Below, in pieces: positions 1-64,000 of a stretch of 64,000 nt of DNA; positions within the stretch are counted from its first letter, which is position 1; each line of letters begins with the position of its first letter. Source of the stretch: Marinomonas pollencensis (lineage in GTDB: Bacteria; Pseudomonadota; Gammaproteobacteria; Pseudomonadales; Marinomonadaceae); NCBI RefSeq assembly GCF_003387375.1, contig NZ_QUNG01000011.1, positions 1-64,000 of the forward strand, written 5' to 3'. The notes below the pieces were generated by a model that was not told where the DNA came from, did no database searches, and was given only the letters and a program-made list of their open reading frames with translations. A program made the translations under genes and the position numbers.

Positions 1-135
1 AGCATCATCGAAACGGCAAAAGCGAATGGTCTTATTCCTTATGATTATCTAGTAAAGCTCTTCGAAGAACTGCCCAAAAGACAGGCTAACGACAGCCTTG
101 ATAATCTTCTGCCATGGAATGCCCAACGCCTCTAG
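1..135 (+). CDS. IS66-family transposase, C-terminal end only
   Basis: The window opens inside this frame; 44 codons and the TAG remain. The tail carries the pattern typical of the IS66 TnpC C-terminus, ETAKANGL...PYDYL...LLPWN, the last ~45 residues of a ~500-residue DDE transposase. It is followed directly by an IS66-like terminal inverted repeat (138-157), which supports the call independently. The rest of the element, including tnpA and tnpB, would lie to the left. Confidence 0.85.
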   Translation, partial: SIIETAKANGLIPYDYLVKLFEELPKRQANDSLDNLLPWNAQRL

Positions 136-137
136 GT

Positions 138-157
138 GGGGGTGGCCGGACGCTCAC
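138..157 (+). repeat. Right terminal inverted repeat of the IS66-type element
   Basis: GGGGGTGGCCGGACGCTCAC lies 2 bp after the transposase stop. It resembles the usual right end of IS66 elements, which read inward as GTAAGCGTCCGG. IS66 elements make 8 bp target duplications, so the target copy would be TTTGTAAA at 158-165. The left copy is outside the window and cannot be checked. Confidence 0.7.
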
Positions 158-567
158 TTTGTAAACATGATGTTCTCCAATTTATTGGAAGATCTATTTC
201 TTCCGAATTAACAAAAATTATATGTCGAGTCGATATGTGGACGACGAAGGAAAGATTATCAAAGGATATTGGCTTTGATAATGAAGGTAATCAGAGATCA
301 CTTCATAGATTTTATTTATAATAGGGTGGTTGTAGTGATAACTCACACTAAAATCTGCTGATTTATGCGAGCAGATATTAATTTTTGAACGTCGACCTTA
401 GGTGAAAATGAGTTAATTGAGCGAGGTTTAGCTATAAATTGTTGAAAAATTTAGACTTGAGTTATGTTGGCTTTTTAGTGATTTACCACAGCATTTCTAA
501 AAAATACTTTTCTTCGAACTTAGTCGCATTCTCTAAGATGCCTCTCAAGCAATAGTCTTTCCAAAGC
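158..567. other. IS-flanking region without a recognisable gene
   Basis: An open frame runs through the IS end to 321 (about 53 residues beyond the IS: ...VDMWTTKERLSKDIGFDNEGNQ...). It could be the 3' remnant of a host gene cut by the insertion, but I recognise no family. The rest, 322-567, is AT-rich and shows no coding pattern. Confidence 0.4.
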
Positions 568-613
568 AAAAAAAATGGCATGAAGAGTTCAACCCTTCAT
601 GCCATTTTTTATT
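568..613 (-). terminator. Rho-independent terminator of the alanine symporter gene
   Basis: AAAAAATGGCATGAAG pairs perfectly with CTTCATGCCATTTTTT across a short loop. It sits 22 bp beyond the stop of the minus-strand symporter. A and T runs on both sides make it potentially bidirectional. Confidence 0.85.
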
Positions 614-635
614 GCTACATTATTTAATATGCGAA

Positions 636-2045
636 CTATTTTTGCTCAGGTTTTTCATCCCAAACAGTCAAGTCGATGTCTTTTTTCAGTTCTGGGTACT
701 CATCAGAGTTAAAGACAGGTGTGTGTGTCTTATTCTGCTTAATGTAGTCTTTGGTTAATTTAATCACTAGGCCAGAAAGTAAGGTAATGGCAATCAAGTT
801 GATGGTGGCCATTAAGCCCATAGCGGCATCTGCTGCGTTAAATACCATAGCAACACTTTCATAGGCTCCCCAAGGAATCATTGCCAGCGCAAGTATACGA
901 AGGATAAAGATGCCTGGCTTGTTGGCCCATTTAAGGTAGGTTAGCGCGTTTTCTGCGTAGCTGTAGTTACCTATAATTGAGGTGAAAGCAAAGAAGAATA
1001 TAGCGATAGCAATAAAGTAATGACCAAAGCCGCCAATGTGATGAGACATGGCTGTTTGTGTCAGTGCAATACCAGACTCGCCATTGCCTAAAGAGCCAGA
1101 AAGCAAAATCATCAAAGCGGTTGCAGTACAAATTAGCAAGGTATCAATAAACACACCAAGGGACTGAACCATACCTTGAGATGAAGGATGGTGAGGGTTC
1201 GGTGTGGCAACTGCGGCAATATTTGGTGCAGAACCCATACCAGCCTCATTAGAGAATAAGCCACGTTTGATACCATTTAGCATGGCGCCAGCAACGCCGC
1301 CTGCGGCTTGCTCAAAACCAAAAGCACTTTTGAAGATAAGCGCAAATGCCGCTGGCACATCAGAGATGTTGACCGCAATGATGTAAAATGCCAACAGTAG
1401 GTAGACGATCGCCATAATCGGGACAACGACTTCAGCAAAGCGTGCGATTTTGCGAATACCACCAAAGATAACAATGGCAGCCAGCGCCATGATGATAAAG
1501 CCGGTAGTGATTTTAGGAACACCAAATGCTCCTTCAACGGCGCCTGCAATTGAGTTTGCTTGTACCGCATTAAAAACTAAGCCGAAAGCCAAAATCAAAG
1601 CTAGTGAGAATACCGCGCCAGCCCAAGGTGCTTTTAAACCTTTGCTGATATAAAACGCAGGACCACCACGCAATTGGCCATTTTGATCTCGCACTTTATA
1701 GACTTGCGCTAGCGTACTTTCAGCATACGCAGTGGCCATGCCTATAATGGCCACCACCCACATCCAGAAAATAGCACCAGCACCACCCAGAGCAAGGGCT
1801 ACAGCCACGCCGGCCATGTTACCAGTACCAACACGTGAAGCGAGACTCGTACAAAGAGCCTGAAATGGCGTAATGCCACCACGGTCGTGTTGAGGTGCTT
1901 TAAATACCGTTCTAACAAACTCAGGAAATTGGCGTATCTGTATGAAGCCAAGGCGGATGGTGAAAAACACACCGACAGCCAATAAACCGTAAATGAGAAT
2001 ATAGCCCCAAAAGAGGGTATTCAACGAATCAATGATAGTGGCCAT
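636..2045 (-). CDS. Sodium:alanine/glycine symporter (AGCS family)
   Basis: The 469-residue protein imports alanine or glycine with Na+ across the inner membrane. The AGCS signature is clear: an N-terminal hydrophobic segment, then GGITPFQALCTSLASRVGTGN and later GLFSNEAGMGSAPN, with about ten membrane helices in all. AGCS proteins are usually 450-550 residues, so it looks complete. It is monocistronic with its own terminator at 568-613. A small perfect hairpin (2087-2104, AGGGGT/ACCCCT) lies in its leader. Glycine riboswitches precede some family members, but I could not find the conserved aptamer core here. Whether alanine or glycine is preferred cannot be told. Confidence 0.93.
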   Translation of the reverse strand: MATIIDSLNTLFWGYILIYGLLAVGVFFTIRLGFIQIRQFPEFVRTVFKAPQHDRGGITPFQALCTSLASRVGTGNMAGVAVALALGGAGAIFWMWVVAIIGMATAYAESTLAQVYKVRDQNGQLRGGPAFYISKGLKAPWAGAVFSLALILAFGLVFNAVQANSIAGAVEGAFGVPKITTGFIIMALAAIVIFGGIRKIARFAEVVVPIMAIVYLLLAFYIIAVNISDVPAAFALIFKSAFGFEQAAGGVAGAMLNGIKRGLFSNEAGMGSAPNIAAVATPNPHHPSSQGMVQSLGVFIDTLLICTATALMILLSGSLGNGESGIALTQTAMSHHIGGFGHYFIAIAIFFFAFTSIIGNYSYAENALTYLKWANKPGIFILRILALAMIPWGAYESVAMVFNAADAAMGLMATINLIAITLLSGLVIKLTKDYIKQNKTHTPVFNSDEYPELKKDIDLTVWDEKPEQK

Positions 2046-2458
2046 TTGGCACTCCCAAAATTATGTTTTCATTATTAGAGGGGGGGAGGGGTCGAATAAC
2101 CCCTACGAACAGTCTCTCTTTTTGAGGTGCTATTCTGTAAAAGGCAGCAAGACTAGCGTCTAAAAAAAAATTGGCAAGCCAGAATGAATAAGAAATGTTT
2201 AAATTTGGTGCATTTTTCCTGCACCGTTTTGTTCCGTCGCCAATATTTGGTGCGAAATTTTAACAAAAAGAAAAAAATTGAGACAAAAAAGCCTAGTAAG
2301 AAAGATCTTTCTTGCTTCAATTTTGTGGTGACTAAGCGCCCTTTTTAGTAGCGGGTGAATTAGCGGCAATGATCATCGAGAAGGGTGATTGCCAGAGTAG
2401 CTGAGGGGAGCTAGTGTACTTGTGTTTTGCTCTGTTATTGCCGTTAATGATCGTTATT
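2046..2458. other. Promoter/leader region of the symporter gene
   Basis: No gene is seen. A 6 bp perfect hairpin lies at 2087-2104 (AGGGGT, loop of six, ACCCCT). Two ATTTGGTGC copies occur near 2203 and 2244, the first followed by its inverse TGCACC, making a GGTGCA-N7-TGCACC inverted repeat. These could be a regulator site for the symporter but match no operator I can name. Confidence 0.4.
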
Positions 2459-2495
2459 AAAAAAGGCATTGTGGTGACCCGCAATGCCTTTTTTG
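2459..2495 (-). terminator. Rho-independent terminator of the sugar ABC operon
   Basis: AAAAAAGGCATTG and CAATGCCTTTTTT form a 13 bp stem about 45 bp beyond the stop of the binding-protein gene, with a U-run on the minus-strand transcript. This marks the 3' end of the minus-strand operon that starts at 8356. Confidence 0.85.
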
Positions 2496-2538
2496 CGTTT
2501 ACTGTTTTTGCTCCTTGGCTATTGAGGCAAAGAGCTTT

Positions 2539-3510
2539 TTAGTAAGGTGAGTCCTCAAAATAAAAGTCTTCTGCGTTGTCTTTAGTGACCAATTGGGCAT
2601 CTAAGATAATTCGTGATGGCTCATTATACAGGTCGCCCAGTTTTTCTTGTTTGACTCCATGCACGGCCAAGGCAACGCCAGAGGCAATCATCGAAGGTGG
2701 ATAGGTGACTGTCGCACGCACCATTTTGTTGCTGTCTGATTTAATCATCTTAATAATGTCTTTAGAGCCTGCGCCACCTAAAACTGTTTTGATATCGGTA
2801 CGGCCAGATTCCTCAATCGCTTTTAATACCCCTTTTAGCATGTCATCGTCTTGGCACCATACCGCATCAATTTTAGGGTATTTTTGTAAGAAGTTTTCCA
2901 TCACGGTTAAGGCTTTTTGCGTAGACCAATCGCCTGGTTGTGAATCCAGTACCTTGATGTCGGGGTAATTGCCCATGACTTCGTTGAACGCATCCACACG
3001 TTGCTTGTTAATAGGGATTTGCAAGCCTTCAATGGAAACAATGTTGCCTTTGCCTGACATTTGTTTGGCCAGCCATTGAGCACCAACACGGCCTAGACCT
3101 ACGTTATCACCAGCAATAAAAACATTTTGCGAAGGGTGGGCCAGTTCGCGGTCAACCACGACGGTATATATGCCTTCGTCATAGGCTTCTTCGATGACTT
3201 TTTGTAAGGTGGCAGGGTTATGAGGAAGAATCACTAAAGCGTCGATGTCTCTGACCATAAGATCTTCTACATCTCCGACCTGTTTGGAGCCAGAACTAGC
3301 TGCCACGACATAAAACTCAATGTCTTTTTCTTTCTCAGAAAAGTCTTTTACGGCCTTATTTGCCCACCATAATAAGCCCGCGGTCCAGCCGTGATCCGCT
3401 GAGGGTACGCTTACTCCTATTTTGTACTTGGCTGCGTAACTTGTACCTATACAGGTAATAAGCATTAAGAACACGATCACTTTTCTCATGATATTATTTT
3501 TATATTTCAT
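2539..3510 (-). CDS. Periplasmic sugar-binding protein of a ribose-type ABC importer
   Basis: Peripla_BP_4 family, 323 residues, the usual size for RbsB-like proteins. An N-terminal signal peptide (hydrophobic VIVFLMLITCIGTSYA) is followed by KYKIGVSVPSADHGWTAG, typical of the first strand of the fold, and GDNVGLGRVGAQWLA in the middle. The start at 3510 has AAGGAG eight bases upstream; an internal ATG at 3489 is less well placed. It is the last gene of the operon, whereas binding-protein genes usually come first. The gene neighbours suggest a cyclitol, glycoside or rare sugar as substrate, but the sequence does not decide it. Confidence 0.88.
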   Translation of the reverse strand: MKYKNNIMRKVIVFLMLITCIGTSYAAKYKIGVSVPSADHGWTAGLLWWANKAVKDFSEKEKDIEFYVVAASSGSKQVGDVEDLMVRDIDALVILPHNPATLQKVIEEAYDEGIYTVVVDRELAHPSQNVFIAGDNVGLGRVGAQWLAKQMSGKGNIVSIEGLQIPINKQRVDAFNEVMGNYPDIKVLDSQPGDWSTQKALTVMENFLQKYPKIDAVWCQDDDMLKGVLKAIEESGRTDIKTVLGGAGSKDIIKMIKSDSNKMVRATVTYPPSMIASGVALAVHGVKQEKLGDLYNEPSRIILDAQLVTKDNAEDFYFEDSPY

Positions 3511-3573
3511 GAATACACTCCTTTAGTATTGATTAAATGGTAGGCAAGCCAATGGGCTTACCCACGAACCTTT

Positions 3574-4548
3574 TTACCGATCGCCTTTAAATTGAACCAG
3601 TACTGCAATTAGGATCACGAGGCCTTTCACCATGCCTTGCAAATAGGGTGAGATACCCATCAGGTTCAGCATGTTATTGATGATGCCTAAGATGATGACG
3701 CCAATGACCGTTCCCCAAATGGTGCCTTTTCCTCCCGATAAGGCAGTACCACCAATTACCACAGCGGCGATGGCATCGAGCTCATAAAAAATCCCCGCAT
3801 CACTTGGGCTAATGGAATTCAAACGAGAGGTTAATAAAACCGCCGCAATACCCACTGAAGCACCGGCAATAACAAAGGTTTGAAAATAAACCCAGCGGAC
3901 TTTTATCGCAGAATAAGATGCAACTTTTGGATTTGAACCAATAGCGCAAACATGGCGACCAAAAGCACTGTGTTTTAACAAAATATGATACACAGCAGCT
4001 AATAATAGAAAGACCCAAACAGGGTAGGGAATCCCCCATAAATAACCGCCGCCAATGTCAGAGAAATGAGCGTTTGTAGAGACCATTTCTCCTGCATCAC
4101 TGATGTATAAAGCCATCGAACGGAAGATAGACATGGTGGCAAGAGTGGCGATAAACGAGGCCACTTTGCCTCGGGTAATAATCAATCCATTTAAGGCACC
4201 AAAAACGCCCCCTAATGCAATTGCAGAAGACACGGCCATCGCTACCGCCCACCACCCATCTCCGGCACCATTGATGATCATGATGGTAAGTACTCCAACC
4301 ACCGCGACCATAGAGCCAACGGATAAATCAATGCCGCCAGCAATAATCACAAAGGTCATGCCAAGCGCGATGATGCCGGTGTAGGACACTTGTCTTAGCA
4401 CGTTGGTAATATTGCGCGGCATTAAAAAAGTGTCGCTCGCAATCGATGAGAAAATTACGAGCAAAAGCAAGGCGATAAAAGGGGCGTATGCCGCCATGTT
4501 TAATCGTCTTAAACGGGTCATCATAGGAGCAGGTTCGAGTTTTGCCAT
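3574..4548 (-). CDS. Ribose-type ABC importer permease
   Basis: The 324-residue inner-membrane protein of the BPD_transp_2 (RbsC-like) family has eight to ten hydrophobic segments. It carries GMTFVIIAGGIDLSVGSM, the family hallmark, and ALSGGKGTIWGTVIGV near the C-terminus. A single permease gene suggests a homodimeric channel. The start has AAGGA nine bases upstream. It sits 52 bp after the ATPase gene and 63 bp before the binding-protein gene, consistent with one transcript. Confidence 0.9.
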   Translation of the reverse strand: MAKLEPAPMMTRLRRLNMAAYAPFIALLLLVIFSSIASDTFLMPRNITNVLRQVSYTGIIALGMTFVIIAGGIDLSVGSMVAVVGVLTIMIINGAGDGWWAVAMAVSSAIALGGVFGALNGLIITRGKVASFIATLATMSIFRSMALYISDAGEMVSTNAHFSDIGGGYLWGIPYPVWVFLLLAAVYHILLKHSAFGRHVCAIGSNPKVASYSAIKVRWVYFQTFVIAGASVGIAAVLLTSRLNSISPSDAGIFYELDAIAAVVIGGTALSGGKGTIWGTVIGVIILGIINNMLNLMGISPYLQGMVKGLVILIAVLVQFKGDR

Positions 4549-4600
4549 AGTAAATCCTTGAATCTTTTTATTGTTATGTTTAAGTCGCTTGGGTTGTGTC

Positions 4601-6100
4601 TCAAGCTTGCTTCATGGTTTTTAATCCAGCTGCGTAATACATGATTTCTTTTTCATTGATGGCATCGCCAATTAATTCACCCATAATCTCACCAGAGCGC
4701 ATCACTATGACCCGATGGGATAAGCCCATAATTTCCTCTAATTCAGAGGAAATGACGATAACGGAGACACCTTGTTCTGTTAGAGAATGAATAAAGTGGT
4801 AGATTTCCTTTTTGGTGTTTACGTCAATGCCACGGGTCGGTTCGTCGAGAATGAGAATGTTCGGGTGGGTGTCCATCCATTTGGATAAATACACTTTTTG
4901 CTGATTACCGCCGCTAAGATTAATCAGATTGGTGTGTAAAGATGCGGCTTTAATATCAAAGCGTTTGACGTACTCTTGAGCAACTGCGTTTTCTTTTTTC
5001 TGTCGAATCAGCCCTTTAACATAGGCTGCCAAGGAAATTAGCGTGATGTTCTTCGGAATATCAGAATTCATGATCAAGCCTTTGCCTTGGCGATCTTCTG
5101 ATAAGTAGGCCAAGTGATAAGACAAAGCATCTGCAATCGAGTTAATCGTGGCGTATTGGCCGTTTATTTCGATTTCTCCCGCGTCCTTTTTGCGCAGCCC
5201 CATTACGGCTTCTGCGGTTTCGGTACGGCCCGCACCTATTAAGCCAGCAAAGCCCAATACTTCGCCTTTTTTAAGTTCAAAATTAATGTCGTTTAACACG
5301 CCTTTAATGGCCAAATGACTGACTTTTAGCACCACGTGATCGCTCGGCTCACGACGTGACGGATAAATCTGATTTAACTCTCGACCAACCATTTTTCTGG
5401 CCATGTCTTGTTCATTTATTTCTGACACATCGTCTAGGCTGACCAAATACCCATCGCGCAGGATTGCGAGTCTGTCACACAATAGCTTCACTTCTTTAAG
5501 CTTATGAGAGATGAAAATAAGAGTAACGCCCCGCTGTTTGAGGGTGTCGACCAAGCTAAAAAAGATCTCCACTTCATGGTCGGTCAATACCGTTGTTGGC
5601 TCGTCCATTATTAAGATACGTGAGTCGTTCACTAATGCTTTGGCGATTTCCACCATCTGCTTTTCAGCAACACTGAGGTTTTCCACCAGAGCGTCTGGGC
5701 TTAATTCGGTTGCCAATTCGGTTAACAAGCGAGCCGCTTTCTCGCGCATGGCGGCTTTATCCAGCAATAGGCCTTTTTTGACTTCATTACCGAGAAAAAT
5801 ATTTTCAAACACGTTAAGGGTGCTGATCAGATTGAACTCTTGTGGAATCATCGCGATGCCTAAACGTTTTGCATCGGAGGTCGAGCGGATCTCCACGAGT
5901 TTGCCATCTATCTTAATTTGGCCACTTGTTAGTGGGTAAATGCCGCTAATAATTTTGAGTAATGTCGATTTTCCAGCGCCATTTTCACCTAGTACACCTA
6001 GTACTTCACCCGCGTGAATGTCCAAGTTGATATTATGCAGCACGCGTACGCCTGAGAATTCTTTAACTATGTTTTGCACTTGCATGATAGGGGGCGTCAT
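4601..6100 (-). CDS. Ribose-type ABC importer ATPase with two nucleotide-binding domains
   Basis: At 499 residues it has the RbsA/MglA-like tandem layout. The first domain has Walker A GENGAGKSTLLK, signature LSVAEKQMVEIAKAL and Walker B ILIMDEPT. The second has the degenerate Walker A FAGLIGAGRTE usual for this family, signature LSGGNQQKVYLSKW and Walker B LILDEPTRGID. The start at 6100 has AGGAG upstream, lying within the end of the preceding dehydrogenase gene (3 bp gap), so translation is probably coupled. It energises the permease at 3574. Confidence 0.92.
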   Translation of the reverse strand: MTPPIMQVQNIVKEFSGVRVLHNINLDIHAGEVLGVLGENGAGKSTLLKIISGIYPLTSGQIKIDGKLVEIRSTSDAKRLGIAMIPQEFNLISTLNVFENIFLGNEVKKGLLLDKAAMREKAARLLTELATELSPDALVENLSVAEKQMVEIAKALVNDSRILIMDEPTTVLTDHEVEIFFSLVDTLKQRGVTLIFISHKLKEVKLLCDRLAILRDGYLVSLDDVSEINEQDMARKMVGRELNQIYPSRREPSDHVVLKVSHLAIKGVLNDINFELKKGEVLGFAGLIGAGRTETAEAVMGLRKKDAGEIEINGQYATINSIADALSYHLAYLSEDRQGKGLIMNSDIPKNITLISLAAYVKGLIRQKKENAVAQEYVKRFDIKAASLHTNLINLSGGNQQKVYLSKWMDTHPNILILDEPTRGIDVNTKKEIYHFIHSLTEQGVSVIVISSELEEIMGLSHRVIVMRSGEIMGELIGDAINEKEIMYYAAGLKTMKQA

Positions 6101-6103
6101 GAC

Positions 6104-7288
6104 TCAGTCTCCTAGTGACGAATCATTAGAGGCGGCTGCCTCTAGTGGTCGCCATGCGCTGTTGTGAGCTGAAGAAGACAGCACCGCATTGATAAATTTC
6201 ATGCCTTCTACGCCATCATTAATACTAGGGATAACGCCTTGAACAGATGACACTTCCGAGCCTTCTTCAATGGCATGAATCGCCGCAGCAATATCTAGAT
6301 ACAAGTTTGCAAAACCTTCTAAATAGCCCTCTGGATGACCAGCCGGAACTCGAGACAGACGATTGGCTTCTTCGCCTGCGCCAGGGCCTGCTCGAGTGAT
6401 TCTTTGGGTAGGTTCACCTAATACGGAAAGCCACAGTTCATTGGGAGACTCTTGTGACCATTCAAGTCCTGCTTTGTCGCCGTAAACTCGAATTTTCAAC
6501 CCATTTTCATTGCCTGGTGCGACTTGGCTAGACCATAACATTCCTTTGATTCCACCTTCGAAACGCAGCATGGTATGAACGTTATCATCTACGCGACGGC
6601 CATCTACAAAAGCGGTTAAATCTGCAGAGACTTGCTGCACTTTCTTTCCAGAAATAAAGCAAGCCAAATTGAATGCGTGTGTGCCTATGTCGCCTAAGCA
6701 CCCGGCTAGGCCTGATTTTTCAGGATCTGTGCGCCATTTCGCCTGTTTGTTGTCTGTGCTTTCCGCTTCTTCTGTCAGCCAGTCTTGCGCGTATTCTGCT
6801 TGAATGACGCGTAAATTGCCCAACACTCCGCTATCGACCAAATGCTTTGCATGTCTTACTAAAGGGTAGCCAGTGTAATTATGAGTAAGAGCAAAGAAAG
6901 CGCCGGACTGCATAACCAGCGCTTTTAATGCCAAGGCTTCATCTAGGTCTTTTGTCACCGGTTTGTCGCAAATAACATGAATCCCTTGCTCTAAAAACGC
7001 TTTTGCAACTGGGTAGTGCATGTGATTTGGGGTGACAATAATGACTGCCTGAATACCATCTTCGCGTAGCTTTTCCTGTTTGGCCATTTCTATAAACGAG
7101 GAGTAGGACCGTTCCTCACTGATGCCAATACGAAGTGCTGACGCCAAAGCTCTGTCAGGGTCAGAAGAAAGGGCACCTGCCACCAATTCAAAACCATCAT
7201 CTATTCGAGTCGAAATACGGTGAACCGCGCCAATAAAAGCGCCGTCACCACCACCGACCATGCCAATGCGGATACGTTTATATTCCAT
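6104..7288 (-). CDS. Gfo/Idh/MocA-family NAD(P)-dependent sugar dehydrogenase
   Basis: A 394-residue oxidoreductase with an N-terminal Rossmann fold (IGMVGGGDGAFIGAVHR) and the family motif HVICDKPVTKDLDEA, whose Lys is normally part of the active site. GCLGDIGTHAFNLACF supplies the catalytic His region. The form with GGGDGAFIGAVHR and a C-terminal AGHPEGYLEGFANLY is, from memory, shared with proteins of glycoside and disaccharide catabolism such as ThuB-like enzymes; I infer oxidation or reduction at a sugar ring carbon. The start has GGAG upstream. It lies 68 bp after the isomerase gene. Confidence 0.85.
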   Translation of the reverse strand: MEYKRIRIGMVGGGDGAFIGAVHRISTRIDDGFELVAGALSSDPDRALASALRIGISEERSYSSFIEMAKQEKLREDGIQAVIIVTPNHMHYPVAKAFLEQGIHVICDKPVTKDLDEALALKALVMQSGAFFALTHNYTGYPLVRHAKHLVDSGVLGNLRVIQAEYAQDWLTEEAESTDNKQAKWRTDPEKSGLAGCLGDIGTHAFNLACFISGKKVQQVSADLTAFVDGRRVDDNVHTMLRFEGGIKGMLWSSQVAPGNENGLKIRVYGDKAGLEWSQESPNELWLSVLGEPTQRITRAGPGAGEEANRLSRVPAGHPEGYLEGFANLYLDIAAAIHAIEEGSEVSSVQGVIPSINDGVEGMKFINAVLSSSAHNSAWRPLEAAASNDSSLGD

Positions 7289-7300
7289 TTTATCGCTCCT

Positions 7301-8356
7301 TTACTTCAGACCAAGAATGCGGCGGTTGGCAGCGTTGTCTATGCCGCTGCTGGCAAAATCATCAAAGGCTCTTTCTGTCACCTGAATGAGATGCTCGTTA
7401 ACAAATTTCACACCTTCTTTTGCACCTGCTTCAGGGTGCTTCATACAGCATTCCCATTCGATAACCGCCCAGCCGCCGAAGTCGTATTGGGTGAGCTTTG
7501 AAAAGATGCTTTTAAAGTCGACTTGGCCATCGCCTAGTGAGCGAAAACGCCCCGCTCGGTCAATCCAGTTTTGATAGCCGCCATACACACCTTGGCGTCC
7601 GGTAGGATTAAATTCAGCGTCTTTCACATGGAACATCTTGATACGCTCATGATAAATATCGATGAACTGCAAATAATCGAGTTGTTGTAATACGAAGTGA
7701 GAAGGATCGAACAAAATATTGGCGCGGGGGTGCTGGTTGGTGGCTTCAAGAAACATGTCAAAGGTTACGCCATCGTGTAAGTCTTCACCGGGGTGAATCT
7801 CATAACAAACGTTGACACCGCAACGGTCAAATTCATCAAGGATGGGCAACCAACGATTGGCCAACTCTTCAAAACCCGCTTCGACCAAACCGGCAGGACG
7901 CTGTGGCCAAGGGTAAAGGAATGGCCATAATAGGGCGCCAGAAAAAGTAACGTGATTGGTTAAACCTAAGTTTTTAGACGCCTGAGCAGACTTTAATAAT
8001 TGCTCCACGGCCCATTTTTGGCGAGCCTCAGGGTTGCCTTTGACGTGATCTGGTGCAAAGCCATCAAACACCTCATCGTAGGCAGGGTGGACGGCGACTA
8101 ATTGACCTTGTAAATGCGTGGATAATTCAGTCACCTCCATGCCATATTGAGCGAGTGTTTGCTGAATGTATTGACAGTAGGTCAGGTCAGTTGCAGCTCG
8201 GTCTAGGTCAAATATCCGCGCATCCCAGGTTGGGATCTGAACGCCTTTAAAGCCGAGATCAGCGGCCCATTTCACGATATTCTCAAAACTGTTAAAGGGC
8301 GCTTCATCGCCAACAAACTGCGCAAGGAAGAGAGCAGGTCCTTTTAAGGCTTGCAT
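7301..8356 (-). CDS. Sugar phosphate isomerase/epimerase-like TIM-barrel protein
   Basis: Xylose-isomerase-like TIM barrel (AP_endonuc_2), about 351 residues from the chosen start. Characteristic pieces are NVCYEIHPGEDLHDG (metal-binding Glu and His), FDPSHFVLQQLDY, KMFHVKDAEF and WECCMKHPEAGAKEGV. The frame opens earlier, to 8449, but the ATG at 8356 has GGAGG nine bases upstream, and the downstream protein begins as its homologues do. It is the first gene of the minus-strand operon. With the dehydrogenase it probably converts an imported sugar derivative through a keto intermediate; the substrate is not evident. Confidence 0.83.
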   Translation of the reverse strand: MQALKGPALFLAQFVGDEAPFNSFENIVKWAADLGFKGVQIPTWDARIFDLDRAATDLTYCQYIQQTLAQYGMEVTELSTHLQGQLVAVHPAYDEVFDGFAPDHVKGNPEARQKWAVEQLLKSAQASKNLGLTNHVTFSGALLWPFLYPWPQRPAGLVEAGFEELANRWLPILDEFDRCGVNVCYEIHPGEDLHDGVTFDMFLEATNQHPRANILFDPSHFVLQQLDYLQFIDIYHERIKMFHVKDAEFNPTGRQGVYGGYQNWIDRAGRFRSLGDGQVDFKSIFSKLTQYDFGGWAVIEWECCMKHPEAGAKEGVKFVNEHLIQVTERAFDDFASSGIDNAANRRILGLK

Positions 8357-8449
8357 AATAGTTGCCTCCATTATTATTTTTATTGGTTCGGTTTTTATCT
8401 TTTGTATTGCTTTACATTTAATAGCATAAAGAATTTTTTGCCAATGCAT

Positions 8450-9044
8450 TGCGAGCGCACGATATCGTCTATTTAAAGCATTACGAGGGGTTATAAAAAA
8501 GCCTTTCTGATCACTAATAATTAAAACTCGAAACAGGTGGAAAATAGCAGATAGGATAGTTCGGCAAGGATTTATAAAATTGAGATTGATTAAAAGTATT
8601 TAAAAATCAATGGCTTGAATTTCTTTGTTATGTAGATAATGAGTTGTTTATTACTGGTTCTGTATGAAGCTCAAAAGATAAGCTGGTTTTATAATGTATT
8701 ACCAATAGCCAGTTTTTCGTGGCCATAAGCCAATGAATGGGGCATTTTTACTATAAAAAAACGCTACCAAAAAACAAAAAAAGATAATGAGTTTATGAGC
8801 TCGCTCTATCAGCATTCATCACTAGAGATATTTAACCTCGCGAATTAACTAACGGTCATGTTAACTGGTGATAAAAGCGATTATAAGGAAGCAGGGTATT
8901 TATAAAAAAGTAGAGTATTCATAAAAAAGTAGAGTATTCATAAAGCAGGAAGGTATTAAGAATAGATAAGCTGGAAGAAAGGATTAGTAAGAGAAAAATG
9001 ACCTGGCACTTAATTGGCAAGGTCATTGTTACGACGCAAGTAAT
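8450..9044. other. Long AT-rich intergenic region upstream of the sugar operon
   Basis: About 600 bp with no credible frame. It must hold the promoter of the minus-strand sugar operon near 8357-8480. The far part holds three 19 bp tandem repeats (8893-8949) and is otherwise simple AT-rich sequence between two minus-strand units. No terminator for the genes on either side is obvious. Confidence 0.5.
8893..8949. repeat. Three tandem 19 bp repeats
   Basis: AGGGTATTTATAAAAAAGT, AGAGTATTCATAAAAAAGT and AGAGTATTCATAAAGCAGG follow head to tail, diverging by a few bases, and a fourth partial copy begins AAGGTATT. It looks like a short variable-number repeat or replication slippage product. Confidence 0.75.
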
Positions 9045-9905
9045 CTAGTTTACCGTTTTATACACGGCAGCGATGTCTTCATCGCTAAAGCCAGCTTTTT
9101 TAGCTTGTTTGAATGCTTCGTTCGCCGTGGCAGCGGAAGGTAGGGACAAATTCAGTTTGTCGCCTAATGCTACCGCGAGACGCATGTCTTTTTGCATGTG
9201 TTTAAGCGGGAAGCTGGTGGTGTAATCTTCGGCAAGCAGCATGGCGCCTTTGCCTGCAAACATGGGGTTAGCGATGGCACCAGCGGCGATAACATCGAGT
9301 ATTTGTTCACCATCTAAGCCCGCTTTTTGGCCAAGCGACATGCCTTCACTAAAGATGCTTAACATGCCGCCCATCATCATGTTGACCACCAGTTTCATAC
9401 TGGCACCTTGACCAACTTCGCCTAGGAATGGCGACATTTTCCCCATCACGTTAAAAGCAGGCAGAGCTTCCTCATAAAGGGATTGATCACCGGCGGCTAA
9501 AATAATCAGGGTGCCATCTTCAGCGGGTTTTTTGGTGCCAGAGACTGGCGCTTCTAAAAAGCGACCGCCAGCCTTTGTAATAGTGTCGGCAATAGTTTGG
9601 GATGTGCTGTCGTCTACGGTCGACATATCAATGTAGCCGCGACCTTCACCAATGCCGGCTGCTACGCCGTCAGGACCTTGGCAAATGACCAGTGCCGCAG
9701 CGGGGTCAGAGACCATGGCAAAGGTAATATCACAGCTTGCTGCCACCTCTTTAGGAGTGCTGCCTTGCGTGGCGCCTAACACAACAAGTTCGGTTGTTTT
9801 TTTTGCATTACGGTTCCAGACAGTGACTTCAAATCCTGCCTTGATAAGATTGGTCGCCATGGCTTTGCCCATGATGCCTAAACCTAAAAAGCCTACCTTT
9901 TTCAT
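9045..9905 (-). CDS. Beta-hydroxyacid dehydrogenase, GLYR/succinic-semialdehyde-reductase type
   Basis: An NAD(P)-dependent reductase of the 3-hydroxyisobutyrate dehydrogenase superfamily, 286 residues from this start. The Rossmann motif is GFLGLGIMGKAMA, the substrate motif is EAPVSGTKKPAEDGTL, and the catalytic lysine is K171 in MKLVVNMMMGGM. The tail PLKHMQKDMRLAVALGD closely resembles plant GLYR1 and bacterial gamma-hydroxybutyrate dehydrogenases, so glyoxylate or succinic semialdehyde is a likely substrate. A GTG nine bases upstream (9914) could also start it; the ATG at 9905 matches the family N-terminus. It is downstream of the aromatic block, separated by a terminator. Confidence 0.85.
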   Translation of the reverse strand: MKKVGFLGLGIMGKAMATNLIKAGFEVTVWNRNAKKTTELVVLGATQGSTPKEVAASCDITFAMVSDPAAALVICQGPDGVAAGIGEGRGYIDMSTVDDSTSQTIADTITKAGGRFLEAPVSGTKKPAEDGTLIILAAGDQSLYEEALPAFNVMGKMSPFLGEVGQGASMKLVVNMMMGGMLSIFSEGMSLGQKAGLDGEQILDVIAAGAIANPMFAGKGAMLLAEDYTTSFPLKHMQKDMRLAVALGDKLNLSLPSAATANEAFKQAKKAGFSDEDIAAVYKTVN

Positions 9906-10021
9906 AAAACTCACTCTTTTTATCGGGATGTTTGCTGCAATAGTAAAATTTTACCATGCTGATTGGAAATGTCCGCGCGATGAATGAAGTAAAAGCAGAG
10001 GGTTGAATGGCCCGATAAGAA

Positions 10022-10055
10022 AAAAGCAGCACCCTTGTAAAAGAGCGCTGCTTTT
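10022..10055 (-). terminator. Rho-independent terminator after the SDR gene
   Basis: AAAAGCAGC and GCTGCTTTT pair with a 16-base loop, with T-runs on both strands. It lies 24 bp beyond the stop of the minus-strand SDR gene and so separates the aromatic block from the 9045 reductase. Confidence 0.65.
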
Positions 10056-10078
10056 ATAAAAGCTCAGTGGTGTTCGAA

Positions 10079-10861
10079 TTAGAGTAGGTCGTTCATAGCA
10101 CACTGAATATGGTTAAACATACCGCCGTCACAGGCCAAATTCGTGCCTCGAATCCAAACACTGTCTGCTGATGCTAAAAAAACAATGGCAGGCGCTATAT
10201 CATCTGGGGTGCCCGGGCGATCCATGACTTTCATGTCTTCTTCTACACGCTTTCCTAATGTGGCAATAAAATCTTTAAGAATAGGGGTTTCAACAGGGCC
10301 TGGGCTGACACAATTCATACGAATACCGCGGTCTCGCCAAGTCCAACGGTTTTGCATTGTCCATGTGATTAAAGCTTCTTTGCTGAAAGCATAGCTACGG
10401 GCGTCGTCTATGTTGTGCTCTTCACAGAACGCCCCCACCTGATCAAAATCCACTAATGAGGAAGCAGCCTTAATGCTAGGAATCGCCTCAGGCCAACCAA
10501 CCCCTGCCAACGAGGCTACATTAACAATGGCTGCGTTATCAGCCAGTTTATCAACACAGCCAAGCGTTAGACGCTTTAGGGCTAAAAGGTTGACTTGTAA
10601 AACCAGTGTTGCCCCCGCTGTTGGTGGCACACCAGCAATATTTAATAGGCCATTGGCACCACTGGGCAGCGCCTCAATAAGAGCATCAATTGATACAGGG
10701 TCAGACAAATCCGCGTGATGAAATTCATCAACAAACTGAGTAGTAGGGTTTCGGTCTACTCCGATAACGGTGGCACCTTCTTTTTTTAGCAGTTCACATG
10801 TTTTTGCACCAATACCTGAAGCACAGCCAGTTACAATGATTTTTTGGTCTGAAAATTTCAT
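10079..10861 (-). CDS. Short-chain dehydrogenase, coniferyl-alcohol-dehydrogenase-like
   Basis: Classical SDR of 260 residues: cofactor motif TGCASGIG (11-18), NIAG, catalytic S117, and Y157-x3-K161 in SYAFSKEALI. Features shared with coniferyl alcohol and 3-alpha-hydroxysteroid dehydrogenases are the long insertion before the YxxxK (IKAASSLVDFDQVGAFCEEH), WTMQNRWTWRDRGIRMNCVSPGPVETPIL, and the C-terminal RGTNLACDGGM. It would oxidise an aromatic allylic alcohol to the aldehyde with NAD+, feeding the aldehyde dehydrogenase encoded just upstream. The alcohol substrate is inferred from family likeness and neighbours. Confidence 0.8.
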   Translation of the reverse strand: MKFSDQKIIVTGCASGIGAKTCELLKKEGATVIGVDRNPTTQFVDEFHHADLSDPVSIDALIEALPSGANGLLNIAGVPPTAGATLVLQVNLLALKRLTLGCVDKLADNAAIVNVASLAGVGWPEAIPSIKAASSLVDFDQVGAFCEEHNIDDARSYAFSKEALITWTMQNRWTWRDRGIRMNCVSPGPVETPILKDFIATLGKRVEEDMKVMDRPGTPDDIAPAIVFLASADSVWIRGTNLACDGGMFNHIQCAMNDLL

Positions 10862-10955
10862 GGTCTTCTCCTGTGATGAAAATAGAGTAATGGATAACGC
10901 CAGCGCACTGCGATTATGAGACAGCTGTTGGATTTAATACTCTTTGATGTAACGA

Positions 10956-12401
10956 TTAAATGGGATAGTGCTGTTTTGGGTTTTCAATAGTAATCCAGCG
11001 CAAGTCGGTGAATTCTGCAATGGAGGATGTGCCACCAAATCGACCATAGCCACTGTTCTTAACGCCACCAAAAGGCATTTGTGGCTCGTCACCCAATGTT
11101 GGCCCATTAATATGACAGATACCAGATTCGATTTGACTTGCAACGCTCAATGCCCGTTGAATATTTTGTGTAAAGACCGCAGCGGACAGACCATATTCAG
11201 TGTCATTGGCGACCACAATGGCTTCTTCCACGCTGTTTACTCGAATAATGGATTTGACTGGGCCAAATGATTCTTCTTGATAGACGCGCATATCCGCCGT
11301 GACATTATCGAGTAAGGTGGCTTCCACTATTGTCCCCTGAATACCGCCTCCAGCCGTTAGGGTTGCCCCTTTAGACAGCGCATCCTGAATCAGTTGATGC
11401 ATTTTTTCTGCGGCCTCAAGTGAAACGAGAGAGCCGAGAATGGCATCTCCTCGTGGGTCGCCGGCGGTTAACTGGGCGGCTCTTTGAGATAATTTTTGAC
11501 TAAATTCATCCGCTACTTGGTGATGAACGATCAGTCTCTCCGTTGACATGCATATTTGCCCTTGATTCATAAAGGCACCAAATAACGCGGCGTTTACGGC
11601 GCCGTCTAGGTCCGCATCTTCAAGGATAATGAGAGGCGCTTTACCACCTAATTCTAGTAATGCAGGTTTAAGGTTTTCTGCCGCCAAACGGCCAATAATA
11701 CGGCCCACAGCGGTTGAACCGGTGAAGTTGATGTGCTTAACCTGCGGGTGTTCGATTAACGCTTTGACAATGTCTGGTGCATTTTCTGGTGCATTGGATA
11801 GCACGTTTAACACCCCAGCGGGGAAACCTGCTTCAGTAAAAATCTGGCCAATAAGAGTTTGCGTGGCAGGGCACAACTCGGATACTTTCAAGATGACGGT
11901 ATTGCCACAGGCAATGGCCATTGCAACCGCGCGAGTGGCAAGAATAACGGGGGCATTCCACGGAGCGATGCCAACACAAACGCCTTTTGGCTTGTGCACA
12001 CTCATCGAAAGGGTGCCGGCTTTATTTGACGGGATAACGTCACCACCGACTTGCGTCGTTATTGCCGCAGCTTCTCTTAAAAGACCGGCAGATAACATAC
12101 TATTGAACCCTGCCCACATTTTAGTGGCACCGATTTCCGTTAGCATTCGCTGTTCAAACTCTGCAGATTTCGCTTCCATAATATCCGCGGCTTTTAACAG
12201 CAGCTGACGACGTTCATTTGGCCCCGTTTTGGACCAGGTTTTGAAGGCCTCTTGAGCAGACATAACCGCACGATTGACGTCTTCTTTAGTGGCCGCAGCC
12301 GCTCGGCTTGCCAGCTCACCAGTGATAGGATCAATGCGTTCAAATGTTTTTCCGTTTGATGCACCGACATTTTTTGAGTCGATTAATAATTCAACATTCA
12401 T
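10956..12401 (-). CDS. Aldehyde dehydrogenase, aromatic-aldehyde type
   Basis: NAD(P)-dependent ALDH of 481 residues, full length. General base E250 is in LELGGKAP, the nucleophile C284 in NQGQICMSTER, and cofactor loop FTGSTAVG is present. The GQICMSTER and HYP-type C-terminus resemble vanillin, salicylaldehyde and benzaldehyde dehydrogenases. With the SDR 94 bp downstream it could carry an aromatic alcohol through the aldehyde to the acid. A paralogue lies at 17259 on the other side of the transporter genes. Confidence 0.85.
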   Translation of the reverse strand: MNVELLIDSKNVGASNGKTFERIDPITGELASRAAAATKEDVNRAVMSAQEAFKTWSKTGPNERRQLLLKAADIMEAKSAEFEQRMLTEIGATKMWAGFNSMLSAGLLREAAAITTQVGGDVIPSNKAGTLSMSVHKPKGVCVGIAPWNAPVILATRAVAMAIACGNTVILKVSELCPATQTLIGQIFTEAGFPAGVLNVLSNAPENAPDIVKALIEHPQVKHINFTGSTAVGRIIGRLAAENLKPALLELGGKAPLIILEDADLDGAVNAALFGAFMNQGQICMSTERLIVHHQVADEFSQKLSQRAAQLTAGDPRGDAILGSLVSLEAAEKMHQLIQDALSKGATLTAGGGIQGTIVEATLLDNVTADMRVYQEESFGPVKSIIRVNSVEEAIVVANDTEYGLSAAVFTQNIQRALSVASQIESGICHINGPTLGDEPQMPFGGVKNSGYGRFGGTSSIAEFTDLRWITIENPKQHYPI

Positions 12402-12484
12402 GGATGACCACTCCTAAAAGTGCCTACAGTTATAAGATGCGCTCAGCTAGGCCACGAAGATATGCTAAGTGGCCATGTGAGGCG

Positions 12485-13507
12485 CTATTTTTTGTCTGTG
12501 TTAATCTTGTTTTTTTCTACTACTTGATAGCCAACGGGTAAAAAATGCCAGTTAAAGCGACGTTCTAACTCACCCCATATTCCTTTTGGTAAAAACAGTG
12601 AGAATGCAATCGCGATAGCGCCAAGACTAACAAGGTACCAAACACCAGTGCTACTAAACCAAGTTTCCACGAGGAAGAAGATAATGGCACCAAGAATAGC
12701 GCCTTCAAATTTACCAATACCTCCAACCAGCACCATAAAGATCATATAAGCAGACCATTGCACGCTGAAGTAGGTTTTCGGTAAAAAGGTAGTAGCACTG
12801 GTTAGCCAAAGAGCCCCCGCAACGCCAATACCAAAGGCCGCAATCACAAACAGTAGTTGTTTGGTTTTTTCTGGTTTGACTCCGACCGACGTTGCTGCTT
12901 CTTCGTTATCTCGTATGGCTTGAATAGCAGAGCCTGTTTTGCTTCGTAATACGAAGAATAATAAGGCTAACAAACCGGCCATTGAGCCAAGGGTTAGAAG
13001 GTAGATAATGGTTAATCGTTGCGCCGAATCGTAATGGTTAAGACTAACCAGGGAAATCCCAGTTTCGCCTTGAATTAAGCCATCTAAGTTCACCATTAAA
13101 TGCAGAATGGAAGCGACTACCCACATGCCAATGGCGAACTCACCACCTTTTAAACGCAGCATAACAAGAGAGATTGGGTAGGAGATTACACCGACAATTA
13201 ACGCGGCCAGAGCGACGGAAATAAAAGGGTCTAAACCAAGGTCTGCGATACGGATAGTAAAATACGCACCAAGACCAAAGAAAGCTTGTTGGCCAACCGA
13301 AATTAAGCCACCGTAGCCGGCCAAGGCATTCCACATGGCGGCTAAGATGACATAAATAAATAACGCGGTTAATCTGTCCAGCAAGCCATTAGAAGCAAAT
13401 AAAGGAGCTAACGCTAATAGCACCAGCACCAAGCCCGCGAAGACGATCGCGTAACGTGAAGAGGGGGTCCAACGCTGAATAGTAACACTGTTTGTCCATT
13501 GACTCAT
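12485..13507 (-). CDS. livM: Branched-chain-type ABC importer permease LivM
   Basis: A 340-residue inner-membrane permease (BPD_transp_2). The LivM hallmarks are LAGYGGLISVGQQAFFGLGAY and LVGGIGKFEGAILGAIIFF, with about eight to ten membrane segments. Its start overlaps the stop of livH by 4 bp (ATGA), so the two are translationally coupled. In this setting, between aromatic alcohol and aldehyde dehydrogenases, an aromatic acid or phenylpropanoid is at least as likely a substrate as an amino acid. Confidence 0.9.
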   Translation of the reverse strand: MSQWTNSVTIQRWTPSSRYAIVFAGLVLVLLALAPLFASNGLLDRLTALFIYVILAAMWNALAGYGGLISVGQQAFFGLGAYFTIRIADLGLDPFISVALAALIVGVISYPISLVMLRLKGGEFAIGMWVVASILHLMVNLDGLIQGETGISLVSLNHYDSAQRLTIIYLLTLGSMAGLLALLFFVLRSKTGSAIQAIRDNEEAATSVGVKPEKTKQLLFVIAAFGIGVAGALWLTSATTFLPKTYFSVQWSAYMIFMVLVGGIGKFEGAILGAIIFFLVETWFSSTGVWYLVSLGAIAIAFSLFLPKGIWGELERRFNWHFLPVGYQVVEKNKINTDKK

Positions 13508-14400
13508 TTTGCACCTCCGAAAGCAGCCTTCATTCGATGGCTTACCCCGCCTTTGGCCAGAACTAAGCGGATTAAAAGAATGATAATAAAGAGAATATGA
13601 CCCCCTAGAAGGAAGCCCTGGGGGTGAATATTAGCGCCGATAGTTTGTGCTAACGCGAGAATAATACCGCCAATCAGTGTTCCCCAAAGAGAGCCCACGC
13701 CACCAATAATGGTGGCTTCAAAGGCAAACAGGAGTTGTGGCCCGCCTGAGTAAGCGTCGAATACTCCTCTGACGCCAAGTGCAAGGCCAGAAATCGCCAC
13801 CGTTCCCATCGCCAAAGCGGCGGCGATGGCGCTGGCTTTTTTCGGATTAATGCCAACAATGCCAGCGGTATCAGGGTCATGGGCGGTGGCTCTGATTTGT
13901 CTACCTAATGGCGTCTTTTTCATAAACAGTTGTAAGCTGCCTAAAATGATAATGGCGGTAACTAGGATATACACAGAGGTTTTGCCCACGTAAACGCCGC
14001 TGAATAACTCCCAGGATTGCCAAGATAAGTCACCAATGTAAGGGGCGAGAGAGCGAGTATTTGCGCCAAAATGCTCAAACAAGAGGTTCTCAATAACGAT
14101 GGCCAAGCCAAAGGTAGTGAGGATGGGTAATAGCTCTCCTCCTCGGGCGCTTTTTTCCAACAAAAAAGCTTGTAGCGCCCAACCAATTAGCATCATCAAA
14201 GGTGTCACAATGAGCAAACCTACAAAGGGTGATAAATGGTAGTGTTCAGCCAAAAACCATAATAGATAGCCAGCTAAAACAAGTAAGCTGCCATGGGCCA
14301 AGTTTATAATTTTCATTACAGAAAACATAAACGACAAGCCGCATGCAAGCAGTGCATAGTAACCACCAAGAAGGATGGCTTGAATAATTTGATTGGTCAC
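13504..14400 (-). CDS. livH: Branched-chain-type ABC importer permease LivH
   Basis: A 298-residue integral membrane protein. GGYYALLACGLSFMFSVMKIINLAHGSL at the N-terminus and FEATIIGGVGSLWGTLIGG near the C-terminus are LivH hallmarks. It pairs with LivM to form the channel. The gene overlaps livF upstream by 4 bp and livM downstream by 4 bp, so livF-livH-livM is a tightly coupled set. Confidence 0.9.
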   Translation of the reverse strand: MTNQIIQAILLGGYYALLACGLSFMFSVMKIINLAHGSLLVLAGYLLWFLAEHYHLSPFVGLLIVTPLMMLIGWALQAFLLEKSARGGELLPILTTFGLAIVIENLLFEHFGANTRSLAPYIGDLSWQSWELFSGVYVGKTSVYILVTAIIILGSLQLFMKKTPLGRQIRATAHDPDTAGIVGINPKKASAIAAALAMGTVAISGLALGVRGVFDAYSGGPQLLFAFEATIIGGVGSLWGTLIGGIILALAQTIGANIHPQGFLLGGHILFIIILLIRLVLAKGGVSHRMKAAFGGAK

Positions 14401-15128
14401 GCTGCGTCTCCATTATGAGTTCTTATTTTATGAAGCCCAAAATAAGCATCAGTGATTTCGTCTCGGGTTACCAGTGACATGGGTTTGTCGAGAACAATCT
14501 CTCCTTCGAGCATGCAAATGGCTCGATTGGCCACCTTCATTGCCCGAGATAAATCTTGTTCTACTAGAATAATGGTGGTGTCTGTTGCCAGTAACCTTTC
14601 CAAATTTTGATACACTTGATCTACAACAAGAGGTGAAAGCCCTAATGAGACCTCATCAAGGATCAGAATGTCGGGGTTACTCATCAAGGCACGTCCAATG
14701 GCCGTCGCTTGCTGTTCACCACCTGACATGGTGCCCGTTTTGGTGTGTCTTCTTTTGCTTAAGTTAGGAAACACTTGAAAGATTTTTTCTATGTTCCATT
14801 CACCGCTACGGGCGGAAGTTGCACCAAGTAACAGGTTTTCTTCTGTGGTCATATTGGAAAACAGCTTACGGCCTTCAGGGACCAGCGCTAACCCTGCCGC
14901 GACGCGTTTATGAGAGGATAATTTGGTAATCTCATTTCCGTTGAGTTGGATTGTCCCAGCAGCTGGCGAATGAGCACCGCTAATGGCTCTTAAAAAGGTA
15001 GTTTTACCCGCTCCATTGGCTCCAATAAGAGCAACCACATCGCCTTTGTTAAGCGTCATACTGACACCACGAACGGCGGCTAATTGGCCATGACGTACGT
15101 CTAAATTGTTGACTTGCAAACAGCTCAT
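14397..15128 (-). CDS. livF: Branched-chain-type ABC importer ATPase LivF
   Basis: A 243-residue ATPase. Walker A is GANGAGKTTFLR, the signature MSGGEQQATAIGRALM and Walker B ILILDEVSLGLSP, followed by VEQD (switch region with Asp in place of the usual His). The EVSLGLSP Walker B extension is typical of LivF. It forms a heterodimer with LivG. The start overlaps the livG stop by 4 bp. Confidence 0.9.
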   Translation of the reverse strand: MSCLQVNNLDVRHGQLAAVRGVSMTLNKGDVVALIGANGAGKTTFLRAISGAHSPAAGTIQLNGNEITKLSSHKRVAAGLALVPEGRKLFSNMTTEENLLLGATSARSGEWNIEKIFQVFPNLSKRRHTKTGTMSGGEQQATAIGRALMSNPDILILDEVSLGLSPLVVDQVYQNLERLLATDTTIILVEQDLSRAMKVANRAICMLEGEIVLDKPMSLVTRDEITDAYFGLHKIRTHNGDAA

Positions 15129-15865
15129 TCGATGCCACCTCCTAAATACGCTTTGACTACTTGGGGATTGCTAAGCACCGCTTGAGGTTCTCCATCCGCA
15201 ATAATCTCTCCAGAGTCCATGCAGATAAGGCGTTCAGCAACCTGCAGTAATACATGCACTATGTGTTCAATCCAGATGATGCCTATGCCTTGGCGGCGCA
15301 GCTCTTTAATCGTATCAACCAGTTGTACGGATTCGGCTTCGGTTAACCCACCCGCAATTTCATCCAGTAATAAAATCTTGGGCTGAGTAGCGAGTGCTCT
15401 GGCAAGTTCTAAGCGTTTTCGGTCGAGTAACCCAAGTGATTCGGCTTGACGGTTAGCAACATGCTCCATGCCGCTTAGCTGAATAGCGTTAAGAGTATGC
15501 TGATAAGCGGTTTGCTTATCAGCATCAACACCATAGGATGCTGCAACAAGCACATTCTCAAATACCGTCATACCATCAAAAGGTTTAGGAATTTGATGGG
15601 TTCTTACAACGCCTAGGTTACAGCGTGCAGAGGCGCACTTTTCTGTGACGTCTTGATTGTTTAATAATATTGACCCTTGATCCAGCTGAAAGGCGCCAGC
15701 AAGCGCACTTAACAGCGTGGTTTTCCCTGCTCCATTAGGGCCGACAATGCCAACGGCTTCATCGGCATTCATAGAGAAATTTATATTTTTAAGAACGGAT
15801 ACACTGCCAAAGTTCTTTACGAGATCACTGGCGAGTAAACCGTTTGATACTGCATGTGTCATCAT
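15125..15865 (-). CDS. livG: Branched-chain-type ABC importer ATPase LivG
   Basis: A 246-residue ATPase. Walker A is GPNGAGKTTLLS, Walker B ILLLDEIAGGLTE, and the switch is WIEHIVH. The signature stretch reads SLGLLDRKRLELARAL, a looser LSGGQ as is common in LivG. VGVVRTHQIPKPFDGMTVFENV matches the LivG form of the Q-loop region. It is 16 bp downstream of the binding-protein gene, on the same strand. Confidence 0.9.
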   Translation of the reverse strand: MMTHAVSNGLLASDLVKNFGSVSVLKNINFSMNADEAVGIVGPNGAGKTTLLSALAGAFQLDQGSILLNNQDVTEKCASARCNLGVVRTHQIPKPFDGMTVFENVLVAASYGVDADKQTAYQHTLNAIQLSGMEHVANRQAESLGLLDRKRLELARALATQPKILLLDEIAGGLTEAESVQLVDTIKELRRQGIGIIWIEHIVHVLLQVAERLICMDSGEIIADGEPQAVLSNPQVVKAYLGGGIE

Positions 15866-15881
15866 CTTGTTCTCGCTTAGA

Positions 15882-17180
15882 TTAGGCGTTGTATGGCGTT
15901 AGTTTATGGGCAATCGGTACATTCGGGTCCGTGGCATGTTCGGTGATTAGGTAATCAAATTTGAATGGACCTGATTTACTTTTCACCCATTGCGTCCCGA
16001 TGATTGGAGTAATAGCTACATTGGGAACCGGGCCGCTGGTGAAATCCACTTGCCCAGCAATGGTACTGACATTGAGCTTTCGCATTGCCATGGCAAGATT
16101 AACTTTGTTTTTTGGGTCGGCAGAGGTAATAAGGGTTTCCATGGCTGCATCGAACAAAGACAAGCAAGCGCCGATTTGTTGTGTCCACTGTTTATTGGTT
16201 TGTGCTTCATACAGATCGCACAATTGTTTACCAGTTTGTCCTGTTAATGGAGAACGATATGGCATGTCTTTGTGCCAATAACAAGCACTCGCAAGTTTGT
16301 TACCAAGGCCACCTAGCGCTTCGATGTCGGAAGGGAAGAGTCCTGTTTTAGCGATCTGGGCGATTTTAATCTGACGTGTTAATCCTTGCTGAGCAGCTTG
16401 ACGCCATAGGGCAGAGAAGTCAGAAGGGATTGGGAAAGCATTAAATATTTCAATACCTTCGCGTTTAAAGAGGGCAATCTGTGACGAGAAATCTGAGGTG
16501 CCGGTTTCATAAGCACCAGGGTCAATTATTGTGTAGCCAGCGGCTTCCAGCTTGGGTTTTAAAAAGCGACGAATAGCGTTTCCATCGGCGTCGTTAGGGT
16601 ACATAACACCGACTTTTTTGTTGGTTTCAATGAGCCCCCACTGGGAGATGTAGGTTTGATAAAACTCATCCACACCAAAACTAAAATGGTATGTCCATTT
16701 AAAAGGCGACGGTTGTCCTGGCTTGGCACCACGACCAAAGTACCATGCCTCCCAGGGCAGCACTGCAGATAGGCAGGGAATACCAGCAGCTTCACAGGCA
16801 TCAGAAACTGGGTTGATGGTTTCTGGCGCCACAGTAGAGAGCATGAAGTCAATATTTTCATTATTAATCAAGTCTTTAGCCAGTTGCCCTGCGCGGGAAG
16901 GGTCAGATTGACTGTCGCGATCAAGAATCTCAATTTGGTATGTTTCATTGTTAATTTGCAAACCATCGGCAAGCGCCTGACGAACTTGTGACAACACAAA
17001 AGGGTCCGTTTCACCAAAGGCCCCTAAATGCCCAGTACGTGGAGAAATAAAGCCTACTCGTAGCTTTTTGTCTGACGTTGCTGCGGCAAAGGTTGGGTTG
17101 ATTGCCATGATGGCGCTACCTGCAATAGCAGAAAGAGTGAACTGTCGTCTTGATATGCCTGTTTTAGTTATTTTTTTCAT
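15882..17180 (-). CDS. Tat-exported substrate-binding protein of the Liv-type importer
   Basis: A Peripla_BP_6 (LivK/amide-binding) protein of about 432 residues. The frame extends upstream to 17216, but the ATG at 17180 has GGAG nine bases before it, and it places a twin-arginine signal SRRQFTLSAIAGSAIMA near the N-terminus. The mature part begins KLRVGFISPRTGHLGAFGE. Tat export means the protein is folded before export. The length (about 430) fits aromatic- and amide-binding members rather than the ~370-residue LivJ/LivK. Confidence 0.85.
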   Translation of the reverse strand: MKKITKTGISRRQFTLSAIAGSAIMAINPTFAAATSDKKLRVGFISPRTGHLGAFGETDPFVLSQVRQALADGLQINNETYQIEILDRDSQSDPSRAGQLAKDLINNENIDFMLSTVAPETINPVSDACEAAGIPCLSAVLPWEAWYFGRGAKPGQPSPFKWTYHFSFGVDEFYQTYISQWGLIETNKKVGVMYPNDADGNAIRRFLKPKLEAAGYTIIDPGAYETGTSDFSSQIALFKREGIEIFNAFPIPSDFSALWRQAAQQGLTRQIKIAQIAKTGLFPSDIEALGGLGNKLASACYWHKDMPYRSPLTGQTGKQLCDLYEAQTNKQWTQQIGACLSLFDAAMETLITSADPKNKVNLAMAMRKLNVSTIAGQVDFTSGPVPNVAITPIIGTQWVKSKSGPFKFDYLITEHATDPNVPIAHKLTPYNA

Positions 17181-17258
17181 ATAAAAACTCCATAGGGTCC
17201 CGTTGCTTAATAGCAATCGGGGTAAGTGAACAAAATGGTTGGTAAAGCGTTTGTAGAA

Positions 17259-18680
17259 CTAAATTTGGGGGGGAGGGCAATCGTCGTTTGCGATGGTGAT
17301 CCAACGAGATTCAGTAAATTCATTAATCGAGTGACTGCCGCCAAAGCGCCCGTGACCGCTGGATTTCATACCGCCAAATGGGGCTCTAGCATCATCGGCT
17401 ACCGTGGTTGAGTTGATATGACAAATACCGGATTCAATGCGTTTTGCGATATTCATTGCCCGATACGTATCTTGGCTAAATACCGCCGCGGCTAGGCCGA
17501 ATTCCGTGTCATTTGCAATGCTTAGCGCGTCATCATCAGAGCAACAACGTACAATATGAACAAGTGGACCGAAGCATTCTTCATAATAAATGCGCATGGA
17601 AGGTGTCACATTATCGATCACGGTAGCGTCTAGATAACAGCCATTTACTGTGCCACCACACAGCACAGACGCGCCTTTTTCCACCGCATCATCAATAATT
17701 GCTTGCAGGCGTTTTCCGGATTTTGTGTCGATCAGTGCGCCCAGTTTGTGGGAAGCGTCATGATTTAAACCACTGGTAAGCGTCTTCGCTTTGGCCACAA
17801 AGAGTTGGGTAAATTCATCCGCGATAGGGTCTTGTAAAATGACTCGTTCAGTAGAAATACAAAGTTGGCCTTGGTTCATAAAAGCACCATAGCACGCCGC
17901 TTCGACTGCTTTGTCTAGGTTGGCATCATCCAACACGATAAAAGGGGCTTTACCACTGAGTTCTAAGATGCAGCGTTTAAGATGTTTGGCAGACAATTCC
18001 GCAATTAATCGGCCAACTCGAGTCGAGCCAGTAAAATTAATGTGCCGTACCGCTGGGTGAGAGATGAGTGATTCGACAACATCGCCAGCCTCATCAGGGC
18101 GGTTAGTAATAATATTAATGACATTTTCTGGAAAGCCAGAATCCTTGATGATTTCAATCACCCGTTGATGGGTTTTTGGGCAAAGTTCAGAGGCTTTTAA
18201 AATAACAGTGTTGCCACAAGCCAGGGGCAATGCAATTGCTCGTACTGATAATAGAATAGGGACATTCCAAGGTGGAATACCCAAACAAACCCCAACAGGT
18301 TGTCTCACCGCAAGGGATAAGGAGTGAGCCGAACTATTAGGTAATAAGTCGCTGTTAATTTGGGTCGTTAAACTTGCCGCTTCTTGTAGGAATTCAACGG
18401 CGATATCAATGTTCATGTCTAGAAAATTATCGGCTGAACCGACTTCTTCGGCCGCGATTTTCTTTAATTCTGCACTGTGCTTTCTAATGTTTGCCGCGGC
18501 ATTTAATAATAATTTTCTTTTCTCTTCAGGATTAACAGTAGACCAGTTAGAAAATGCTCTGGCTGCTTTGTCGGCAAGCGCAACGGCCTCATGCGACGCT
18601 TTTTTGTGATCCATATGGGCAAAAGGCGAGTGTGATAAGGGCTTTATTTGATGATTCCGTATCAAATTTTCTGTGTTCAT
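17259..18680 (-). CDS. Aldehyde dehydrogenase, second paralogue
   Basis: A 473-residue ALDH similar to the one at 10956 in almost every motif: E240 lies in LELSGKAP (Ser replaces the usual first Gly) and the nucleophile C274 in NQGQLCISTER. FTGSTRVGRL is the cofactor loop. It is the first gene of the minus-strand block, facing the AraC gene at 18886. The two paralogues flank the transporter genes, suggesting duplication with divergence for two aldehydes of one pathway. Confidence 0.85.
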   Translation of the reverse strand: MNTENLIRNHQIKPLSHSPFAHMDHKKASHEAVALADKAARAFSNWSTVNPEEKRKLLLNAAANIRKHSAELKKIAAEEVGSADNFLDMNIDIAVEFLQEAASLTTQINSDLLPNSSAHSLSLAVRQPVGVCLGIPPWNVPILLSVRAIALPLACGNTVILKASELCPKTHQRVIEIIKDSGFPENVINIITNRPDEAGDVVESLISHPAVRHINFTGSTRVGRLIAELSAKHLKRCILELSGKAPFIVLDDANLDKAVEAACYGAFMNQGQLCISTERVILQDPIADEFTQLFVAKAKTLTSGLNHDASHKLGALIDTKSGKRLQAIIDDAVEKGASVLCGGTVNGCYLDATVIDNVTPSMRIYYEECFGPLVHIVRCCSDDDALSIANDTEFGLAAAVFSQDTYRAMNIAKRIESGICHINSTTVADDARAPFGGMKSSGHGRFGGSHSINEFTESRWITIANDDCPPPQI

Positions 18681-18885
18681 AATGTGTTACCTATCCTGAC
18701 TCCGCTTATTGTTTTTATTGCAGTATTCAGTCTATCGTTGGGCTTTTAAAAAAGCGCCTGTTGATGTTTTTTTTATTGTGAATTGATTATTAATTAGACT
18801 GAACCCAAGGTAAATGTTATTTTTTGGTCTATAGTTGTTGATATTTGGTTTTTGCGCGATGTTTTTTTAATTAGGTTTACTTATT
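18681..18885. promoter_or_regulatory. Divergent promoter region between the ALDH block and araC-type regulator
   Basis: A 205 bp AT-rich spacer must hold both the minus-strand promoter of the aromatic block and the plus-strand promoter of the regulator. It is the natural place for AraC-type operator half-sites. I could not pick out a convincing pair of direct repeats. Confidence 0.5.
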
Positions 18886-19788
18886 ATGAATCAATCCGTT
18901 TCCGTTAATATTCATGTCCATGCTCGCAGTGAAATTCATGAAACCACCTTGTCTCATAAAAAAATAGAGCCCAAGCGGGGTATTTATGAAGAGTTTGCCC
19001 ATGTGTTTTTTTTAACCTCTGGTAATGCTTTATTGGACGCTGCAGGGCAGCAAATAGAAATGCAGGCGGATTCCATTGCCTATATACCGGTCTCGGGCTC
19101 ATTTTCAGTCGCGATAGAAGCAGGCAGTACGGGCTACCTATTAGGCGTGTCACAATATTTGCTGATTGAGTTATTAGGATCCAGCGCAGAATCTGTGTTG
19201 CTTCGAGAATTTTCGGAGCGAAGTACCTACCTAGATGCACCCGATCGTCACTTTATTGAAGAGTTTCATAATCTCGCCCAAGGATTCATCAATGAACTGA
19301 GTGACGACAAGCGAGGCTCTAGAATGGCAATTGCTTCCTACTTTAGCTTGATCTTGATGGGCTTGTGGCGTGTTTCTGGCAGCCAAGAGTCTGCCGATCA
19401 AGGCGTAGGGGAAATCAAAACATTATTGCAAAGCTTTCGCCATCTTGTGGAAATACACTATCGGGAGCGTTGGACAATTCAGCAATACGCCGCCGCCTTA
19501 TTAGTAAGCCATGATCGTCTTCATTCCATATGTACTCGAACTTTGTCTAAAACGCCGAGTCAATTGGTTCAAGAAAGGGTTATTTTTGAAGCAAAACTAC
19601 GCTTAGAAAGGTCAGGGAGCAGTATTCAACAATTGGCGCATAATTTAGGGTTTTCTGATGCCACTACTTTTAGCCATTACTTCAAGCGTTACTCGGGTAG
19701 CACTCCAGCCGCTTTTAGACGAATGATTAAAAAGCCACATTTAGTGAGCGCGGATTCATTATCGTTTGGGCATGCTGATTGGCCATAG
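18886..19788 (+). CDS. AraC-family transcriptional regulator
   Basis: A 300-residue protein. The N-terminal half (about 1-110) has a cupin-like sensor pattern (IEPKRGIYEEFAHVFFL...YIPVSGSF). The C-terminal ~100 residues hold the double helix-turn-helix: WTIQQYAAALLVSHDRLHSIC and SIQQLAHNLGFSDATTFSHYF, followed by GSTPAAFRR. It is divergent from the aldehyde dehydrogenase/Liv block, 205 bp away, and is the obvious activator of that block, probably sensing an aromatic inducer. Confidence 0.9.
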   Translation: MNQSVSVNIHVHARSEIHETTLSHKKIEPKRGIYEEFAHVFFLTSGNALLDAAGQQIEMQADSIAYIPVSGSFSVAIEAGSTGYLLGVSQYLLIELLGSSAESVLLREFSERSTYLDAPDRHFIEEFHNLAQGFINELSDDKRGSRMAIASYFSLILMGLWRVSGSQESADQGVGEIKTLLQSFRHLVEIHYRERWTIQQYAAALLVSHDRLHSICTRTLSKTPSQLVQERVIFEAKLRLERSGSSIQQLAHNLGFSDATTFSHYFKRYSGSTPAAFRRMIKKPHLVSADSLSFGHADWP

Positions 19789-20190
19789 TGGGATATTGTG
19801 GTGCCTATAAAACGCTGGACCAAGAAAATAGAACAGGGAAGGCGATTTTAACTCTAAATGTAATCTTTTGTATTATTTTGCAAACCTTCTTATGTATTTA
19901 TTAGTGCTTTGGTGAGATCAAATAGCCGTAGGTTTATTTTCACTGTATTCTCCAAATTAATAATTTCTAAGGATTTTCTTCATCTTTCATTATTTTATTA
20001 CGCGTTCTTTATGCTTTTTGATAAATATTTACCATTTCGATATTTGAAATAATTATAAGGAATAATGTAAATATGATGAAATGCGCTATGGTAATATCAT
20101 TTGTGACACTACTATAATGACTGCGTATTAGAAGAAGCAGGAATGCTTTTTTTATTGATGACGAAAATAAAAATAAGAATGGAGTGACTC
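19789..20190. other. AT-rich region upstream of the FadL-type porin gene
   Basis: About 400 bp without a gene. A TATAAT hexamer at about 20111-20116 is a possible -10 for the porin gene, with TTTGTGACA just upstream resembling a CRP half-site. A minus-strand open frame crossing into the porin gene is a shadow. Confidence 0.4.
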
Positions 20191-21513
20191 ATGACTACCT
20201 CTTCAAGATGCTCATCTACAATGTTCAAAATCAGCCTTGTTACCTTATCTGTAGCAGCGGCATCATCTGCGTATTCCGCAGGCTTCTCTCTTGGTGACCA
20301 AAGCGCCACTGCGTCAGGGTCAGCACTTTCCACGGCGGCGGCGTCTAGCGAAGACATTTCTTTTAGCTATTGGAACCCGGCTCTTTTCCTTAATGCGAAG
20401 AAAAATACTTTCTATATCTCTGGGGCTTACATTATCCCTAAGATGGACGTGACTAATATTGAGGCAACTGATGCAAATAATCCAACTGGGAACACAGCAG
20501 TAGATGGATCTACAACTAACACAGACTCGGTAGATAATACCATAGTGCCATCCTTGTATTACGCCATGCCGTTATCGGATGATACAGTCGCGGGTATCTC
20601 TATTAATGCGCCGTTTGGACTTTCGGGTGATTATGGGGACGACTGGGCAGGGCGCTTCCATGCTACGGAAACTGCGCTTCAAGACATTGCCTTAAGTTTC
20701 TCTCTCGCGCACCGTGTTAATGATTGGTTCTCAGCCGGTGCCAGTGTGCAGGTGCATAAAGCAGAAGTGACTTTAAAATCACAAGTAGGGAATACTTCAT
20801 CCGCTTTAGGAGCGGGTGCTCTTGAGGGTAGTGGGGATATTGAAGCGGATGATATCGGCTATGGTTATAGCCTAGGTGTATTATTTACTCCTGTGAAAGG
20901 AACTCGTATTGGTGTGGGCTATCGCAGTAAAATCGACTTTGATTTTGAAGGGGATGTGAAGTATAACAATGTTGATAACCTATCAAGTGCTAACTTAGTG
21001 AATGCAGATGTTAGTGATTCATTGACATTCCCTGATGTCTTGACCATCAGTTTAGAGCAAGCATTAACGCCTAAATTGAAATTGGGCTTGAGTGTTATCC
21101 GCACTGGTTGGAGTTCTATGGATGAAGGTTTAAACATCGACTTCGACAGTGACCAACCAAATTCAGTACTCACATTTGGTTTTGAAGACCAATGGATGTA
21201 TTCTGCGGGTTTAACCTACGACTACTCTAAAAAGCTAACACTGCGTACCGGTATCGCTCGTGATAATTCACCAGCGACCGATGAATATCGTTCCGCGAGA
21301 ACTCCAGATGGAGATCGTACCTGGTATTCAGTGGGGGGAACGTATCACTTTAATGACGCTTCATCCGCGACCTTTGCCTACACCTATGTAGATATCGAAG
21401 AAGTATCGGTGGATCGAGATGGAACAGGTGAAGACAGTGCACGAGGCTCTTACAGTGCAGATTATTCTTCTTCTGCCAGTGTTATCTCCCTCGCTTATAA
21501 CATGTCTTTCTAA
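20191..21513 (+). CDS. FadL/TodX-family outer membrane transport protein
   Basis: A 440-residue outer membrane beta-barrel of the OmpP1/FadL/TodX family. After a signal peptide (VAAASSAYSAG cleavage region), the mature N-terminus GFSLGDQSATASGSA...DISFSYWNPAL is the family plug motif, and the chain ends in aromatic MSF, typical of barrel proteins. FadL-type channels take up fatty acids or hydrophobic aromatics. Beside an aromatic catabolic block the second is attractive. The start has GGAG upstream, and a terminator follows. Confidence 0.88.
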   Translation: MTTSSRCSSTMFKISLVTLSVAAASSAYSAGFSLGDQSATASGSALSTAAASSEDISFSYWNPALFLNAKKNTFYISGAYIIPKMDVTNIEATDANNPTGNTAVDGSTTNTDSVDNTIVPSLYYAMPLSDDTVAGISINAPFGLSGDYGDDWAGRFHATETALQDIALSFSLAHRVNDWFSAGASVQVHKAEVTLKSQVGNTSSALGAGALEGSGDIEADDIGYGYSLGVLFTPVKGTRIGVGYRSKIDFDFEGDVKYNNVDNLSSANLVNADVSDSLTFPDVLTISLEQALTPKLKLGLSVIRTGWSSMDEGLNIDFDSDQPNSVLTFGFEDQWMYSAGLTYDYSKKLTLRTGIARDNSPATDEYRSARTPDGDRTWYSVGGTYHFNDASSATFAYTYVDIEEVSVDRDGTGEDSARGSYSADYSSSASVISLAYNMSF

Positions 21514-21557
21514 CCGAAGTTAGTTGTTCATCGGTTAATAGCCGAAGGTAGAAAAAC

Positions 21558-21590
21558 AAGCCAGACCTCTTATCAGGTCTGGCTTTTTAC
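21558..21590 (+). terminator. Rho-independent terminator of the FadL-type gene
   Basis: AAGCCAGACCT and AGGTCTGGCTT form an 11 bp perfect stem with a 7-base loop, followed by TTTT. It lies 45 bp after the porin stop. Confidence 0.9.
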
Positions 21591-21920
21591 TGTCTGCACC
21601 CTAGCAATATATTCAGCTTTAAATCATCGAATAGCGTGCTGGTGACACTAAACGTAGCCAGATTCTAGCCGTAGCCAAGTACCTACGCTTTCTAGTGGCT
21701 GTGATTTTCTAGTGCATGTAATGCAGTGGCGTTGGCAAAAGTATAAATATAGCGAGTGTGCGGCTATCGCTGTGTAGGTAGATATTGGCAGCTGCGTCTT
21801 ATGAAAGACGCTTTATTGGCTCTTGTCGCAAGACATAGGTGAAGGAGGGGCTGTGTTTAGTCTACTAGGAAGCGGCTTATCTAGACAAAAATACAGTTAG
21901 TCATACACATGAGGTGTCGA
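21591..21920. other. Intergenic region with no recognised feature
   Basis: About 330 bp between the porin terminator and the stop of the convergent EAL gene. I see no coding frame or terminator, only short inexact repeats of CTAGTGGCTG/CTAGTGCATG type. Confidence 0.5.
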
Positions 21921-24206
21921 CTAATACACCATGCGAAGTTCTTTGGCTTTCTGATGATTGTTATTGGTCCAGTCAGTCATAGGGGCAGGTTTTGCGAAGT
22001 AATAGCCCTGAAGAGTGTTGCAACCTAGAGCGATCAGTAAATTGGCTTGCTCTTTGGTTTCAATGCCTTCGGCGATGACTTTCATATCAAGCGAGCGCGC
22101 AAGTTGAATCGTAGATTTAACAATGTCTAAGTGGCGCTGATCATCTGGTAATGGCGACACAAAGCGGCGATCTATTTTGAGCACAGTTGCAGGTATGTCA
22201 ATCAATTGCCCCATGGTGGCTTGGCCAGTGCCAAAATCATCAATGGCAATCACAAAGCCATATTGGTGTAAGGCTTTTAAGCGTTTATGTATCAGAGGGT
22301 TGGTCATTACTGGGCTGGTTTCGGTGATTTCAAGCTCAAGCATGTCACTCAACCAGGAGTGATCGGCTGCCAGAGACATTAATAGTGCAAAGAAAGCATC
22401 GTTCATCAGCTCTTGGCCCGCTAAATTAAACGCAACGGGAGTGCGAATGTGCTCATCGTGCCAATCTTGTAACACAGGGATTAATGAGCGTAATAGGTTT
22501 TCTGCCAACGTGGGTAATAAACCTAGTTTCTCTGCCACTGCAATGAACACAAAGGGAGAAACAAAATTACCATCTGCTTTTTGCCAGCGAGCGAGAGCTT
22601 CAAAAGAGCAAACTTGGCCATCAGGGGAAACTTGAGGCTGCAACCATAGGGCAATGTCATTACGCTTTATTGCATCGCCAAGTTGCAAACCTAATTGATG
22701 TTCTTGAACCAGTTTATTTTCTAACTGGTGATCGTAGTAAGAATATCTCTCTACACTGTTTGAATACTCTAGCGCCATCTCACAGTGTTCTAATAGTTGT
22801 TCTGCCGTTTGACCATCGTTTTGGTAGTAGGCGATGCCCACTTGGAAATCGATATTCAGTACCTTGCCATCCATTCTGATATGTTCAGGTAGTACAGATT
22901 TTATCAGAGCAGATAAGTTTCGTTGAATGAGGTAAGCCTGGCCTAATGGTAAAAAACAAGCGAATTTAACACCACGCAAACGACTAATGATTGTTTGATC
23001 GGACAGCTTACTCTGTAGTGTTTTGGCAAAACTAAGAATGATGCGATTAGCGTTGTCTTTTCCATATTGCTTATTTAGCAATTTAAATTGGCTTATGCGA
23101 ATGATAAACATCGCACCAGTGTAGTGGTTTGTTTCCTGCTTAATTTTACGGTTTACCTGATTACAAAAATTCTGAAAATTTGGCAAGCGAGTAAGCGCAT
23201 CAAAATGCACCAAACGGCTATTTGTCTCTTGAGAGTTCACTAATTCCTGTTTCATTGCCTTCAAATGGGTAATGTTTTGCAAATGAAGCATATAGTGGCC
23301 GTGATTGGTCAAAGTGGCTCTGTGAACTTCGATAAAGACATCTGTGTCTCTTTTTAACGCGCACTCTACTGCATTAGACTGCCAGAAATACCTCTCTGTT
23401 TTCTTGTTTAGTGGCATTAACCAAGACTGGATTTTGCTGTTTTCAATTTTATCCGTTTCGTTCAAACCCAACAGATGGTGAGCCGATCGGTTGGCTTTAA
23501 GTACCTTGCCATATTTGTTACAGAGAATGGTCGGGTTGCCGGTGTGCTCAAAGATCTCTTCATACAGGCTGTAATTTCTATTTAACCGACGATACAGAGA
23601 TTCTAGATGAGTGGTGTTGTGCTCTAGAGTGTACATGATTCGAGAAACAGCAAAAGGCAGAGCAAAGTTCAAAGTGACAAAGGTCAGTATTTGAAAGTAA
23701 AAAGAGGTAAAGGCAGGCACTACGCCTGTTGAGGTATGGGCTTCTAAACTGTGTGAGCCGCTGACAATTAAATAAAATGAGCCAAGATTGGCAAAGCTAA
23801 GTAACAGGGAAAAACGGAAATTAAACAGCAACCTTGCCATTAAAGGCAAAGAGTACAATGAAATTAAACCATACTTTGCAGCGTGAGCATCATTCGACAG
23901 AGTAACAAGAGACAAACCAATAAAGGTCAGTGTACTCAAAAATATTAATGAGCTTATTTGTGTGTATTTTTTGCAGAAAAAGAGTAAGCCAACCAACAAT
24001 GCCAAGCAAAGGCTATTGATCACTAAAAACAACTCACTTTCTGCGACAGAAGTAATGAAAAGGCTATTAAGCTCAACACCCAGAAAAACCAGTGAAGTGA
24101 ATGTGATAAGAATGCGTAAAGCACTTTGCTGGAAAGTACTTTTGTCGTATTGGCTAAGTTGATCACTATCAACTAAGAAATATGCTTTAAAAAAGTCAAT
24201 TAACAT
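21921..24206 (-). CDS. Membrane EAL phosphodiesterase with PAS and degenerate GGDEF domains
   Basis: A 761-residue cyclic-di-GMP protein. Roughly 30-190 carries about six membrane helices; 212-315 is a PAS domain (YEEIFEHTGNPTILCN, ending HLQNITHLKA). 335-490 is a GGDEF domain whose active-site loop reads RLRGVKFA (409-416) instead of RxGGDEF, so it should make no c-di-GMP. The EAL domain (505-745) keeps its catalytic set: E536 in EAL, N594, EITE 626-629, DDFGTG at 656, K677, E716 and Q733. It should therefore hydrolyse c-di-GMP, perhaps gated by the PAS and dead GGDEF domains. It is monocistronic. Confidence 0.92.
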   Translation of the reverse strand: MLIDFFKAYFLVDSDQLSQYDKSTFQQSALRILITFTSLVFLGVELNSLFITSVAESELFLVINSLCLALLVGLLFFCKKYTQISSLIFLSTLTFIGLSLVTLSNDAHAAKYGLISLYSLPLMARLLFNFRFSLLLSFANLGSFYLIVSGSHSLEAHTSTGVVPAFTSFYFQILTFVTLNFALPFAVSRIMYTLEHNTTHLESLYRRLNRNYSLYEEIFEHTGNPTILCNKYGKVLKANRSAHHLLGLNETDKIENSKIQSWLMPLNKKTERYFWQSNAVECALKRDTDVFIEVHRATLTNHGHYMLHLQNITHLKAMKQELVNSQETNSRLVHFDALTRLPNFQNFCNQVNRKIKQETNHYTGAMFIIRISQFKLLNKQYGKDNANRIILSFAKTLQSKLSDQTIISRLRGVKFACFLPLGQAYLIQRNLSALIKSVLPEHIRMDGKVLNIDFQVGIAYYQNDGQTAEQLLEHCEMALEYSNSVERYSYYDHQLENKLVQEHQLGLQLGDAIKRNDIALWLQPQVSPDGQVCSFEALARWQKADGNFVSPFVFIAVAEKLGLLPTLAENLLRSLIPVLQDWHDEHIRTPVAFNLAGQELMNDAFFALLMSLAADHSWLSDMLELEITETSPVMTNPLIHKRLKALHQYGFVIAIDDFGTGQATMGQLIDIPATVLKIDRRFVSPLPDDQRHLDIVKSTIQLARSLDMKVIAEGIETKEQANLLIALGCNTLQGYYFAKPAPMTDWTNNNHQKAKELRMVY

Positions 24207-24466
24207 CGATTAACTTCGCTAGCCCTAAGAAAAACCTGAATCATTTCAGGGGATTACTAGAGGCTACCGAAAAATTTAGTTAATGACCATCCTGTTTACA
24301 CTGATAAATAAATAAAATAGCAAAGAATTCGTCAAGATAGTGTTCCATCATGGTCAATTCGCTTTTTTATGATGTAATTTTGAACAATTCATCCTTTTTG
24401 TCAGTAAATTTGTAGAAAAACAAGCAATCTGTTTTAGCCGTTTAGGGCGTTAATATTTCCTCTGAT

Positions 24467-25057
24467 TTAGCTTTTGCATTGGTAGTGGAAATTATTTTTC
24501 ATTGCTGTTTTCAGATCATACTCACATGCGTTTTCTCTCATCAGGTCGTCACCTTCCCAAGAGACACTCATAACCGCTGGGGCAGTTTGTCCATAACTTG
24601 GAATAAAGCGATAGGCGGCAATCACGTCGATGCTTGTGTTAGGTCCTAATTGCACGCTTTGTCCCACTAAACGCTGATGGGTGTCTATGTTATAGAGGGT
24701 GTAATCTGTGGTGTATTCACGTCCTCCATTTTCGTGTTCAAAATTAAGCCAGATTTTACGGTAGGTCTTTGACTCGTTAGTCGGGTTGTTAAGTCGTAAA
24801 CGGGTATAAATTATTTGCGCTTGGGTAAGGCTTGGTTGAGACTGCTGGGACACTTTTAAGTAACCAGTGTTGCCTTTCTGCCATGGTGTTTTGGCGCCAA
24901 AAGAGGCGTCTACAATCTCGATGTTTTGTTTTTTTAGCTGCGCAGTAAGGTACTGGGACGCGTCTTTTATGGGGGCATATAAAGCAAGAGCGGCAAGAGC
25001 GCCAATAATAATTTTATTTAGATTCTGACTTGGTTTTCTAATACGTAAACTAATCAT
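24467..25057 (-). CDS. Unknown membrane-anchored protein under LexA control
   Basis: A 196-residue protein I do not recognise. A basic N-terminus and one hydrophobic segment (IIIGALAALALYAP, about 15-30) suggest a membrane anchor, followed by a probably periplasmic, beta-rich domain (YTRLRLNNPT...IWLNFEHENGG...YTLYNIDTHQRL) that looks Ig-like. Two Cys lie near the C-terminus. The ATG at 25057 has GAGG eight bases upstream; a GTG at 25063 is also possible. Two abutting LexA boxes begin 24 bp upstream, so it is predicted to be DNA-damage inducible. An SOS-induced membrane protein could be a division inhibitor, but nothing in the sequence shows it. Confidence 0.75.
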   Translation of the reverse strand: MISLRIRKPSQNLNKIIIGALAALALYAPIKDASQYLTAQLKKQNIEIVDASFGAKTPWQKGNTGYLKVSQQSQPSLTQAQIIYTRLRLNNPTNESKTYRKIWLNFEHENGGREYTTDYTLYNIDTHQRLVGQSVQLGPNTSIDVIAAYRFIPSYGQTAPAVMSVSWEGDDLMRENACEYDLKTAMKNNFHYQCKS

Positions 25058-25081
25058 ATCCACAGCCTCGGTCTCTATTTT

Positions 25082-25101
25082 TACTGTTTGTTTGTACAGT
25101 A
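25082..25101. promoter_or_regulatory. LexA box 1 (SOS operator)
   Basis: TACTGTTTGTTTGTACAGTA has the perfect CTGT-N8-ACAG core and TA flanks of the gammaproteobacterial LexA site. It lies 24 bp upstream of the ATG of the minus-strand gene at 25057. Confidence 0.9.
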
Positions 25102-25119
25102 CTGTATATAAAAACAGTA
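25100..25119. promoter_or_regulatory. LexA box 2 (SOS operator)
   Basis: TACTGTATATAAAAACAGTA differs from the E. coli consensus at only two central positions and keeps CTGT-N8-ACAG. It shares its first two bases with box 1, giving an 18 bp centre-to-centre spacing. Abutting double boxes usually mean tight, cooperative repression. Confidence 0.93.
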
Positions 25120-25402
25120 AAGCTGTATAGATGTTTCTGTAAGATTGTGTGATTTTTGTGCTTCTTTTTAGATTTAGCCAGATAAATCAACACAATAAAG
25201 AAATCTAAAAATAATGTTTGATTTTATGTATCTCATTGAAATATAAGAGTATATCGGTGATTCCCACAGCCTTCTTCACGGTTTTTGTGGACAAAAAATT
25301 ACGTCCATATTTTTTAAGCATTTCAATGGCTTTTGTGAGTTTTAATGGCAATATAAACACCAGTCTCTATAATGCTGCCAACTTAAAAAGTAGAGGTTTC
25401 AA
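25120..25402. promoter_or_regulatory. Spacer between the SOS operators and yhiN
   Basis: About 280 bp of AT-rich sequence ending in the yhiN leader, with AGAGG before the start. A 65-residue open frame from 25218 overlaps the yhiN start and has no ribosome site; I regard it as chance. The LexA boxes are too far from yhiN to be its main operator. Confidence 0.4.
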
Positions 25403-26581
25403 GTGGAAAAGGTAGATGTGGTAATAATCGGCGCTGGTGCATCCGGTTTGATGTGCGCGGCAACGGCGGCTTACCGTGGTAGAAAGGTAGTCGTGTTGGA
25501 TCATGCGAATAAAGCCGGTAAAAAAATCCTGATGTCGGGGGGTGGCCGCTGTAACTTTACTAACATGGATGCGGCACCAAAACACTTCTTGTCTGACAAT
25601 CCACACTTCTGTATTTCAGCGTTGCGTCGTTATTCACCACAAGATTTTGTTGATTTAGTTGATCGCCATGGGCTGGATTACGTAGAGAAAACACCGGGTC
25701 AACTTTTCTGTGAGCACTCAGCAAAGGACTTACTTGAAATCTTACTCACCGAGCTCGAATGGTCTGGTGCAAGATTACAATTAAACAGCAAAATCCATGC
25801 TATTGATTATCAAGCAGAGCAAACTGTGATCAACACTAATCAAGGTGACTTTTGTTGTGACTCTTTAGTGGTGGCAACCGGTGGATTATCGATTCCAACC
25901 ATGGGGGCAAGTGGTTTTGGTTATGAAATTGCGAAACAAGTAGGGCATGATATTTTGCCAACGCGGGCAAGCTTAGTACCGATCACTGTGCAGCCAGATC
26001 GTAAGGCACAACTGGCTGAGCTATCTGGCATTGCTTGTGACATTGTTGCCAGCGCAAACGGCACCAGCTTTCAAGAGCCGATGCTATTTACTCACCGTGG
26101 TGTCAGCGGACCTTCTATTTTACAAATCACCAATTTTTGGCAGCCCGGAGAAGAGCTGACAATTAATTTGGCCCCAGAGTTAACGCTTGAAAGCCTACAG
26201 GCAATCCGTCAAAACACGCCAAAGAAAAGCTTTGAAGGTGTGTTGTCAAATCAGCTACCAAAGCGCTTAGTGGAACTGATTAAAGGGCAGTTTCCTTGGT
26301 TAAACGAGCGCAGTGCCCAAACCTCCAATGAGCAAATCGAAAGCTTACATGCTTATCTCTCGCGTTTTGACATCGCTCCTAATGGCACCGAAGGTTATCG
26401 CACTGCAGAAGTGACCTTGGGTGGCGTCAACACCAATGAAGTGTCCTCTAAAACCTTTGAATCCAGTAAGCAAAAAGGCCTGTATTTTATTGGTGAAGTA
26501 CTTGATGTAACCGGCTGGTTAGGTGGATATAACTTCCAATGGGCATGGGCCAGCGGCTTTTGTGCAGGACAACATGTGTAG
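25403..26581 (+). CDS. yhiN: YhiN/HI0933-family NAD(P)/FAD-dependent oxidoreductase
   Basis: A 392-residue flavoprotein. N-terminal FAD motif VVIIGAGASGLMCA, followed by GKKILMSGGGRCNFTN, a signature of the HI0933 family, then FTHRGVSGPSILQ, VTLGGV and the C-terminal GEVLDVTGWLGGYNFQWAWASG. The role in most bacteria is unclear. Its start GTG at 25403 has AGAGG upstream. The left end of a Tn7-like element abuts or overlaps its stop codon; I recall yhiN being reported as an attachment gene for one Tn7-like lineage, which would explain the position. Confidence 0.92.
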   Translation: MEKVDVVIIGAGASGLMCAATAAYRGRKVVVLDHANKAGKKILMSGGGRCNFTNMDAAPKHFLSDNPHFCISALRRYSPQDFVDLVDRHGLDYVEKTPGQLFCEHSAKDLLEILLTELEWSGARLQLNSKIHAIDYQAEQTVINTNQGDFCCDSLVVATGGLSIPTMGASGFGYEIAKQVGHDILPTRASLVPITVQPDRKAQLAELSGIACDIVASANGTSFQEPMLFTHRGVSGPSILQITNFWQPGEELTINLAPELTLESLQAIRQNTPKKSFEGVLSNQLPKRLVELIKGQFPWLNERSAQTSNEQIESLHAYLSRFDIAPNGTEGYRTAEVTLGGVNTNEVSSKTFESSKQKGLYFIGEVLDVTGWLGGYNFQWAWASGFCAGQHV

Positions 26582-26582
26582 C

Positions 26583-26768
26583 TGGATCGTTGGAATTAAA
26601 GTGTTAACTTTTTAATTGAACTGTTAACTTTCTCCGGTTTTGATGGAATTAAACCGTTAACTTTTCAGCCCTAATTTTCCTCAAATCGCCCCAATGCTAG
26701 ATGCAATGGGGCTTTCAGAGTTTTTCTCGCAAAATCCCGCCAAAAATGGAATTGAAGTGTTAACTTTC
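26583..26768 (+). repeat. Left end of the Tn7-like element: four transposase-site-like repeats
   Basis: Copies at 26591-26612 (TGGAATTAAAGTGTTAACTT...), 26613-26632 (TAATTGAACTGTTAACTTTC), 26644-26665 (TGGAATTAAACCGTTAACTT...) and 26747-26768 (TGGAATTGAAGTGTTAACTT...). All share GTTAACTTT preceded by AATT. Between copies 3 and 4 is a hairpin GCCCCAATGC/GCAATGGGGC (26688-26712). The arrangement resembles spaced TnsB sites. Confidence 0.78.
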
Positions 26769-27314
26769 TAGTTTGCACTGATGTGGTGCAATAGAGATTG
26801 AAGAATGGTTTGACGATTAGTGTAAAAAGCTGTCTAGTTAAGGCTGCTCGATTCAATCAACGAACGAGAAGAAGGGATGGAAACTTCTCAACAAGATAAA
26901 GCGGTTACTGGATGCTACTGCCGCAGCCTGCGGCGATGCATCGGCACATTATATGGGCAAGCGGTCTCCAATCGTTGGAAACGAGAAAGATTGAGGTCGA
27001 ACTAACACAAAGCTCTCAAGCGTAAATAAGAACATCTCAAGCTATAGAATACTCATCAGGTCAAAGAGCCTGAGGACATAGCCTGCCTATGTTCTTGTCA
27101 TCGAGCTTGGAAAGAGGTAAAAATTACAAAGATAAGAGAGCGGAAAAGCTCAAAGTAAAGGGTGTTCAATACGACTAAAAAGCAAAAGCACTCAAAAACG
27201 AACCGCAAAAATACAGGGAAGTCACATCATGAAAAAAGCAAATTCCCTATATAAAGAAGCGGCCGCTCAGCAGACGGTTATAACTGCGGCTGCGCCGCAC
27301 TATAACCCTTAATT
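26769..27314. other. Non-coding left interior of the island
   Basis: About 550 bp with no long frame. It holds a perfect hairpin GCCGCAG-C-CTGCGGC (26920-26934) and a 27-codon frame at 27228-27311 (MKKANSLYKEAAAQQ...) that runs into the attC-like hairpin and is probably not a gene. The sequence could be a remnant of another mobile element; I could not identify it. Confidence 0.4.
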
Positions 27315-27321
27315 GTTAGCT
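27272..27321 (+). repeat. attC-like recombination site, right half
   Basis: GGTTATAACTGCGGC-TGC-GCCGCACTATAACC folds on itself and is followed by CTTAATTGTTAGCT. The GTTAGCT end resembles the R' core site (GTTRRRY) at the beginning of an integron gene cassette. The expected complementary outer arm on the 5' side is missing, so the site looks recombined or decayed. Confidence 0.55.
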
Positions 27322-27354
27322 CACTCAGTGCAAACCATCAATATTGAGGATAAT

Positions 27355-28398
27355 GTGCTTTTAAAGGGAAATGCTAAAAGAACTTATGATTGGTTCATAC
27401 AAAGGTTGCAAGAACTCGATTCTGAAAAAGCATCTAAAAATGGGATGTTAGCTCGACATGATTGGTGGAGATATAACTACTATAAACAGCCATATTTATT
27501 ACTCGAAGACAATGAAACGATCATTGAAAGGTTTACGGACGTTTTTACAAACGGTCTTGAGATTTCCCATGAGGGTAAAATCAGCGTAACTCCAATGGTT
27601 CAGAATGATCAAAGACTTGCCCAGTTGTTTACGGAGCTTATAGAAGAAACAAATTGGCGGGGAGTTCTAAACCAAGACTCAATGTCGATAGCACGGGAGC
27701 AGATTCAATCATATTTTGAAAATGGCACTCCTATAGCTGTTCAACTATTTGAAGGGGTTGAAGGAGACGGCAATAACAACTGGCTCTTGAAATTCTCTAA
27801 AAAGAAATATGTTCAAGAAATGTTCACGCATGGACGTTTCCGCATATCACCAGCATCAGAATATGCAAAAGGCAGTCACATTCGTGCGATCAAAGATTTA
27901 GAAACGGTTAGAAACTATAGATTAAAAGCAATAAATGAAATATTAAAAGGTAACGACAGTTTCGAATTTCAGGGAGAAAAATCTCATATAGAAAATGGGG
28001 TTGTTCCTATAGAATTCGTAATGGGTAATTATTTTTTATTCTGTACTTGCAAAGAGATTAGTCGAAGAATGCCAACTGACTTTGAGTCAGATGCTGTATT
28101 AATAATCAAAGACAAAAAAGAATTTATAGCTCGCCTCGAAGCAGAGTTACTAATAAGCTATCCAGACTGGGAATTCCTTGAGGGTGATGTTTACTATTAC
28201 GACCCTTACCATGATCTTCCAACCGACCGGAACCAAGAATTTTATAAGCATCTATCGTATACATACCAAAAAGAACATCGATGCATTCTCAGGCCTAAAA
28301 AGCCTGAAGATTACATAGAGCATCTTGAACCATTTTTTATCCAGTTGGGTTCATTGAGTGATATTTCAGAAATGCTCTATATTGATAGCAAAAATTAG
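27355..28398 (+). CDS. Cassette-encoded protein of unknown function
   Basis: About 347 residues from the GTG at 27355, which has GAGGA four bases upstream; the frame opens earlier at a TTG (27313) inside the attC-like site. No family is certain. The segment KFSKKKYVQEMFTHGRFRIS and the later YFLFCTCKEISRR with a C-terminal SYTYQKEHRCILRP recall, weakly, the layout of DUF2971 and related ADP-ribosyltransferase-fold proteins. It lies between two attC-like sites in the same orientation, so I read it as a mobile integron cassette. Cassettes and Tn7-like cargo are often defence or toxin genes, but no function is shown. Confidence 0.6.
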   Translation: MLLKGNAKRTYDWFIQRLQELDSEKASKNGMLARHDWWRYNYYKQPYLLLEDNETIIERFTDVFTNGLEISHEGKISVTPMVQNDQRLAQLFTELIEETNWRGVLNQDSMSIAREQIQSYFENGTPIAVQLFEGVEGDGNNNWLLKFSKKKYVQEMFTHGRFRISPASEYAKGSHIRAIKDLETVRNYRLKAINEILKGNDSFEFQGEKSHIENGVVPIEFVMGNYFLFCTCKEISRRMPTDFESDAVLIIKDKKEFIARLEAELLISYPDWEFLEGDVYYYDPYHDLPTDRNQEFYKHLSYTYQKEHRCILRPKKPEDYIEHLEPFFIQLGSLSDISEMLYIDSKN

Positions 28399-28406
28399 AG
28401 ACCGTA

Positions 28407-28461
28407 AGCTAACAAGTAAATCCAGGTGACGCCTTCGGCGCACCTGATTTAGGCGTTATCT
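28407..28461 (+). repeat. attC site between two gene cassettes
   Basis: Starts GCTAACAAG and ends GGCGTTATCT. In between, AAATCCAGGTGACGCC and GGCGCACCTGATTT fold around TTCG into a long imperfect hairpin. Position (9 bp after one gene, 20 bp before the next), 55 bp length and structure all fit a class of short attC sites; the terminal GTTATCT departs from GTTRRRY. Confidence 0.75.
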
Positions 28462-28480
28462 CCTCAAAGGAATTTGAAAT

Positions 28481-29947
28481 ATGGCAAAGCCTTCGAAGAA
28501 GGAAAAAAGAAAGCAGAAATCAAAAATAAAAGCTAAGGCTGCTCGTCGTGCAGTGCACGATAGGAATAGTGAAAGAAAATTAGCAGAGAACATTCTTAGA
28601 TTTGGAAAGAAACTTACCCGAAGACAGTTTGATGCATATTGTTACTGCCGAATGCCCTTAGTACGTTTTAGCGCAGAGGAGATCGAATGGTACTCGCTTT
28701 TTGATAATAAGCTTCTAGGGATCGTGATTAGAGATGTTACAGATAACGATTATGGATTCATCGTTCTAGGTAGGGATTCAAGAAGATTATTTCGTTGCCT
28801 CGAAGTTAGTAGAGAGTTTCATGATACTCCAGAAAAGGCACGAAAAGATCTAGCTAGGAAGATTTTTCAAGACTATTTAGGAAAGGCTCAGGATATATAT
28901 CCACAAGGCGACGAAACTGATGCAGGATTTGATCTATTTGCAGATGTTATTCCTGAAAATGAGCAGCATCATGGCTACAGAATACTTAAGAATGAACCTC
29001 GATTTGAGGCGGCTAGGAATATCGTATCTGAAATCGTAAATTCGTTTGTTGATAATGATGGGCATTTTGAGCGAGAATTTCAGTCAGTAAATTTCCAAGC
29101 TAGATTATGGGAATTGTATTTACACATATACATTCATAACGCAGGCTTAATGGTAGAAAACAATCACCCAGCACCTGATTTTGAAGTTTCTTTCTTTGGA
29201 GAAAAAATATTCATTGAGGCCGTGACAGTCAACCCTTCTGAGAATGCAAATCGTCCTGATTTACCTCCTCCTCAGACACATGAAGAAATTGAGGAGAGAT
29301 TAAACGATTTTATGCCTATCAAGTTTGGAAGTCCCCTATTCAGTAAGCTGAAAAAAAAGTACTGGGAAAAAGAGCATGTCTCGGGAAAGCCAATTATTTT
29401 AGCAATTCATGACTATCACAACGATAATGCGATGACGTGGTCACGAACAGCTTTGTCAGAATATTTGTATGGGATAAGAACACGTATTGTCGATGGGAAG
29501 CCCTCCGTAGAGGATATAGAAAAACATAGTTGGGAAGGAAAAGAAATACCTTCTGGATTCTTCTTCCAAGATGAAGCTGAAAATGTGAGCGCAGTGCTTT
29601 TTAGCAATCAAGCAACAATTCCAAAGTTTAATCGCATGGGGAAAATAGCTGGATTGGGCAGTGCTGATGTCAAGATGATTAGGAATGGATTCTTATATAA
29701 TCCAGATCCAGAAGCTATTCATCCTATCCCATTTACTAAAGATTTAGATGATCCTGATTATGAAGAATCATGGTCAGACGGGCTAATAATGTTTCATAAC
29801 CCAAATGCGAAAAATCCTGTAGATCCAGATGTATTCTCTGATATTAGTCATGTATTCTACTCGAAAGAAGAAGGCTTCTATGGATATCATCAGCCTTACG
29901 ATGTTCTTGGTTCAATCACAGTAGTGGTTACAGAGGCCAAAGAATGA
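28481..29947 (+). CDS. Cassette-encoded large protein of unknown function, possible nuclease fold
   Basis: A 488-residue protein with a very basic N-terminus (KPSKKEKRKQKSKIKAKAARR) suggesting nucleic-acid binding. A central stretch, RLWELYLHIYIHN followed by APDFEVSFFGEKIFIEAV, resembles the E...PD...ExK pattern of PD-(D/E)xK nucleases, though Val replaces the expected Lys. I know no family for it. The ATG at 28481 follows AAAGGA. At nearly 1.5 kb it is large for an integron cassette. It is followed by the beginning of a second attC. Confidence 0.6.
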   Translation: MAKPSKKEKRKQKSKIKAKAARRAVHDRNSERKLAENILRFGKKLTRRQFDAYCYCRMPLVRFSAEEIEWYSLFDNKLLGIVIRDVTDNDYGFIVLGRDSRRLFRCLEVSREFHDTPEKARKDLARKIFQDYLGKAQDIYPQGDETDAGFDLFADVIPENEQHHGYRILKNEPRFEAARNIVSEIVNSFVDNDGHFEREFQSVNFQARLWELYLHIYIHNAGLMVENNHPAPDFEVSFFGEKIFIEAVTVNPSENANRPDLPPPQTHEEIEERLNDFMPIKFGSPLFSKLKKKYWEKEHVSGKPIILAIHDYHNDNAMTWSRTALSEYLYGIRTRIVDGKPSVEDIEKHSWEGKEIPSGFFFQDEAENVSAVLFSNQATIPKFNRMGKIAGLGSADVKMIRNGFLYNPDPEAIHPIPFTKDLDDPDYEESWSDGLIMFHNPNAKNPVDPDVFSDISHVFYSKEEGFYGYHQPYDVLGSITVVVTEAKE

Positions 29948-29948
29948 A

Positions 29949-29990
29949 CATAACAAGCGGCTGCTGTCGGACTGGCAAAAGCGGGTATTA
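29949..29990 (+). repeat. Truncated attC after the second cassette gene
   Basis: CATAACAAGCGGCTGCTGTC begins as an attC left arm does, right after the gene's stop, and continues GGACTGGCAAAAGCG. No matching right arm (…GTTA) follows before the sequence changes, so the array was cut here. Confidence 0.55.
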
Positions 29991-30254
29991 AGCCTCAAGA
30001 GAGATGAATTACGGAAATGACGTCTTCACAAAAGCTAGCAGATATCGTTCGAAAACAATTGGGGTCAGATGAAGATAGAGCACTGACCTCATCCGTATTC
30101 CCCAGACACACATTACGTCACCTTTAAATTTCCCCCCCCAATCCCATCCGCATTTTTCTCAATTCTCGATCCAGCTTGACCTGTCGAGTCTGCAGGCTTG
30201 TGTGCTGAGCCTATAAACACCAAAACCTGTTGTCGCAATCCGTTGCTAAAATTA
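29991..30254. other. Island segment with a REP-like hairpin, no gene
   Basis: About 260 bp without a credible frame. GGGGTCAG (30061-30068) pairs with CTGACCTC (30083-30090), one G·T pair, in a form that resembles the short hairpins at ends of IS200/RAYT-type elements. It may mark the lost end of another insertion. Confidence 0.4.
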
Positions 30255-30274
30255 TGCTGTATATTTATACAGAA
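30255..30274. promoter_or_regulatory. LexA box of umuD
   Basis: TGCTGTATATTTATACAGAA contains CTGT-ATATTTAT-ACAG, a perfect CTGT-N8-ACAG site, 17 bp upstream of the umuD ATG. It predicts SOS control. Confidence 0.92.
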
Positions 30275-30291
30275 ATTGGGTTTTGCGCATT

Positions 30292-30738
30292 ATGAAGGTC
30301 ATGTATCTTGGCTCTGCTGAATCGGCCGATTTTATTTCAATCAATAAGTTAAACATTCCGCTCTATGTTGAGTCGGTGTCGGCGGGGTTTCCGTCCCCAG
30401 CCCAAGACTTTGTGGAGCGTACGTTGGACTTGAACGAGCTGTGCATTCAGCACCCGAGTGCTACCTTCTTTGTTCGTGCTCAAGGGGATTCAATGGTTGA
30501 AGCGGGGATTCACTCAGGAGATATCTTGGTGGTGGATCGATCGTTAACGGCTCGCCATGAGGACATTGTGATAGCGTGCCTGCATGGTGAAATGACAGTT
30601 AAAACCCTTGAATTAAAACCTCATGTCTTGCTTCGTCCGAAAAACAAAGCTTATCGTCCCATTCTGATAACAGAAGACTCTCAGCTGGAGATTTTCGGTG
30701 TGGTGACTGGGGGTGTCCGTAAACTTGGGCGTGGCTAA
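30292..30738 (+). CDS. umuD: UmuD-like translesion polymerase accessory protein
   Basis: A 148-residue peptidase S24 protein; UmuD is normally about 140. The pieces are the cleavage-site region VESVSAGFPSPAQDF (cut after AG), the nucleophile in RAQGDSMVEAGI, the general-base lysine in GEMTVKTLEL, and RPKNKAYRPI. RecA-stimulated self-cleavage would yield UmuD'. An upstream in-frame TTG at 30283 is less likely than the ATG at 30292. The normal partner umuC is reduced to a relic just downstream, so this UmuD has no partner in the window. Confidence 0.92.
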   Translation: MKVMYLGSAESADFISINKLNIPLYVESVSAGFPSPAQDFVERTLDLNELCIQHPSATFFVRAQGDSMVEAGIHSGDILVVDRSLTARHEDIVIACLHGEMTVKTLELKPHVLLRPKNKAYRPILITEDSQLEIFGVVTGGVRKLGRG

Positions 30739-30906
30739 TGAATACAGTCTGAATACCTTATTCATGCTTGGTGGATGACAGGTTTTAGCGGAAAACGCAC
30801 CGAATTCTTCGCCTCCCAGGGCATCACTTAGCAATGGTCCATGAAGCGTGAGTATTTGTCCCCAGCATACACCACTCGATGGAGTGCTTTACTGCTTGTT
30901 TACTAA
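30739..30906 (+). pseudogene. umuC: umuC remnant, mainly the C-terminal end
   Basis: Immediately after umuD an ATG (overlapping its stop, as umuC normally does) leads to a frame that stops after four codons. Further on, one frame reads SGKRTEFFASQGIT-stop-QWSMKREYLSPAYTTRWSALL and ends at 30906. The SMKREYLSPAYTTRW stretch is the diagnostic C-terminus of UmuC. Nearly 1.1 kb of the gene is missing and a TAG interrupts the tail (30829-30831), so it is dead. Confidence 0.85.
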
Positions 30907-31266
30907 ATAATTAGGATTTTATGTCTTCATATTACGCAAAAATTGTGATTTTTTGTAATCGGGTATTTATGATAATTTTTGTATAATATTATTGTTTTTC
31001 TAAAAAATATTAGTTTAAAGCTAATTTTTTGAGTGTTTTTTATTACTTTTATAATATTGTATGTCAAAAGATAATTTTATATTTTAAGTTGTTGTTTTTG
31101 ATTGTTTTTTTTTGTTTATTAAAGAAATAAAAATTTCAAAATTATTAGTTATTTTTAATATTATTTATTTTTTTAAATAATATCTAATGGTTGAATTTCT
31201 CTATGTTGAATTGATTTTAAATTCGTGTGATTTAATATTCATTGAGTTTTTAAATCGGTTCATAAA
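30907..31266. other. Extremely AT-rich spacer upstream of tnsA
   Basis: About 360 bp that is very AT-rich, with runs such as TTTTTTTTTGTTTATTAAAG and no coding frame. This composition is typical of H-NS-bound horizontally acquired DNA. It must hold the tnsA promoter, but no clear -35/-10 pair stands out from the background. Confidence 0.5.
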
Positions 31267-32082
31267 ATGAGACAAGTTAATCAAAATAAACGCTACGCAG
31301 AACATCACGAATCATTCGTAAATTTAGAGATCCCCTATATTCCTATGATTCGTACAATGGACTTTACTCGGTCGTCTGGTAATCGATCTAAAGTTCCTCA
31401 TTTCAGTGACTCTGATCGCTTGATTCATTTTATGTCTGTCAATGAACGATGGGCTTTTCTTCAGATACTTTACAACTACGATGTGATTGATGTCTATGAA
31501 CAATGGGCTATCGACCTCGAAAGTTCGATGTTGATATGCCAAGAGCTGAACATCAAGCATCCTAGAATCCCTAGGGAGTCAGGCTGGGCTTATCAAACCT
31601 TTGATTTATTGATGAAGCTAGATGCCTCTAACGACGACCTTTGTGAAGAAGATGTTAAGTGGCTTGCAATAGCGGTGAAATCAAGTCACCACGCCTCGAA
31701 TAAACGTGTAATCGATAAACTCTTAATTCAAGAAGCTTACGCTCACATGAAAGGGTATGAATTTTGTCTGATTACAGATGATGAAATTCGGAATGTATAC
31801 AGTGAAACATTAGACACTTTGTATTTTCACTACCAACTACGCCCCTCGACAGAAATTTACTACGACACTTGGTTGAGCACTTTTCGTGGTGAGCTTTTGT
31901 TCAACTCAGATATGCGCTTAGGGAAACTCATCAAGGCTGTGGCATCCAGTGTTGGTATCGAAGATGAAATGTCCGCTCATTTCTTTTGCCACGCTCTATG
32001 GTGCAAAGATTTTACGATGGACTGGGAGCAACGCCTTCGGTATGAGCGAAGTGCTGAGTCTCTAGGGGTGATGCCACTATGA
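31267..32082 (+). CDS. tnsA: TnsA-like endonuclease of a Tn7-like transposon
   Basis: 271 residues, against 273 for Tn7 TnsA. The catalytic triad can be placed: E60 in SVNERWAFLQIL, D113 in GWAYQTFDLLM and K138 in WLAIAVKSS, close to the spacing of E63, D114 and K132 in Tn7. The N-terminal nuclease domain is followed by a winged-helix-like region (NKRVIDKLLIQEAYAHMKGYEFCLITDDEI). TnsA makes the 5'-strand cuts that allow cut-and-paste transposition. The stop overlaps the next ATG (ATGA), the usual coupling of tnsA and tnsB. Confidence 0.82.
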   Translation: MRQVNQNKRYAEHHESFVNLEIPYIPMIRTMDFTRSSGNRSKVPHFSDSDRLIHFMSVNERWAFLQILYNYDVIDVYEQWAIDLESSMLICQELNIKHPRIPRESGWAYQTFDLLMKLDASNDDLCEEDVKWLAIAVKSSHHASNKRVIDKLLIQEAYAHMKGYEFCLITDDEIRNVYSETLDTLYFHYQLRPSTEIYYDTWLSTFRGELLFNSDMRLGKLIKAVASSVGIEDEMSAHFFCHALWCKDFTMDWEQRLRYERSAESLGVMPL

Positions 32083-32840
32083 ATAATAGCACGTTGGCTG
32101 CTCAAAACTTCGGCTCTCTCCCTATTGAAGTATGCGATCCTTTCAACAAGTTTGAAGTCATAAAATTGAAAGAAAGTAATTACGGCGAGGTTGATCCTGT
32201 AGTGATCGGTGCTACTGAAATACTAGCAGACTCACTTATCGTTCATATTGATCATGATCGGGGGGTGGCTTTTTTAATGAATATTCGTACTAAGCCTAAG
32301 AGACCAAAAAAAGTCGCGATCACTGATTTAAATGAAGCAATTCAAAGTAAAGAGGTCATCCGAGTACGTAGTTTTAAGAGAAGCCGAAAGGTTCACTTAG
32401 ATGATTTGAGTGACAGGGAGTTGCAGTTGGCTAGAGAGCGATTCGCCATCATTGAGTCGATTGGTGACCTGCATGAATTCTTTGGTAATAACTATGGGAA
32501 AGAGATTATTACTGGTGTTGCTGAAGATCATGATTACTCGAAAACGCATGTATACAACATACTTTGGACTTATTTATACAATGAGTGTAGTTATGCTTCG
32601 CTAGGGAAAGGACTTGGTGACGCTGCCACCCGTATCCCCAAGAAAGAACGTAACATTACAAAGCCACTGGGTAGGAAGAGTAATAAAGAGAAGCGGCTAG
32701 GTGTGGCTACTCGTAAAATGCTTATGCCGGAGGATTTTGAGAACCTTGATAGTGGTCGTCAGGTTTCATCTACATTTGACCTAACAGGGTTGCCTGAGGT
32801 AGCTGGCCCAATTCAAAAATATTGCGGCGCATTCAAATAA
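32079..32840 (+). pseudogene. tnsB: Truncated tnsB, N-terminal third only
   Basis: 253 residues, against about 700 for TnsB. It contains the N-terminal DNA-binding part: LSDRELQLARERFAIIESIGD, then a helix-turn-helix-like GVAEDHDYSKTHVYNILWTYL and ECSYASLGKGLGD, as in TnsB. The DDE catalytic domain is absent. The last ~30 residues (from about DSGRQVSSTF) do not read like TnsB and may mark a deletion junction; the candidate retron RNA begins 10 bp after the stop. Alternatively it is a repurposed end-binding protein, since it could still bind the repeats at both ends. Confidence 0.72.
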
Positions 32841-32849
32841 AAGTTCGCT

Positions 32850-33036
32850 ATTTGCGAATTTGGTTGACAGGTGGTGCGCCAATAACTAAGATTTACAGCG
32901 TAGTTTTAAAAGAGAGATTTCGCCAATAAATTGGTTTATGTACGCATAAATCGAGGGGGAAACCCTACCTACTTCACGTGTCTGTTACGCATACTCACTG
33001 TATCGCCTGACAATACATGCTGAAAAATTCGCAAAT
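32850..33036 (+). ncRNA. Candidate retron msr-msd RNA
   Basis: ATTTGCGAATTT (32850-32861) and AAATTCGCAAAT (33025-33036) are perfect 12 bp complements 163 bp apart, as expected for the a1/a2 stem of a retron RNA. Inside are small hairpins (CCAAT-AA-ATTGG; TTTATG-TACG-CATAAA) and an imperfect longer one around ATAC-TCACT-GTAT (near 32985-33015). It lies upstream of, and in the same direction as, the reverse transcriptase gene. The branching guanosine and exact msd cannot be assigned by eye. Confidence 0.55.
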
Positions 33037-33056
33037 TTTGACGAGTCAAATTTGCG
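33030..33056 (+). promoter_or_regulatory. Hairpin competing with the retron a1/a2 stem
   Basis: CGCAAATTT and AAATTTGCG pair around a short loop. The left arm overlaps the proposed a2 segment (33025-33036), so a2 can pair either with a1 or with this arm. This would be an either/or switch in the retron leader. Confidence 0.5.
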
Positions 33057-33087
33057 TGAAACCGGGGGCATTGTTTTGATTACTCTC

Positions 33088-33161
33088 AGCTCTTTTGAAG
33101 GCGAGATCCACATCGAAAAGCAACAATTCAGTTGTTTGGGTTATGTGGATTCACTGGAGCT
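33088..33161 (+). promoter_or_regulatory. Long nested hairpin ahead of the retron small gene
   Basis: Three nested complementary pairs: AGCTC (33088) with GAGCT (33157), ATCCACAT (33106) with ATGTGGAT (33143), and AACAA with TTGTT around TTCAG (33122-33136). It ends at the ribosome site GGAG of the small gene at 33167, so it could be part of the retron RNA or control translation of that gene. Confidence 0.55.
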
Positions 33162-33166
33162 AAAAA

Positions 33167-33316
33167 ATGCAAGAGAAAACAGACTACGATCAAAAAACTG
33201 AAGTTGGAGAGAAAGGTAAGAAAAAGAAGACGATTTGGAAGTGGACTTGGATAGTGGTGCGAATTGCTGACTGGGTATGCCGACTTATTGCCTATTTTGA
33301 AGATCTTGATGGATAG
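33167..33316 (+). CDS. 49-residue basic-hydrophobic protein in the retron operon
   Basis: ATG at 33167 with GGAG seven bases upstream. The product has a charged head (MQEKTDYDQKTEVGEKGKKKKT), then a Trp-rich hydrophobic or amphipathic segment (WKWTWIVVRIADWVCRLIAY) and an acidic tail (FEDLDG). One short membrane-seeking helix with a Lys cluster is the build of many small membrane toxins. It lies between the retron RNA and the XRE/RT genes in the same orientation, 40 bp from the next gene, so I infer a retron component, possibly the effector. I know no homologue. Confidence 0.6.
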   Translation: MQEKTDYDQKTEVGEKGKKKKTIWKWTWIVVRIADWVCRLIAYFEDLDG

Positions 33317-33356
33317 CTGATGTTCCCCCTTGTTTCAAAAATTCAGGAGAGTATAA

Positions 33357-33668
33357 ATGATGTCTAAAGCTTTAAAACTCATCAGACAATACAATGAAGT
33401 TAAACAGGCTGATTTGGCTAATGCATTAGGTATTTCAAAGTCTTATTTATCTGAGATTGAGTCAGGTAAGAAAAATATTAGTCTAGATCTTCTGGAAAAG
33501 TACGCTCAGTACTTTGACGTGCCATTGTCATCTTTGGTATTTTTTTCTGAGAACTTATCAAAAAAAGGGAAAATTTCAGAAAAATTTAGAAGTTTAGTTG
33601 CTGATAAAATTCTGAAAGTCATGGAGTGGACAATTAACAGTGATAAAGAAGAAAAAGTCCAAGCTTAA
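33357..33668 (+). CDS. XRE-family helix-turn-helix protein of the retron
   Basis: 103 residues. The HTH_XRE domain occupies about 8-62: LIRQYNEVKQADLANALGISKSYLSEIESGKKNISLDLLEKYAQYFDVPLSSL. The C-terminal 40 residues are charged and helical (KISEKFRSLVADKILKVMEW). AGGAGAG lies five bases before the ATG. It overlaps the RT gene by 29 bp. From memory, one class of retrons (type VI in the Mestre scheme) pairs the RT with such a protein; it may repress the operon or act as the antitoxin of a small effector. Confidence 0.85.
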   Translation: MMSKALKLIRQYNEVKQADLANALGISKSYLSEIESGKKNISLDLLEKYAQYFDVPLSSLVFFSENLSKKGKISEKFRSLVADKILKVMEWTINSDKEEKVQA

Positions 33669-34602
33669 AATTCGTACTAATGGAAAAATTTACCGGCTTC
33701 AGGACTCACCATTTTACAAGCTCACTTCAAAAAAACGTTTCGCTAGTTTATTAAATTTAGAGTATGACCAACTCAAACAGCTTTTATCAAATTCAGATTC
33801 TAAATTTGAAAAGTTTACTCAAGTGAAAGAGGGTAAGAAGCCTAGAGCAATTCAAAAGCCTATCACTAGTTTTGCCCCATTACATTGCCGAATAGCCAGT
33901 CTTCTATGCAGGATAGGCACGCCGGAATACTTGCACTCGGGTAAGAAAGGCAGATCTAATTTATCTAATGCTCAAAGTCATTCAGGTAAGCATAAGTTAC
34001 TTGCTGTTGATATTGAGTCTTTTTTTGAGTCAACTAGTCATGAAAAGGTATACAGCTTTTTTAGAGGTCATTTGAAATGTTCTTCAGACATTGCAGATGC
34101 ACTATGTAAACTTTGCCTCTGTGATAGTCATATTCCGACGGGAAGCCAACTGAGCATGCCTTTGGCATACTGGGCTAATTCAAATATGTTTAACGAACTA
34201 GACATGCTAGCGACTAAGCACAGAGTTAAAATGTCTGTTTATGTTGATGATGTCGTTTTTTCGGGTGAGCAGCTCAATAAACTTTTTTTATCAACGGTAA
34301 AAAAGATTTGTGCTAGATATGGAATGACTGTGCACCCAGATAAAATCAGACTATACAATAAAGAGCAGCCTAAAGTTGTCACTGGAGTTGCAATTATCGG
34401 TGGCGAACTTAAGGTTGATCATAAGCAGCATAAACTCTTGGAAAATGACCTTAAGCTTTGGAATGCGTGCAAGGAAGATCCAATCGCATCAGATCTGTCT
34501 TTACCTAGAAAAATTAGCGGTAGATTAAGTGCAATGGGATCAGTTGAAAAAGAATATTTAGATCGGGCACGAAGTTTCAGGAAAAAAAATTCCATCCGTT
34601 AG
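33640..34602 (+). CDS. Retron reverse transcriptase
   Basis: 320 residues, the usual size. Retron hallmarks are all visible: NAQSH at 110-114 (NAxxH motif), LAVDIESFF at 121-129 (RT motif with catalytic Asp), IPTGSQLSMPLAYWAN at 165-180, YVDDVVFSG at 201-209 (catalytic YxDD), and KVVTGVAI around 246-252 (VTG motif that recognises the retron RNA). The start is a GTG inside the XRE gene, implying translational coupling. It should prime msDNA synthesis from the branch G of the RNA encoded upstream. Confidence 0.93.
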   Translation: MIKKKKSKLKIRTNGKIYRLQDSPFYKLTSKKRFASLLNLEYDQLKQLLSNSDSKFEKFTQVKEGKKPRAIQKPITSFAPLHCRIASLLCRIGTPEYLHSGKKGRSNLSNAQSHSGKHKLLAVDIESFFESTSHEKVYSFFRGHLKCSSDIADALCKLCLCDSHIPTGSQLSMPLAYWANSNMFNELDMLATKHRVKMSVYVDDVVFSGEQLNKLFLSTVKKICARYGMTVHPDKIRLYNKEQPKVVTGVAIIGGELKVDHKQHKLLENDLKLWNACKEDPIASDLSLPRKISGRLSAMGSVEKEYLDRARSFRKKNSIR

Positions 34603-34786
34603 AATTTTGGTCTAACGCTTTCCCATGTTAGCGTTCAAAGTATGGACATTTTAGAACCTTGACAATCCTTACTACCAGAATCCGCTCAGCAGCTTATCCA
34701 ATGTAGATCTAAATCCAGTCAGAGCGAAATGAACGTGTGAGTTGAAATCGTATAAAAAAGCATCTGCTGATATGCATTTAGAAGTT

Positions 34787-34951
34787 AAAAAGTTAACAAT
34801 TTAATTTCAACTTGATATTTTTGAATGTTTTTTGATCAATGTAGGTTGTTGGCGAAAAAGTTAAGAGATCAATTTCATTTTTGCCAAAAATGCGAACACA
34901 ACCATGTTGCCTACAGCCTCCAAAAGTTAACAGTAGAATTCCAACGATCCA
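34787..34951 (-). repeat. Right end of the Tn7-like element: three transposase-site-like repeats
   Basis: Inverse copies of the left-end repeat at 34788-34808 (AAAAGTTAACAATTTAATTT), 34856-34876 (AAAAAGTTAAGAGATCAATT) and 34922-34943 (AAAAGTTAACAGTAGAATTC), spaced about 68 bp. The outermost runs into CCAACGATCCA, the inverted terminal block. Orientation opposite to the left end defines the element. Confidence 0.78.
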
Positions 34952-35017
34952 TAGCCACACCCATAGTTAGAACAACTTCAGTGACTAACGCTCTAAGTGC
35001 AATGTTTGGTCAGTGTA

Positions 35018-35055
35018 AAGCGATGTATCTATTTTATAGGTATGTCGCTTTTTTT
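35018..35055 (+). terminator. Terminator-like hairpin beyond the island's right end
   Basis: AAGCGATGTATCT and AGGTATGTCGCTT form a 13 bp stem with a few G·T pairs, followed by a seven-T run. It may be the original terminator of yhiN displaced by the insertion, or end transcripts leaving the island. Confidence 0.7.
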
Positions 35056-35140
35056 ATGCCTTTTAAAAGCTAAATGCTCTTCTATACAGCCTTGAAAATT
35101 TCTTCAAATTAACCCTGCTCACCCTCAAATCCCACCGTTT

Positions 35141-35191
35141 ATCCCCACATTCTTCACTTTCATAAAGTGTCTTTCAGACGAAAGTGGGGAT
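35141..35191 (+). repeat. Stem-loop in the long leader of the DUF1989-GcvT operon
   Basis: ATCCCCACATTC pairs with GAAAGTGGGGAT (one mismatch) and encloses a second small stem CACTTT/AAAGTG. It lacks a T-run, so it is not a standard terminator; it could be a regulatory structure or inverted repeat left by the mobile element. Confidence 0.5.
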
Positions 35192-35578
35192 GCTTTCAAC
35201 AGCTATCCTAGTGAAATAAAGTAAAAAACAAGAATAGGCATGAAATAAAAATTGTTTTTTTCATTTGTCTATGTATTATCTAATGAACGATTAATATTAA
35301 ATTAATTTAATAACTATCTATTTAGTATTTAGATTAAATGTAAATAAATATTCTGCATTGTTTGGGTGCGAAAATATTAAGTTTTATTTTTTTTAGTGGT
35401 TTTTATATTGATCGTGTTGTTTTTTTTTTAAAACTAAGGTTATTTAAGTTGTTGTTTTTATTGGATTTATTTTTCTATTTTGAAGTGTTTGTTTGTTTGT
35501 TGAATTTATTGGTGCGCTAATTTGGTTTTATGATCATAAATGGTGCTTAGCCTAGTCTTAATCATATGGCAGGATAGA

Positions 35579-37912
35579 ATGACTTATATATTTAGACCAG
35601 AAGAAAATGTAGATGATTTTGATAAGGTCTACTACCCGGGTTTCAACTTCTCTAAAGAAACTCAAATAAAAGAGCTTCATTACCGTGAGGTCTGTTCTCT
35701 TGAGTTATCAGAAGGTGATCTCATTAAGCTGACAAATTCAGATGGCGGCAGCTCTGTTCTTTTGTTTGCCGTAGGAGAAGAGGGTGAGGACGCTGGTTCG
35801 CTACTTTCGACGCAGACGCTTCCAGCGGTCAAGTTAGATGAACAAGTTTCTATTTCAGCCGAATACCTGAGCTTTCTAGCATCAAAGCATAGCCATTTAC
35901 AGAACATTTGCTGTCGCTCGGTGTTTGATAAAGCAACACTAGCGCAAGAAAACTACCTGATCCGCAGCCAAGGTAAGCTAACTCTATGGCTGGCTTTCCC
36001 CGTGCCGGTTGATGCGATAGAGCAAGGAGGAGGTGGCACTGTTCACATAGAGCATACTCGCAAGAATCAGACTGATGAATACCCATTGCCTAAACCATTA
36101 GGTGAGATTGTTCAAGAGTTCAGAGTCGCGAGCGGCACAGCTCAAGCTTATCAAGTAAAGGCTGGCGAATACATTCAGGTGATTGATATAGAAGGGCGTC
36201 AGTGCTCTGATTTTATGGCCATGTCCCAAGCAGCATTAAAGCAAGGTAAAGAGCGCTATATTGACTCCACTGTGACACGAACCATGGTCGGCAGAGCGTA
36301 TCCAGCTCCCGGTTTGTACGACAAATTTTTTGATCAAGATATGCAGCCTTTGTTAGCCGTTGTTCAAGACACAGTGGGTAGACATGACACCTTTGCTTTA
36401 GCTTGTACGGCAAGAGGTTATGAAGAACGTGGTTTTCCGGGTCACCTTAATTGCTCTGATAATATTTCTCGTGCCTATGAGCCGTATGGCATCCAACCTC
36501 GCCAAGCGTGGCCTGCAATTAACTTTTTCTTTAACTCCACCATAGATCCACACACCAATCACCTATCTAGCAATGAGGCATGGTCACGGCCTGGAGATTA
36601 TGTGGTGATGAAGGCGTTACAAGATCTAGTCTGTGTTAGCACAGCGTGCCCAGATGATATTGACGCGATCAATGGTTGGAATCCAACGGATCTACAAGTT
36701 CGTGTGTACAGCAAAGACAGCAATATTCCCAAAGCGATCGCCCATCGCCCATTTACAGAGAGTGAATACAATATGACGATTGAAAGTGCTTTTCATCCTC
36801 GAACCAGTGCGCTAACACAATCCTTTTCTGTGGCGCGAGACCTTTGGCTGCCGACTCACTATGAAGCGACGAGCGCCATCGAAGAGTACTGGGCATGCAG
36901 CCAGAGAGTCACTATCCAAGACATGTCGTCGTTACGCAAGTACGACATCATGGGGCCGGACGCAGAAACCCTTTTACAGCTAGCGATGACTCGTGACGTG
37001 AGTAAATTGTCCACGAACCGCGGTTTTTATTCCTTGATGTGCAGTGAAACAGGCACTGTTATTGATGACGGAACATTGTTTCATATGGGGCCCCATTTGT
37101 ATCGCTGGTGCTGTGGGTCAGAGGAAAGTGGTCGTCAACTGAAAAGCATCGCAGAAGAGAATAACCTGAAAGTATGGATCAAATCTCTTTGGTCCGCGAT
37201 GCCGAATCTTGCCATTCAAGGACCTAAAAGTCGCGAGTTATTAGCCAAACTGCTTTTTGTTCAGCCAACACAACCTTTGCTTGAAAACGTCAAATGGTTT
37301 GGTTTCACCATTGGTCGCTTGTATGACCGAAATGGGCCTTTATTCATGCTGACAAGGTCGGGCTTCACCGGAGAACTTGGCTACGAAATTTTTTGTGATA
37401 AAGAAGCTGCTTTGCCGATTTGGGACGCAATCATGAAAGAAGGCGAAGCCTTTGGCATTACCCCTATGGGAGGGGAGGCCCTGAACATCAAGCGTATTGA
37501 AGCGGGATTAATGGTCGCCGCTAATGAATTTCCACCGACCGTTGATGCGTTTGAAGCAGGTCTTGGTTTCGCAGTTGACCTTAAGAAAAAGCACTTTGTT
37601 GGACGAGAAGCCTTAGTTCGTCACTCAGAAGCACCCAAAGTCCAATTAGTGGGGCTGCATCTTGAAGGCAGTGAAGTCCCTCATCATGGTGCGCCTATTT
37701 TTTATGGCCGTAATCAAGTCGGTGTGATCACCAGTGCGGTGCGATCACCAGAGCTGGACAAAGTTATTGCGCTTGCACGTGTGGCGGTCGAATACAAAGA
37801 ACTAGGCACCGCCTTAGAAGTGGGTTGCTTAGACGGCCACATGAAGCGTCAAGTCGCCAGTGTTTGCTCAATCCCTTTTATCGACCCTAAGCGCGAAAGA
37901 GCACGAGCTTAA
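35579..37912 (+). CDS. DUF1989 - aminomethyltransferase (GcvT-like) fusion protein
   Basis: 777 residues from the ATG at 35579 (AGGA four bases upstream); the frame opens 39 bp earlier. The first ~400 residues carry DUF1989 features (IDIEGRQCSDFMAM, AYPAPGLYDKFF, HLNCSDNISRAYEPYG, with conserved Cys). The C-terminal ~370 are a folate-binding GcvT fold (SLRKYDIMGPDAETLL, RGFYSLMCSETGTVIDDGTLF, TRSGFTGELGYEIF, EAGLGFAVDLKKKHFVGREAL). GcvT-type enzymes move a methyl or aminomethyl group to tetrahydrofolate. With the betaine-type importer downstream, demethylation of an imported methylated amine or sulfonium osmolyte is likely; the substrate is not shown. Confidence 0.85.
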   Translation: MTYIFRPEENVDDFDKVYYPGFNFSKETQIKELHYREVCSLELSEGDLIKLTNSDGGSSVLLFAVGEEGEDAGSLLSTQTLPAVKLDEQVSISAEYLSFLASKHSHLQNICCRSVFDKATLAQENYLIRSQGKLTLWLAFPVPVDAIEQGGGGTVHIEHTRKNQTDEYPLPKPLGEIVQEFRVASGTAQAYQVKAGEYIQVIDIEGRQCSDFMAMSQAALKQGKERYIDSTVTRTMVGRAYPAPGLYDKFFDQDMQPLLAVVQDTVGRHDTFALACTARGYEERGFPGHLNCSDNISRAYEPYGIQPRQAWPAINFFFNSTIDPHTNHLSSNEAWSRPGDYVVMKALQDLVCVSTACPDDIDAINGWNPTDLQVRVYSKDSNIPKAIAHRPFTESEYNMTIESAFHPRTSALTQSFSVARDLWLPTHYEATSAIEEYWACSQRVTIQDMSSLRKYDIMGPDAETLLQLAMTRDVSKLSTNRGFYSLMCSETGTVIDDGTLFHMGPHLYRWCCGSEESGRQLKSIAEENNLKVWIKSLWSAMPNLAIQGPKSRELLAKLLFVQPTQPLLENVKWFGFTIGRLYDRNGPLFMLTRSGFTGELGYEIFCDKEAALPIWDAIMKEGEAFGITPMGGEALNIKRIEAGLMVAANEFPPTVDAFEAGLGFAVDLKKKHFVGREALVRHSEAPKVQLVGLHLEGSEVPHHGAPIFYGRNQVGVITSAVRSPELDKVIALARVAVEYKELGTALEVGCLDGHMKRQVASVCSIPFIDPKRERARA

Positions 37913-37947
37913 GTTTAACTATTGTTTATAAATCTGGAGAAATCTAA

Positions 37948-38922
37948 ATGAAGCACTCGTTACTAACCAAAATGATGCTTGTGGCCTCAATCAGCACGGC
38001 GTCAGTCAGTTATGTTCAGGCTGCTGATAAAGTCATGATTGCAGAGTTGACTTGGCCTGGTGCAAAGATCATCGGTAATTTAATCAAGGTGGTCATTCAA
38101 GAAAAGCTGGGTGGTGAAGCCGATATGGTGCCTAGCACTAATTCTATTGCTTTTTCTGCCATGGATGGGGGGCGAGGTGATATCGATGTTCATCCAGATG
38201 TATGGTTGCCGAATCAACAGGCGCTTGTGGATGAATATGTAGAGGCTAATAAAAGCGTTACATTGTCGAAGGGGTATTATGAAGGGCGTACTGGTTTTTG
38301 TGTGCCGAAATATATGTCAGAGCAATATGGCATTAAATCTGTGTATGACTTAGCGACGCCAGAAGCACAAAAACTGTTTGATTCTGACGGCGACGGGATG
38401 GGAGAAATTTGGGCAGGTGGAGCCGGTTGGACATCCACTAATATTAATAAAGTAAAAGCGCGTGATTACGGTATCGATTTATTTAATACCGTAAGCACGG
38501 AAGATGAAGCCATTTTTTATAACCGCTTAGAAACCTTATATCAGCAAAAGAAAGGCGTCGCTTTCTACTGTTATGTCCCACACTACGTTCATGCTTTGTA
38601 TGACGTTGTTCTTCTAGAAGAACCAAAGTATGACGCCGCTCAATACAAAATGTTACAGCCTCAAGAAGACCCAGACTGGTACCAAAAATCCAGCATTACA
38701 TCAGGGGATCCGGTTAAGCATGTGCACGTAGCCTATTCAAAAACCTTGGAAACAAGAGCGCCAGACGTGGCCAAGTTCTTAACCAATATTAGTTTGAGTG
38801 CTAACGATGTTTCTAGCTGGACATATCAAGTTGTAATCAAAGGCAAAGACCCAGAAGACGTGGTGCGTGCTTGGGTAAATGATCATGGCGCCACCGTCGA
38901 TAAATGGTTAGGCATCGAATAA
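37948..38922 (+). CDS. proX: Glycine betaine/proline-type ABC importer binding protein
   Basis: A 324-residue OpuAC-family periplasmic protein. The signal peptide ends ...ASVSYVQAA, and the mature chain starts DKVMIAELTWPGAKIIGN. GGRGDIDVHPDVWLPNQQ and WAGGAGWTSTNINKVKARDYG are typical of ProX/ChoX-like folds. It lies 35 bp after the GcvT fusion with AGGAG-like signal (CTGGAG) upstream. The ligand should be a quaternary amine or sulfonium compound. Confidence 0.88.
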   Translation: MKHSLLTKMMLVASISTASVSYVQAADKVMIAELTWPGAKIIGNLIKVVIQEKLGGEADMVPSTNSIAFSAMDGGRGDIDVHPDVWLPNQQALVDEYVEANKSVTLSKGYYEGRTGFCVPKYMSEQYGIKSVYDLATPEAQKLFDSDGDGMGEIWAGGAGWTSTNINKVKARDYGIDLFNTVSTEDEAIFYNRLETLYQQKKGVAFYCYVPHYVHALYDVVLLEEPKYDAAQYKMLQPQEDPDWYQKSSITSGDPVKHVHVAYSKTLETRAPDVAKFLTNISLSANDVSSWTYQVVIKGKDPEDVVRAWVNDHGATVDKWLGIE

Positions 38923-39004
38923 TCCAACGTTAATTAATCTGCATACTGAGCAGTAGTAGATCAAGATTTAACGATTTATTACTGCTTAGTTTGGGAGGGA
39001 TATC

Positions 39005-40075
39005 TTGAACGAAATTAAAAAAGCCCCTGCGATCACCGTTAATAATGTCTGGAAAATATTCGGTGATCAAAGCGAGAGCGCCTTTAAGGCAGTGCAAAAA
39101 TTTGGCTTAACAAAAGCTGAAGTTTTATCAGAATATGAATGTGTCGTAGGTGTGGCAGACGCGAGCTTTGAGGTAGAAGAAGGAGAAATCTTTTGCATTA
39201 TGGGGCTTTCGGGGTCAGGTAAATCAACGCTAGTTCGACATATTAATCGACTTTTAGAGCCGACGGCAGGTGAAATCATAGTTGGCGGTGACGACGTAAC
39301 AAAGCTAGATCCTGATGCTCTAAGAGCAATGCGCAATCGTAGAATCGCCATGGTATTCCAGAATTTTGGATTGATGCCCCATCGCACCGTGCGGGACAAT
39401 GTCGCCATGCCATTGGAGATTCGAGGCGCGTCAAAAAAAGAGCGTTGGTCTAAAGCCGATGAAGCTTTATCTCTAGTAGAGCTAACGGGCTGGGAACACA
39501 AATATGGTCATGAATTATCAGGTGGCATGCAGCAGCGTGTGGGGTTGGCACGAGCATTAGCATCGGACCCAGATATTCTACTGATGGACGAACCCTTTTC
39601 AGCGCTTGATCCCTTGATCAGAAGACAACTACAAGAGCAGTTTATGGCCTTATCTGCCAAGCTCAAAAAAACCACCATCTTTATTACTCACGATCTAGAT
39701 GAAGCGATTCGTATTGGTAATCGAATTGCGATTATGAAAGATGGGCAAATCGTACAGATAGGCACACCAGAAGACATAGTAATGAACCCAGTTGACGATT
39801 ATGTGGCCAATTTTGTGGCAGGGATCTCTAAGCTGAATCTGGTTTACGCCCACTCCATAATGAAGCCCATCGCGCAACGTGAAGAGGCTCTTGGCCCCAT
39901 TCCCGCAGACGCAAAACGAGTGCCTCACACCATAGACCTTAATGGTTTGATTGATTGTTCCGTTGAGCATCAAGGGCCACTCGTGGTTGAGCAAGAGGGG
40001 CGCGATGTTGGCGTAATAGACACCATAGATCTCATGCTTGCGATCCAAGGCAACCGAAAAGAAGAGGTAGAGTAG
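39005..40075 (+). CDS. proV: Glycine betaine/proline-type ABC importer ATPase
   Basis: 356 residues. ProV features: VVGVADASFEVEEGEIFCIMGLSGSGKSTLVRHINRL (Walker A), FGLMPHRTVRDNVAMPLEIRG, signature LSGGMQQRVGLARAL, Walker B ILLMDEPFSALDPLIR, switch ITHDLDEAIRIG. A single CBS-like region is left at the C-terminus, so osmotic gating may be reduced. Start TTG at 39005 with GGGAGGG five bases upstream; an ATG is not available nearby. Confidence 0.92.
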   Translation: MNEIKKAPAITVNNVWKIFGDQSESAFKAVQKFGLTKAEVLSEYECVVGVADASFEVEEGEIFCIMGLSGSGKSTLVRHINRLLEPTAGEIIVGGDDVTKLDPDALRAMRNRRIAMVFQNFGLMPHRTVRDNVAMPLEIRGASKKERWSKADEALSLVELTGWEHKYGHELSGGMQQRVGLARALASDPDILLMDEPFSALDPLIRRQLQEQFMALSAKLKKTTIFITHDLDEAIRIGNRIAIMKDGQIVQIGTPEDIVMNPVDDYVANFVAGISKLNLVYAHSIMKPIAQREEALGPIPADAKRVPHTIDLNGLIDCSVEHQGPLVVEQEGRDVGVIDTIDLMLAIQGNRKEEVE

Positions 40076-40076
40076 C

Positions 40077-41582
40077 ATGTCAGAAAAAACATCGGTTACG
40101 AATGACACAGACAAATTGACACGTACTTTTGTACAGCGCGGCGGAGACTATTACGTAAAACAGTTTGCTCGATTAAGTGAAGCCAAAGGGTTTAAGGCTT
40201 CCTTTCAGCCCTTTGCCGGACTTTTTGGTCCCATTTGGTTTGCTAGCCGTGGCCTATGGTCTTGGTTTCTCTGCTTTTTATTAATAGAAACCTTTGGTTT
40301 TGTACAACTAATTAAAGGCTTATTTGGGGATTTGGGCAGCGATCAGGTTGCTCGAGCAGAATCGATTCAGTTAATGATCAATTCTCGACTGGATCAAATC
40401 GAAACTGCCCGAGCCGCCGGTTCATCTTCTGTTGCTGCGCTAGAGCGAGCAGTGGCGTCACTGCAAACGGCGTTAGATCAAAGTATGGCCGCGGCACACG
40501 CCGCCTCCAGTGCTAGCCTTGGCTTAATAGTGCTGGGCATATTCATTATTGTCGCAGCCAAAGCCGTCGAATCTGTGATTGCTAATTGGACACTGGAAAC
40601 CCAGTTCACACGCTGGCGCTCTAATAATGCTGTATTATCCGGCTTTTCAACAGAGCGCTTAATAATCGGCAGTGTGTTGTTTTTCACTGTTACTGGCTTG
40701 TCATCAATCCGCTTTGCACAGCCAGATGCCGTACCCTTGTTGCTTAGTTTTCCTGCTAATAATAACCTCAGTTCCACTTTGGCAAACGGCATAGGTGATT
40801 GGTTTGATTGGGCCAAAGCATCAGGTGGTGATTTCTTTAACAGCATTACATTAAGCGTACGCTCATTGTTAGATGGTTTAGAAACCATTTTTGTTGGCAC
40901 GCCATGGCCTGTGGTCGTTTTGGTGGTAGCGATTTTAAGTACCTTAACAGGTGGCCCAAGAGTTGCCGTGTTTACGGTTTGCGCGTTGGCTTATCTTGGC
41001 GTGTTAGGCTTTTGGGAAAAAGCCATGGCAACCATTTCACTACTGGGTGCCGCAGCAATGATCTCCATTGTGCTAGGAGTGCCATTTGGGATCTTATGTG
41101 CTCGTAAGCCTAAGGTGTTTATGGTGGCGCGTCCGGTGTTAGACTTTATGCAGTCCATGCCGTCGTTTGTCTATCTGATTCCGGTTATTGCCTTCTTTGG
41201 AGCGGGTAAACCCAGCGCCATCATTGCTACCTTGGTATTTGGCTCGCCACCGGTTATTCGCTTGACTGTGTTGGGGCTACAGCAAGTGCCTCATGCAGCA
41301 AGGGAAGCGGCCATGGCATTTGGTGCTACGCCAGCGTACTTGTTATTTAAAGTCGATTTACCACTGGCATCGAAAACCATAATGACAGGGGTTAACCAAA
41401 CCATTTTGATGTCATTAGCCATGGTGGTGGTCGCTTCCTTGATTGGCGCCAAAGGCTTGGGTGAAGATGTACTTTCAGCCCTGCAATACGCATCAGAAGG
41501 GGAGGGTATTTTAGCGGGTATCGCAATCCTATTCTGTGCGTTGATTCTTGATAAAATAGTCGCAGGTAAGCAGACGAAATAA
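40077..41582 (+). CDS. proW: Glycine betaine/proline-type ABC importer permease with extended N-terminus
   Basis: 501 residues, against about 350 for E. coli ProW. The C-terminal ~220 are a standard permease (VLDFMQSMPSFVYLIPVIAFFGAGKPSAIIATLVF...EAAMAFGATPAYLLFKVDLPLA). The first ~200 residues are an addition: a DUF2628-like start (ARLSEAKGFKASFQPFAGLFGPIWF) with membrane helices, then an Ala-rich coiled-coil-like stretch (RLDQIETARAAGSSSVAALER). It begins 1 bp after the proV stop and is followed by a terminator. Confidence 0.9.
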   Translation: MSEKTSVTNDTDKLTRTFVQRGGDYYVKQFARLSEAKGFKASFQPFAGLFGPIWFASRGLWSWFLCFLLIETFGFVQLIKGLFGDLGSDQVARAESIQLMINSRLDQIETARAAGSSSVAALERAVASLQTALDQSMAAAHAASSASLGLIVLGIFIIVAAKAVESVIANWTLETQFTRWRSNNAVLSGFSTERLIIGSVLFFTVTGLSSIRFAQPDAVPLLLSFPANNNLSSTLANGIGDWFDWAKASGGDFFNSITLSVRSLLDGLETIFVGTPWPVVVLVVAILSTLTGGPRVAVFTVCALAYLGVLGFWEKAMATISLLGAAAMISIVLGVPFGILCARKPKVFMVARPVLDFMQSMPSFVYLIPVIAFFGAGKPSAIIATLVFGSPPVIRLTVLGLQQVPHAAREAAMAFGATPAYLLFKVDLPLASKTIMTGVNQTILMSLAMVVVASLIGAKGLGEDVLSALQYASEGEGILAGIAILFCALILDKIVAGKQTK

Positions 41583-41610
41583 TCTGCGTAAGTGATTTTC
41601 TATTTGAATT

Positions 41611-41647
41611 AAAAAGGCTATCTAATGTTTTTTAGATAGCCTTTTTC
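41611..41647 (+). terminator. Terminator of the GcvT-ProXVW operon
   Basis: AAAAAGGCTATCTAA and TTAGATAGCCTTTTT make a 15 bp perfect stem with a T-run, 29 bp after the proW stop. Confidence 0.93.
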
Positions 41648-41954
41648 TTCTTTATATAGCAAATCATACATGAGGAAGTGGAGAGAAATAGAGCCTTCAA
41701 CCCTCTTTAACACGTGAGCTAACAAATAAAAAAGCATCAAAAAGTCATACCCTAGTAATAGCGCTGACGTGTCACATCTTTTATCTTTTCGTTAATTTTT
41801 TAAACCATAAAGTTCTATTGGAGCGCCATTTCATCGTAAGTTTCTTACGCATTGCTTATTTGGTTAGCTCGAAATGATCTGTTATGCGGTGTTATTATTC
41901 CTTTAATTTATATATAATTTCGTCTCATATTTATTAATTATCTGGAGTGCTCTG
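41648..41954. promoter_or_regulatory. Promoter region of the SsuABC-type operon
   Basis: About 300 bp without a gene. TATATAATTT near 41910-41920 is a good -10 candidate about 35 bp before the start. No clear CysB or Cbl site could be picked out. Confidence 0.4.
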
Positions 41955-42974
41955 ATGCGTCGATTCGTGACTCTGATGGCTTTGGTGTTGTGTGCTTGGA
42001 GTGGTTTGGTGGCAGCAGCGGATAAGCCTCTTGAAATAGGCTATATGCCGATTGTCCCAGTTTCTCAAGCTTTTATTGTGTTAGAAAATAACACTTTAGA
42101 GGATGCAGGGGTTAGCGACCCTAAACTGTTCAAATTTCAAAATGGACCTGCCATTGTGCAAGCATTGCTAGCTGGCCAGTTAGATGTTGCCTATCTTGGT
42201 ATTGGTCCTGCTATGGTAGCCCGTGCCAAAGGGGCTGATATCAAAGTAGTTGCCTCTAATATTATTGAGCAGGTCAGCTTAGTCGCATTGGGTGGTTTGT
42301 CTCCTTATTTTGATAACGGCGATGCCAAAACAGCGTTTGCGCGTTTCAAAGCAGATAACGGCCGCAAAGCGGTTATTTCTACTTTCCCAAGAGGCTCAGT
42401 GCCAGAAACCGTATTGCAATATTGGTTGCAGAACCAGCTTGGTATGAGCAGCGCTGAGATCCAACAAAACATCGACATCATTTACCAAGGCGCAGCTCAA
42501 GTTCAGCAATCATTGATGACTGAAGCGGTTGATGGCGCAGCGATTCTAGAGCCTGTGGTGAGTATTGTTAGCGACCGTAAATCCGATGCCAAAGTAGTGG
42601 CGTCAGGTTCTGGCATGTTTCCTCATCAACCTGGTGCGGTATTAGCGGTGCGTGAATCGTTAATTAATGAGCGTCCTGAATTGGTGAAAGCCTTGGTTAA
42701 GGCCCATGTGGCGGCAACACACGAATTGCGCGATAACCCGGAAAAAGCCTTGAAATCGGTTGGCAAATACGTAGGTGGTGGCCGTTTACCGAGTAGAATT
42801 GTGTTGAATGCAATCAAGCACTCTCACGATCAGTTCCAAGCTGATCCAAATAGCATCATAGATGGCACACGTACCATGCGAGATTTTCAAGCTAGCCAAG
42901 GCACACTGAAAGCCAGTGTCGACCTAGAGGCACTGTTTGATGTTCGTTTTTATAACGAACTGATTAAGGAGTAA
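41955..42974 (+). CDS. SsuA/TauA-type ABC importer binding protein
   Basis: A 339-residue periplasmic protein with a signal peptide (VLCAWSGLVAAAD). The NMT1/SsuA pattern is clear: LEIGYMPIVPVSQAFIVLENN, FQNGPAIVQALLAGQLDVAYLGIGPAM, and GRKAVISTFPRGSVPETVLQYWL. Family ligands are sulfonates, nitrate or thiamine precursors. GGAG precedes the ATG. The DsrE-like gene at the end of the operon and a C-S lyase downstream favour an organosulfur ligand. Confidence 0.85.
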   Translation: MRRFVTLMALVLCAWSGLVAAADKPLEIGYMPIVPVSQAFIVLENNTLEDAGVSDPKLFKFQNGPAIVQALLAGQLDVAYLGIGPAMVARAKGADIKVVASNIIEQVSLVALGGLSPYFDNGDAKTAFARFKADNGRKAVISTFPRGSVPETVLQYWLQNQLGMSSAEIQQNIDIIYQGAAQVQQSLMTEAVDGAAILEPVVSIVSDRKSDAKVVASGSGMFPHQPGAVLAVRESLINERPELVKALVKAHVAATHELRDNPEKALKSVGKYVGGGRLPSRIVLNAIKHSHDQFQADPNSIIDGTRTMRDFQASQGTLKASVDLEALFDVRFYNELIKE

Positions 42975-42983
42975 TTCCCCATT

Positions 42984-43766
42984 ATGGCATTACAGGCTCA
43001 TCCTTTAACACGCACCCAAGCAGGGCGTTCCTTACTGGGAATGCTCGGCGTCGCTGCTTTTGTGCTGCTTTGGAAATATGCTCAATCGGCAGGCTGGGCC
43101 GCGGCAGGTACTATCCCAGATCCATTTAGGCTGCCACAAGCTTTAGCAGACGAATGGACATCGGGTCGCTTGATACCAGCGGTATTGTCTAGCTTAGTGC
43201 ACTATATCTGGGGCTTAGCGATTGGTACTTTCCTAGGCTTTTTGATTGGGACATTAGCGGCGTCTTCTTCCTTGTTGGATGCACTGCACGCTTGGTTGGC
43301 GCGCATTTTACGCCCCATTCCTCCTTTGGCTTGGGTCGTGTTTGCCATTGCTTGGTTTAAAGTGAGCCACGCAGGGGCTGCGTTCGTTATTGCCATTGGC
43401 GTCTTTTGGGTGAACTATTTTGCCACCTATTCTGCGGTGCGCAATGTGGACTCTCGCTTTTATGAACTGGCTCGTGCTTTTGGTCAAAACGGTCACTTGC
43501 GTCAAGCGTTTCAAGTCACCTTGCCAGGCGCAGCGACGGGAATCTTTTCAGGCATCCGTACCGGTATCGGACAAGCCTGGATGACATTGATCGCCGCCGA
43601 GTTATTAGGGGTTCCTGGTATGGGGCAAGAGATGAACTCCGCCGCTGGCGTGGGTGCGTATGAAGTAGTTGTGGTTTACATGCTGATTATCTCTCTGGTT
43701 TATACCTTGAGCGATACTCTGTTTGGTTTTATTGAGAAGCGAGTGTTGACATGGCGTCCATCCTAA
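42984..43766 (+). CDS. SsuC/TauC-type ABC importer permease
   Basis: 260 residues and about six membrane segments. The inner-membrane permease motif reads YELARAFGQNGHLRQAFQVTLPGAATGIFSGIRTGIGQAWMTLIAAEL, matching the EAA loop of SsuC/TauC proteins. It starts 9 bp after the binding-protein stop and overlaps the ATPase gene by 16 bp. Confidence 0.9.
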   Translation: MALQAHPLTRTQAGRSLLGMLGVAAFVLLWKYAQSAGWAAAGTIPDPFRLPQALADEWTSGRLIPAVLSSLVHYIWGLAIGTFLGFLIGTLAASSSLLDALHAWLARILRPIPPLAWVVFAIAWFKVSHAGAAFVIAIGVFWVNYFATYSAVRNVDSRFYELARAFGQNGHLRQAFQVTLPGAATGIFSGIRTGIGQAWMTLIAAELLGVPGMGQEMNSAAGVGAYEVVVVYMLIISLVYTLSDTLFGFIEKRVLTWRPS

Positions 43767-44482
43767 ATATTGAAGGTTTGAGTTATCACTATGGTAATAA
43801 CCCAGACCCTGTCTTTGCCAACCTGGACCTACGGATGGAAGATGGCGAGTTTATCGCTGTAGTGGGTGGTTCTGGTGTGGGCAAATCGACTTTGTTACGT
43901 TGTGTGGCGGGTCTTGCTAGTGCGAGTCATGGCAGCATTGAATTGCAAGTTGAGGAAGACGATACTCGCCGTTCTCGTAGTGTGGTGTTTCAAGATGGTC
44001 GCTTGATGCCTTGGCGTCGCTTGCGCAGCAATGTGGCTTACGGTCTGAAAGGCCTTAAGTTAACAGCAGAAGAAAAAGCCAATCGCGTTGACGAAGTGCT
44101 TAAATTAGCTCGTCTTGATCAGCTGGCTGATCGTTGGCCGCACCAATTGTCTGGCGGGCAAGTTCAGCGTGGTGGCATCGCCCGAGCATTAGCGGTTAAG
44201 CCTCATTTATTATTGATGGATGAGCCTTTCAGTGCGGTAGACGCGATTACGCGTCAGCATTTGCAAGACCAGCTATTAGCCATCTGGGAGCAGACTCGTA
44301 AAGCGGTAATGTTTATTACCCACGATATTGAAGAGGCCATTTATTTAGCCGATCGAGTGGTGGTATTGTCTGGCTCACCGGCAAATATCGCACTTGATCA
44401 GCGCATTGAGCTGCCTCGCCCCCGTCGTCGTGGTTCAGATGACCTTCAAGCATTGGCTCAAGACATCGCAAATGCCCTTTAA
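43751..44482 (+). CDS. SsuB/TauB-type ABC importer ATPase
   Basis: 243 residues. Walker A GGSGVGKSTLLRCVAGL, signature LSGGQVQRGGIARAL (Gly-Gly where Arg-Val or similar is common), Walker B LLLMDEPFSAVD, switch FITHDIEEAIYLADRVVVL. The length and PFSAVDAITRQ are typical of the nitrate/sulfonate/taurine class. Translation is coupled to the permease by a 16 bp overlap. Confidence 0.9.
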   Translation: MASILNIEGLSYHYGNNPDPVFANLDLRMEDGEFIAVVGGSGVGKSTLLRCVAGLASASHGSIELQVEEDDTRRSRSVVFQDGRLMPWRRLRSNVAYGLKGLKLTAEEKANRVDEVLKLARLDQLADRWPHQLSGGQVQRGGIARALAVKPHLLLMDEPFSAVDAITRQHLQDQLLAIWEQTRKAVMFITHDIEEAIYLADRVVVLSGSPANIALDQRIELPRPRRRGSDDLQALAQDIANAL

Positions 44483-44505
44483 ACTTTTATAAGGAACTCT
44501 CTTCC

Positions 44506-44808
44506 ATGGCAGTTACTCAATTATTGATCCACGCACCGACTGTGGACGCCCTAAAACGAGCGCAAAATAACGCTCGCAATATGCTCAAATTGGAAGCCGA
44601 CGCTGAAGTGGAAATCGTCGTCAATGGCCCAGCTGCCGCATTGGCAGTTACTTTGACAGACGAAGATATTTTAAGCCGCTTGGTGATCTGCCGTAACAGC
44701 CTACAAACCCAATCTCTTTCTGCTCAAGAAGGCGTTAAGCAAGTGGACGCTGCGGTGCAATATTTGGCTCATCAGCAGGTAAAAGGCTGGTCTTACATCC
44801 GCGCTTAG
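44506..44808 (+). CDS. DsrE/DsrF-like small protein in the sulfonate-type operon
   Basis: 100 residues with the DsrE-like pattern: LLIHAPTVDALKRAQNNARNML, VEIVVNGPAAALAVT and LVICRNSLQTQSL. The Cys in VICRNSL occupies the place of the active cysteine in sulfur-relay DsrE/TusD folds. DsrE-like proteins carry persulfide sulfur in the cytoplasm, so it may accept sulfur freed from the imported compound. AAGGA precedes the ATG. It is 23 bp after the ATPase gene and last in the operon. Confidence 0.75.
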   Translation: MAVTQLLIHAPTVDALKRAQNNARNMLKLEADAEVEIVVNGPAAALAVTLTDEDILSRLVICRNSLQTQSLSAQEGVKQVDAAVQYLAHQQVKGWSYIRA

Positions 44809-44838
44809 GGTCTTTTTTGCCTTAGATGCAAGCATACG

Positions 44839-44876
44839 AAAACGCTCATGAGGCAGTGCCTCATGAGCGTTTTTTT
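44839..44876. terminator. Bidirectional terminator between the sulfonate operon and the C-S lyase gene
   Basis: AAAACGCTCATGAGGCA and TGCCTCATGAGCGTTTT form a very stable perfect stem, with A/T runs at both sides. The two converging units end on either side of it. Confidence 0.93.
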
Positions 44877-44948
44877 AGATCTAGTCTATTTATCTAATTT
44901 AATAATCAAATCTAACGATCTAATATAAGCGACATCTTCTAATAACAG

Positions 44949-46142
44949 TTACACCACAGACAGCAAACGCTGTACGGCATCTTCCACCGTCGCACGAGGG
45001 CAGCCCAGATTGACCCTCATGTAGCCATGGCCTTCTAAGCCGAACTTCTGTCCCTTATCCAACCAAAGACGTGCTTTTGTGAGCATGAAGTCTTCCAGCT
45101 CTGGTGCGCTCATTCCTAACCCGCGACAGTCTATCCAGGCTAAATATAAAGAATCCGCTGGCAAGACTTTGATCTTGTCCGTGGCGCTGTTAATAGTGTC
45201 TGCCAAATAGCGATGATTGCCACGCAAATACTCAAGTAATTCTTCCAACCAGGCTTCGCCATGAGTGTAAGCGGCTTCTGCTGCGACCATGCCAAGAGTG
45301 TTAACCAATGGAAACATATTGCGTTCGTATTGGCGTGAGAATTCAGCGCGCAAGCGAGGGTTAGGAATGATGAGTGTGGCACTCTGTAACCCTGGCAAAT
45401 TAAACGTCTTGCTTGGAGCGGTACAAGTCACGCTGTTTTGCGCGTAATTTTCCCCTAGTGATGCGAAGGGAACGTGCTTTTTCAAAGGGTTAATAATCAG
45501 GTCTTGATGTATTTCATCGGAGATCACCAGCACGCCATGACGCGCACAAATATCGCCCATGGTGCGCAGTTCATCTTCCGTCCAGACATTGCCCGTTGGG
45601 TTATGTGGGCTACTCATAATAAACAGCTTGGTATTCGGCTGAATGGATTGCTCGAAAACCACAGGGTCAAATTCATAACCCGTCTCTGTACGAGTAAGAG
45701 GTGCCAACGCAAGATGACGTCCGTTCAGCAGCATATCATCGTGAAAGTGAGCATAAACCGGTGGTTGGATCAGAATGGAATCACCCGGCGAGGAAAAGGC
45801 CTGCGCCACGGTTTTCAAACTGGTGATAATACCCGAGGTATGCACTAGCCAGTCGGCCTCTACTTGCCAATCAAAACGCTTTGCTTGCCAATTAATAATG
45901 GCTTGTTGGTAGCTGTCTGTGGCGCCTCTTGGGTAGCCAAATACACCTTCATCCACCGCGTTATGAAGTGCGTCGAGAACCGCTTGTGGCGCACGAAAAT
46001 CCATATCAGCCACCCACATAGGTAACGGATCGGCGCTTGCTTGATGGGCTTCTAATAGGCGATTCGCCCCTGTCCATTTCATAGAATTCGTTTTAGAGCG
46101 GTCTATTACTTCGTCAAAAATAGACTTTGTAGATAAGGGCAT
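44949..46142 (-). CDS. PatB/MalY-type pyridoxal-phosphate C-S lyase
   Basis: A 397-residue fold-type I aminotransferase-like protein. PLP-binding K245 lies in TAPSKTFNLPGLQ; D209 is in VISDEIHQDL; PMWVADMDFRAPQAVLDAL and SSPHNPTGNVW are MalY/PatB signatures. The family cleaves cystathionine or cysteine conjugates to a thiol, pyruvate and ammonia. Its place opposite a sulfonate-type importer with a DsrE-like protein fits sulfur assimilation. It is alone on the minus strand. Confidence 0.9.
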   Translation of the reverse strand: MPLSTKSIFDEVIDRSKTNSMKWTGANRLLEAHQASADPLPMWVADMDFRAPQAVLDALHNAVDEGVFGYPRGATDSYQQAIINWQAKRFDWQVEADWLVHTSGIITSLKTVAQAFSSPGDSILIQPPVYAHFHDDMLLNGRHLALAPLTRTETGYEFDPVVFEQSIQPNTKLFIMSSPHNPTGNVWTEDELRTMGDICARHGVLVISDEIHQDLIINPLKKHVPFASLGENYAQNSVTCTAPSKTFNLPGLQSATLIIPNPRLRAEFSRQYERNMFPLVNTLGMVAAEAAYTHGEAWLEELLEYLRGNHRYLADTINSATDKIKVLPADSLYLAWIDCRGLGMSAPELEDFMLTKARLWLDKGQKFGLEGHGYMRVNLGCPRATVEDAVQRLLSVV

Positions 46143-46361
46143 AGGTACTCCTGATTATGTGGCAGCTTGGTGTCGTTTTCCCATATTGGACAAAGTATTC
46201 GCCAGCTAAAAATAGAATGACGTATTTATATTTAGCATGAGGTATCTAATGAAATTAAACGTTTTATTTTCATAAAGCCATGATTTTCAGTCATAGTTGG
46301 CGTCGGCAGAGCTATTAATAGAAGCACACTAATAGAAAAACGTTAATAGCAAAAGGTGCGA

Positions 46362-47240
46362 TTAGGGGGCTAGGGCGCTAACCACAAAATCAATGAAAGT
46401 ACGTATTTTAATTGAGGGGTTGCGGCTTCTAAAAATCAGCTGTACAGGCTTAGGCGCAGGTGTGAATTCATCTAATAGGCTAATCAGATCGCCCCGTGCT
46501 ATTTCATTACACACTAAAATACTTGGCTGTAAAATGATCCCAGCGTTGTGTAATGCAGCGGTTTTGAGGGCGTGACCGTTATTGGCGGCCAGTCGAGTGT
46601 TGCGTTTGCGAAAGGCATCGGTATCGAGTTTTGCGCTTTGTGTGGTTTGCCCTTGGCTGTAAACAAAGCCTAAACAGGTGTGTTTTTTTAACTCATCTAA
46701 GGTCTTTGGTTCACCATGCTTGGCTAAATAATCTGGGGCGGCGCAATAGACTAATGGGTAAACGCCGAGTTGACGAGCCACGAGAGTCGAGTCGTGAAGC
46801 TCACCGATTCGAATAAACAAATCCGCATCAGACTGAAAAGGGTCGATCAATGCGTTTTCTAGGGTCATTTCTACATCGAGAGAAGTATGCTGTTGTAAAA
46901 AATCCGCCACAATCGGTGCTAACACCTCGCTGCCATAGGTCACAGGACAATTCACTTTAATCGTACCTTGTGGCGTATTTTGCAATGTTTGAATGCGATT
47001 TTCAGCGAGTTGAACCTCTTCTAGAATGCGTTTGCACTCTTCGTAGTAGGCTTGTCCGCTTTCGGTCAAAGACTGCTTTCTGGTGGTCCTGTTTAACAAG
47101 CAAGTCTGTAAGGCGGCTTCTAAAAACTGTATGTGTTTACCTACCATGGTAGCCGACATATCAAATTGGTCAGCGGTTTTACGCAAACGGCCATTCTCCA
47201 CCACAGAAACAAAGACCTGCATGCTTTTCAGTTTGTCCAT
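46362..47240 (-). CDS. LysR-family transcriptional regulator
   Basis: 292 residues from the ATG at 47240 (GTGAG upstream); the frame extends further but the chosen start gives the usual LysR N-terminus MDKLKSMQVFVSVVENGRL. The winged HTH occupies about 1-60 (FDMSATMVGKHIQFLEAAL...RTTRKQSLTESGQAYYEECKR); the rest is the LysR substrate-binding domain. It is divergent, 99 bp away, from the ABM-protein and dehydrogenase pair and probably controls it. Confidence 0.9.
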   Translation of the reverse strand: MDKLKSMQVFVSVVENGRLRKTADQFDMSATMVGKHIQFLEAALQTCLLNRTTRKQSLTESGQAYYEECKRILEEVQLAENRIQTLQNTPQGTIKVNCPVTYGSEVLAPIVADFLQQHTSLDVEMTLENALIDPFQSDADLFIRIGELHDSTLVARQLGVYPLVYCAAPDYLAKHGEPKTLDELKKHTCLGFVYSQGQTTQSAKLDTDAFRKRNTRLAANNGHALKTAALHNAGIILQPSILVCNEIARGDLISLLDEFTPAPKPVQLIFRSRNPSIKIRTFIDFVVSALAP

Positions 47241-47339
47241 TGTGCACTCACAGTTGACTAATAGTCTAATAAAATGGAGTTTATCAAATATGAGGATGTA
47301 ATTATATTGGCGCATTTGCTGCGTGAGTATGAGTGGATA

Positions 47340-47666
47340 ATGATTAACATAACAAAAGACACACTTTCTATTACCGCGGAGTTGCTAATCAAAGACGCGG
47401 TCGCATTAGACCAAGGCTTATTGGCGATTCAACAATTTTGCGCCGATATGAATAGCGAATCAGGTTGCTATATGGCGGTAGCGCACCAAGACAGGAGCGA
47501 GCCACGAAAGGTTATTCTATGGGAAATGTACCGTGACCAAGCGGCTTTTGACGCGCATTTTAACGAAGAACATACCCAAGTATTTATTCGGGAAGGCTTA
47601 ACAGAGCTGGTCAAAGCGACTCAAAGTCAGCCAATGGCAGAGACATTTAAAGGAGTTCAACTATGA
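47340..47666 (+). CDS. Antibiotic-biosynthesis-monooxygenase (ABM) domain protein
   Basis: 108 residues from the ATG at 47340; the frame opens at 47274 inside the promoter region. The ABM (quinol monooxygenase-like) pattern is seen in LSITAELLIKDAVALDQGLLAIQQFCADMNSESGCYMAVAHQDRSEPRKVILWEMYRDQAAFDAHF. Such proteins oxidise quinols or act as small ferredoxin-like dimeric enzymes. It overlaps the next gene by 4 bp. Confidence 0.8.
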   Translation: MINITKDTLSITAELLIKDAVALDQGLLAIQQFCADMNSESGCYMAVAHQDRSEPRKVILWEMYRDQAAFDAHFNEEHTQVFIREGLTELVKATQSQPMAETFKGVQL

Positions 47667-48649
47667 AGTGGGCAATCATCGGCACCAGCTTTATTTCAGG
47701 CATTATGGCCGACGCCATTAACGGCGATGAGCACAGCGAGATTCACTCTGTCGCTGGCAGAAACCCAGTTACGCTAAAAGATTTCGCTGAAAAATATGCG
47801 GTGCCGCATACCTTTACTGACTACGATGCGTTGATCAGCGACCCCGCAGTAGACATTGTTTACATCGCTCTGCCAAACCATCTACATCATCACTACATTG
47901 AAAAAGCCGCCGCCGCAGGCAAGGCGATTTTGTGTGAAAAATCCTTGTCAGTGGACATGGAGAAAAGCAAACAGGCGTTGGCCGCGGTGAACCAGCATCA
48001 GGTGTTTTTCGCTGAGGGTTTAATGTATCTATGCCACCCTTTAATCGAAAAAGCACTGAGCGTGTTGGCATCTGGTGTGATTGGTGAGGTGAAAGCCATA
48101 CAAGGCTCTTACGTTGCCGCCATCTCACAATTTGTAAACGTTGAAAGCAAAGGCGCTTTATACAACCTAGGTTGTTACCCCATGTCTCTTGCGCACCTTA
48201 TCTTGCAACAAGCGTTACCAGCAGGGCAGGGGATGGATTATCAATTATCTGCCATGGGCAGAATCGGCAACGACGGCAATATCTGTGAGTCCAGCGCCAC
48301 ATGGCGTTTCGCTAACAAAATCAGTGTGCAACTGCATACCGCAGAAGATTACGGCCTTAAGCACCACTTTACCGTGCTAGGCAGCAAAGGCAGTCTCACC
48401 TTTACCAGCAACCCATGGCTACCTACCGAGTCAAATGAGCTGGAACTAGAAATCTACGAGACTTCCAAAGAAACCATCACAGTAGAAGCGCTAGGGGATG
48501 CTTTTTATCACCAAGTGCGCGCCGTTCGTAATGCCATAGAAGCGGGCGACAAATCGCTCAGTTTTCCAAAAGCGACGTGGCAAGCATCCGAAGATGTTAT
48601 GACGTTATTGACCGACTGGGAAGCCGCTGCCAGAGCGATGCTCAAATAA
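47663..48649 (+). CDS. Gfo/Idh/MocA-family oxidoreductase
   Basis: 328 residues. Rossmann start MKWAIIGTSFISGIMADAI, catalytic-lysine motif GKAILCEKSLSVDMEKS, then YNLGCYPMSLAHLIL where homologues have DxGxYxx. It belongs to the dihydrodiol/xylose-dehydrogenase-like branch (GFO_IDH_MocA plus C-terminal domain). The ATG overlaps the stop of the ABM gene (ATGA), so the two probably work on one compound. It is unrelated in detail to the protein at 6104. Confidence 0.85.
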   Translation: MKWAIIGTSFISGIMADAINGDEHSEIHSVAGRNPVTLKDFAEKYAVPHTFTDYDALISDPAVDIVYIALPNHLHHHYIEKAAAAGKAILCEKSLSVDMEKSKQALAAVNQHQVFFAEGLMYLCHPLIEKALSVLASGVIGEVKAIQGSYVAAISQFVNVESKGALYNLGCYPMSLAHLILQQALPAGQGMDYQLSAMGRIGNDGNICESSATWRFANKISVQLHTAEDYGLKHHFTVLGSKGSLTFTSNPWLPTESNELELEIYETSKETITVEALGDAFYHQVRAVRNAIEAGDKSLSFPKATWQASEDVMTLLTDWEAAARAMLK

Positions 48650-48674
48650 ATAGAGTGCAATCAAATGTCATTTC

Positions 48675-48700
48675 AGTGAGGCAAAATGGCCTCACTTTTT
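48675..48700 (+). terminator. Terminator of the ABM/oxidoreductase pair
   Basis: AGTGAGGC and GCCTCACT pair around a six-base loop and are followed by TTTT. It lies 25 bp beyond the stop. Confidence 0.85.
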
Positions 48701-48948
48701 ATTCCCGTGATATAGCTCTGATTAAGAAACGTACTAATTCTATTGTTGGTGCTGTTTTTTGAATAGCGTCACTGGCTTTGTTGAGCTTAAATGAAGAGAA
48801 AGCAGCTTTTCTTCCTTATGACCACCTAGAAAAAAACATACGTTCTACCATATAATAGATTTTTAGGATGTGTGGAAATTATCAAGCATTAAGGCTAACT
48901 GCACGCTCCAGTTGTTATTAAGCTTGATGTCACTATTAAGGATTTATT

Positions 48949-50040
48949 TTGAATAAACTCAAGGTGTTTACAAGGTATTTAAGAGCTAAAGTAAGAGATA
49001 TAAAGTTCTATTATTTTTCTTCTCTCTATTCTAGGAAGTCCAAACCTAATACTATCAATCAAGTTAAAGCTAAAAAGATTGCATTGCTTAGATGGGATGG
49101 AAAAATAGGTGACATGATAATGACGTGTCATTTTATAAAACTCATTGAAAACAACGATCCAAGCCTTGAGATAACGGTCTTTTCATCCAGCGCTCTTGCT
49201 GATTAGTGGTTGAGCAAAGTCAGTAGCAAAGTGACAGTTGTGAAGTGTCAACATAGAAAATTTGAATCCCCAAAAATATTTAAGGAGTATTCAGGTTTTT
49301 TTGATGTTGTTGTCGACTTGTCGCAAAAAATCCGATTAAAAGATATAAAAGCAATGCATTTTCTAAATGCCAAAATTAATATTGGTTATGTTGAAAATGA
49401 TATTTTTGATATAAAAATACCAAGTTCTTTTGTTAATATAAAAGATAGGCAAGCCCAAGCCGCTTCAATTGTATTAGGGAAGCAGCTAAAAGATGATAGA
49501 ATACCAAGGCCTACTGTATTAAATGGTTTTGATTTTATTAGACCTAGTGGGTTTAGTGTTGCAGTTAATCTTTTTGGTGCTAATAAATATAGAACTTTTT
49601 CATTTGAATCTGCGGTAAAATTGATTGAAGGCTGGTTGTTAGAATGGCCTGATGAAAATATAATACTCATGCCAGTACCAGGTAAAATAGAGTTTTTATC
49701 TAAATTAGCGGACCGATTCTCCAACAAAAATGTTTTTCTTCCTAAAGAAAAACCAAGCTTGGATTTTAGCTTATATCTTTTGTCTCATTGTGATCTTTGC
49801 TTCACTCCTGATACTTCTGTTGTGCATATGGCATCAGCGTTGAACACACCAACATTAGCCGTTTATCGTAATGAAATGGTGAATTACCATGGGTGGAAAC
49901 CTTTGTCCGATAATAATAAAACAGTGTTTTATGAAGAAATGGTTAACGAAGTAGATAAAGGTTATGTAGACAGTTTTAACTGGTCTGATTTGGTGCTCAT
50001 GAAAAATGAGATGTTTGCATCAAAATTAAAGGAAGCATAA
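48949..50040 (+). pseudogene. GT9-family glycosyltransferase (heptosyltransferase-like) split by an amber codon
   Basis: One continuous frame of 363 codons, with a TAG at 49204-49206 the only interruption. Before it: KKIALLRWDGKIGDMIMTCHFIK...LEITVFSS, the GT9 N-terminus. After it: VDLSQKIRLKDIKAMHFLNAKINIGY, MPVPGKIEF, and the nucleotide-sugar motif HCDLCFTPDTSVVHMASALNTPTLAVY. The start is TTG with AAGGA upstream. It is AT-richer than its neighbours, as horizontally acquired surface-polysaccharide genes often are. A point mutation (for example from TGG) or a read error explains it; readthrough is less likely. Confidence 0.85.
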
Positions 50041-50396
50041 AGTCACTTTATCTACAACGTTTCTCAAGCTTTATCGATTGTATGGGGAGGTGTTTTATAC
50101 ACTTCTCCTAGTCATGAAATGCTCTACATTCTGTGGCGTATCATATGGTCGATAATAAACAAATTTGTGCCTTTCTAGAATAAACCATTACTTTGGTTAT
50201 CCAGCTTTTCAATCGGCAGAGTAGGGTTAGTCTTGATCCTAAATTTAGACCTTTGGCTTTTTTAGGTTTTAATAGCGTCAGGCATTTTCTGGTCATCGAC
50301 TTTGCTTTGGGGTATGTTGAGCCCCAAGAAGTCTTGCTATCTATGCGTATTTAGCCTTCTTAACGTCTTGTTTTATCAGTTAATAGATTAGGCATT
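50041..50396. other. Intergenic region, upstream of the LytS-type kinase
   Basis: About 355 bp without a gene. GGAGGTGT/ACACTTCTCC (50083-50108) is a weak stem with no T-run. The end must hold the kinase promoter; no clear hexamers were found. Confidence 0.4.
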
Positions 50397-52109
50397 ATGC
50401 AACTAGTTTCTTCATTATTGCAGCAAATGAGCGTGTATCTGGTGTTGGCTTATATGTTAAGCAAGACACCGATTTTTTTGCCATTACTCAATATTTCCTC
50501 ACGGCTCACCCACAAGTTTATTTGTTACCTTTTGTTCTCTTTGTTTTGCATTATGGGCAGCTATTTTGGTTTGGCATTAGATGACGCCATTGCCAATACA
50601 CGGGCTATTGGTGCTGTGATTGGTGGTCTTCTGGGCGGTCCTGTGGTGGGCTTTTTTGTCGGTTTAACCGGAGGCTTGCACCGCTATAGTATGGGCGGAT
50701 TTACCGATGTAGCGTGTGCTATATCCACCACCACAGAAGGCCTTATTGGCGGTCTAATGCATCTCTATTTTGTCAAAAAAGAGCGTCCAGATCGTTTGTT
50801 TAAGCCCATGATTGTGTTTGCTGTGACTTTTGTTGCCGAAGTCACTCAAATGTTGATTATCATCGCTGTCGCCAAGCCTTTTGAGCAGTCTTATCAGCTG
50901 GTATCAGAAATCGCCGTACCTATGATAGTTGCGAACTGTGTGGGCGCGGCGTTATTTGTCAGCATTCTACAAGACAAGAAAACGATCTTTGAGAAATATT
51001 CAGCGACTTTTTCAAAACGTGCCTTAACCATCGCAGAGCGCAGTGTAGGAATTTGGAGTTCTGGTTTTGATGCCAGCAATTCTGAAAAAGTGGCACGAAT
51101 CATTTATGAAGAAACGAAAGTTGGCGCGGTTGCGATCACAGATACGGAGAAAACCCTAGCCTTTATCGGTATAGGAGATGATCACCATAAACCCAACACA
51201 CCAATTTCTTCTAAATACACGCTGCAAGCGATGGCATTAAACCAAGTCATGTTCCTCGGTAGTGGAGAAACGCCTTATCGATGTTCCCTTTCTAGCGAGT
51301 GTAAGCTAGGTTCTGCCATGGTGATTCCGTTGCGAGCCGGTAAAAAAGTTGTTGGCTCAATTAAACTTTATGAGCCAAAACGTAAAATTCTCTCTAATAT
51401 CAACCGCTCAATGGGAGAGGGTATTGGCCAATTGCTGTCCAGTCAGATTTTATACGGTGACTTTCAACACCAACAAACATTGCTAAGCCAAGCTGAAATC
51501 AAATTGCTCCACGCTCAAGTGAATCCACACTTTCTGTTTAATGCGCTCAATACCATCAGTGCAGTGATTCGTCGCGATCCTGATAAGGCAAGAAATCTGA
51601 TTCAACATCTGTCGCAATTCTTTCGCAGCAATCTAAAGCAAAACATTGAAACCGTGACGCTTAGAGAAGAGCTCGCACATGTGAATGCGTATCTTACCAT
51701 CGAAAAAGCCCGCTTCACGGATAGGTTAGAATTAGACATTAAGATCGATGATGAGCTGCTCGATCGGCGATTGCCCAGTTTTACTTTGCAGCCTTTGGTT
51801 GAAAATGCCATTAAGCACGGGGTGAGTCATCTGATAGAAGGAGGTAAAATACGTATCTACAGTGAGAAGGTGCTGTTAGGCGACTGCATTTATGTGGAAG
51901 ACAATGCAGGGCGCTTTGTTAAACCTGAGGATGATTCAGACGGTTTAGGGCTGCAGATTGTAACTAAACGATTACGGAATTATTTTGGCGTTCACTCTGA
52001 TTTAGTCATTGATTGCCAGAAAGACGAATACACCAAGATGTGCTTTTTGTTGCCTCAACCATGCTTGCCAGACACGCAATCTGGTGAAGTACCGAGCTCA
52101 TCTTATTAA
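50397..52109 (+). CDS. btsS: LytS-family sensor histidine kinase (BtsS-like)
   Basis: 570 residues; E. coli BtsS has about 560. The N-terminal ~190 residues are the 5TM-5TMR_LYT domain (IGGLLGGPVVGFFVGLTGGLHRYSMGGFTDVACAIS). A GAF-like region covers about 205-350. Phospho-acceptor H378 is in LLHAQVNPHFLFNALNTIS, and the ATPase domain has LQPLVENAIKHG and GLGLQIVTKRL. With the LytTR regulator and CstA-family transporter that follow, this is the arrangement of the pyruvate-sensing BtsS/BtsR system. Confidence 0.88.
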   Translation: MQLVSSLLQQMSVYLVLAYMLSKTPIFLPLLNISSRLTHKFICYLLFSLFCIMGSYFGLALDDAIANTRAIGAVIGGLLGGPVVGFFVGLTGGLHRYSMGGFTDVACAISTTTEGLIGGLMHLYFVKKERPDRLFKPMIVFAVTFVAEVTQMLIIIAVAKPFEQSYQLVSEIAVPMIVANCVGAALFVSILQDKKTIFEKYSATFSKRALTIAERSVGIWSSGFDASNSEKVARIIYEETKVGAVAITDTEKTLAFIGIGDDHHKPNTPISSKYTLQAMALNQVMFLGSGETPYRCSLSSECKLGSAMVIPLRAGKKVVGSIKLYEPKRKILSNINRSMGEGIGQLLSSQILYGDFQHQQTLLSQAEIKLLHAQVNPHFLFNALNTISAVIRRDPDKARNLIQHLSQFFRSNLKQNIETVTLREELAHVNAYLTIEKARFTDRLELDIKIDDELLDRRLPSFTLQPLVENAIKHGVSHLIEGGKIRIYSEKVLLGDCIYVEDNAGRFVKPEDDSDGLGLQIVTKRLRNYFGVHSDLVIDCQKDEYTKMCFLLPQPCLPDTQSGEVPSSSY

Positions 52110-52229
52110 GATGGTTGACGCTCCGTAACATACGTTTTTTTTGAGTGTTTTTCGGCACAATACGCCGTGCTGTGGGGATCATTCCTAGCTTTTCGTCATG
52201 TAAAAATACTAATGTGAGATAAGGAAATT

Positions 52230-52964
52230 ATGTTAACGGCAATCGTAATAGACGATGAGTTTTTTGCTCGTGAAGAGCTGATTGAGCTGCTCCATGAAAC
52301 AGGAGAAGTGGATGTCATCGATCAAGCGGCTAATGCGATAGATGGACTAAAGCTAATTCATAGCGTGAAGCCAGATGTGGTGTTTTTGGACATTCAAATG
52401 CCCAAAATAAGCGGCATGGATCTGATAGCTATGCTTGACCCTGAGACCATGCCGAGCGTGGTGTTTACCACTGCATACGACCAATACGCAGTGAAAGCAT
52501 TTGAAGACAATGCCTTTGATTATCTGCTGAAACCGATTGACCCCAAACGGCTGATGGTGAGCGTACAACGGCTAGCTAAAGTAAAAAGCGCACAGCAGCC
52601 GGCACACACACAAGCACAAATAAACGCCCTAGCGACCAAGTCCTTGCAGCAAGTGCCTTGTGTCGGGCATCAGCGAATCATGTTGCTGCCGATTCAAGAA
52701 ATAGAAGTCGCATACAGTGATATTTCTGGGGTTCATGTGCAAACCGCAGACAAACTTGAGACGAGCCAACTGACGTTAAAAACCCTGGAAGAAAAAACCG
52801 AGCTATTGCGTTGTCATCGCCAATATTTAATCAACACACAAGCCATTAAAGAAATTCAGTTTTTAGACAATGGCTTGGCAGAAGTGATTACCAAAAGTGC
52901 GAAGGTTGTACCGGTTAGCCGTCGCTATTTAAAAGCGTTAAAAATGGAGCTTGGTATCCTTTAG
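52230..52964 (+). CDS. btsR: LytTR-family response regulator (BtsR-like)
   Basis: 244 residues. Receiver domain 1-120 with acidic pocket D8/D9, phosphorylation site D54 in VFLDIQMPKISG, and FDYLLKPIDP. A LytTR DNA-binding domain spans about 145-244 (IEVAYSDISGVHVQTADK...LLRCHRQYLINTQAI...VPVSRRYLKALK). It begins 120 bp after the kinase. LytTR proteins bind pairs of ~9 bp direct repeats, found just downstream at 53009-53036. Confidence 0.92.
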   Translation: MLTAIVIDDEFFAREELIELLHETGEVDVIDQAANAIDGLKLIHSVKPDVVFLDIQMPKISGMDLIAMLDPETMPSVVFTTAYDQYAVKAFEDNAFDYLLKPIDPKRLMVSVQRLAKVKSAQQPAHTQAQINALATKSLQQVPCVGHQRIMLLPIQEIEVAYSDISGVHVQTADKLETSQLTLKTLEEKTELLRCHRQYLINTQAIKEIQFLDNGLAEVITKSAKVVPVSRRYLKALKMELGIL

Positions 52965-53008
52965 TTTTGTTTTTCTCATTTCTGATTGACCACTAAGGGG
53001 CAAAACAG

Positions 53009-53036
53009 ACCGCTTAACTTACTATTTAACCGCTTA
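53009..53036 (+). promoter_or_regulatory. Direct repeats upstream of the CstA-family gene, likely LytTR regulator site
   Basis: ACCGCTTA occurs twice, at 53009-53016 and 53029-53036, exactly 20 bp apart and about 85 bp before the transporter start. Two turns of helix between identical 8-mers is the spacing bound by LytTR dimers; from memory the E. coli BtsR site upstream of btsT is a closely similar ACC(G/A)CT(C/T)A pair. Confidence 0.8.
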
Positions 53037-53121
53037 ACCAATCGTCACATGATTATTATTGCTGATGGATTTATTGTCTTTTTAAAAAATAAAACCATCG
53101 TTCCATAGGACAATAATAATT

Positions 53122-54612
53122 ATGATGATGTTTCTTTTCTGTGTGGCTGCGTTGATCGCAGGCTATTTCATTTATGGCACCTTCGTAGAAAAAATCTTTG
53201 GTATCAAAGAAAATCGCACAACGCCGGCTTTTTCCAAGCGCGACGGAGTCGACTACGTGCCCATGTCCAACAAGAAAATCTACCTAGTACAGTTACTAAA
53301 CATAGCCGGAGTAGGGCCAATCTTTGGGCCTATTATGGGAGCGCTTTACGGTCCAGCCGCCATGTTATGGATAGTGTTAGGCTGTATCTTCGCTGGTGCG
53401 ACCCACGATTACTTCTCAGGCATGCTTTCCATACGTAATGGTGGAGCCTCAGTGCCTTCTATTACCGGACGTTACCTGGGTAAAGGTGCCAAGCACTTCA
53501 TGAATGTGTTCGCGATTGTGCTTTTGTTGCTGGTGGGTGTGGTATTTGTATCCGCCCCAGCGAGCATGATTACTAACCTAGTGAACGAGCAAACCAGCAC
53601 AACGGTTTCCATGGGCACCATGGTCGCGATCATTTTTGCCTATTATATTCTGGCGATGGTTGTTCCCATCGATAAAATCATAGGCCGTTTCTATCCACTG
53701 TTTGGTGCACTACTGATCTTTATGTCGGTCGGCTTGATTGCTGCCATTGCCTTCTCTAGTGATCATGCCATTTTGGCCGGTTATCAATTTAGTGACATGT
53801 TCACCAACATGAATCCTCATGATTTACCGCTTTGGCCTGCTTTGTTTATTACCATTGCTTGTGGCGCAATCTCTGGTTTTCATGCCACCCAATCACCGCT
53901 GATGGCTCGTTGTCTAGAAAACGAGAAGAATGGCCGCTTTGTGTTCTTTGGTGCCATGATAGGTGAGGGTGTGATTGCCTTAATCTGGTGTGCCATTGCT
54001 TTGTCTTTCTTCGGTTCTATGGGCTCGTTAGGCGATGCGGTGGCAGAAGGTGGTCCTGGCAATGTGGTATACACATCGTCCTTTGGTTTGTTGGGTACCT
54101 TTGGTGGGGTTATTGCTTTCTTAGGTGTGGTGATCTTACCGATTACTTCTGGCGATACTGCATTTCGCTCTAGCCGTTTGATTTTAGCTGAATACTTCAC
54201 AATGGAGCAGAAAAGCCTAAAAAGTCGTTTATTAATGGCGCTTCCGTTATTTGTTATTGGCGCTATTTTAACGCAAGTTAACTTTGGCATTATTTGGCGC
54301 TACTTTGGTTTCGCTAACCAAATGACTGCCGTCATGATGCTATGGACCGCTTCAGCCTATCTGTTGCGTTTCAATAAGTTTCATTGGATCACCACGATTC
54401 CAGCCATGTTTATGACGGCCGTGTGTATTACCTTTATCTTAAACAGCAGCACTCTCGGCTTTGGCTTACCAATGCAGATCTCAACCATCATTGGTTTGGT
54501 GGGCATGCTGGCCGCGACCCTTTATGTGATCAAAATATCCAAAGGCAAAGGGGATCCAGAGCTGGATCATGCAGAAGAAGAAAAGCTGAATGTGACGCCA
54601 GAAACCGTTTAG
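53122..54612 (+). CDS. btsT: CstA-family transporter, probably pyruvate or peptide
   Basis: 496 residues and about 13-14 membrane helices. CstA features: FGIKENRTTPAFSKRDGVDYVPM, LVQLLNIAGVGPIFGPIMGALYGPAAMLWIVLG, ATHDYFSGMLSIRNGG, FHATQSPLMARCLENE, DTAFRSSRLIL. It is of the short type (E. coli CstA and BtsT are about 700), as is usual for members next to LytSR pairs. A closely spaced regulator site upstream and the terminator at 54638 define a single-gene unit. Pyruvate is the leading candidate because BtsT, a CstA-family protein, is a pyruvate/H+ symporter. Confidence 0.88.
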   Translation: MMMFLFCVAALIAGYFIYGTFVEKIFGIKENRTTPAFSKRDGVDYVPMSNKKIYLVQLLNIAGVGPIFGPIMGALYGPAAMLWIVLGCIFAGATHDYFSGMLSIRNGGASVPSITGRYLGKGAKHFMNVFAIVLLLLVGVVFVSAPASMITNLVNEQTSTTVSMGTMVAIIFAYYILAMVVPIDKIIGRFYPLFGALLIFMSVGLIAAIAFSSDHAILAGYQFSDMFTNMNPHDLPLWPALFITIACGAISGFHATQSPLMARCLENEKNGRFVFFGAMIGEGVIALIWCAIALSFFGSMGSLGDAVAEGGPGNVVYTSSFGLLGTFGGVIAFLGVVILPITSGDTAFRSSRLILAEYFTMEQKSLKSRLLMALPLFVIGAILTQVNFGIIWRYFGFANQMTAVMMLWTASAYLLRFNKFHWITTIPAMFMTAVCITFILNSSTLGFGLPMQISTIIGLVGMLAATLYVIKISKGKGDPELDHAEEEKLNVTPETV

Positions 54613-54637
54613 CGTCCAAGATATTCTTCTAAATCTA

Positions 54638-54670
54638 AGGCCGAATGATGCAAATCATTCGGCCTTTTTA
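54638..54670 (+). terminator. Terminator of the CstA-family gene
   Basis: AAGGCCGAATGAT and ATCATTCGGCCTT pair perfectly around a three-base loop, followed by a T-run, 26 bp after the stop. Confidence 0.93.
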
Positions 54671-54758
54671 TTGCTTTGCTTACAACGGATAATCGCTTGC
54701 TCTGTATGGCTTATAAGGAGGGTTTTAACGCGGCTGTCTTTATTAAGATTGATAGTTA

Positions 54759-54773
54759 TGTTATAAAGTAACA
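54759..54773. promoter_or_regulatory. Zur-like operator overlapping a possible -10
   Basis: TGTTATAAAGTAACA is an inverted repeat close to the gammaproteobacterial Zur core TGTTATANTATAACA (two mismatches). TATAAA inside it could be the -10 of the operon that begins at 54875, with TTAAGA upstream as a weak -35. Binding of Zur here would block the promoter when zinc is plentiful. Confidence 0.6.
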
Positions 54774-54874
54774 CCATATCGCTGGGTTAGGTTTGGAAGC
54801 TGCTAAGCCCAATGTTTCGGGCAAATTATCCCAAGTCGATCCACGCTTAATTGACGCAGTTTTTGAGTTAACGC

Positions 54875-55165
54875 ATGCAAAAAAAGCAACAAACATTGGT
54901 CCAGGTTCTATGCTGCGTCTTATTGGTGATTTTGCTTGGCGTTATGTCCAGCGTACACGATACGGACATAGACGAAGGCCATCACCAGCATCATCAATGT
55001 GAGATGTTTCACTTTTCTCAGCAGTGGTTGCCTGCGTCTGAGTTTGTTTGGCCTGTGGTATGGCAAGCGCCGCAGCGCAGTCTGCCGCTGCTGGTTACTT
55101 TTTTCAGTATTGTTGTTTTTATCTCCCGAGCTCGGGCCCCGCCGTCATTGCGTTCTATTTTCTAA
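54875..55165 (+). CDS. Small His-rich membrane protein leading the Dpp/Nik-type operon
   Basis: 96 residues. An N-terminal hydrophobic segment (VQVLCCVLLVILLGVMSSV) is followed by an exported acidic/His-rich patch DTDIDEGHHQHHQCEMF and a second hydrophobic stretch (LLVTFFSIVVFIS). The His/Cys cluster is a likely metal site, as in DUF2946/DUF2607-like small proteins found with zinc, cobalt or nickel uptake genes. Three other frames are open here; this one alone has a sensible membrane profile. GAG precedes the ATG by eight bases. Confidence 0.65.
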   Translation: MQKKQQTLVQVLCCVLLVILLGVMSSVHDTDIDEGHHQHHQCEMFHFSQQWLPASEFVWPVVWQAPQRSLPLLVTFFSIVVFISRARAPPSLRSIF

Positions 55166-55262
55166 TCCCCTGAAAGCAAAACCTATTTCACGCTTGTGTT
55201 TGATAAGACAAACCCGTGGGTTAGGTGTGCCTATTTGAAGATGACTTTAGAAGAGAAACCGA

Positions 55263-56864
55263 ATGACAGAATTGTCGTATGCCGCTATTCGCCGTCACAA
55301 AACGCGAATAAAAGCCGCATTAGCAGGCGGGGTGAGCCTTGTGCTGTGCCTGATGTTTGTTTTATTTAGCCAAGCCACCAACAACAACCAGACTCGCTCA
55401 AATACGTTAGCGATTGGTGGTCCTTGGGAATTCACCAGCCTTGAACCCTCCAAGCAAGGCTATATTTACACGCGCATGAGCATCCTAGAAACCTTATTAA
55501 ATGTGGATGCAAAAGGCGATCTAATCGCCGGTCTTGCGCGCAGTTGGCAAAGCAGTGCCGATGAAAAAACCTGGACCCTGACATTGCAACCTAATGTGTT
55601 GTTTCAAGATGGTTCACCGCTGAATGCAAGCGCCGTGGTCAGTGCATTACGCTTTGCGCAAGATAAGCATGGCGCATTGCAAAAAGCCCCGATCGAAGCA
55701 ATACGGGTGAAAAATCCACAGCAAGTAGAGATTGTATTAAGCCAGCCACACACAGTATTGCCTGCCTTGTTAGCGCATTACTCCACCGCCATATTGGCGC
55801 CAAGTGCTTACGATCAAGAAGGCAAGGTCACCCGTTTAATTGGTACAGGCGCTTACTTGTTAGACACTTTTGAGCCGCCACATAAGTTGAGTGTGAAAGC
55901 CAACCCAACTTATTGGGGGATTAAGCCAAGTATTGAATTCGCTCAGTATCTTACCGGACACCGTGCTGAAAGCCGTATTTTGCAGGCAAAATCAGGGGAT
56001 GCCGACATAGTCTATAGCCTAAACGCAGCCATGCTTGATCAATTAAAGGGTAGTGATCAGGTAACGGTTCATTCCGCTGCCATACCGCGTACCTTGCTGC
56101 TAAAACTGAATGCAGCCCATCCATTTATGAACCAAGTGGAAGCGCGCCAAGCACTGAGTTTGGCGATCAATCGTCCAGCCATTGCCGAGCAAGTGCTGCA
56201 CGTTGCAGAAGCGGCCAGCGATCAAATTTTCTCGCCTTCTATGGGCGCTTGGTATTTAGACCAGCCGCAAGAAAACCATAACCTAGCGAAAGCCGCTGAG
56301 TTATTGGCCGGACTAGGTTGGCAAAAAGATGCACAAGGCTGGTTGGTGCGTGACGGTCAGCGTTTTCAATTGACTTTAACCACCTACGCGGATCGGCCAG
56401 AGCTGACAACCGTGGCGACAGCATTGCAAGACCAATGGAAGCGGCTTGGCGTCGAGCTTAAAGTCGATGTGACCAACTCCAGTATGATTCCTTCGGGCCA
56501 CGCTGATAACACCTTAGAAGTGGCGTTAATAGCGCGCAACTTAGGCGTAATAGCCGACCCAGTATCGTTAATTGCCAACGAGTACACCCATGGTGGTGGC
56601 GACTGGGGGGCAATGAATTGGCACAACCCAGCAGTCGACCAAGCACTGGAGCGACTCACCACACAGAGTGACCCAGAGCAAGCAAAGCGTGATGCGCAGC
56701 TCGTGGCTAGCGCCATTTATCAGCAAAAGCCGGTGCTATCCATTGCTTATTATCAACAGCATAACGCGGTCAACGCACGGGTAAAGGGCTTTCAATTTGA
56801 CCCCTTCCTACGTGATTACTTTATTAACAAGATGGAGCTGGTCGACCATGTGGACGCTCATTAA
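55263..56864 (+). CDS. Dpp/Nik-type ABC importer binding protein
   Basis: 533 residues, SBP_bac_5 family. A hydrophobic segment at about 20-36 (AALAGGVSLVLCLMFVLF) is a signal or anchor. TLAIGGPWEFTSLEPSKQGYIYTRMSILETLL and LAGLARSWQSSADEKTWTLTLQPNVLFQDGSPLNASAV are typical of nickel- and peptide-binding members, and the RQALSLAINRPAIAEQVL segment follows. The Zur-like site and His-rich neighbour favour a metal or metal-chelator ligand over a peptide. Confidence 0.85.
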   Translation: MTELSYAAIRRHKTRIKAALAGGVSLVLCLMFVLFSQATNNNQTRSNTLAIGGPWEFTSLEPSKQGYIYTRMSILETLLNVDAKGDLIAGLARSWQSSADEKTWTLTLQPNVLFQDGSPLNASAVVSALRFAQDKHGALQKAPIEAIRVKNPQQVEIVLSQPHTVLPALLAHYSTAILAPSAYDQEGKVTRLIGTGAYLLDTFEPPHKLSVKANPTYWGIKPSIEFAQYLTGHRAESRILQAKSGDADIVYSLNAAMLDQLKGSDQVTVHSAAIPRTLLLKLNAAHPFMNQVEARQALSLAINRPAIAEQVLHVAEAASDQIFSPSMGAWYLDQPQENHNLAKAAELLAGLGWQKDAQGWLVRDGQRFQLTLTTYADRPELTTVATALQDQWKRLGVELKVDVTNSSMIPSGHADNTLEVALIARNLGVIADPVSLIANEYTHGGGDWGAMNWHNPAVDQALERLTTQSDPEQAKRDAQLVASAIYQQKPVLSIAYYQQHNAVNARVKGFQFDPFLRDYFINKMELVDHVDAH

Positions 56865-57780
56865 ACACCGAATATTTCAATTGATCCTGGTTGTCTGGGG
56901 CGTGGGCACTTTAACCTTTGTGTTAATGCGCAGTTTACCCGGTGACATGGCGTATCGTATTGCTGCCAGCCGTTATGGGCAGGACAGCGTCGACTCAGCG
57001 GCTGCCGAATTGGTGCGCCAAGAGTTGGGGCTTGATGCCAGCTGGTGGCAGAGCTACGCCCAATGGTTAACGGATTTAGTGCAATTTAACCTGGGTAAAT
57101 CCTTGGTCAGCGGTTTGCCGGTGATCGAAACCGTTCAGCATCAGTTAGGTCACTCTGTGTTGTTGGCCTTTACCAGTGTCTTGTTGGCGTCTTTGATTGC
57201 GATTTTCGTCGGCGTGTTATCGGCGTTTCGTCAGGGGACCCTCGACCATGGCTTTTTGTGGTTGTCGACCTTGTTGCGCTCTATGCCTGTGTTTGTCATC
57301 GGTCTGATGCTGATTTTGATTTTCTCGGTGGCTTGGCCGATTTTACCCGTCGCGGGTTTTGGGACTTGGCAACATTTGGTGCTTCCAACTTTGGCATTGG
57401 CGCTCAGCCTTGCGGCGGTGTCTAACCGAGTGGTACGCAACAATACCTTGCGTATTATCCGCGCGCCATTTTATCAATTTGCCGCGATCAAAGGCTTGTC
57501 GACGCGACAAACCTTTGTTCAACATGGCATTCGTAATATTTCTGTCCCAGTGATCGCCTTTATTGGTATTCAGTTGGTGACTGTGATCGAAGGCATTGTA
57601 ATGATCGAATCTTTGTTTTCTTGGCCAGGCATTGGCCATGGTCTGGCGCACGCCATTTTTGCCCGTGACATTCCAGTGATCCAAGGTTGTGCCCTGATGA
57701 TGGGGATCTTATTTGTGTTGCTGAATACCTGTGTGGATTTGCTTTGTCACTGGATTGACCCAAGAGGAGCCCACGCATGA
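56848..57780 (+). CDS. Dpp/Nik-type ABC importer permease 1 (DppB/NikB-like)
   Basis: 310 residues from the ATG at 56848, overlapping the binding-protein gene by 17 bp; GGAG lies ten bases upstream. MWTLIKHRIFQLILVVWGVGTLTFVLMRSLPGDMA is the DppB/NikB N-terminus, and FYQFAAIKGLSTRQTFVQHGIRNISVPVIAFIG holds the EAA loop. It ends SLFSWPGIGHGLAHAIFARDIPVIQG, as the family does. Confidence 0.9.
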   Translation: MWTLIKHRIFQLILVVWGVGTLTFVLMRSLPGDMAYRIAASRYGQDSVDSAAAELVRQELGLDASWWQSYAQWLTDLVQFNLGKSLVSGLPVIETVQHQLGHSVLLAFTSVLLASLIAIFVGVLSAFRQGTLDHGFLWLSTLLRSMPVFVIGLMLILIFSVAWPILPVAGFGTWQHLVLPTLALALSLAAVSNRVVRNNTLRIIRAPFYQFAAIKGLSTRQTFVQHGIRNISVPVIAFIGIQLVTVIEGIVMIESLFSWPGIGHGLAHAIFARDIPVIQGCALMMGILFVLLNTCVDLLCHWIDPRGAHA

Positions 57781-58574
57781 TCGCGCTTAAAACGAATCAA
57801 AAAATTGGCATGACCCTCTTGCTTGGTCTGTTATTGGTCGCGAGCTGTATTGTGCAATGGTCGCCTTATCATATTGCGGACCAAGACCTATCAGGGCGTT
57901 TGTTGGCACCCAATGGCGAACATTGGCTTGGCACAGACCACTTTGGTCGTGACATGTTAACGCGTCTTGCCAGTGCTATTCAGTTGTCCTTTGTGTTGAG
58001 CTTTTTCTGTGTGCTGACCTCGGCCACCTTAGGGGTGTCGCTGGGTGTGATCACCGCATGGAAAGGCGGTCGCATGGCACAAGGGATGGACGTGATAGTG
58101 AATATCTTGTTGGCATTGCCAGGTTTGGTATTGGTGCTGTTGTTTGCCGCCATCGTGCCAGGTTCTTTGTTGGTGTTGTATTTGGCCATTACCTTAACCC
58201 AATGGGTAGAATACTTTCGTGTGTCGCGTGCCATCACCAATACCATTATTAATAGTCCAGCGCGTCAGCTGTCGCAAATGATGGGGTTTGGCCCTTGGTA
58301 TCAGTTTCGTCGTCATATTTGGCCGGAACTGACTCATTCCATTTTGACCCTAGCCTCGTTTGGTGGTGCCAATGCCATTTTAACCATGGCGTCACTGGGC
58401 TTTGTGTATGTGGGTATTCAACCGCCAATGGCGGAGTTGGGGCTAATGAGCGTCGAGCTGTTTCCCTACTATGCTCAAGCGCCGTGGATTCTCGTGCAGC
58501 CTTTGATCGCGATTGCGACTTTGGTTTTTGGCTTTCACCTTTTAGCAGGAAATAAACATGACGCCGCTCATTAA
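57777..58574 (+). CDS. Dpp/Nik-type ABC importer permease 2 (DppC/NikC-like)
   Basis: 265 residues. LLAPNGEHWLGTDHFGRDMLTRLASAIQLSF is the DppC/NikC signature, and ARQLSQMMGFGPWYQFRRHIWPELTHSILTLASF the EAA loop region. ATGA overlap with permease 1 (57777-57780), and 17 bp overlap with the ATPase gene. Confidence 0.9.
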   Translation: MIALKTNQKIGMTLLLGLLLVASCIVQWSPYHIADQDLSGRLLAPNGEHWLGTDHFGRDMLTRLASAIQLSFVLSFFCVLTSATLGVSLGVITAWKGGRMAQGMDVIVNILLALPGLVLVLLFAAIVPGSLLVLYLAITLTQWVEYFRVSRAITNTIINSPARQLSQMMGFGPWYQFRRHIWPELTHSILTLASFGGANAILTMASLGFVYVGIQPPMAELGLMSVELFPYYAQAPWILVQPLIAIATLVFGFHLLAGNKHDAAH

Positions 58575-59967
58575 GGTTCAAGATTTATCCATCCATTACC
58601 AAGGAAAGTGCTTGGTAAATCAGGTTTCTTTTAGCGTTGAAAAAGGCCGACCGCTAACCATTTTGGGACAAACTGGCTCGGGTAAAACCTTAATCGCCAA
58701 AGCCATCATGGGGCTATTACCGAGCGTATTGACTGTCAGCGGTGTGGTAGAGGTATTGGGTAAGCCGGTTGTAGCTCAGTCCCGTTCCGATTTATGGGGC
58801 AAAAGCATTACCATGCTACCCCAAGAACCCTGGCATTCTCTTGACCCATTAATGGCCAATTATCAGCAAGTGTCCGAGGTATACGAGTTGGTAAAAGGTG
58901 AAAATGGTGAAACCGCGTTTAATCACGCCATTGAAGATCTAGACCATCTTGGCTTAAAAGACAGTGCCTTAAAGCGCCCGACAGAATTGTCTGGTGGTAT
59001 GGCCCAGCGTTTGGCGATTGCCAGTGCCACTGCGGCGGGGGCAAATTTGGTGATTGCCGATGAGCCGACCAAAGGCTTGGATACCAGTCGTCGTGACGAC
59101 ATTATTCAGCTGCTAAAAAAGAGCGCGCAAGGTGGCAGTTTGTTAACCATTACCCATGATATTGATGTGGCCCAACAGCTGGGCGGAGACATCTTAGTGA
59201 TTAAAAATGGTGACATGATAGAAACAGGTGTGGCCGAGTCTGTGTTAACCAATCCACAGGCCGAGTACACCAAAGAGTTGATTTTCGCGGCACCAGAATA
59301 TTGGCAACTAGAACCTGCTCCTGTGGCTGAGCGACGCGCCATTTTACAGGTCACGGACTTGACCATTGGCCGTGGCAAAAACGCCTTATCGTCTGGCTTA
59401 AACCTAACCTGTCATGGGGGCGAAATCATAGGTGTTGTGGGTGACAGTGGTTGTGGCAAAAGCACCTTTGGTGACACGCTACTTGGCTTGTTGTCACCAT
59501 TGAAAGGCACGATTAAGCCCATCTTAGAGAACACCAAGCCTCACCAATGGCTAAAGTTGTTTCAAGATCCGCCATCGAGCCTAAGTGCCCATGTGACACT
59601 GCAAACCTTGCTCAATGACTTGGTGAAACTGCACAAGCTGGATACCCAGAAAATAGCGCCGTTAATGAAAAAGCTAAATCTGCCGGAGTCCATCTTGCAG
59701 CGCTCTGCAAAAGAGGTGTCTGGTGGTGAACTGCAGCGATTTTCTATTTTACGTGCCTTATTGCTTGAGCCGGTATTTTTGTTTGCCGACGAGCCAACCT
59801 CGCGCTTGGACCCCTTTATCGCCAAAGAAATCACCGAATTGCTTATTGCCCTCGCAAGGGAGCAGGGCTGTGCCTTATTGATCGTCAGCCATGATCCAGC
59901 GCTGATCGATAAATGCTGTGACACAGTGATCCGCTTGGATCAGCAAAAACAAGCAGACGTCGTATAA
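58558..59967 (+). CDS. Dpp/Nik-type ABC importer ATPase, two domains in one chain
   Basis: 469 residues carrying the DppD and DppF functions in one protein, each half only ~235 residues. Domain 1: Walker A LGQTGSGKTLIAK, signature LSGGMAQRLAIA, Walker B LVIADEPTKGLD, ITHD. Domain 2: Walker A VGDSGCGKSTFGD, signature VSGGELQRFSILRAL, Walker B FLFADEPTSRLD, VSHD. Both are intact. The short C-terminal extensions leave out the oligopeptide-type OppD/F tails. It ends the operon; a perfect 11 bp stem GCTTGCCGTGA/TCACGGCAAGC follows at 60012-60045 without a T-run. Confidence 0.9.
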   Translation: MTPLIKVQDLSIHYQGKCLVNQVSFSVEKGRPLTILGQTGSGKTLIAKAIMGLLPSVLTVSGVVEVLGKPVVAQSRSDLWGKSITMLPQEPWHSLDPLMANYQQVSEVYELVKGENGETAFNHAIEDLDHLGLKDSALKRPTELSGGMAQRLAIASATAAGANLVIADEPTKGLDTSRRDDIIQLLKKSAQGGSLLTITHDIDVAQQLGGDILVIKNGDMIETGVAESVLTNPQAEYTKELIFAAPEYWQLEPAPVAERRAILQVTDLTIGRGKNALSSGLNLTCHGGEIIGVVGDSGCGKSTFGDTLLGLLSPLKGTIKPILENTKPHQWLKLFQDPPSSLSAHVTLQTLLNDLVKLHKLDTQKIAPLMKKLNLPESILQRSAKEVSGGELQRFSILRALLLEPVFLFADEPTSRLDPFIAKEITELLIALAREQGCALLIVSHDPALIDKCCDTVIRLDQQKQADVV

Positions 59968-60011
59968 GCGCCAGGTTACGAAAAGAAGCGCCGCAAGCTG
60001 AAGAAAAAGAA

Positions 60012-60045
60012 GCTTGCCGTGAGAAGGGAGTGCATCACGGCAAGC
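60012..60045. repeat. Perfect inverted repeat after the Dpp/Nik-type operon
   Basis: GCTTGCCGTGA and TCACGGCAAGC are 11 bp perfect complements with a 12-base spacer. The lack of a T-run makes it a poor intrinsic terminator; it could stabilise the transcript end or be a protein site. Confidence 0.6.
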
Positions 60046-60129
60046 AGCAGATACTAGAAAGGATTAATGATGACTGCTGATAACGTATTGCATCATTCAG
60101 ATAACGAGATGAAAGGGTGGGTAATGCGT

Positions 60130-60732
60130 TTAAAAGTGGTTTTCAGATAACACCTCTTCCAGCGATAATTGGCCGCCACGTGGGTGAGCGGCTTGTTTGG
60201 CCTTGCCGATGGCAATCATCATCGCGATAACGTGTCCCTTGGGCAGGTGAATCAAACGCGCCACTTCTTCAGTGTCAAAGCCAACCATTGGGCAAGTATC
60301 ATAGTCCAAACTTTTGGCCGCTAGCATGATGGTTTGAGCAACGATCCCACAAGAGCGCATGGCTTCATCCCGTTGGATTTGTTCCTTTCCTTCATAAAAG
60401 GCTTTCATCATTGGCAGCAATATACTTTGCGTGGCGGATGGGCTGTTGGCGACATAGCGTTCGGGTCTGTCGTTCCATGCATTGACATCTGCGCACAGCA
60501 CAAGCAATTCACAGGCGTCGGTTATTTGCTCTTGCCCCCAAGCGGCCTCCTTGATTTGGTATCTTTGTGCTTGGTCTGTCACCCTAATAAAGCGCCAGTG
60601 CTGAATGTTGTAAGAGGTTGGAGAGAGTATCGCCGCCTGCATTATTTTATTAAAATCTTCTGCCGGCATTTCGCTTTCTACCTGATAATGCTTAACCGCT
60701 CTGCGTTGCTCGATGGCCTGAAAAACCTTCAT
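60130..60732 (-). CDS. Nitroreductase-family FMN oxidoreductase
   Basis: 200 residues. The family pattern is visible: AIEQRRAVKHYQVESEMP at the N-terminus, AAILSPTSYNIQHWRFIRV (flavin contact), RSCGIVAQTIMLAAKSLDYDTCPMVGFD and the closing HPRGGQLSLEEVL. It should reduce nitro compounds or quinones with NAD(P)H as a homodimer. It is divergent from the LysR gene at 60898, which probably regulates it. Confidence 0.9.
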   Translation of the reverse strand: MKVFQAIEQRRAVKHYQVESEMPAEDFNKIMQAAILSPTSYNIQHWRFIRVTDQAQRYQIKEAAWGQEQITDACELLVLCADVNAWNDRPERYVANSPSATQSILLPMMKAFYEGKEQIQRDEAMRSCGIVAQTIMLAAKSLDYDTCPMVGFDTEEVARLIHLPKGHVIAMMIAIGKAKQAAHPRGGQLSLEEVLSENHF

Positions 60733-60897
60733 AATTTCCCCTTTATTTTGAACCAGTGATTGTCTGATGGAAGAACTGTTTGGCTATAAAGTGAAGCCAA
60801 ATCCTTATTGAGCCTGACTGTAAATGCTTTGCCGTTGACTGATAAGTGGGGATATCGGAAACTCATAGTTGAGTTTTAGTTGACAGTGGTGGACGTA

Positions 60898-61803
60898 ATG
60901 GAAACTTTTTCTGCAATACCTGTGTTTGTTGCCGTGGTTGAACAGGGTAGTTTTTCTCAGGCGGCGATACAGTTAGGAATAAGTAAATCGGCTGTGAGCA
61001 AGCGAGTACGGGAGTTAGAAAGCAAGCTTGGAGTGCAATTAATACACAGAACCACAAGGCGCTTGAGTTTAACGGAAGCAGGGGAGCGTTACGCAGAATA
61101 CGCAATTAAAGCCTATGCGGCGGCGTGTGAAGGGATTGACTCTGTTACCCAGTTGCAAGGCAAGCCAAAAGGCTTACTGAAAATCAATGTGCCTATGTCA
61201 TTTGGCCGCTTACACATAGCCCCTTTGGTGGCAGACTTTCTTGCCTTGTATCCAGACATTGAGCTCAACATGGTGATGGACGACAAAGTGTTTGACCTGC
61301 TTGAAGGTGGCTTTGACTTAGCTATCCGTGCGGGAGAGTTACAAGATTCCAGCCTGGTTGCCCGGCGTTTGGCGCCATGTCGCAGTGTGATTTGTGCTTC
61401 CCCTGAATACTTAGTAAACAACCCAGCTCCGATGACCCCTGATGAGCTGCTAAACCATAACTGCATTCATTATTCGTATTTTAGCGGTGGCAGCGAGTGG
61501 ACATTATTAGGCGAATCCGAGCCTGTGAAAGTCAAAATTCGCGGTAATTATCAGGTCAATAACAGCGAAGCATTGCAGCAAGCCGTATTAACTGGGCTTG
61601 GTATCGCTAAGATCCCAACTTTTATTGTGGGCAAAGACATTGCCGCAGGTAACTTGGTGCCCTTATTAACCGAATACGATTTACCGCTGCAAACACTGTA
61701 TGCCGTGTTCCCTGAGCGTCGTTATTTGCCCACAAAGGTACGTGTATTTGTTGATTTCATTCTTGAAAGACTGGGTGGGGAGCAACCCTATTGGGATAAC
61801 TAA
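60898..61803 (+). CDS. LysR-family transcriptional regulator
   Basis: 302 residues from the ATG at 60898 (GGTGGA upstream). The HTH METFSAIPVFVAVVEQGSFSQAAIQLGISKSAVSKRVRELESKLGVQLIHRTTRRLSLTEAG occupies the first ~62 residues and the rest is the effector domain (LDNxxFDLAIRAGELQDSSLVARRLA form). It is of the CrgA/DmlR-like group. Divergent from the nitroreductase gene with a 165 bp shared promoter region. Confidence 0.9.
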   Translation: METFSAIPVFVAVVEQGSFSQAAIQLGISKSAVSKRVRELESKLGVQLIHRTTRRLSLTEAGERYAEYAIKAYAAACEGIDSVTQLQGKPKGLLKINVPMSFGRLHIAPLVADFLALYPDIELNMVMDDKVFDLLEGGFDLAIRAGELQDSSLVARRLAPCRSVICASPEYLVNNPAPMTPDELLNHNCIHYSYFSGGSEWTLLGESEPVKVKIRGNYQVNNSEALQQAVLTGLGIAKIPTFIVGKDIAAGNLVPLLTEYDLPLQTLYAVFPERRYLPTKVRVFVDFILERLGGEQPYWDN

Positions 61804-61974
61804 GCGCAGTAGGCGGCGCCTTCTAGATGGGCTTTGTGATACGGCAAGCCGACAATAAGAGCAGCATAAGGCTAGGTGATTGTGCAAGACGCTGTGTGCA
61901 TCAATAGCATGACAATAGAACAAGATAGCAGCAGATGACGCCTGCTCAAAAACAGGCGCGATCTGACTTTTTTA

Positions 61975-62235
61975 TTAGTGCTTAAGGCGAGTGCCGTAGC
62001 GCACTAAGTCTTTACCTGTCTCAAAGACTTCTACACTGATCCAGCGAGCCAATAGCAGTTTTTGCTGCTCATCAAATACCGCAACAAAGTGGCGGCCGTC
62101 TGAATTATTGGTGGCCATGCCTACCCCAGCAACGCCCTCTAAACCAAGGGTGCCCATTTCGACACTCAGTAAAAAGCGTTCAAGCTCGACTAAATTGGTG
62201 ATTACTTCTTGATCGTCATTCATGTTAAAACTCAT
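61975..62235 (-). CDS. Small hypothetical protein
   Basis: 86 residues, unrecognised. The chain is acidic at the start (MNDDQEVITNLVELERFLL) and has GLEGVAGVGMATNNSDGRHFVAVFDEQQKLLLARW, which reads like a small beta-alpha domain rather than noise. The start has AAGG ten bases upstream. It lies alone on the minus strand, facing the PPK2 gene; the codon pattern and uninterrupted frame support expression. No function is offered. Confidence 0.6.
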   Translation of the reverse strand: MSFNMNDDQEVITNLVELERFLLSVEMGTLGLEGVAGVGMATNNSDGRHFVAVFDEQQKLLLARWISVEVFETGKDLVRYGTRLKH

Positions 62236-62426
62236 TGATTGGGTGCCTTGTACAAAGTCACGGGGTTACACATATTATATGGCTATTTTATAGAGTGTGA
62301 TTACAAACATAAACCTTCAGGGCGAACTAATCGTCGGCAACTTGGTGAACACATAGAATTTGTGTTTTGTTGTCTAATAGAGGAGGCTATTAAACACCGT
62401 CTTACGACCTTTGAGGGGAAAGTGTG

Positions 62427-63245
62427 ATGTTTAAGCCTTCTAAAATCCGATTAGAATCTTTACCTCCTAGCCTTAGCGATGTAGACCTAAGCCAGCGATT
62501 AGCCTCGAAAAAACGCTATAAAAAAGCCTTAAAACAGTTACAAAAGCGCATGCTTACCGTGCAGCAGGCTTATTATCACCAGGGCTTGAGGGCCATTATT
62601 AGTGTAGAAGGCTGGGACGCCAGCGGTAAGGGTGGGGCGATACGGCGTTTGACGGAGCGCCTAGACCCACGTGGCTTTTCGGTATATTCAATTGCTGCCC
62701 CTACGGATTTTGAACAGGGCAAACACTACTTATATCGTTTTCAAACACGTTTGCCTGCTCAGGGTAACATCGCCATTTTTGATCGCTCTTATTATGGTCG
62801 CGTGCTGGTGGAGCGGCTTGAAGGGTTCGCCTCCGAGCGAGAATGGCAGCGCGCCTACCAAGAGATAAACGAATTTGAGCGTTTGTTGAGCGACGATGGA
62901 GTCAGAATCATCAAGATCTTCTTGCATATAGACAAGGAGGAGCAGCTTAAACGTTTTGTAGAAAGATTAAATAACCCGAAAAAGCGTTGGAAGCTCACCG
63001 ATGAAGACATTCGCAACCGTGATAAATGGTCGGAATATGAAGAAGCCATTGATGAAATGTTTGCTCGTACTTCTGAAGTGAACCGTCCCTGGAAACTCAT
63101 CGCAGGAAACCATAAATGGCATGCCCGGGTGAAGTTTTTAAAAACCGTTGTTGAAGGCCTCGAAAAAGGCGTGGATGTCAGCGTGCCAGCTATCGACAAA
63201 AATCTGGTTAAGCTGATGAGTGAAGAGCTAATGAAGAAGAACTAA
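62427..63245 (+). CDS. Polyphosphate kinase 2 family protein
   Basis: 272 residues. Walker A EGWDASGKGGAIRRLTERLDPRGF, then HYLYRFQTRLPAQGNIAIFDRSYYGRVLVERLEGF (Walker B and lid) and KRWKLTDEDIRNRDKWSEYEEAIDEM are PPK2 hallmarks. PPK2 enzymes use polyphosphate to phosphorylate AMP or ADP, or the reverse. The single-domain short form is most like the class that phosphorylates nucleoside diphosphates or AMP; which class cannot be settled here. The ATG has GAGGGGAAAG upstream; a GTG at 62424 is less likely. Confidence 0.92.
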   Translation: MFKPSKIRLESLPPSLSDVDLSQRLASKKRYKKALKQLQKRMLTVQQAYYHQGLRAIISVEGWDASGKGGAIRRLTERLDPRGFSVYSIAAPTDFEQGKHYLYRFQTRLPAQGNIAIFDRSYYGRVLVERLEGFASEREWQRAYQEINEFERLLSDDGVRIIKIFLHIDKEEQLKRFVERLNNPKKRWKLTDEDIRNRDKWSEYEEAIDEMFARTSEVNRPWKLIAGNHKWHARVKFLKTVVEGLEKGVDVSVPAIDKNLVKLMSEELMKKN

Positions 63246-63352
63246 TCCAGCGACTGTGTTTAGCTTTCCATCCAATGTGATGCGTGATTAATGTATGGAG
63301 AAAATGGGTTTCACACGGTATCATATCGGTGAAATTTGCTTGGGGTTGGGGA

Positions 63353-63703
63353 ATGAAACAAAGAAATATCATTGTTATTTTGTTCGCTCTATTTGCTTTT
63401 CTTAGTCAAGCGTCTGCTGCGGTGGAAGTCGCGAACCCAATCCAACATCTTGTTATGCAAGATGTTTGTTCTTCTTCTATGGCGAGCAGCGAGCTTTCAT
63501 CTCATCACGTGTCTCATGTTTCAATGGACTGCTGTAAAAACCCGCAAACTTGCTCAATGGCGTCGTGCCTAGCGCCCATCGCGTTGGTTGAACATCAGGT
63601 GCTGTTGCCCGAGCGTTTTCCTGCTCATCATAACACCGCTTTGGTTATTCATGAGCTACCGCAACATAATATATCCTTATACCGCCCTCCCATTGTTGTC
63701 TAA
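63353..63703 (+). CDS. Cys/His-rich secreted protein, probably copper-related
   Basis: 116 residues from the ATG at 63353 (the frame starts 69 bp earlier). A signal peptide MKQRNIIVILFALFAFLSQASA is followed by SSHHVSHVSMDCCKNPQTCSMASCL, a dense Cys, His and Met cluster typical of copper-binding CopL/DUF2946-like proteins, and more His near the end (FPAHHNTALVIHELPQHN). Located upstream of a probable copper operon, it may scavenge or sense periplasmic copper. Confidence 0.7.
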   Translation: MKQRNIIVILFALFAFLSQASAAVEVANPIQHLVMQDVCSSSMASSELSSHHVSHVSMDCCKNPQTCSMASCLAPIALVEHQVLLPERFPAHHNTALVIHELPQHNISLYRPPIVV

Positions 63704-63837
63704 ATTTGGCTCAGTCTTTTGTGTTATTAAAGCCTGACTAAATCCATAAAAATCCGTGTCTTTTCACACCACTTTGAAACGAAAGTGGCGTAGTGCTCTG
63801 TATTGAGCGTTTTACATAATTTTATTGGAGACAATGT

Positions 63838-63921
63838 ATGTCTTGTTCTCGATATGCGGGTGAGTTGCGTCTGCAAACTCTTGTGCCTTGGTGCCTTTAT
63901 TCAACGGAGGGCGTGCAATGA
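63838..63921 (+). CDS. 27-residue leader peptide overlapping the next start codon
   Basis: ATG at 63838 with GGAG seven bases upstream. It encodes MSCSRYAGELRLQTLVPWCL and seven further residues, ending in a TGA that overlaps the next gene's ATG (ATGA at 63918). The tight coupling suggests that translation of the peptide sets expression of the downstream gene. A hairpin CCACTTT/AAAGTGG lies just upstream (63769-63788). Confidence 0.55.
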   Translation: MSCSRYAGELRLQTLVPWCLYSTEGVQ

Positions 63922-64000
63922 CAGAGTTTAAAAAAACATCCGACCAACACGCTTGTGCGCCTCAATCCACCTTTACAAACAAGAGTGTTAGCCGTCGTCA
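63918..64000 (+). CDS. Start of a gene cut by the window end, possibly a Tat-exported copper oxidase
   Basis: 27 codons are visible: MTEFKKTSDQHACAPQSTFT, then NKSVSRR, leaving the window within what looks like a twin-arginine motif. GGAGG lies seven bases before the ATG. Tat signals with a long polar N-region are typical of multicopper oxidases (CopA), and the Cys/His-rich neighbour fits copper, but too little is seen to name it. Confidence 0.5.
   Translation, partial: MTEFKKTSDQHACAPQSTFTNKSVSRR

Follow-up and report, generated by a model that had tools for sequence, protein, structure and literature searches.

The closest described relatives of the locus analysed here are the type VI retrons. 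The accessible text of PMC8541194 mentions 'small auxiliary proteins' in this class, citing Mestre 2020, along with phage-borne pairs of a helix-turn-helix (HTH) gene and a reverse transcriptase (RT) gene; short proteins upstream of the HTH gene are noted there in two phages and likened to one in a third. A Retron VI system is also listed in one Vibrio europaeus strain in the available part of PMC13249269. As for the way in which retrons act, the accessible portions of two further papers describe the reverse-transcribed DNA (RT-DNA) as belonging to a complex in which the effector is sequestered (PMC12548924) or as an antitoxin (PMC13275509). A literature search, in which papers were represented by parts of their text, returned none that deals with how the translation of a retron effector is controlled.

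Here, we analysed a stretch of 64,000 nucleotides from Marinomonas pollencensis (NZ_QUNG01000011.1, positions 1 to 64,000), hereafter the window, which carries a type VI retron. Based on sequence comparison, we propose that a conserved 49-codon gene of this retron encodes a likely toxin, and that the retron RNA and the DNA copied from it would open the hairpin that probably buries the Shine-Dalgarno (SD) sequence of that gene. We give this reading a probability slightly below even, about 0.47.

The locus and its small gene

On the + strand, the locus is arranged in the order palindrome and promoter-like site, ncRNA, 49-codon gene, HTH gene, and RT gene. The coding part comprises:

33156-33159, + strand: Shine-Dalgarno GGAG, 7 nt ahead of the ATG of the small gene
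33167-33316, + strand: gene of the 49-residue small protein, likely effector (position, SD, substitution pattern, AF2)
33357-33668, + strand: XRE/Cro-type HTH protein, HTH_VI (PADLOC, 2.7e-37)
33640-34602, + strand: retron reverse transcriptase, RT_VI (PADLOC, 4.6e-92)

The retron-type RT coupled to an XRE protein, as read by the earlier note, is confirmed by these PADLOC matches and by the RT motifs NAQSH (residues 110-114), YVDD (201-204), and VTG (247-249). The second-best PADLOC family for the RT is RT_III-A, at 5.8e-43. The HTH gene overlaps the start of the RT gene, and three features of type VI are present: an RT of that clade, an adjacent cognate HTH gene, and an ncRNA with an a1/a2 stem, msr hairpins, and an msd hairpin. 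The retron RNA region has no match in Rfam. The retron is likely an anti-phage system. A single RT_VI match is found in the host genome, and the closest RT relative, at 87-88% identity, belongs to Marinomonas fungiae. Within the genus, the RT_VI model matches six times, four of these scoring only 158-180 bits; these four probably belong to other types of retron, so that 2 of 48 genomes remain.

Homologous loci came from genome contigs (the best 80 of 94 relatives retained), viral contigs (35 loci), and class-level genomes (11 of 369 yielded loci); records with a match numbered 24 for phages, 156 for plasmids, and 351 for E. coli, of which 3, 4, and 4, respectively, were examined. Requiring an RT score of 200 or more and 500 nt or more of upstream sequence left 97 loci, a set that includes redundant copies and counts the window twice (W and L001). 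An HTH_VI-like ORF adjoins the RT gene in 79 of them. Clustering at 80% RT identity gave 44 representatives, 40 with the HTH gene and 4 without. Among 5,426 complete E. coli genomes, 98 carry 80% or more of the leader plus small gene of one relative, L095.

Judged by this comparison, 33167-33316 is a genuine coding gene kept at a constant place. An ATG-initiated ORF of 40-90 codons, with an SD of at least 4 nt and an end 10-60 nt before the HTH gene, occurs in 39 of the 40 HTH-bearing representatives; under the same criteria, mononucleotide-shuffled leaders give a mean of 1.1 and a maximum of 5 of 40 (200 rounds), and reverse-strand windows 19 of 742. A homologue search with the 49-residue protein returned only itself and one 82% relative. 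With an HMM started from these two, 60 of the 79 HTH loci (a count that includes redundant copies) yielded a homologue, whose end lies 30-54 nt ahead of the HTH gene; by position, a frame is present in 78 of the 79, and the last one, L050, has a 60-aa frame. Across nine non-overlapping pairs, substitutions in the frame of the small gene are mostly silent (pS 0.34, pN 0.10, pN/pS 0.30, p 1.4e-16), whereas the other two frames show no bias (pN/pS 1.02 and 1.30). Individual pairs vary, with dN/dS from 0.09 to 0.81 among those with at least 5 changes, and the window and M. fungiae pair alone gives p 0.014. In this pair, the small gene has a dN/dS of 0.33 vs 0.02 for the HTH gene, which makes the small protein the faster-evolving of the two neighbours. 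The gene with a good ribosome site singled out by the earlier note therefore stands, as do the two signs by which that note proposed to recognize it, namely short conserved frames upstream of the HTH gene in homologous loci and a predominance of silent changes.

Its description of the gene as new and overlooked by annotation pipelines is correct only in part. The window protein has no family match in Pfam, NCBIfam, PADLOC, or PHROGs, but small auxiliary proteins are mentioned in the accessible text of PMC8541194, and the version from a P2-like prophage corresponds to phrog_15287, of unknown function. Likewise, no gene is annotated at this place in a Shewanella phage or in the tables of an Aeromonas and a Citrobacter plasmid (the plasmid tables being incomplete), but a 'hypothetical protein' stands there in four E. 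coli loci (RefSeq), a Yersinia phage, and a Serratia plasmid.

Structure and covariation of the leader RNA

The region upstream of the small gene contains the following elements:

32844-32858, no strand assigned: palindrome TTCGCTATTTGCGAA, a perfect TTCGC-N5-GCGAA, likely operator of the HTH protein
32864-32892, + strand: sigma-70-like promoter TTGACA-17-TAAGAT, best of 5 sites (the number of sites equals that in shuffles)
32910-32917, + strand: a1 (AAGAGAGA), 5' strand of the ncRNA stem (a1:a2 covariation, z 9.1)
32916-32924, + strand: element M (GATTTCGCC) of msr, complementary to B (9 pairs, z 8.9)
32933-32968, + strand: two msr hairpins (alignment in relatives, fold)
33030-33056, + strand: msd hairpin, whose loop TGACGAGTC (33039-33047) is element D (D=B identity, z 10.7)
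33082-33087, + strand: a2 (ACTCTC), 3' strand of the ncRNA stem (a1:a2 covariation)
33088-33161, + strand: SD-burying hairpin, AGCTC 33088-33092 with GAGCT 33157-33161 (MFE fold)
33100-33108, + strand: element B (GGCGAGATC), inner-loop segment of the SD hairpin that ends with four bases of the upper stem
33105-33113 with 33143-33151, + strand: upper stem of the SD hairpin (z 13.6)

In the leader alignment, the SD hairpin stands directly after a2. Element M lies just after a1 in msr, and B is complementary to M and resembles the msd loop D. The repeat TTCGCTATTTGCGAA / CGCAAATTT had been considered as a1/a2 and was dropped, given that its first copy adjoins the promoter in relatives and that GAGAG/CTCTC covaries.

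Covariation was assessed in 40 lineages, after leaving out of the 44 clusters L041, L050, L028 (poor alignment), and L029 (segment too short); L017 was kept, though the hairpin chosen for its D is probably the wrong one. Among the 40, a1:a2 reaches z 9.1, M:B 8.9, M:D 6.4, and the identity of D and B 10.7, each beating all 10,000 permutations. In a stricter subset of 28 lineages below 55% RT identity, the values are 7.7, 7.5, 4.8, and 9.3, respectively, and a1:a2, M:B, and D=B again beat all 10,000 permutations. Since the lineages are related, the z values are too high, and the figures from the 28 lineages are the safer ones. In sixteen controls, for which the windows were displaced by 12 or 24 nt, |z| reached at most 1.8, and two of them had p 0.04-0.05. 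The SD hairpin covaries as well: the anti-SD:SD arms have z 12.6 and the upper stem z 13.6 in the 40 lineages, with controls at -0.4 and -0.5, and the 28 lineages give 10.7 and 11.3. The exchanges seen include UCGCC/GGCGA, UCACC/GGUGA, UCGCU/AGCGA, and CCGUC/GACGG, and further UCUCGU/ACGAGA, UCUCAC/GUGAGA, and GUCGUC/GACGAC.

The match between M, D, and B was first spotted by eye, and the choice of window sizes and anchors followed this first look at the data. The anchors were nevertheless taken from alignment columns (M and B) or from the strongest hairpin (D), independently of the matching among the three. The stretch searched for D was narrowed between tests because three hairpins had been wrongly picked; before this, D=B had z 10.3 and M:D 4.9. 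When M was sought without an anchor over a 140-nt stretch, a lineage's own pair was the best one in 2 of 42 cases (permutation p 0.024), a weak outcome because random duplexes elsewhere compete. The likeness of D and B might also follow from each of them pairing with M, or reflect one protein that reads the motif twice.

The RNA of the window conforms to this pattern unevenly. Its M and B form 9 pairs at -15.3 kcal/mol, a score reached by none of 20,000 shuffles of M. Among the 63,980 16-mers of the window, 24 do as well as M when paired with B, and 8 of these lie within the leader. Its D and B have only 4 contiguous nucleotides in common (GACGAG vs GGCGAG), and its SD stem is short, scoring 13.5 vs a permuted mean of 12.1. 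In the MFE fold, an inner loop of about 11 nt faces 4 nt, and part of B is weakly paired. The accessibility of the SD is not below that of shuffles in the window (0.36 vs 0.35), whereas over 43 representatives it is 0.24 vs 0.40 in shuffles and is lower in 35 of the 43; the SD of the HTH gene is as buried as that of the small gene (0.25, 32 loci). Control of the start of the small gene by RNA structure and a complementary strand is thus predicted, with strong evidence from the lineages and a neutral energy model for the window.

The predicted switch and its candidate effector

The proposed mechanism would operate as follows. As RNA, D can mask M. The RT would copy D into a DNA loop bearing an M-like sequence; since the complement of D is M-like, copying would both unmask M and supply an M-like strand for B. 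Either M or the RT-DNA would then pair with B, opening the hairpin and freeing the SD. A membrane-active peptide would be made, leading to abortive infection after a phage-induced change of the RT-DNA. Meanwhile, the HTH protein would set transcription via TTCGC-N5-GCGAA. In L095, B consists of 8 nt facing 1 nt, so that a duplex over B would be expected to put strain on the SD stem. The B of the window extends into the upper stem, which pairing would therefore invade.

The direction, opening rather than locking, is drawn from geometry and logic and is unsettled. In the strongest competing account, the sign is reversed: the msDNA, through the M strand or the DNA loop, sits on B and holds the RT-msDNA over the start, keeping the toxin off until phage damage releases it. 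The covariation of M with B and of D with B is compatible with both directions, and RT-DNA complexes that sequester effectors (PMC12548924, accessible text), or the same logic in the available part of PMC13275509, offer precedents. Such an arrangement would, however, add a redundant repressor to an SD already held in a covarying hairpin, and pairing of B should strain that hairpin. With the SD hidden from the outset, the simpler role for a strand that pairs with the inner loop is to open the hairpin, not to lock it a second time. We regard this reversed account as doubtful, though as a serious contender.

It is improbable that the GGCGA-like motif shared by D and B is instead the binding site of one protein, the RT or the HTH protein, that represses translation on the leader. 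The motif is alike in many lineages, as protein recognition would also produce, but its complement M changes together with D and B (GGUGA/UCACC, AGCGA/UCGCU, GACGAC/GUCGUC), and this joint change extends to L031 and L033, the two lineages of the test set that have no HTH gene.

Turning from the switch to its output, the 49-residue protein is likely the toxic effector of the retron. It has a Lys cluster and a Trp-bearing amphipathic helix (helical moment 0.53), in keeping with the toxin-like build proposed for it earlier; its net charge, however, is only +1. Over 19 residues its Kyte-Doolittle mean reaches no more than 1.14, a low value for a helix that spans the membrane, for which reason it is not classed as a transmembrane toxin. 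Its 59 distinct family members have median values of 53 aa in length, +5 in net charge, and 0.42 in helical moment, with Trp in 57 of them; 15 of the 59 reach the classical transmembrane score (1.6). AF2 predicts a single helix over residues 6-47 with a moderate mean pLDDT of 72, the first 20 residues being at 55-58.

The distribution of the small frame also bears on its role. No HTH_VI-like ORF lies within 1.5 kb in 18 of the 97 loci, and in 15 of these 18 a small SD-bearing frame stands just before or overlaps the RT gene, as judged by position and SD (the case of L039 is probably spurious); the three without it are L030, L087, and L121. In L030, the HTH gene seems to be interrupted by an insertion rather than naturally absent, and L087 gave the same ORFs. 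Because a small frame at this place also occurs in HTH-less related retrons, the small protein is a better effector candidate than the HTH protein, which itself looks like a transcription regulator. TTCGC-N5-GCGAA is found in the promoter region of 28 of the 44 representatives (shuffled expectation 0.02), all 28 being among the 40 with an HTH gene, 12 of which lack it, and none among the 4 without; this restriction to HTH-bearing representatives fits a role of the HTH protein in transcription. The earlier note had placed the small protein between the RNA and the HTH gene of an XRE/HTH-class retron, which gene order and the HTH_VI match support. It had also given control to the XRE protein and the msDNA; the predicted control elements lie in the RNA, at the SD hairpin, and the HTH protein looks like a regulator of transcription instead.

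That the small protein is an accessory, for example an RT partner or a membrane anchor, with the HTH protein or an outside gene as effector, appears unlikely. The lack of matches in the four family databases and the term 'auxiliary' used in the accessible text of PMC8541194 would suit this role, but the frames in the HTH-less loci, the amphipathic Trp-bearing helix, and a start site within a hairpin of covarying stems adjoining the ncRNA argue against it. Finally, a chance frame within the leader, which the shortness of the ORF and the p of 0.014 for the window pair by itself might suggest, is rejected as having a negligible probability, given the conserved position in 39 of 40 lineages vs 1.1 expected and purifying selection that is confined to the frame of the small gene.

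Relation to known systems

The type VI retrons, a class of Mestre et al. 2020 represented here by the PADLOC models and PMC8541194, have the same overlap of the RT_VI and HTH_VI genes and associated small proteins. The accessible text of PMC8541194 calls the small protein 'auxiliary' and says nothing of a switch in translation, unlike the arrangement proposed here. The HTH gene also overlaps the RT gene in Shewanella phage MuM16-1, Klebsiella phage ST147-VIM1phi7.1, and Escherichia virus P2_2H1, whose RTs are 44-46% identical to that of the window; ST147-VIM1phi7.1 and P2_2H1 have a short upstream ORF that the authors likened to MuM16-1_p31 (PMC8541194, available part). The MuM16-1 record gives p31 as a minus-strand CDS of 855 nt and does not list the 48-codon frame found in the present analysis. 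Unlike here, the accessible text ties none of these short phage ORFs to RNA structure. In DRT2, reverse transcription during infection yields a toxic product through the assembly of a new gene (PMC12039810, accessible part), whereas the gene is ordinary here and the DNA would be its regulator.

By extension, type VI retrons and their HTH-less cousins may be translation switches operated by reverse transcription, with two keys (M and the copied D loop) and one lock (B), the DNA acting as a trans-acting riboregulator and not as a scaffold caging a protein; we put this forward tentatively, the odds leaning against it. If true, retron DNA serving as an antisense key to translation would represent an immunity logic unlike sequestration or an antitoxin, and it would give a function both to the conserved leader and to the small 'auxiliary' protein found in type VI retrons. 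It would also provide a compact, re-addressable element coupling reverse transcription to protein output. Because M, D, and B match three ways, mutation and compensation would put the idea to a direct test.

A 2025 bioRxiv preprint from the Shipman laboratory reportedly describes reverse-transcribed ssDNA that derepresses translation of a retron antiviral protein. If so, the principle is the same as that proposed here, RT-DNA turning on translation of a retron protein; should the preprint concern the type VI class, the principle would be known, and what is new here would be the three-way covariation across lineages together with the cousins that lack the HTH gene. The type I toxin-antitoxin systems TisB/IstR-1 and Hok/Sok likewise produce a short peptide; RNA structure conceals its translation start, and a complementary strand governs that start. 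Compared with these, the complementary strand here would be the msr RNA together with the RT-DNA, both derived from the same transcript and the latter made by the RT.

Setting of the window retron

The type VI retron of the window looks like a member of a small defence island, which has housekeeping-like genes on either side:

25403-26581: HI0933-like gene, housekeeping-like, flanking the apparent island
35540-37912: DUF1989/GCV_T, housekeeping-like, flanking the apparent island

This reading is drawn from the PADLOC matches at 28481-29947, where the defence protein PD-T7-1 is strongly matched (2.1e-168) and a weaker match to PD-T7-5 is also present. A single LexA/UmuD-like S24 peptidase gene (30283-30738) lies within the apparent island. 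Immediately preceding the retron is a gene pair (31267-32840) encoding a protein with an N-terminal TnsA-like endonuclease domain, followed by an overlapping second protein of 253 aa, without family. No TnsB/C domain was found in the scanned proteins neighbouring the TnsA-like gene, and the pair is perhaps a Tn7-like remnant or carrier.

Related retrons without an HTH gene

Several loci of the comparison set (L027-L029, L031-L034, L036, and L116-L118) share the RT lineage of the window retron and lack the XRE/Cro-type HTH gene. They encode a small protein of 60-88 aa bearing a basic segment, located ahead of the RT or overlapping it. Read by sequence, the leaders of L027, L028, L029, L031, L033, and L034 seem to carry a similar motif of msr segment, msd hairpin loop, and SD-hairpin segment, the match test covering L031 and L033 only. 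In the Endozoicomonas locus L030 (4000-5060), the RT frame is intact beside an apparently disrupted HTH gene, which seems to have been cut by an insertion. In clostridial relatives, which lack the HTH gene as well (L052:4940-5957 and L054:4943-5957), the RT is preceded by a protein of 73-75 aa, one segment of which is clearly hydrophobic.

Plasmid-borne type VI retrons

Four type VI retrons on plasmids (L133, L134, L137, and L138) adjoin addiction modules. In Aeromonas these are Hok/Gef and AbiEii; in Citrobacter and Serratia they are MazF and ParDE.
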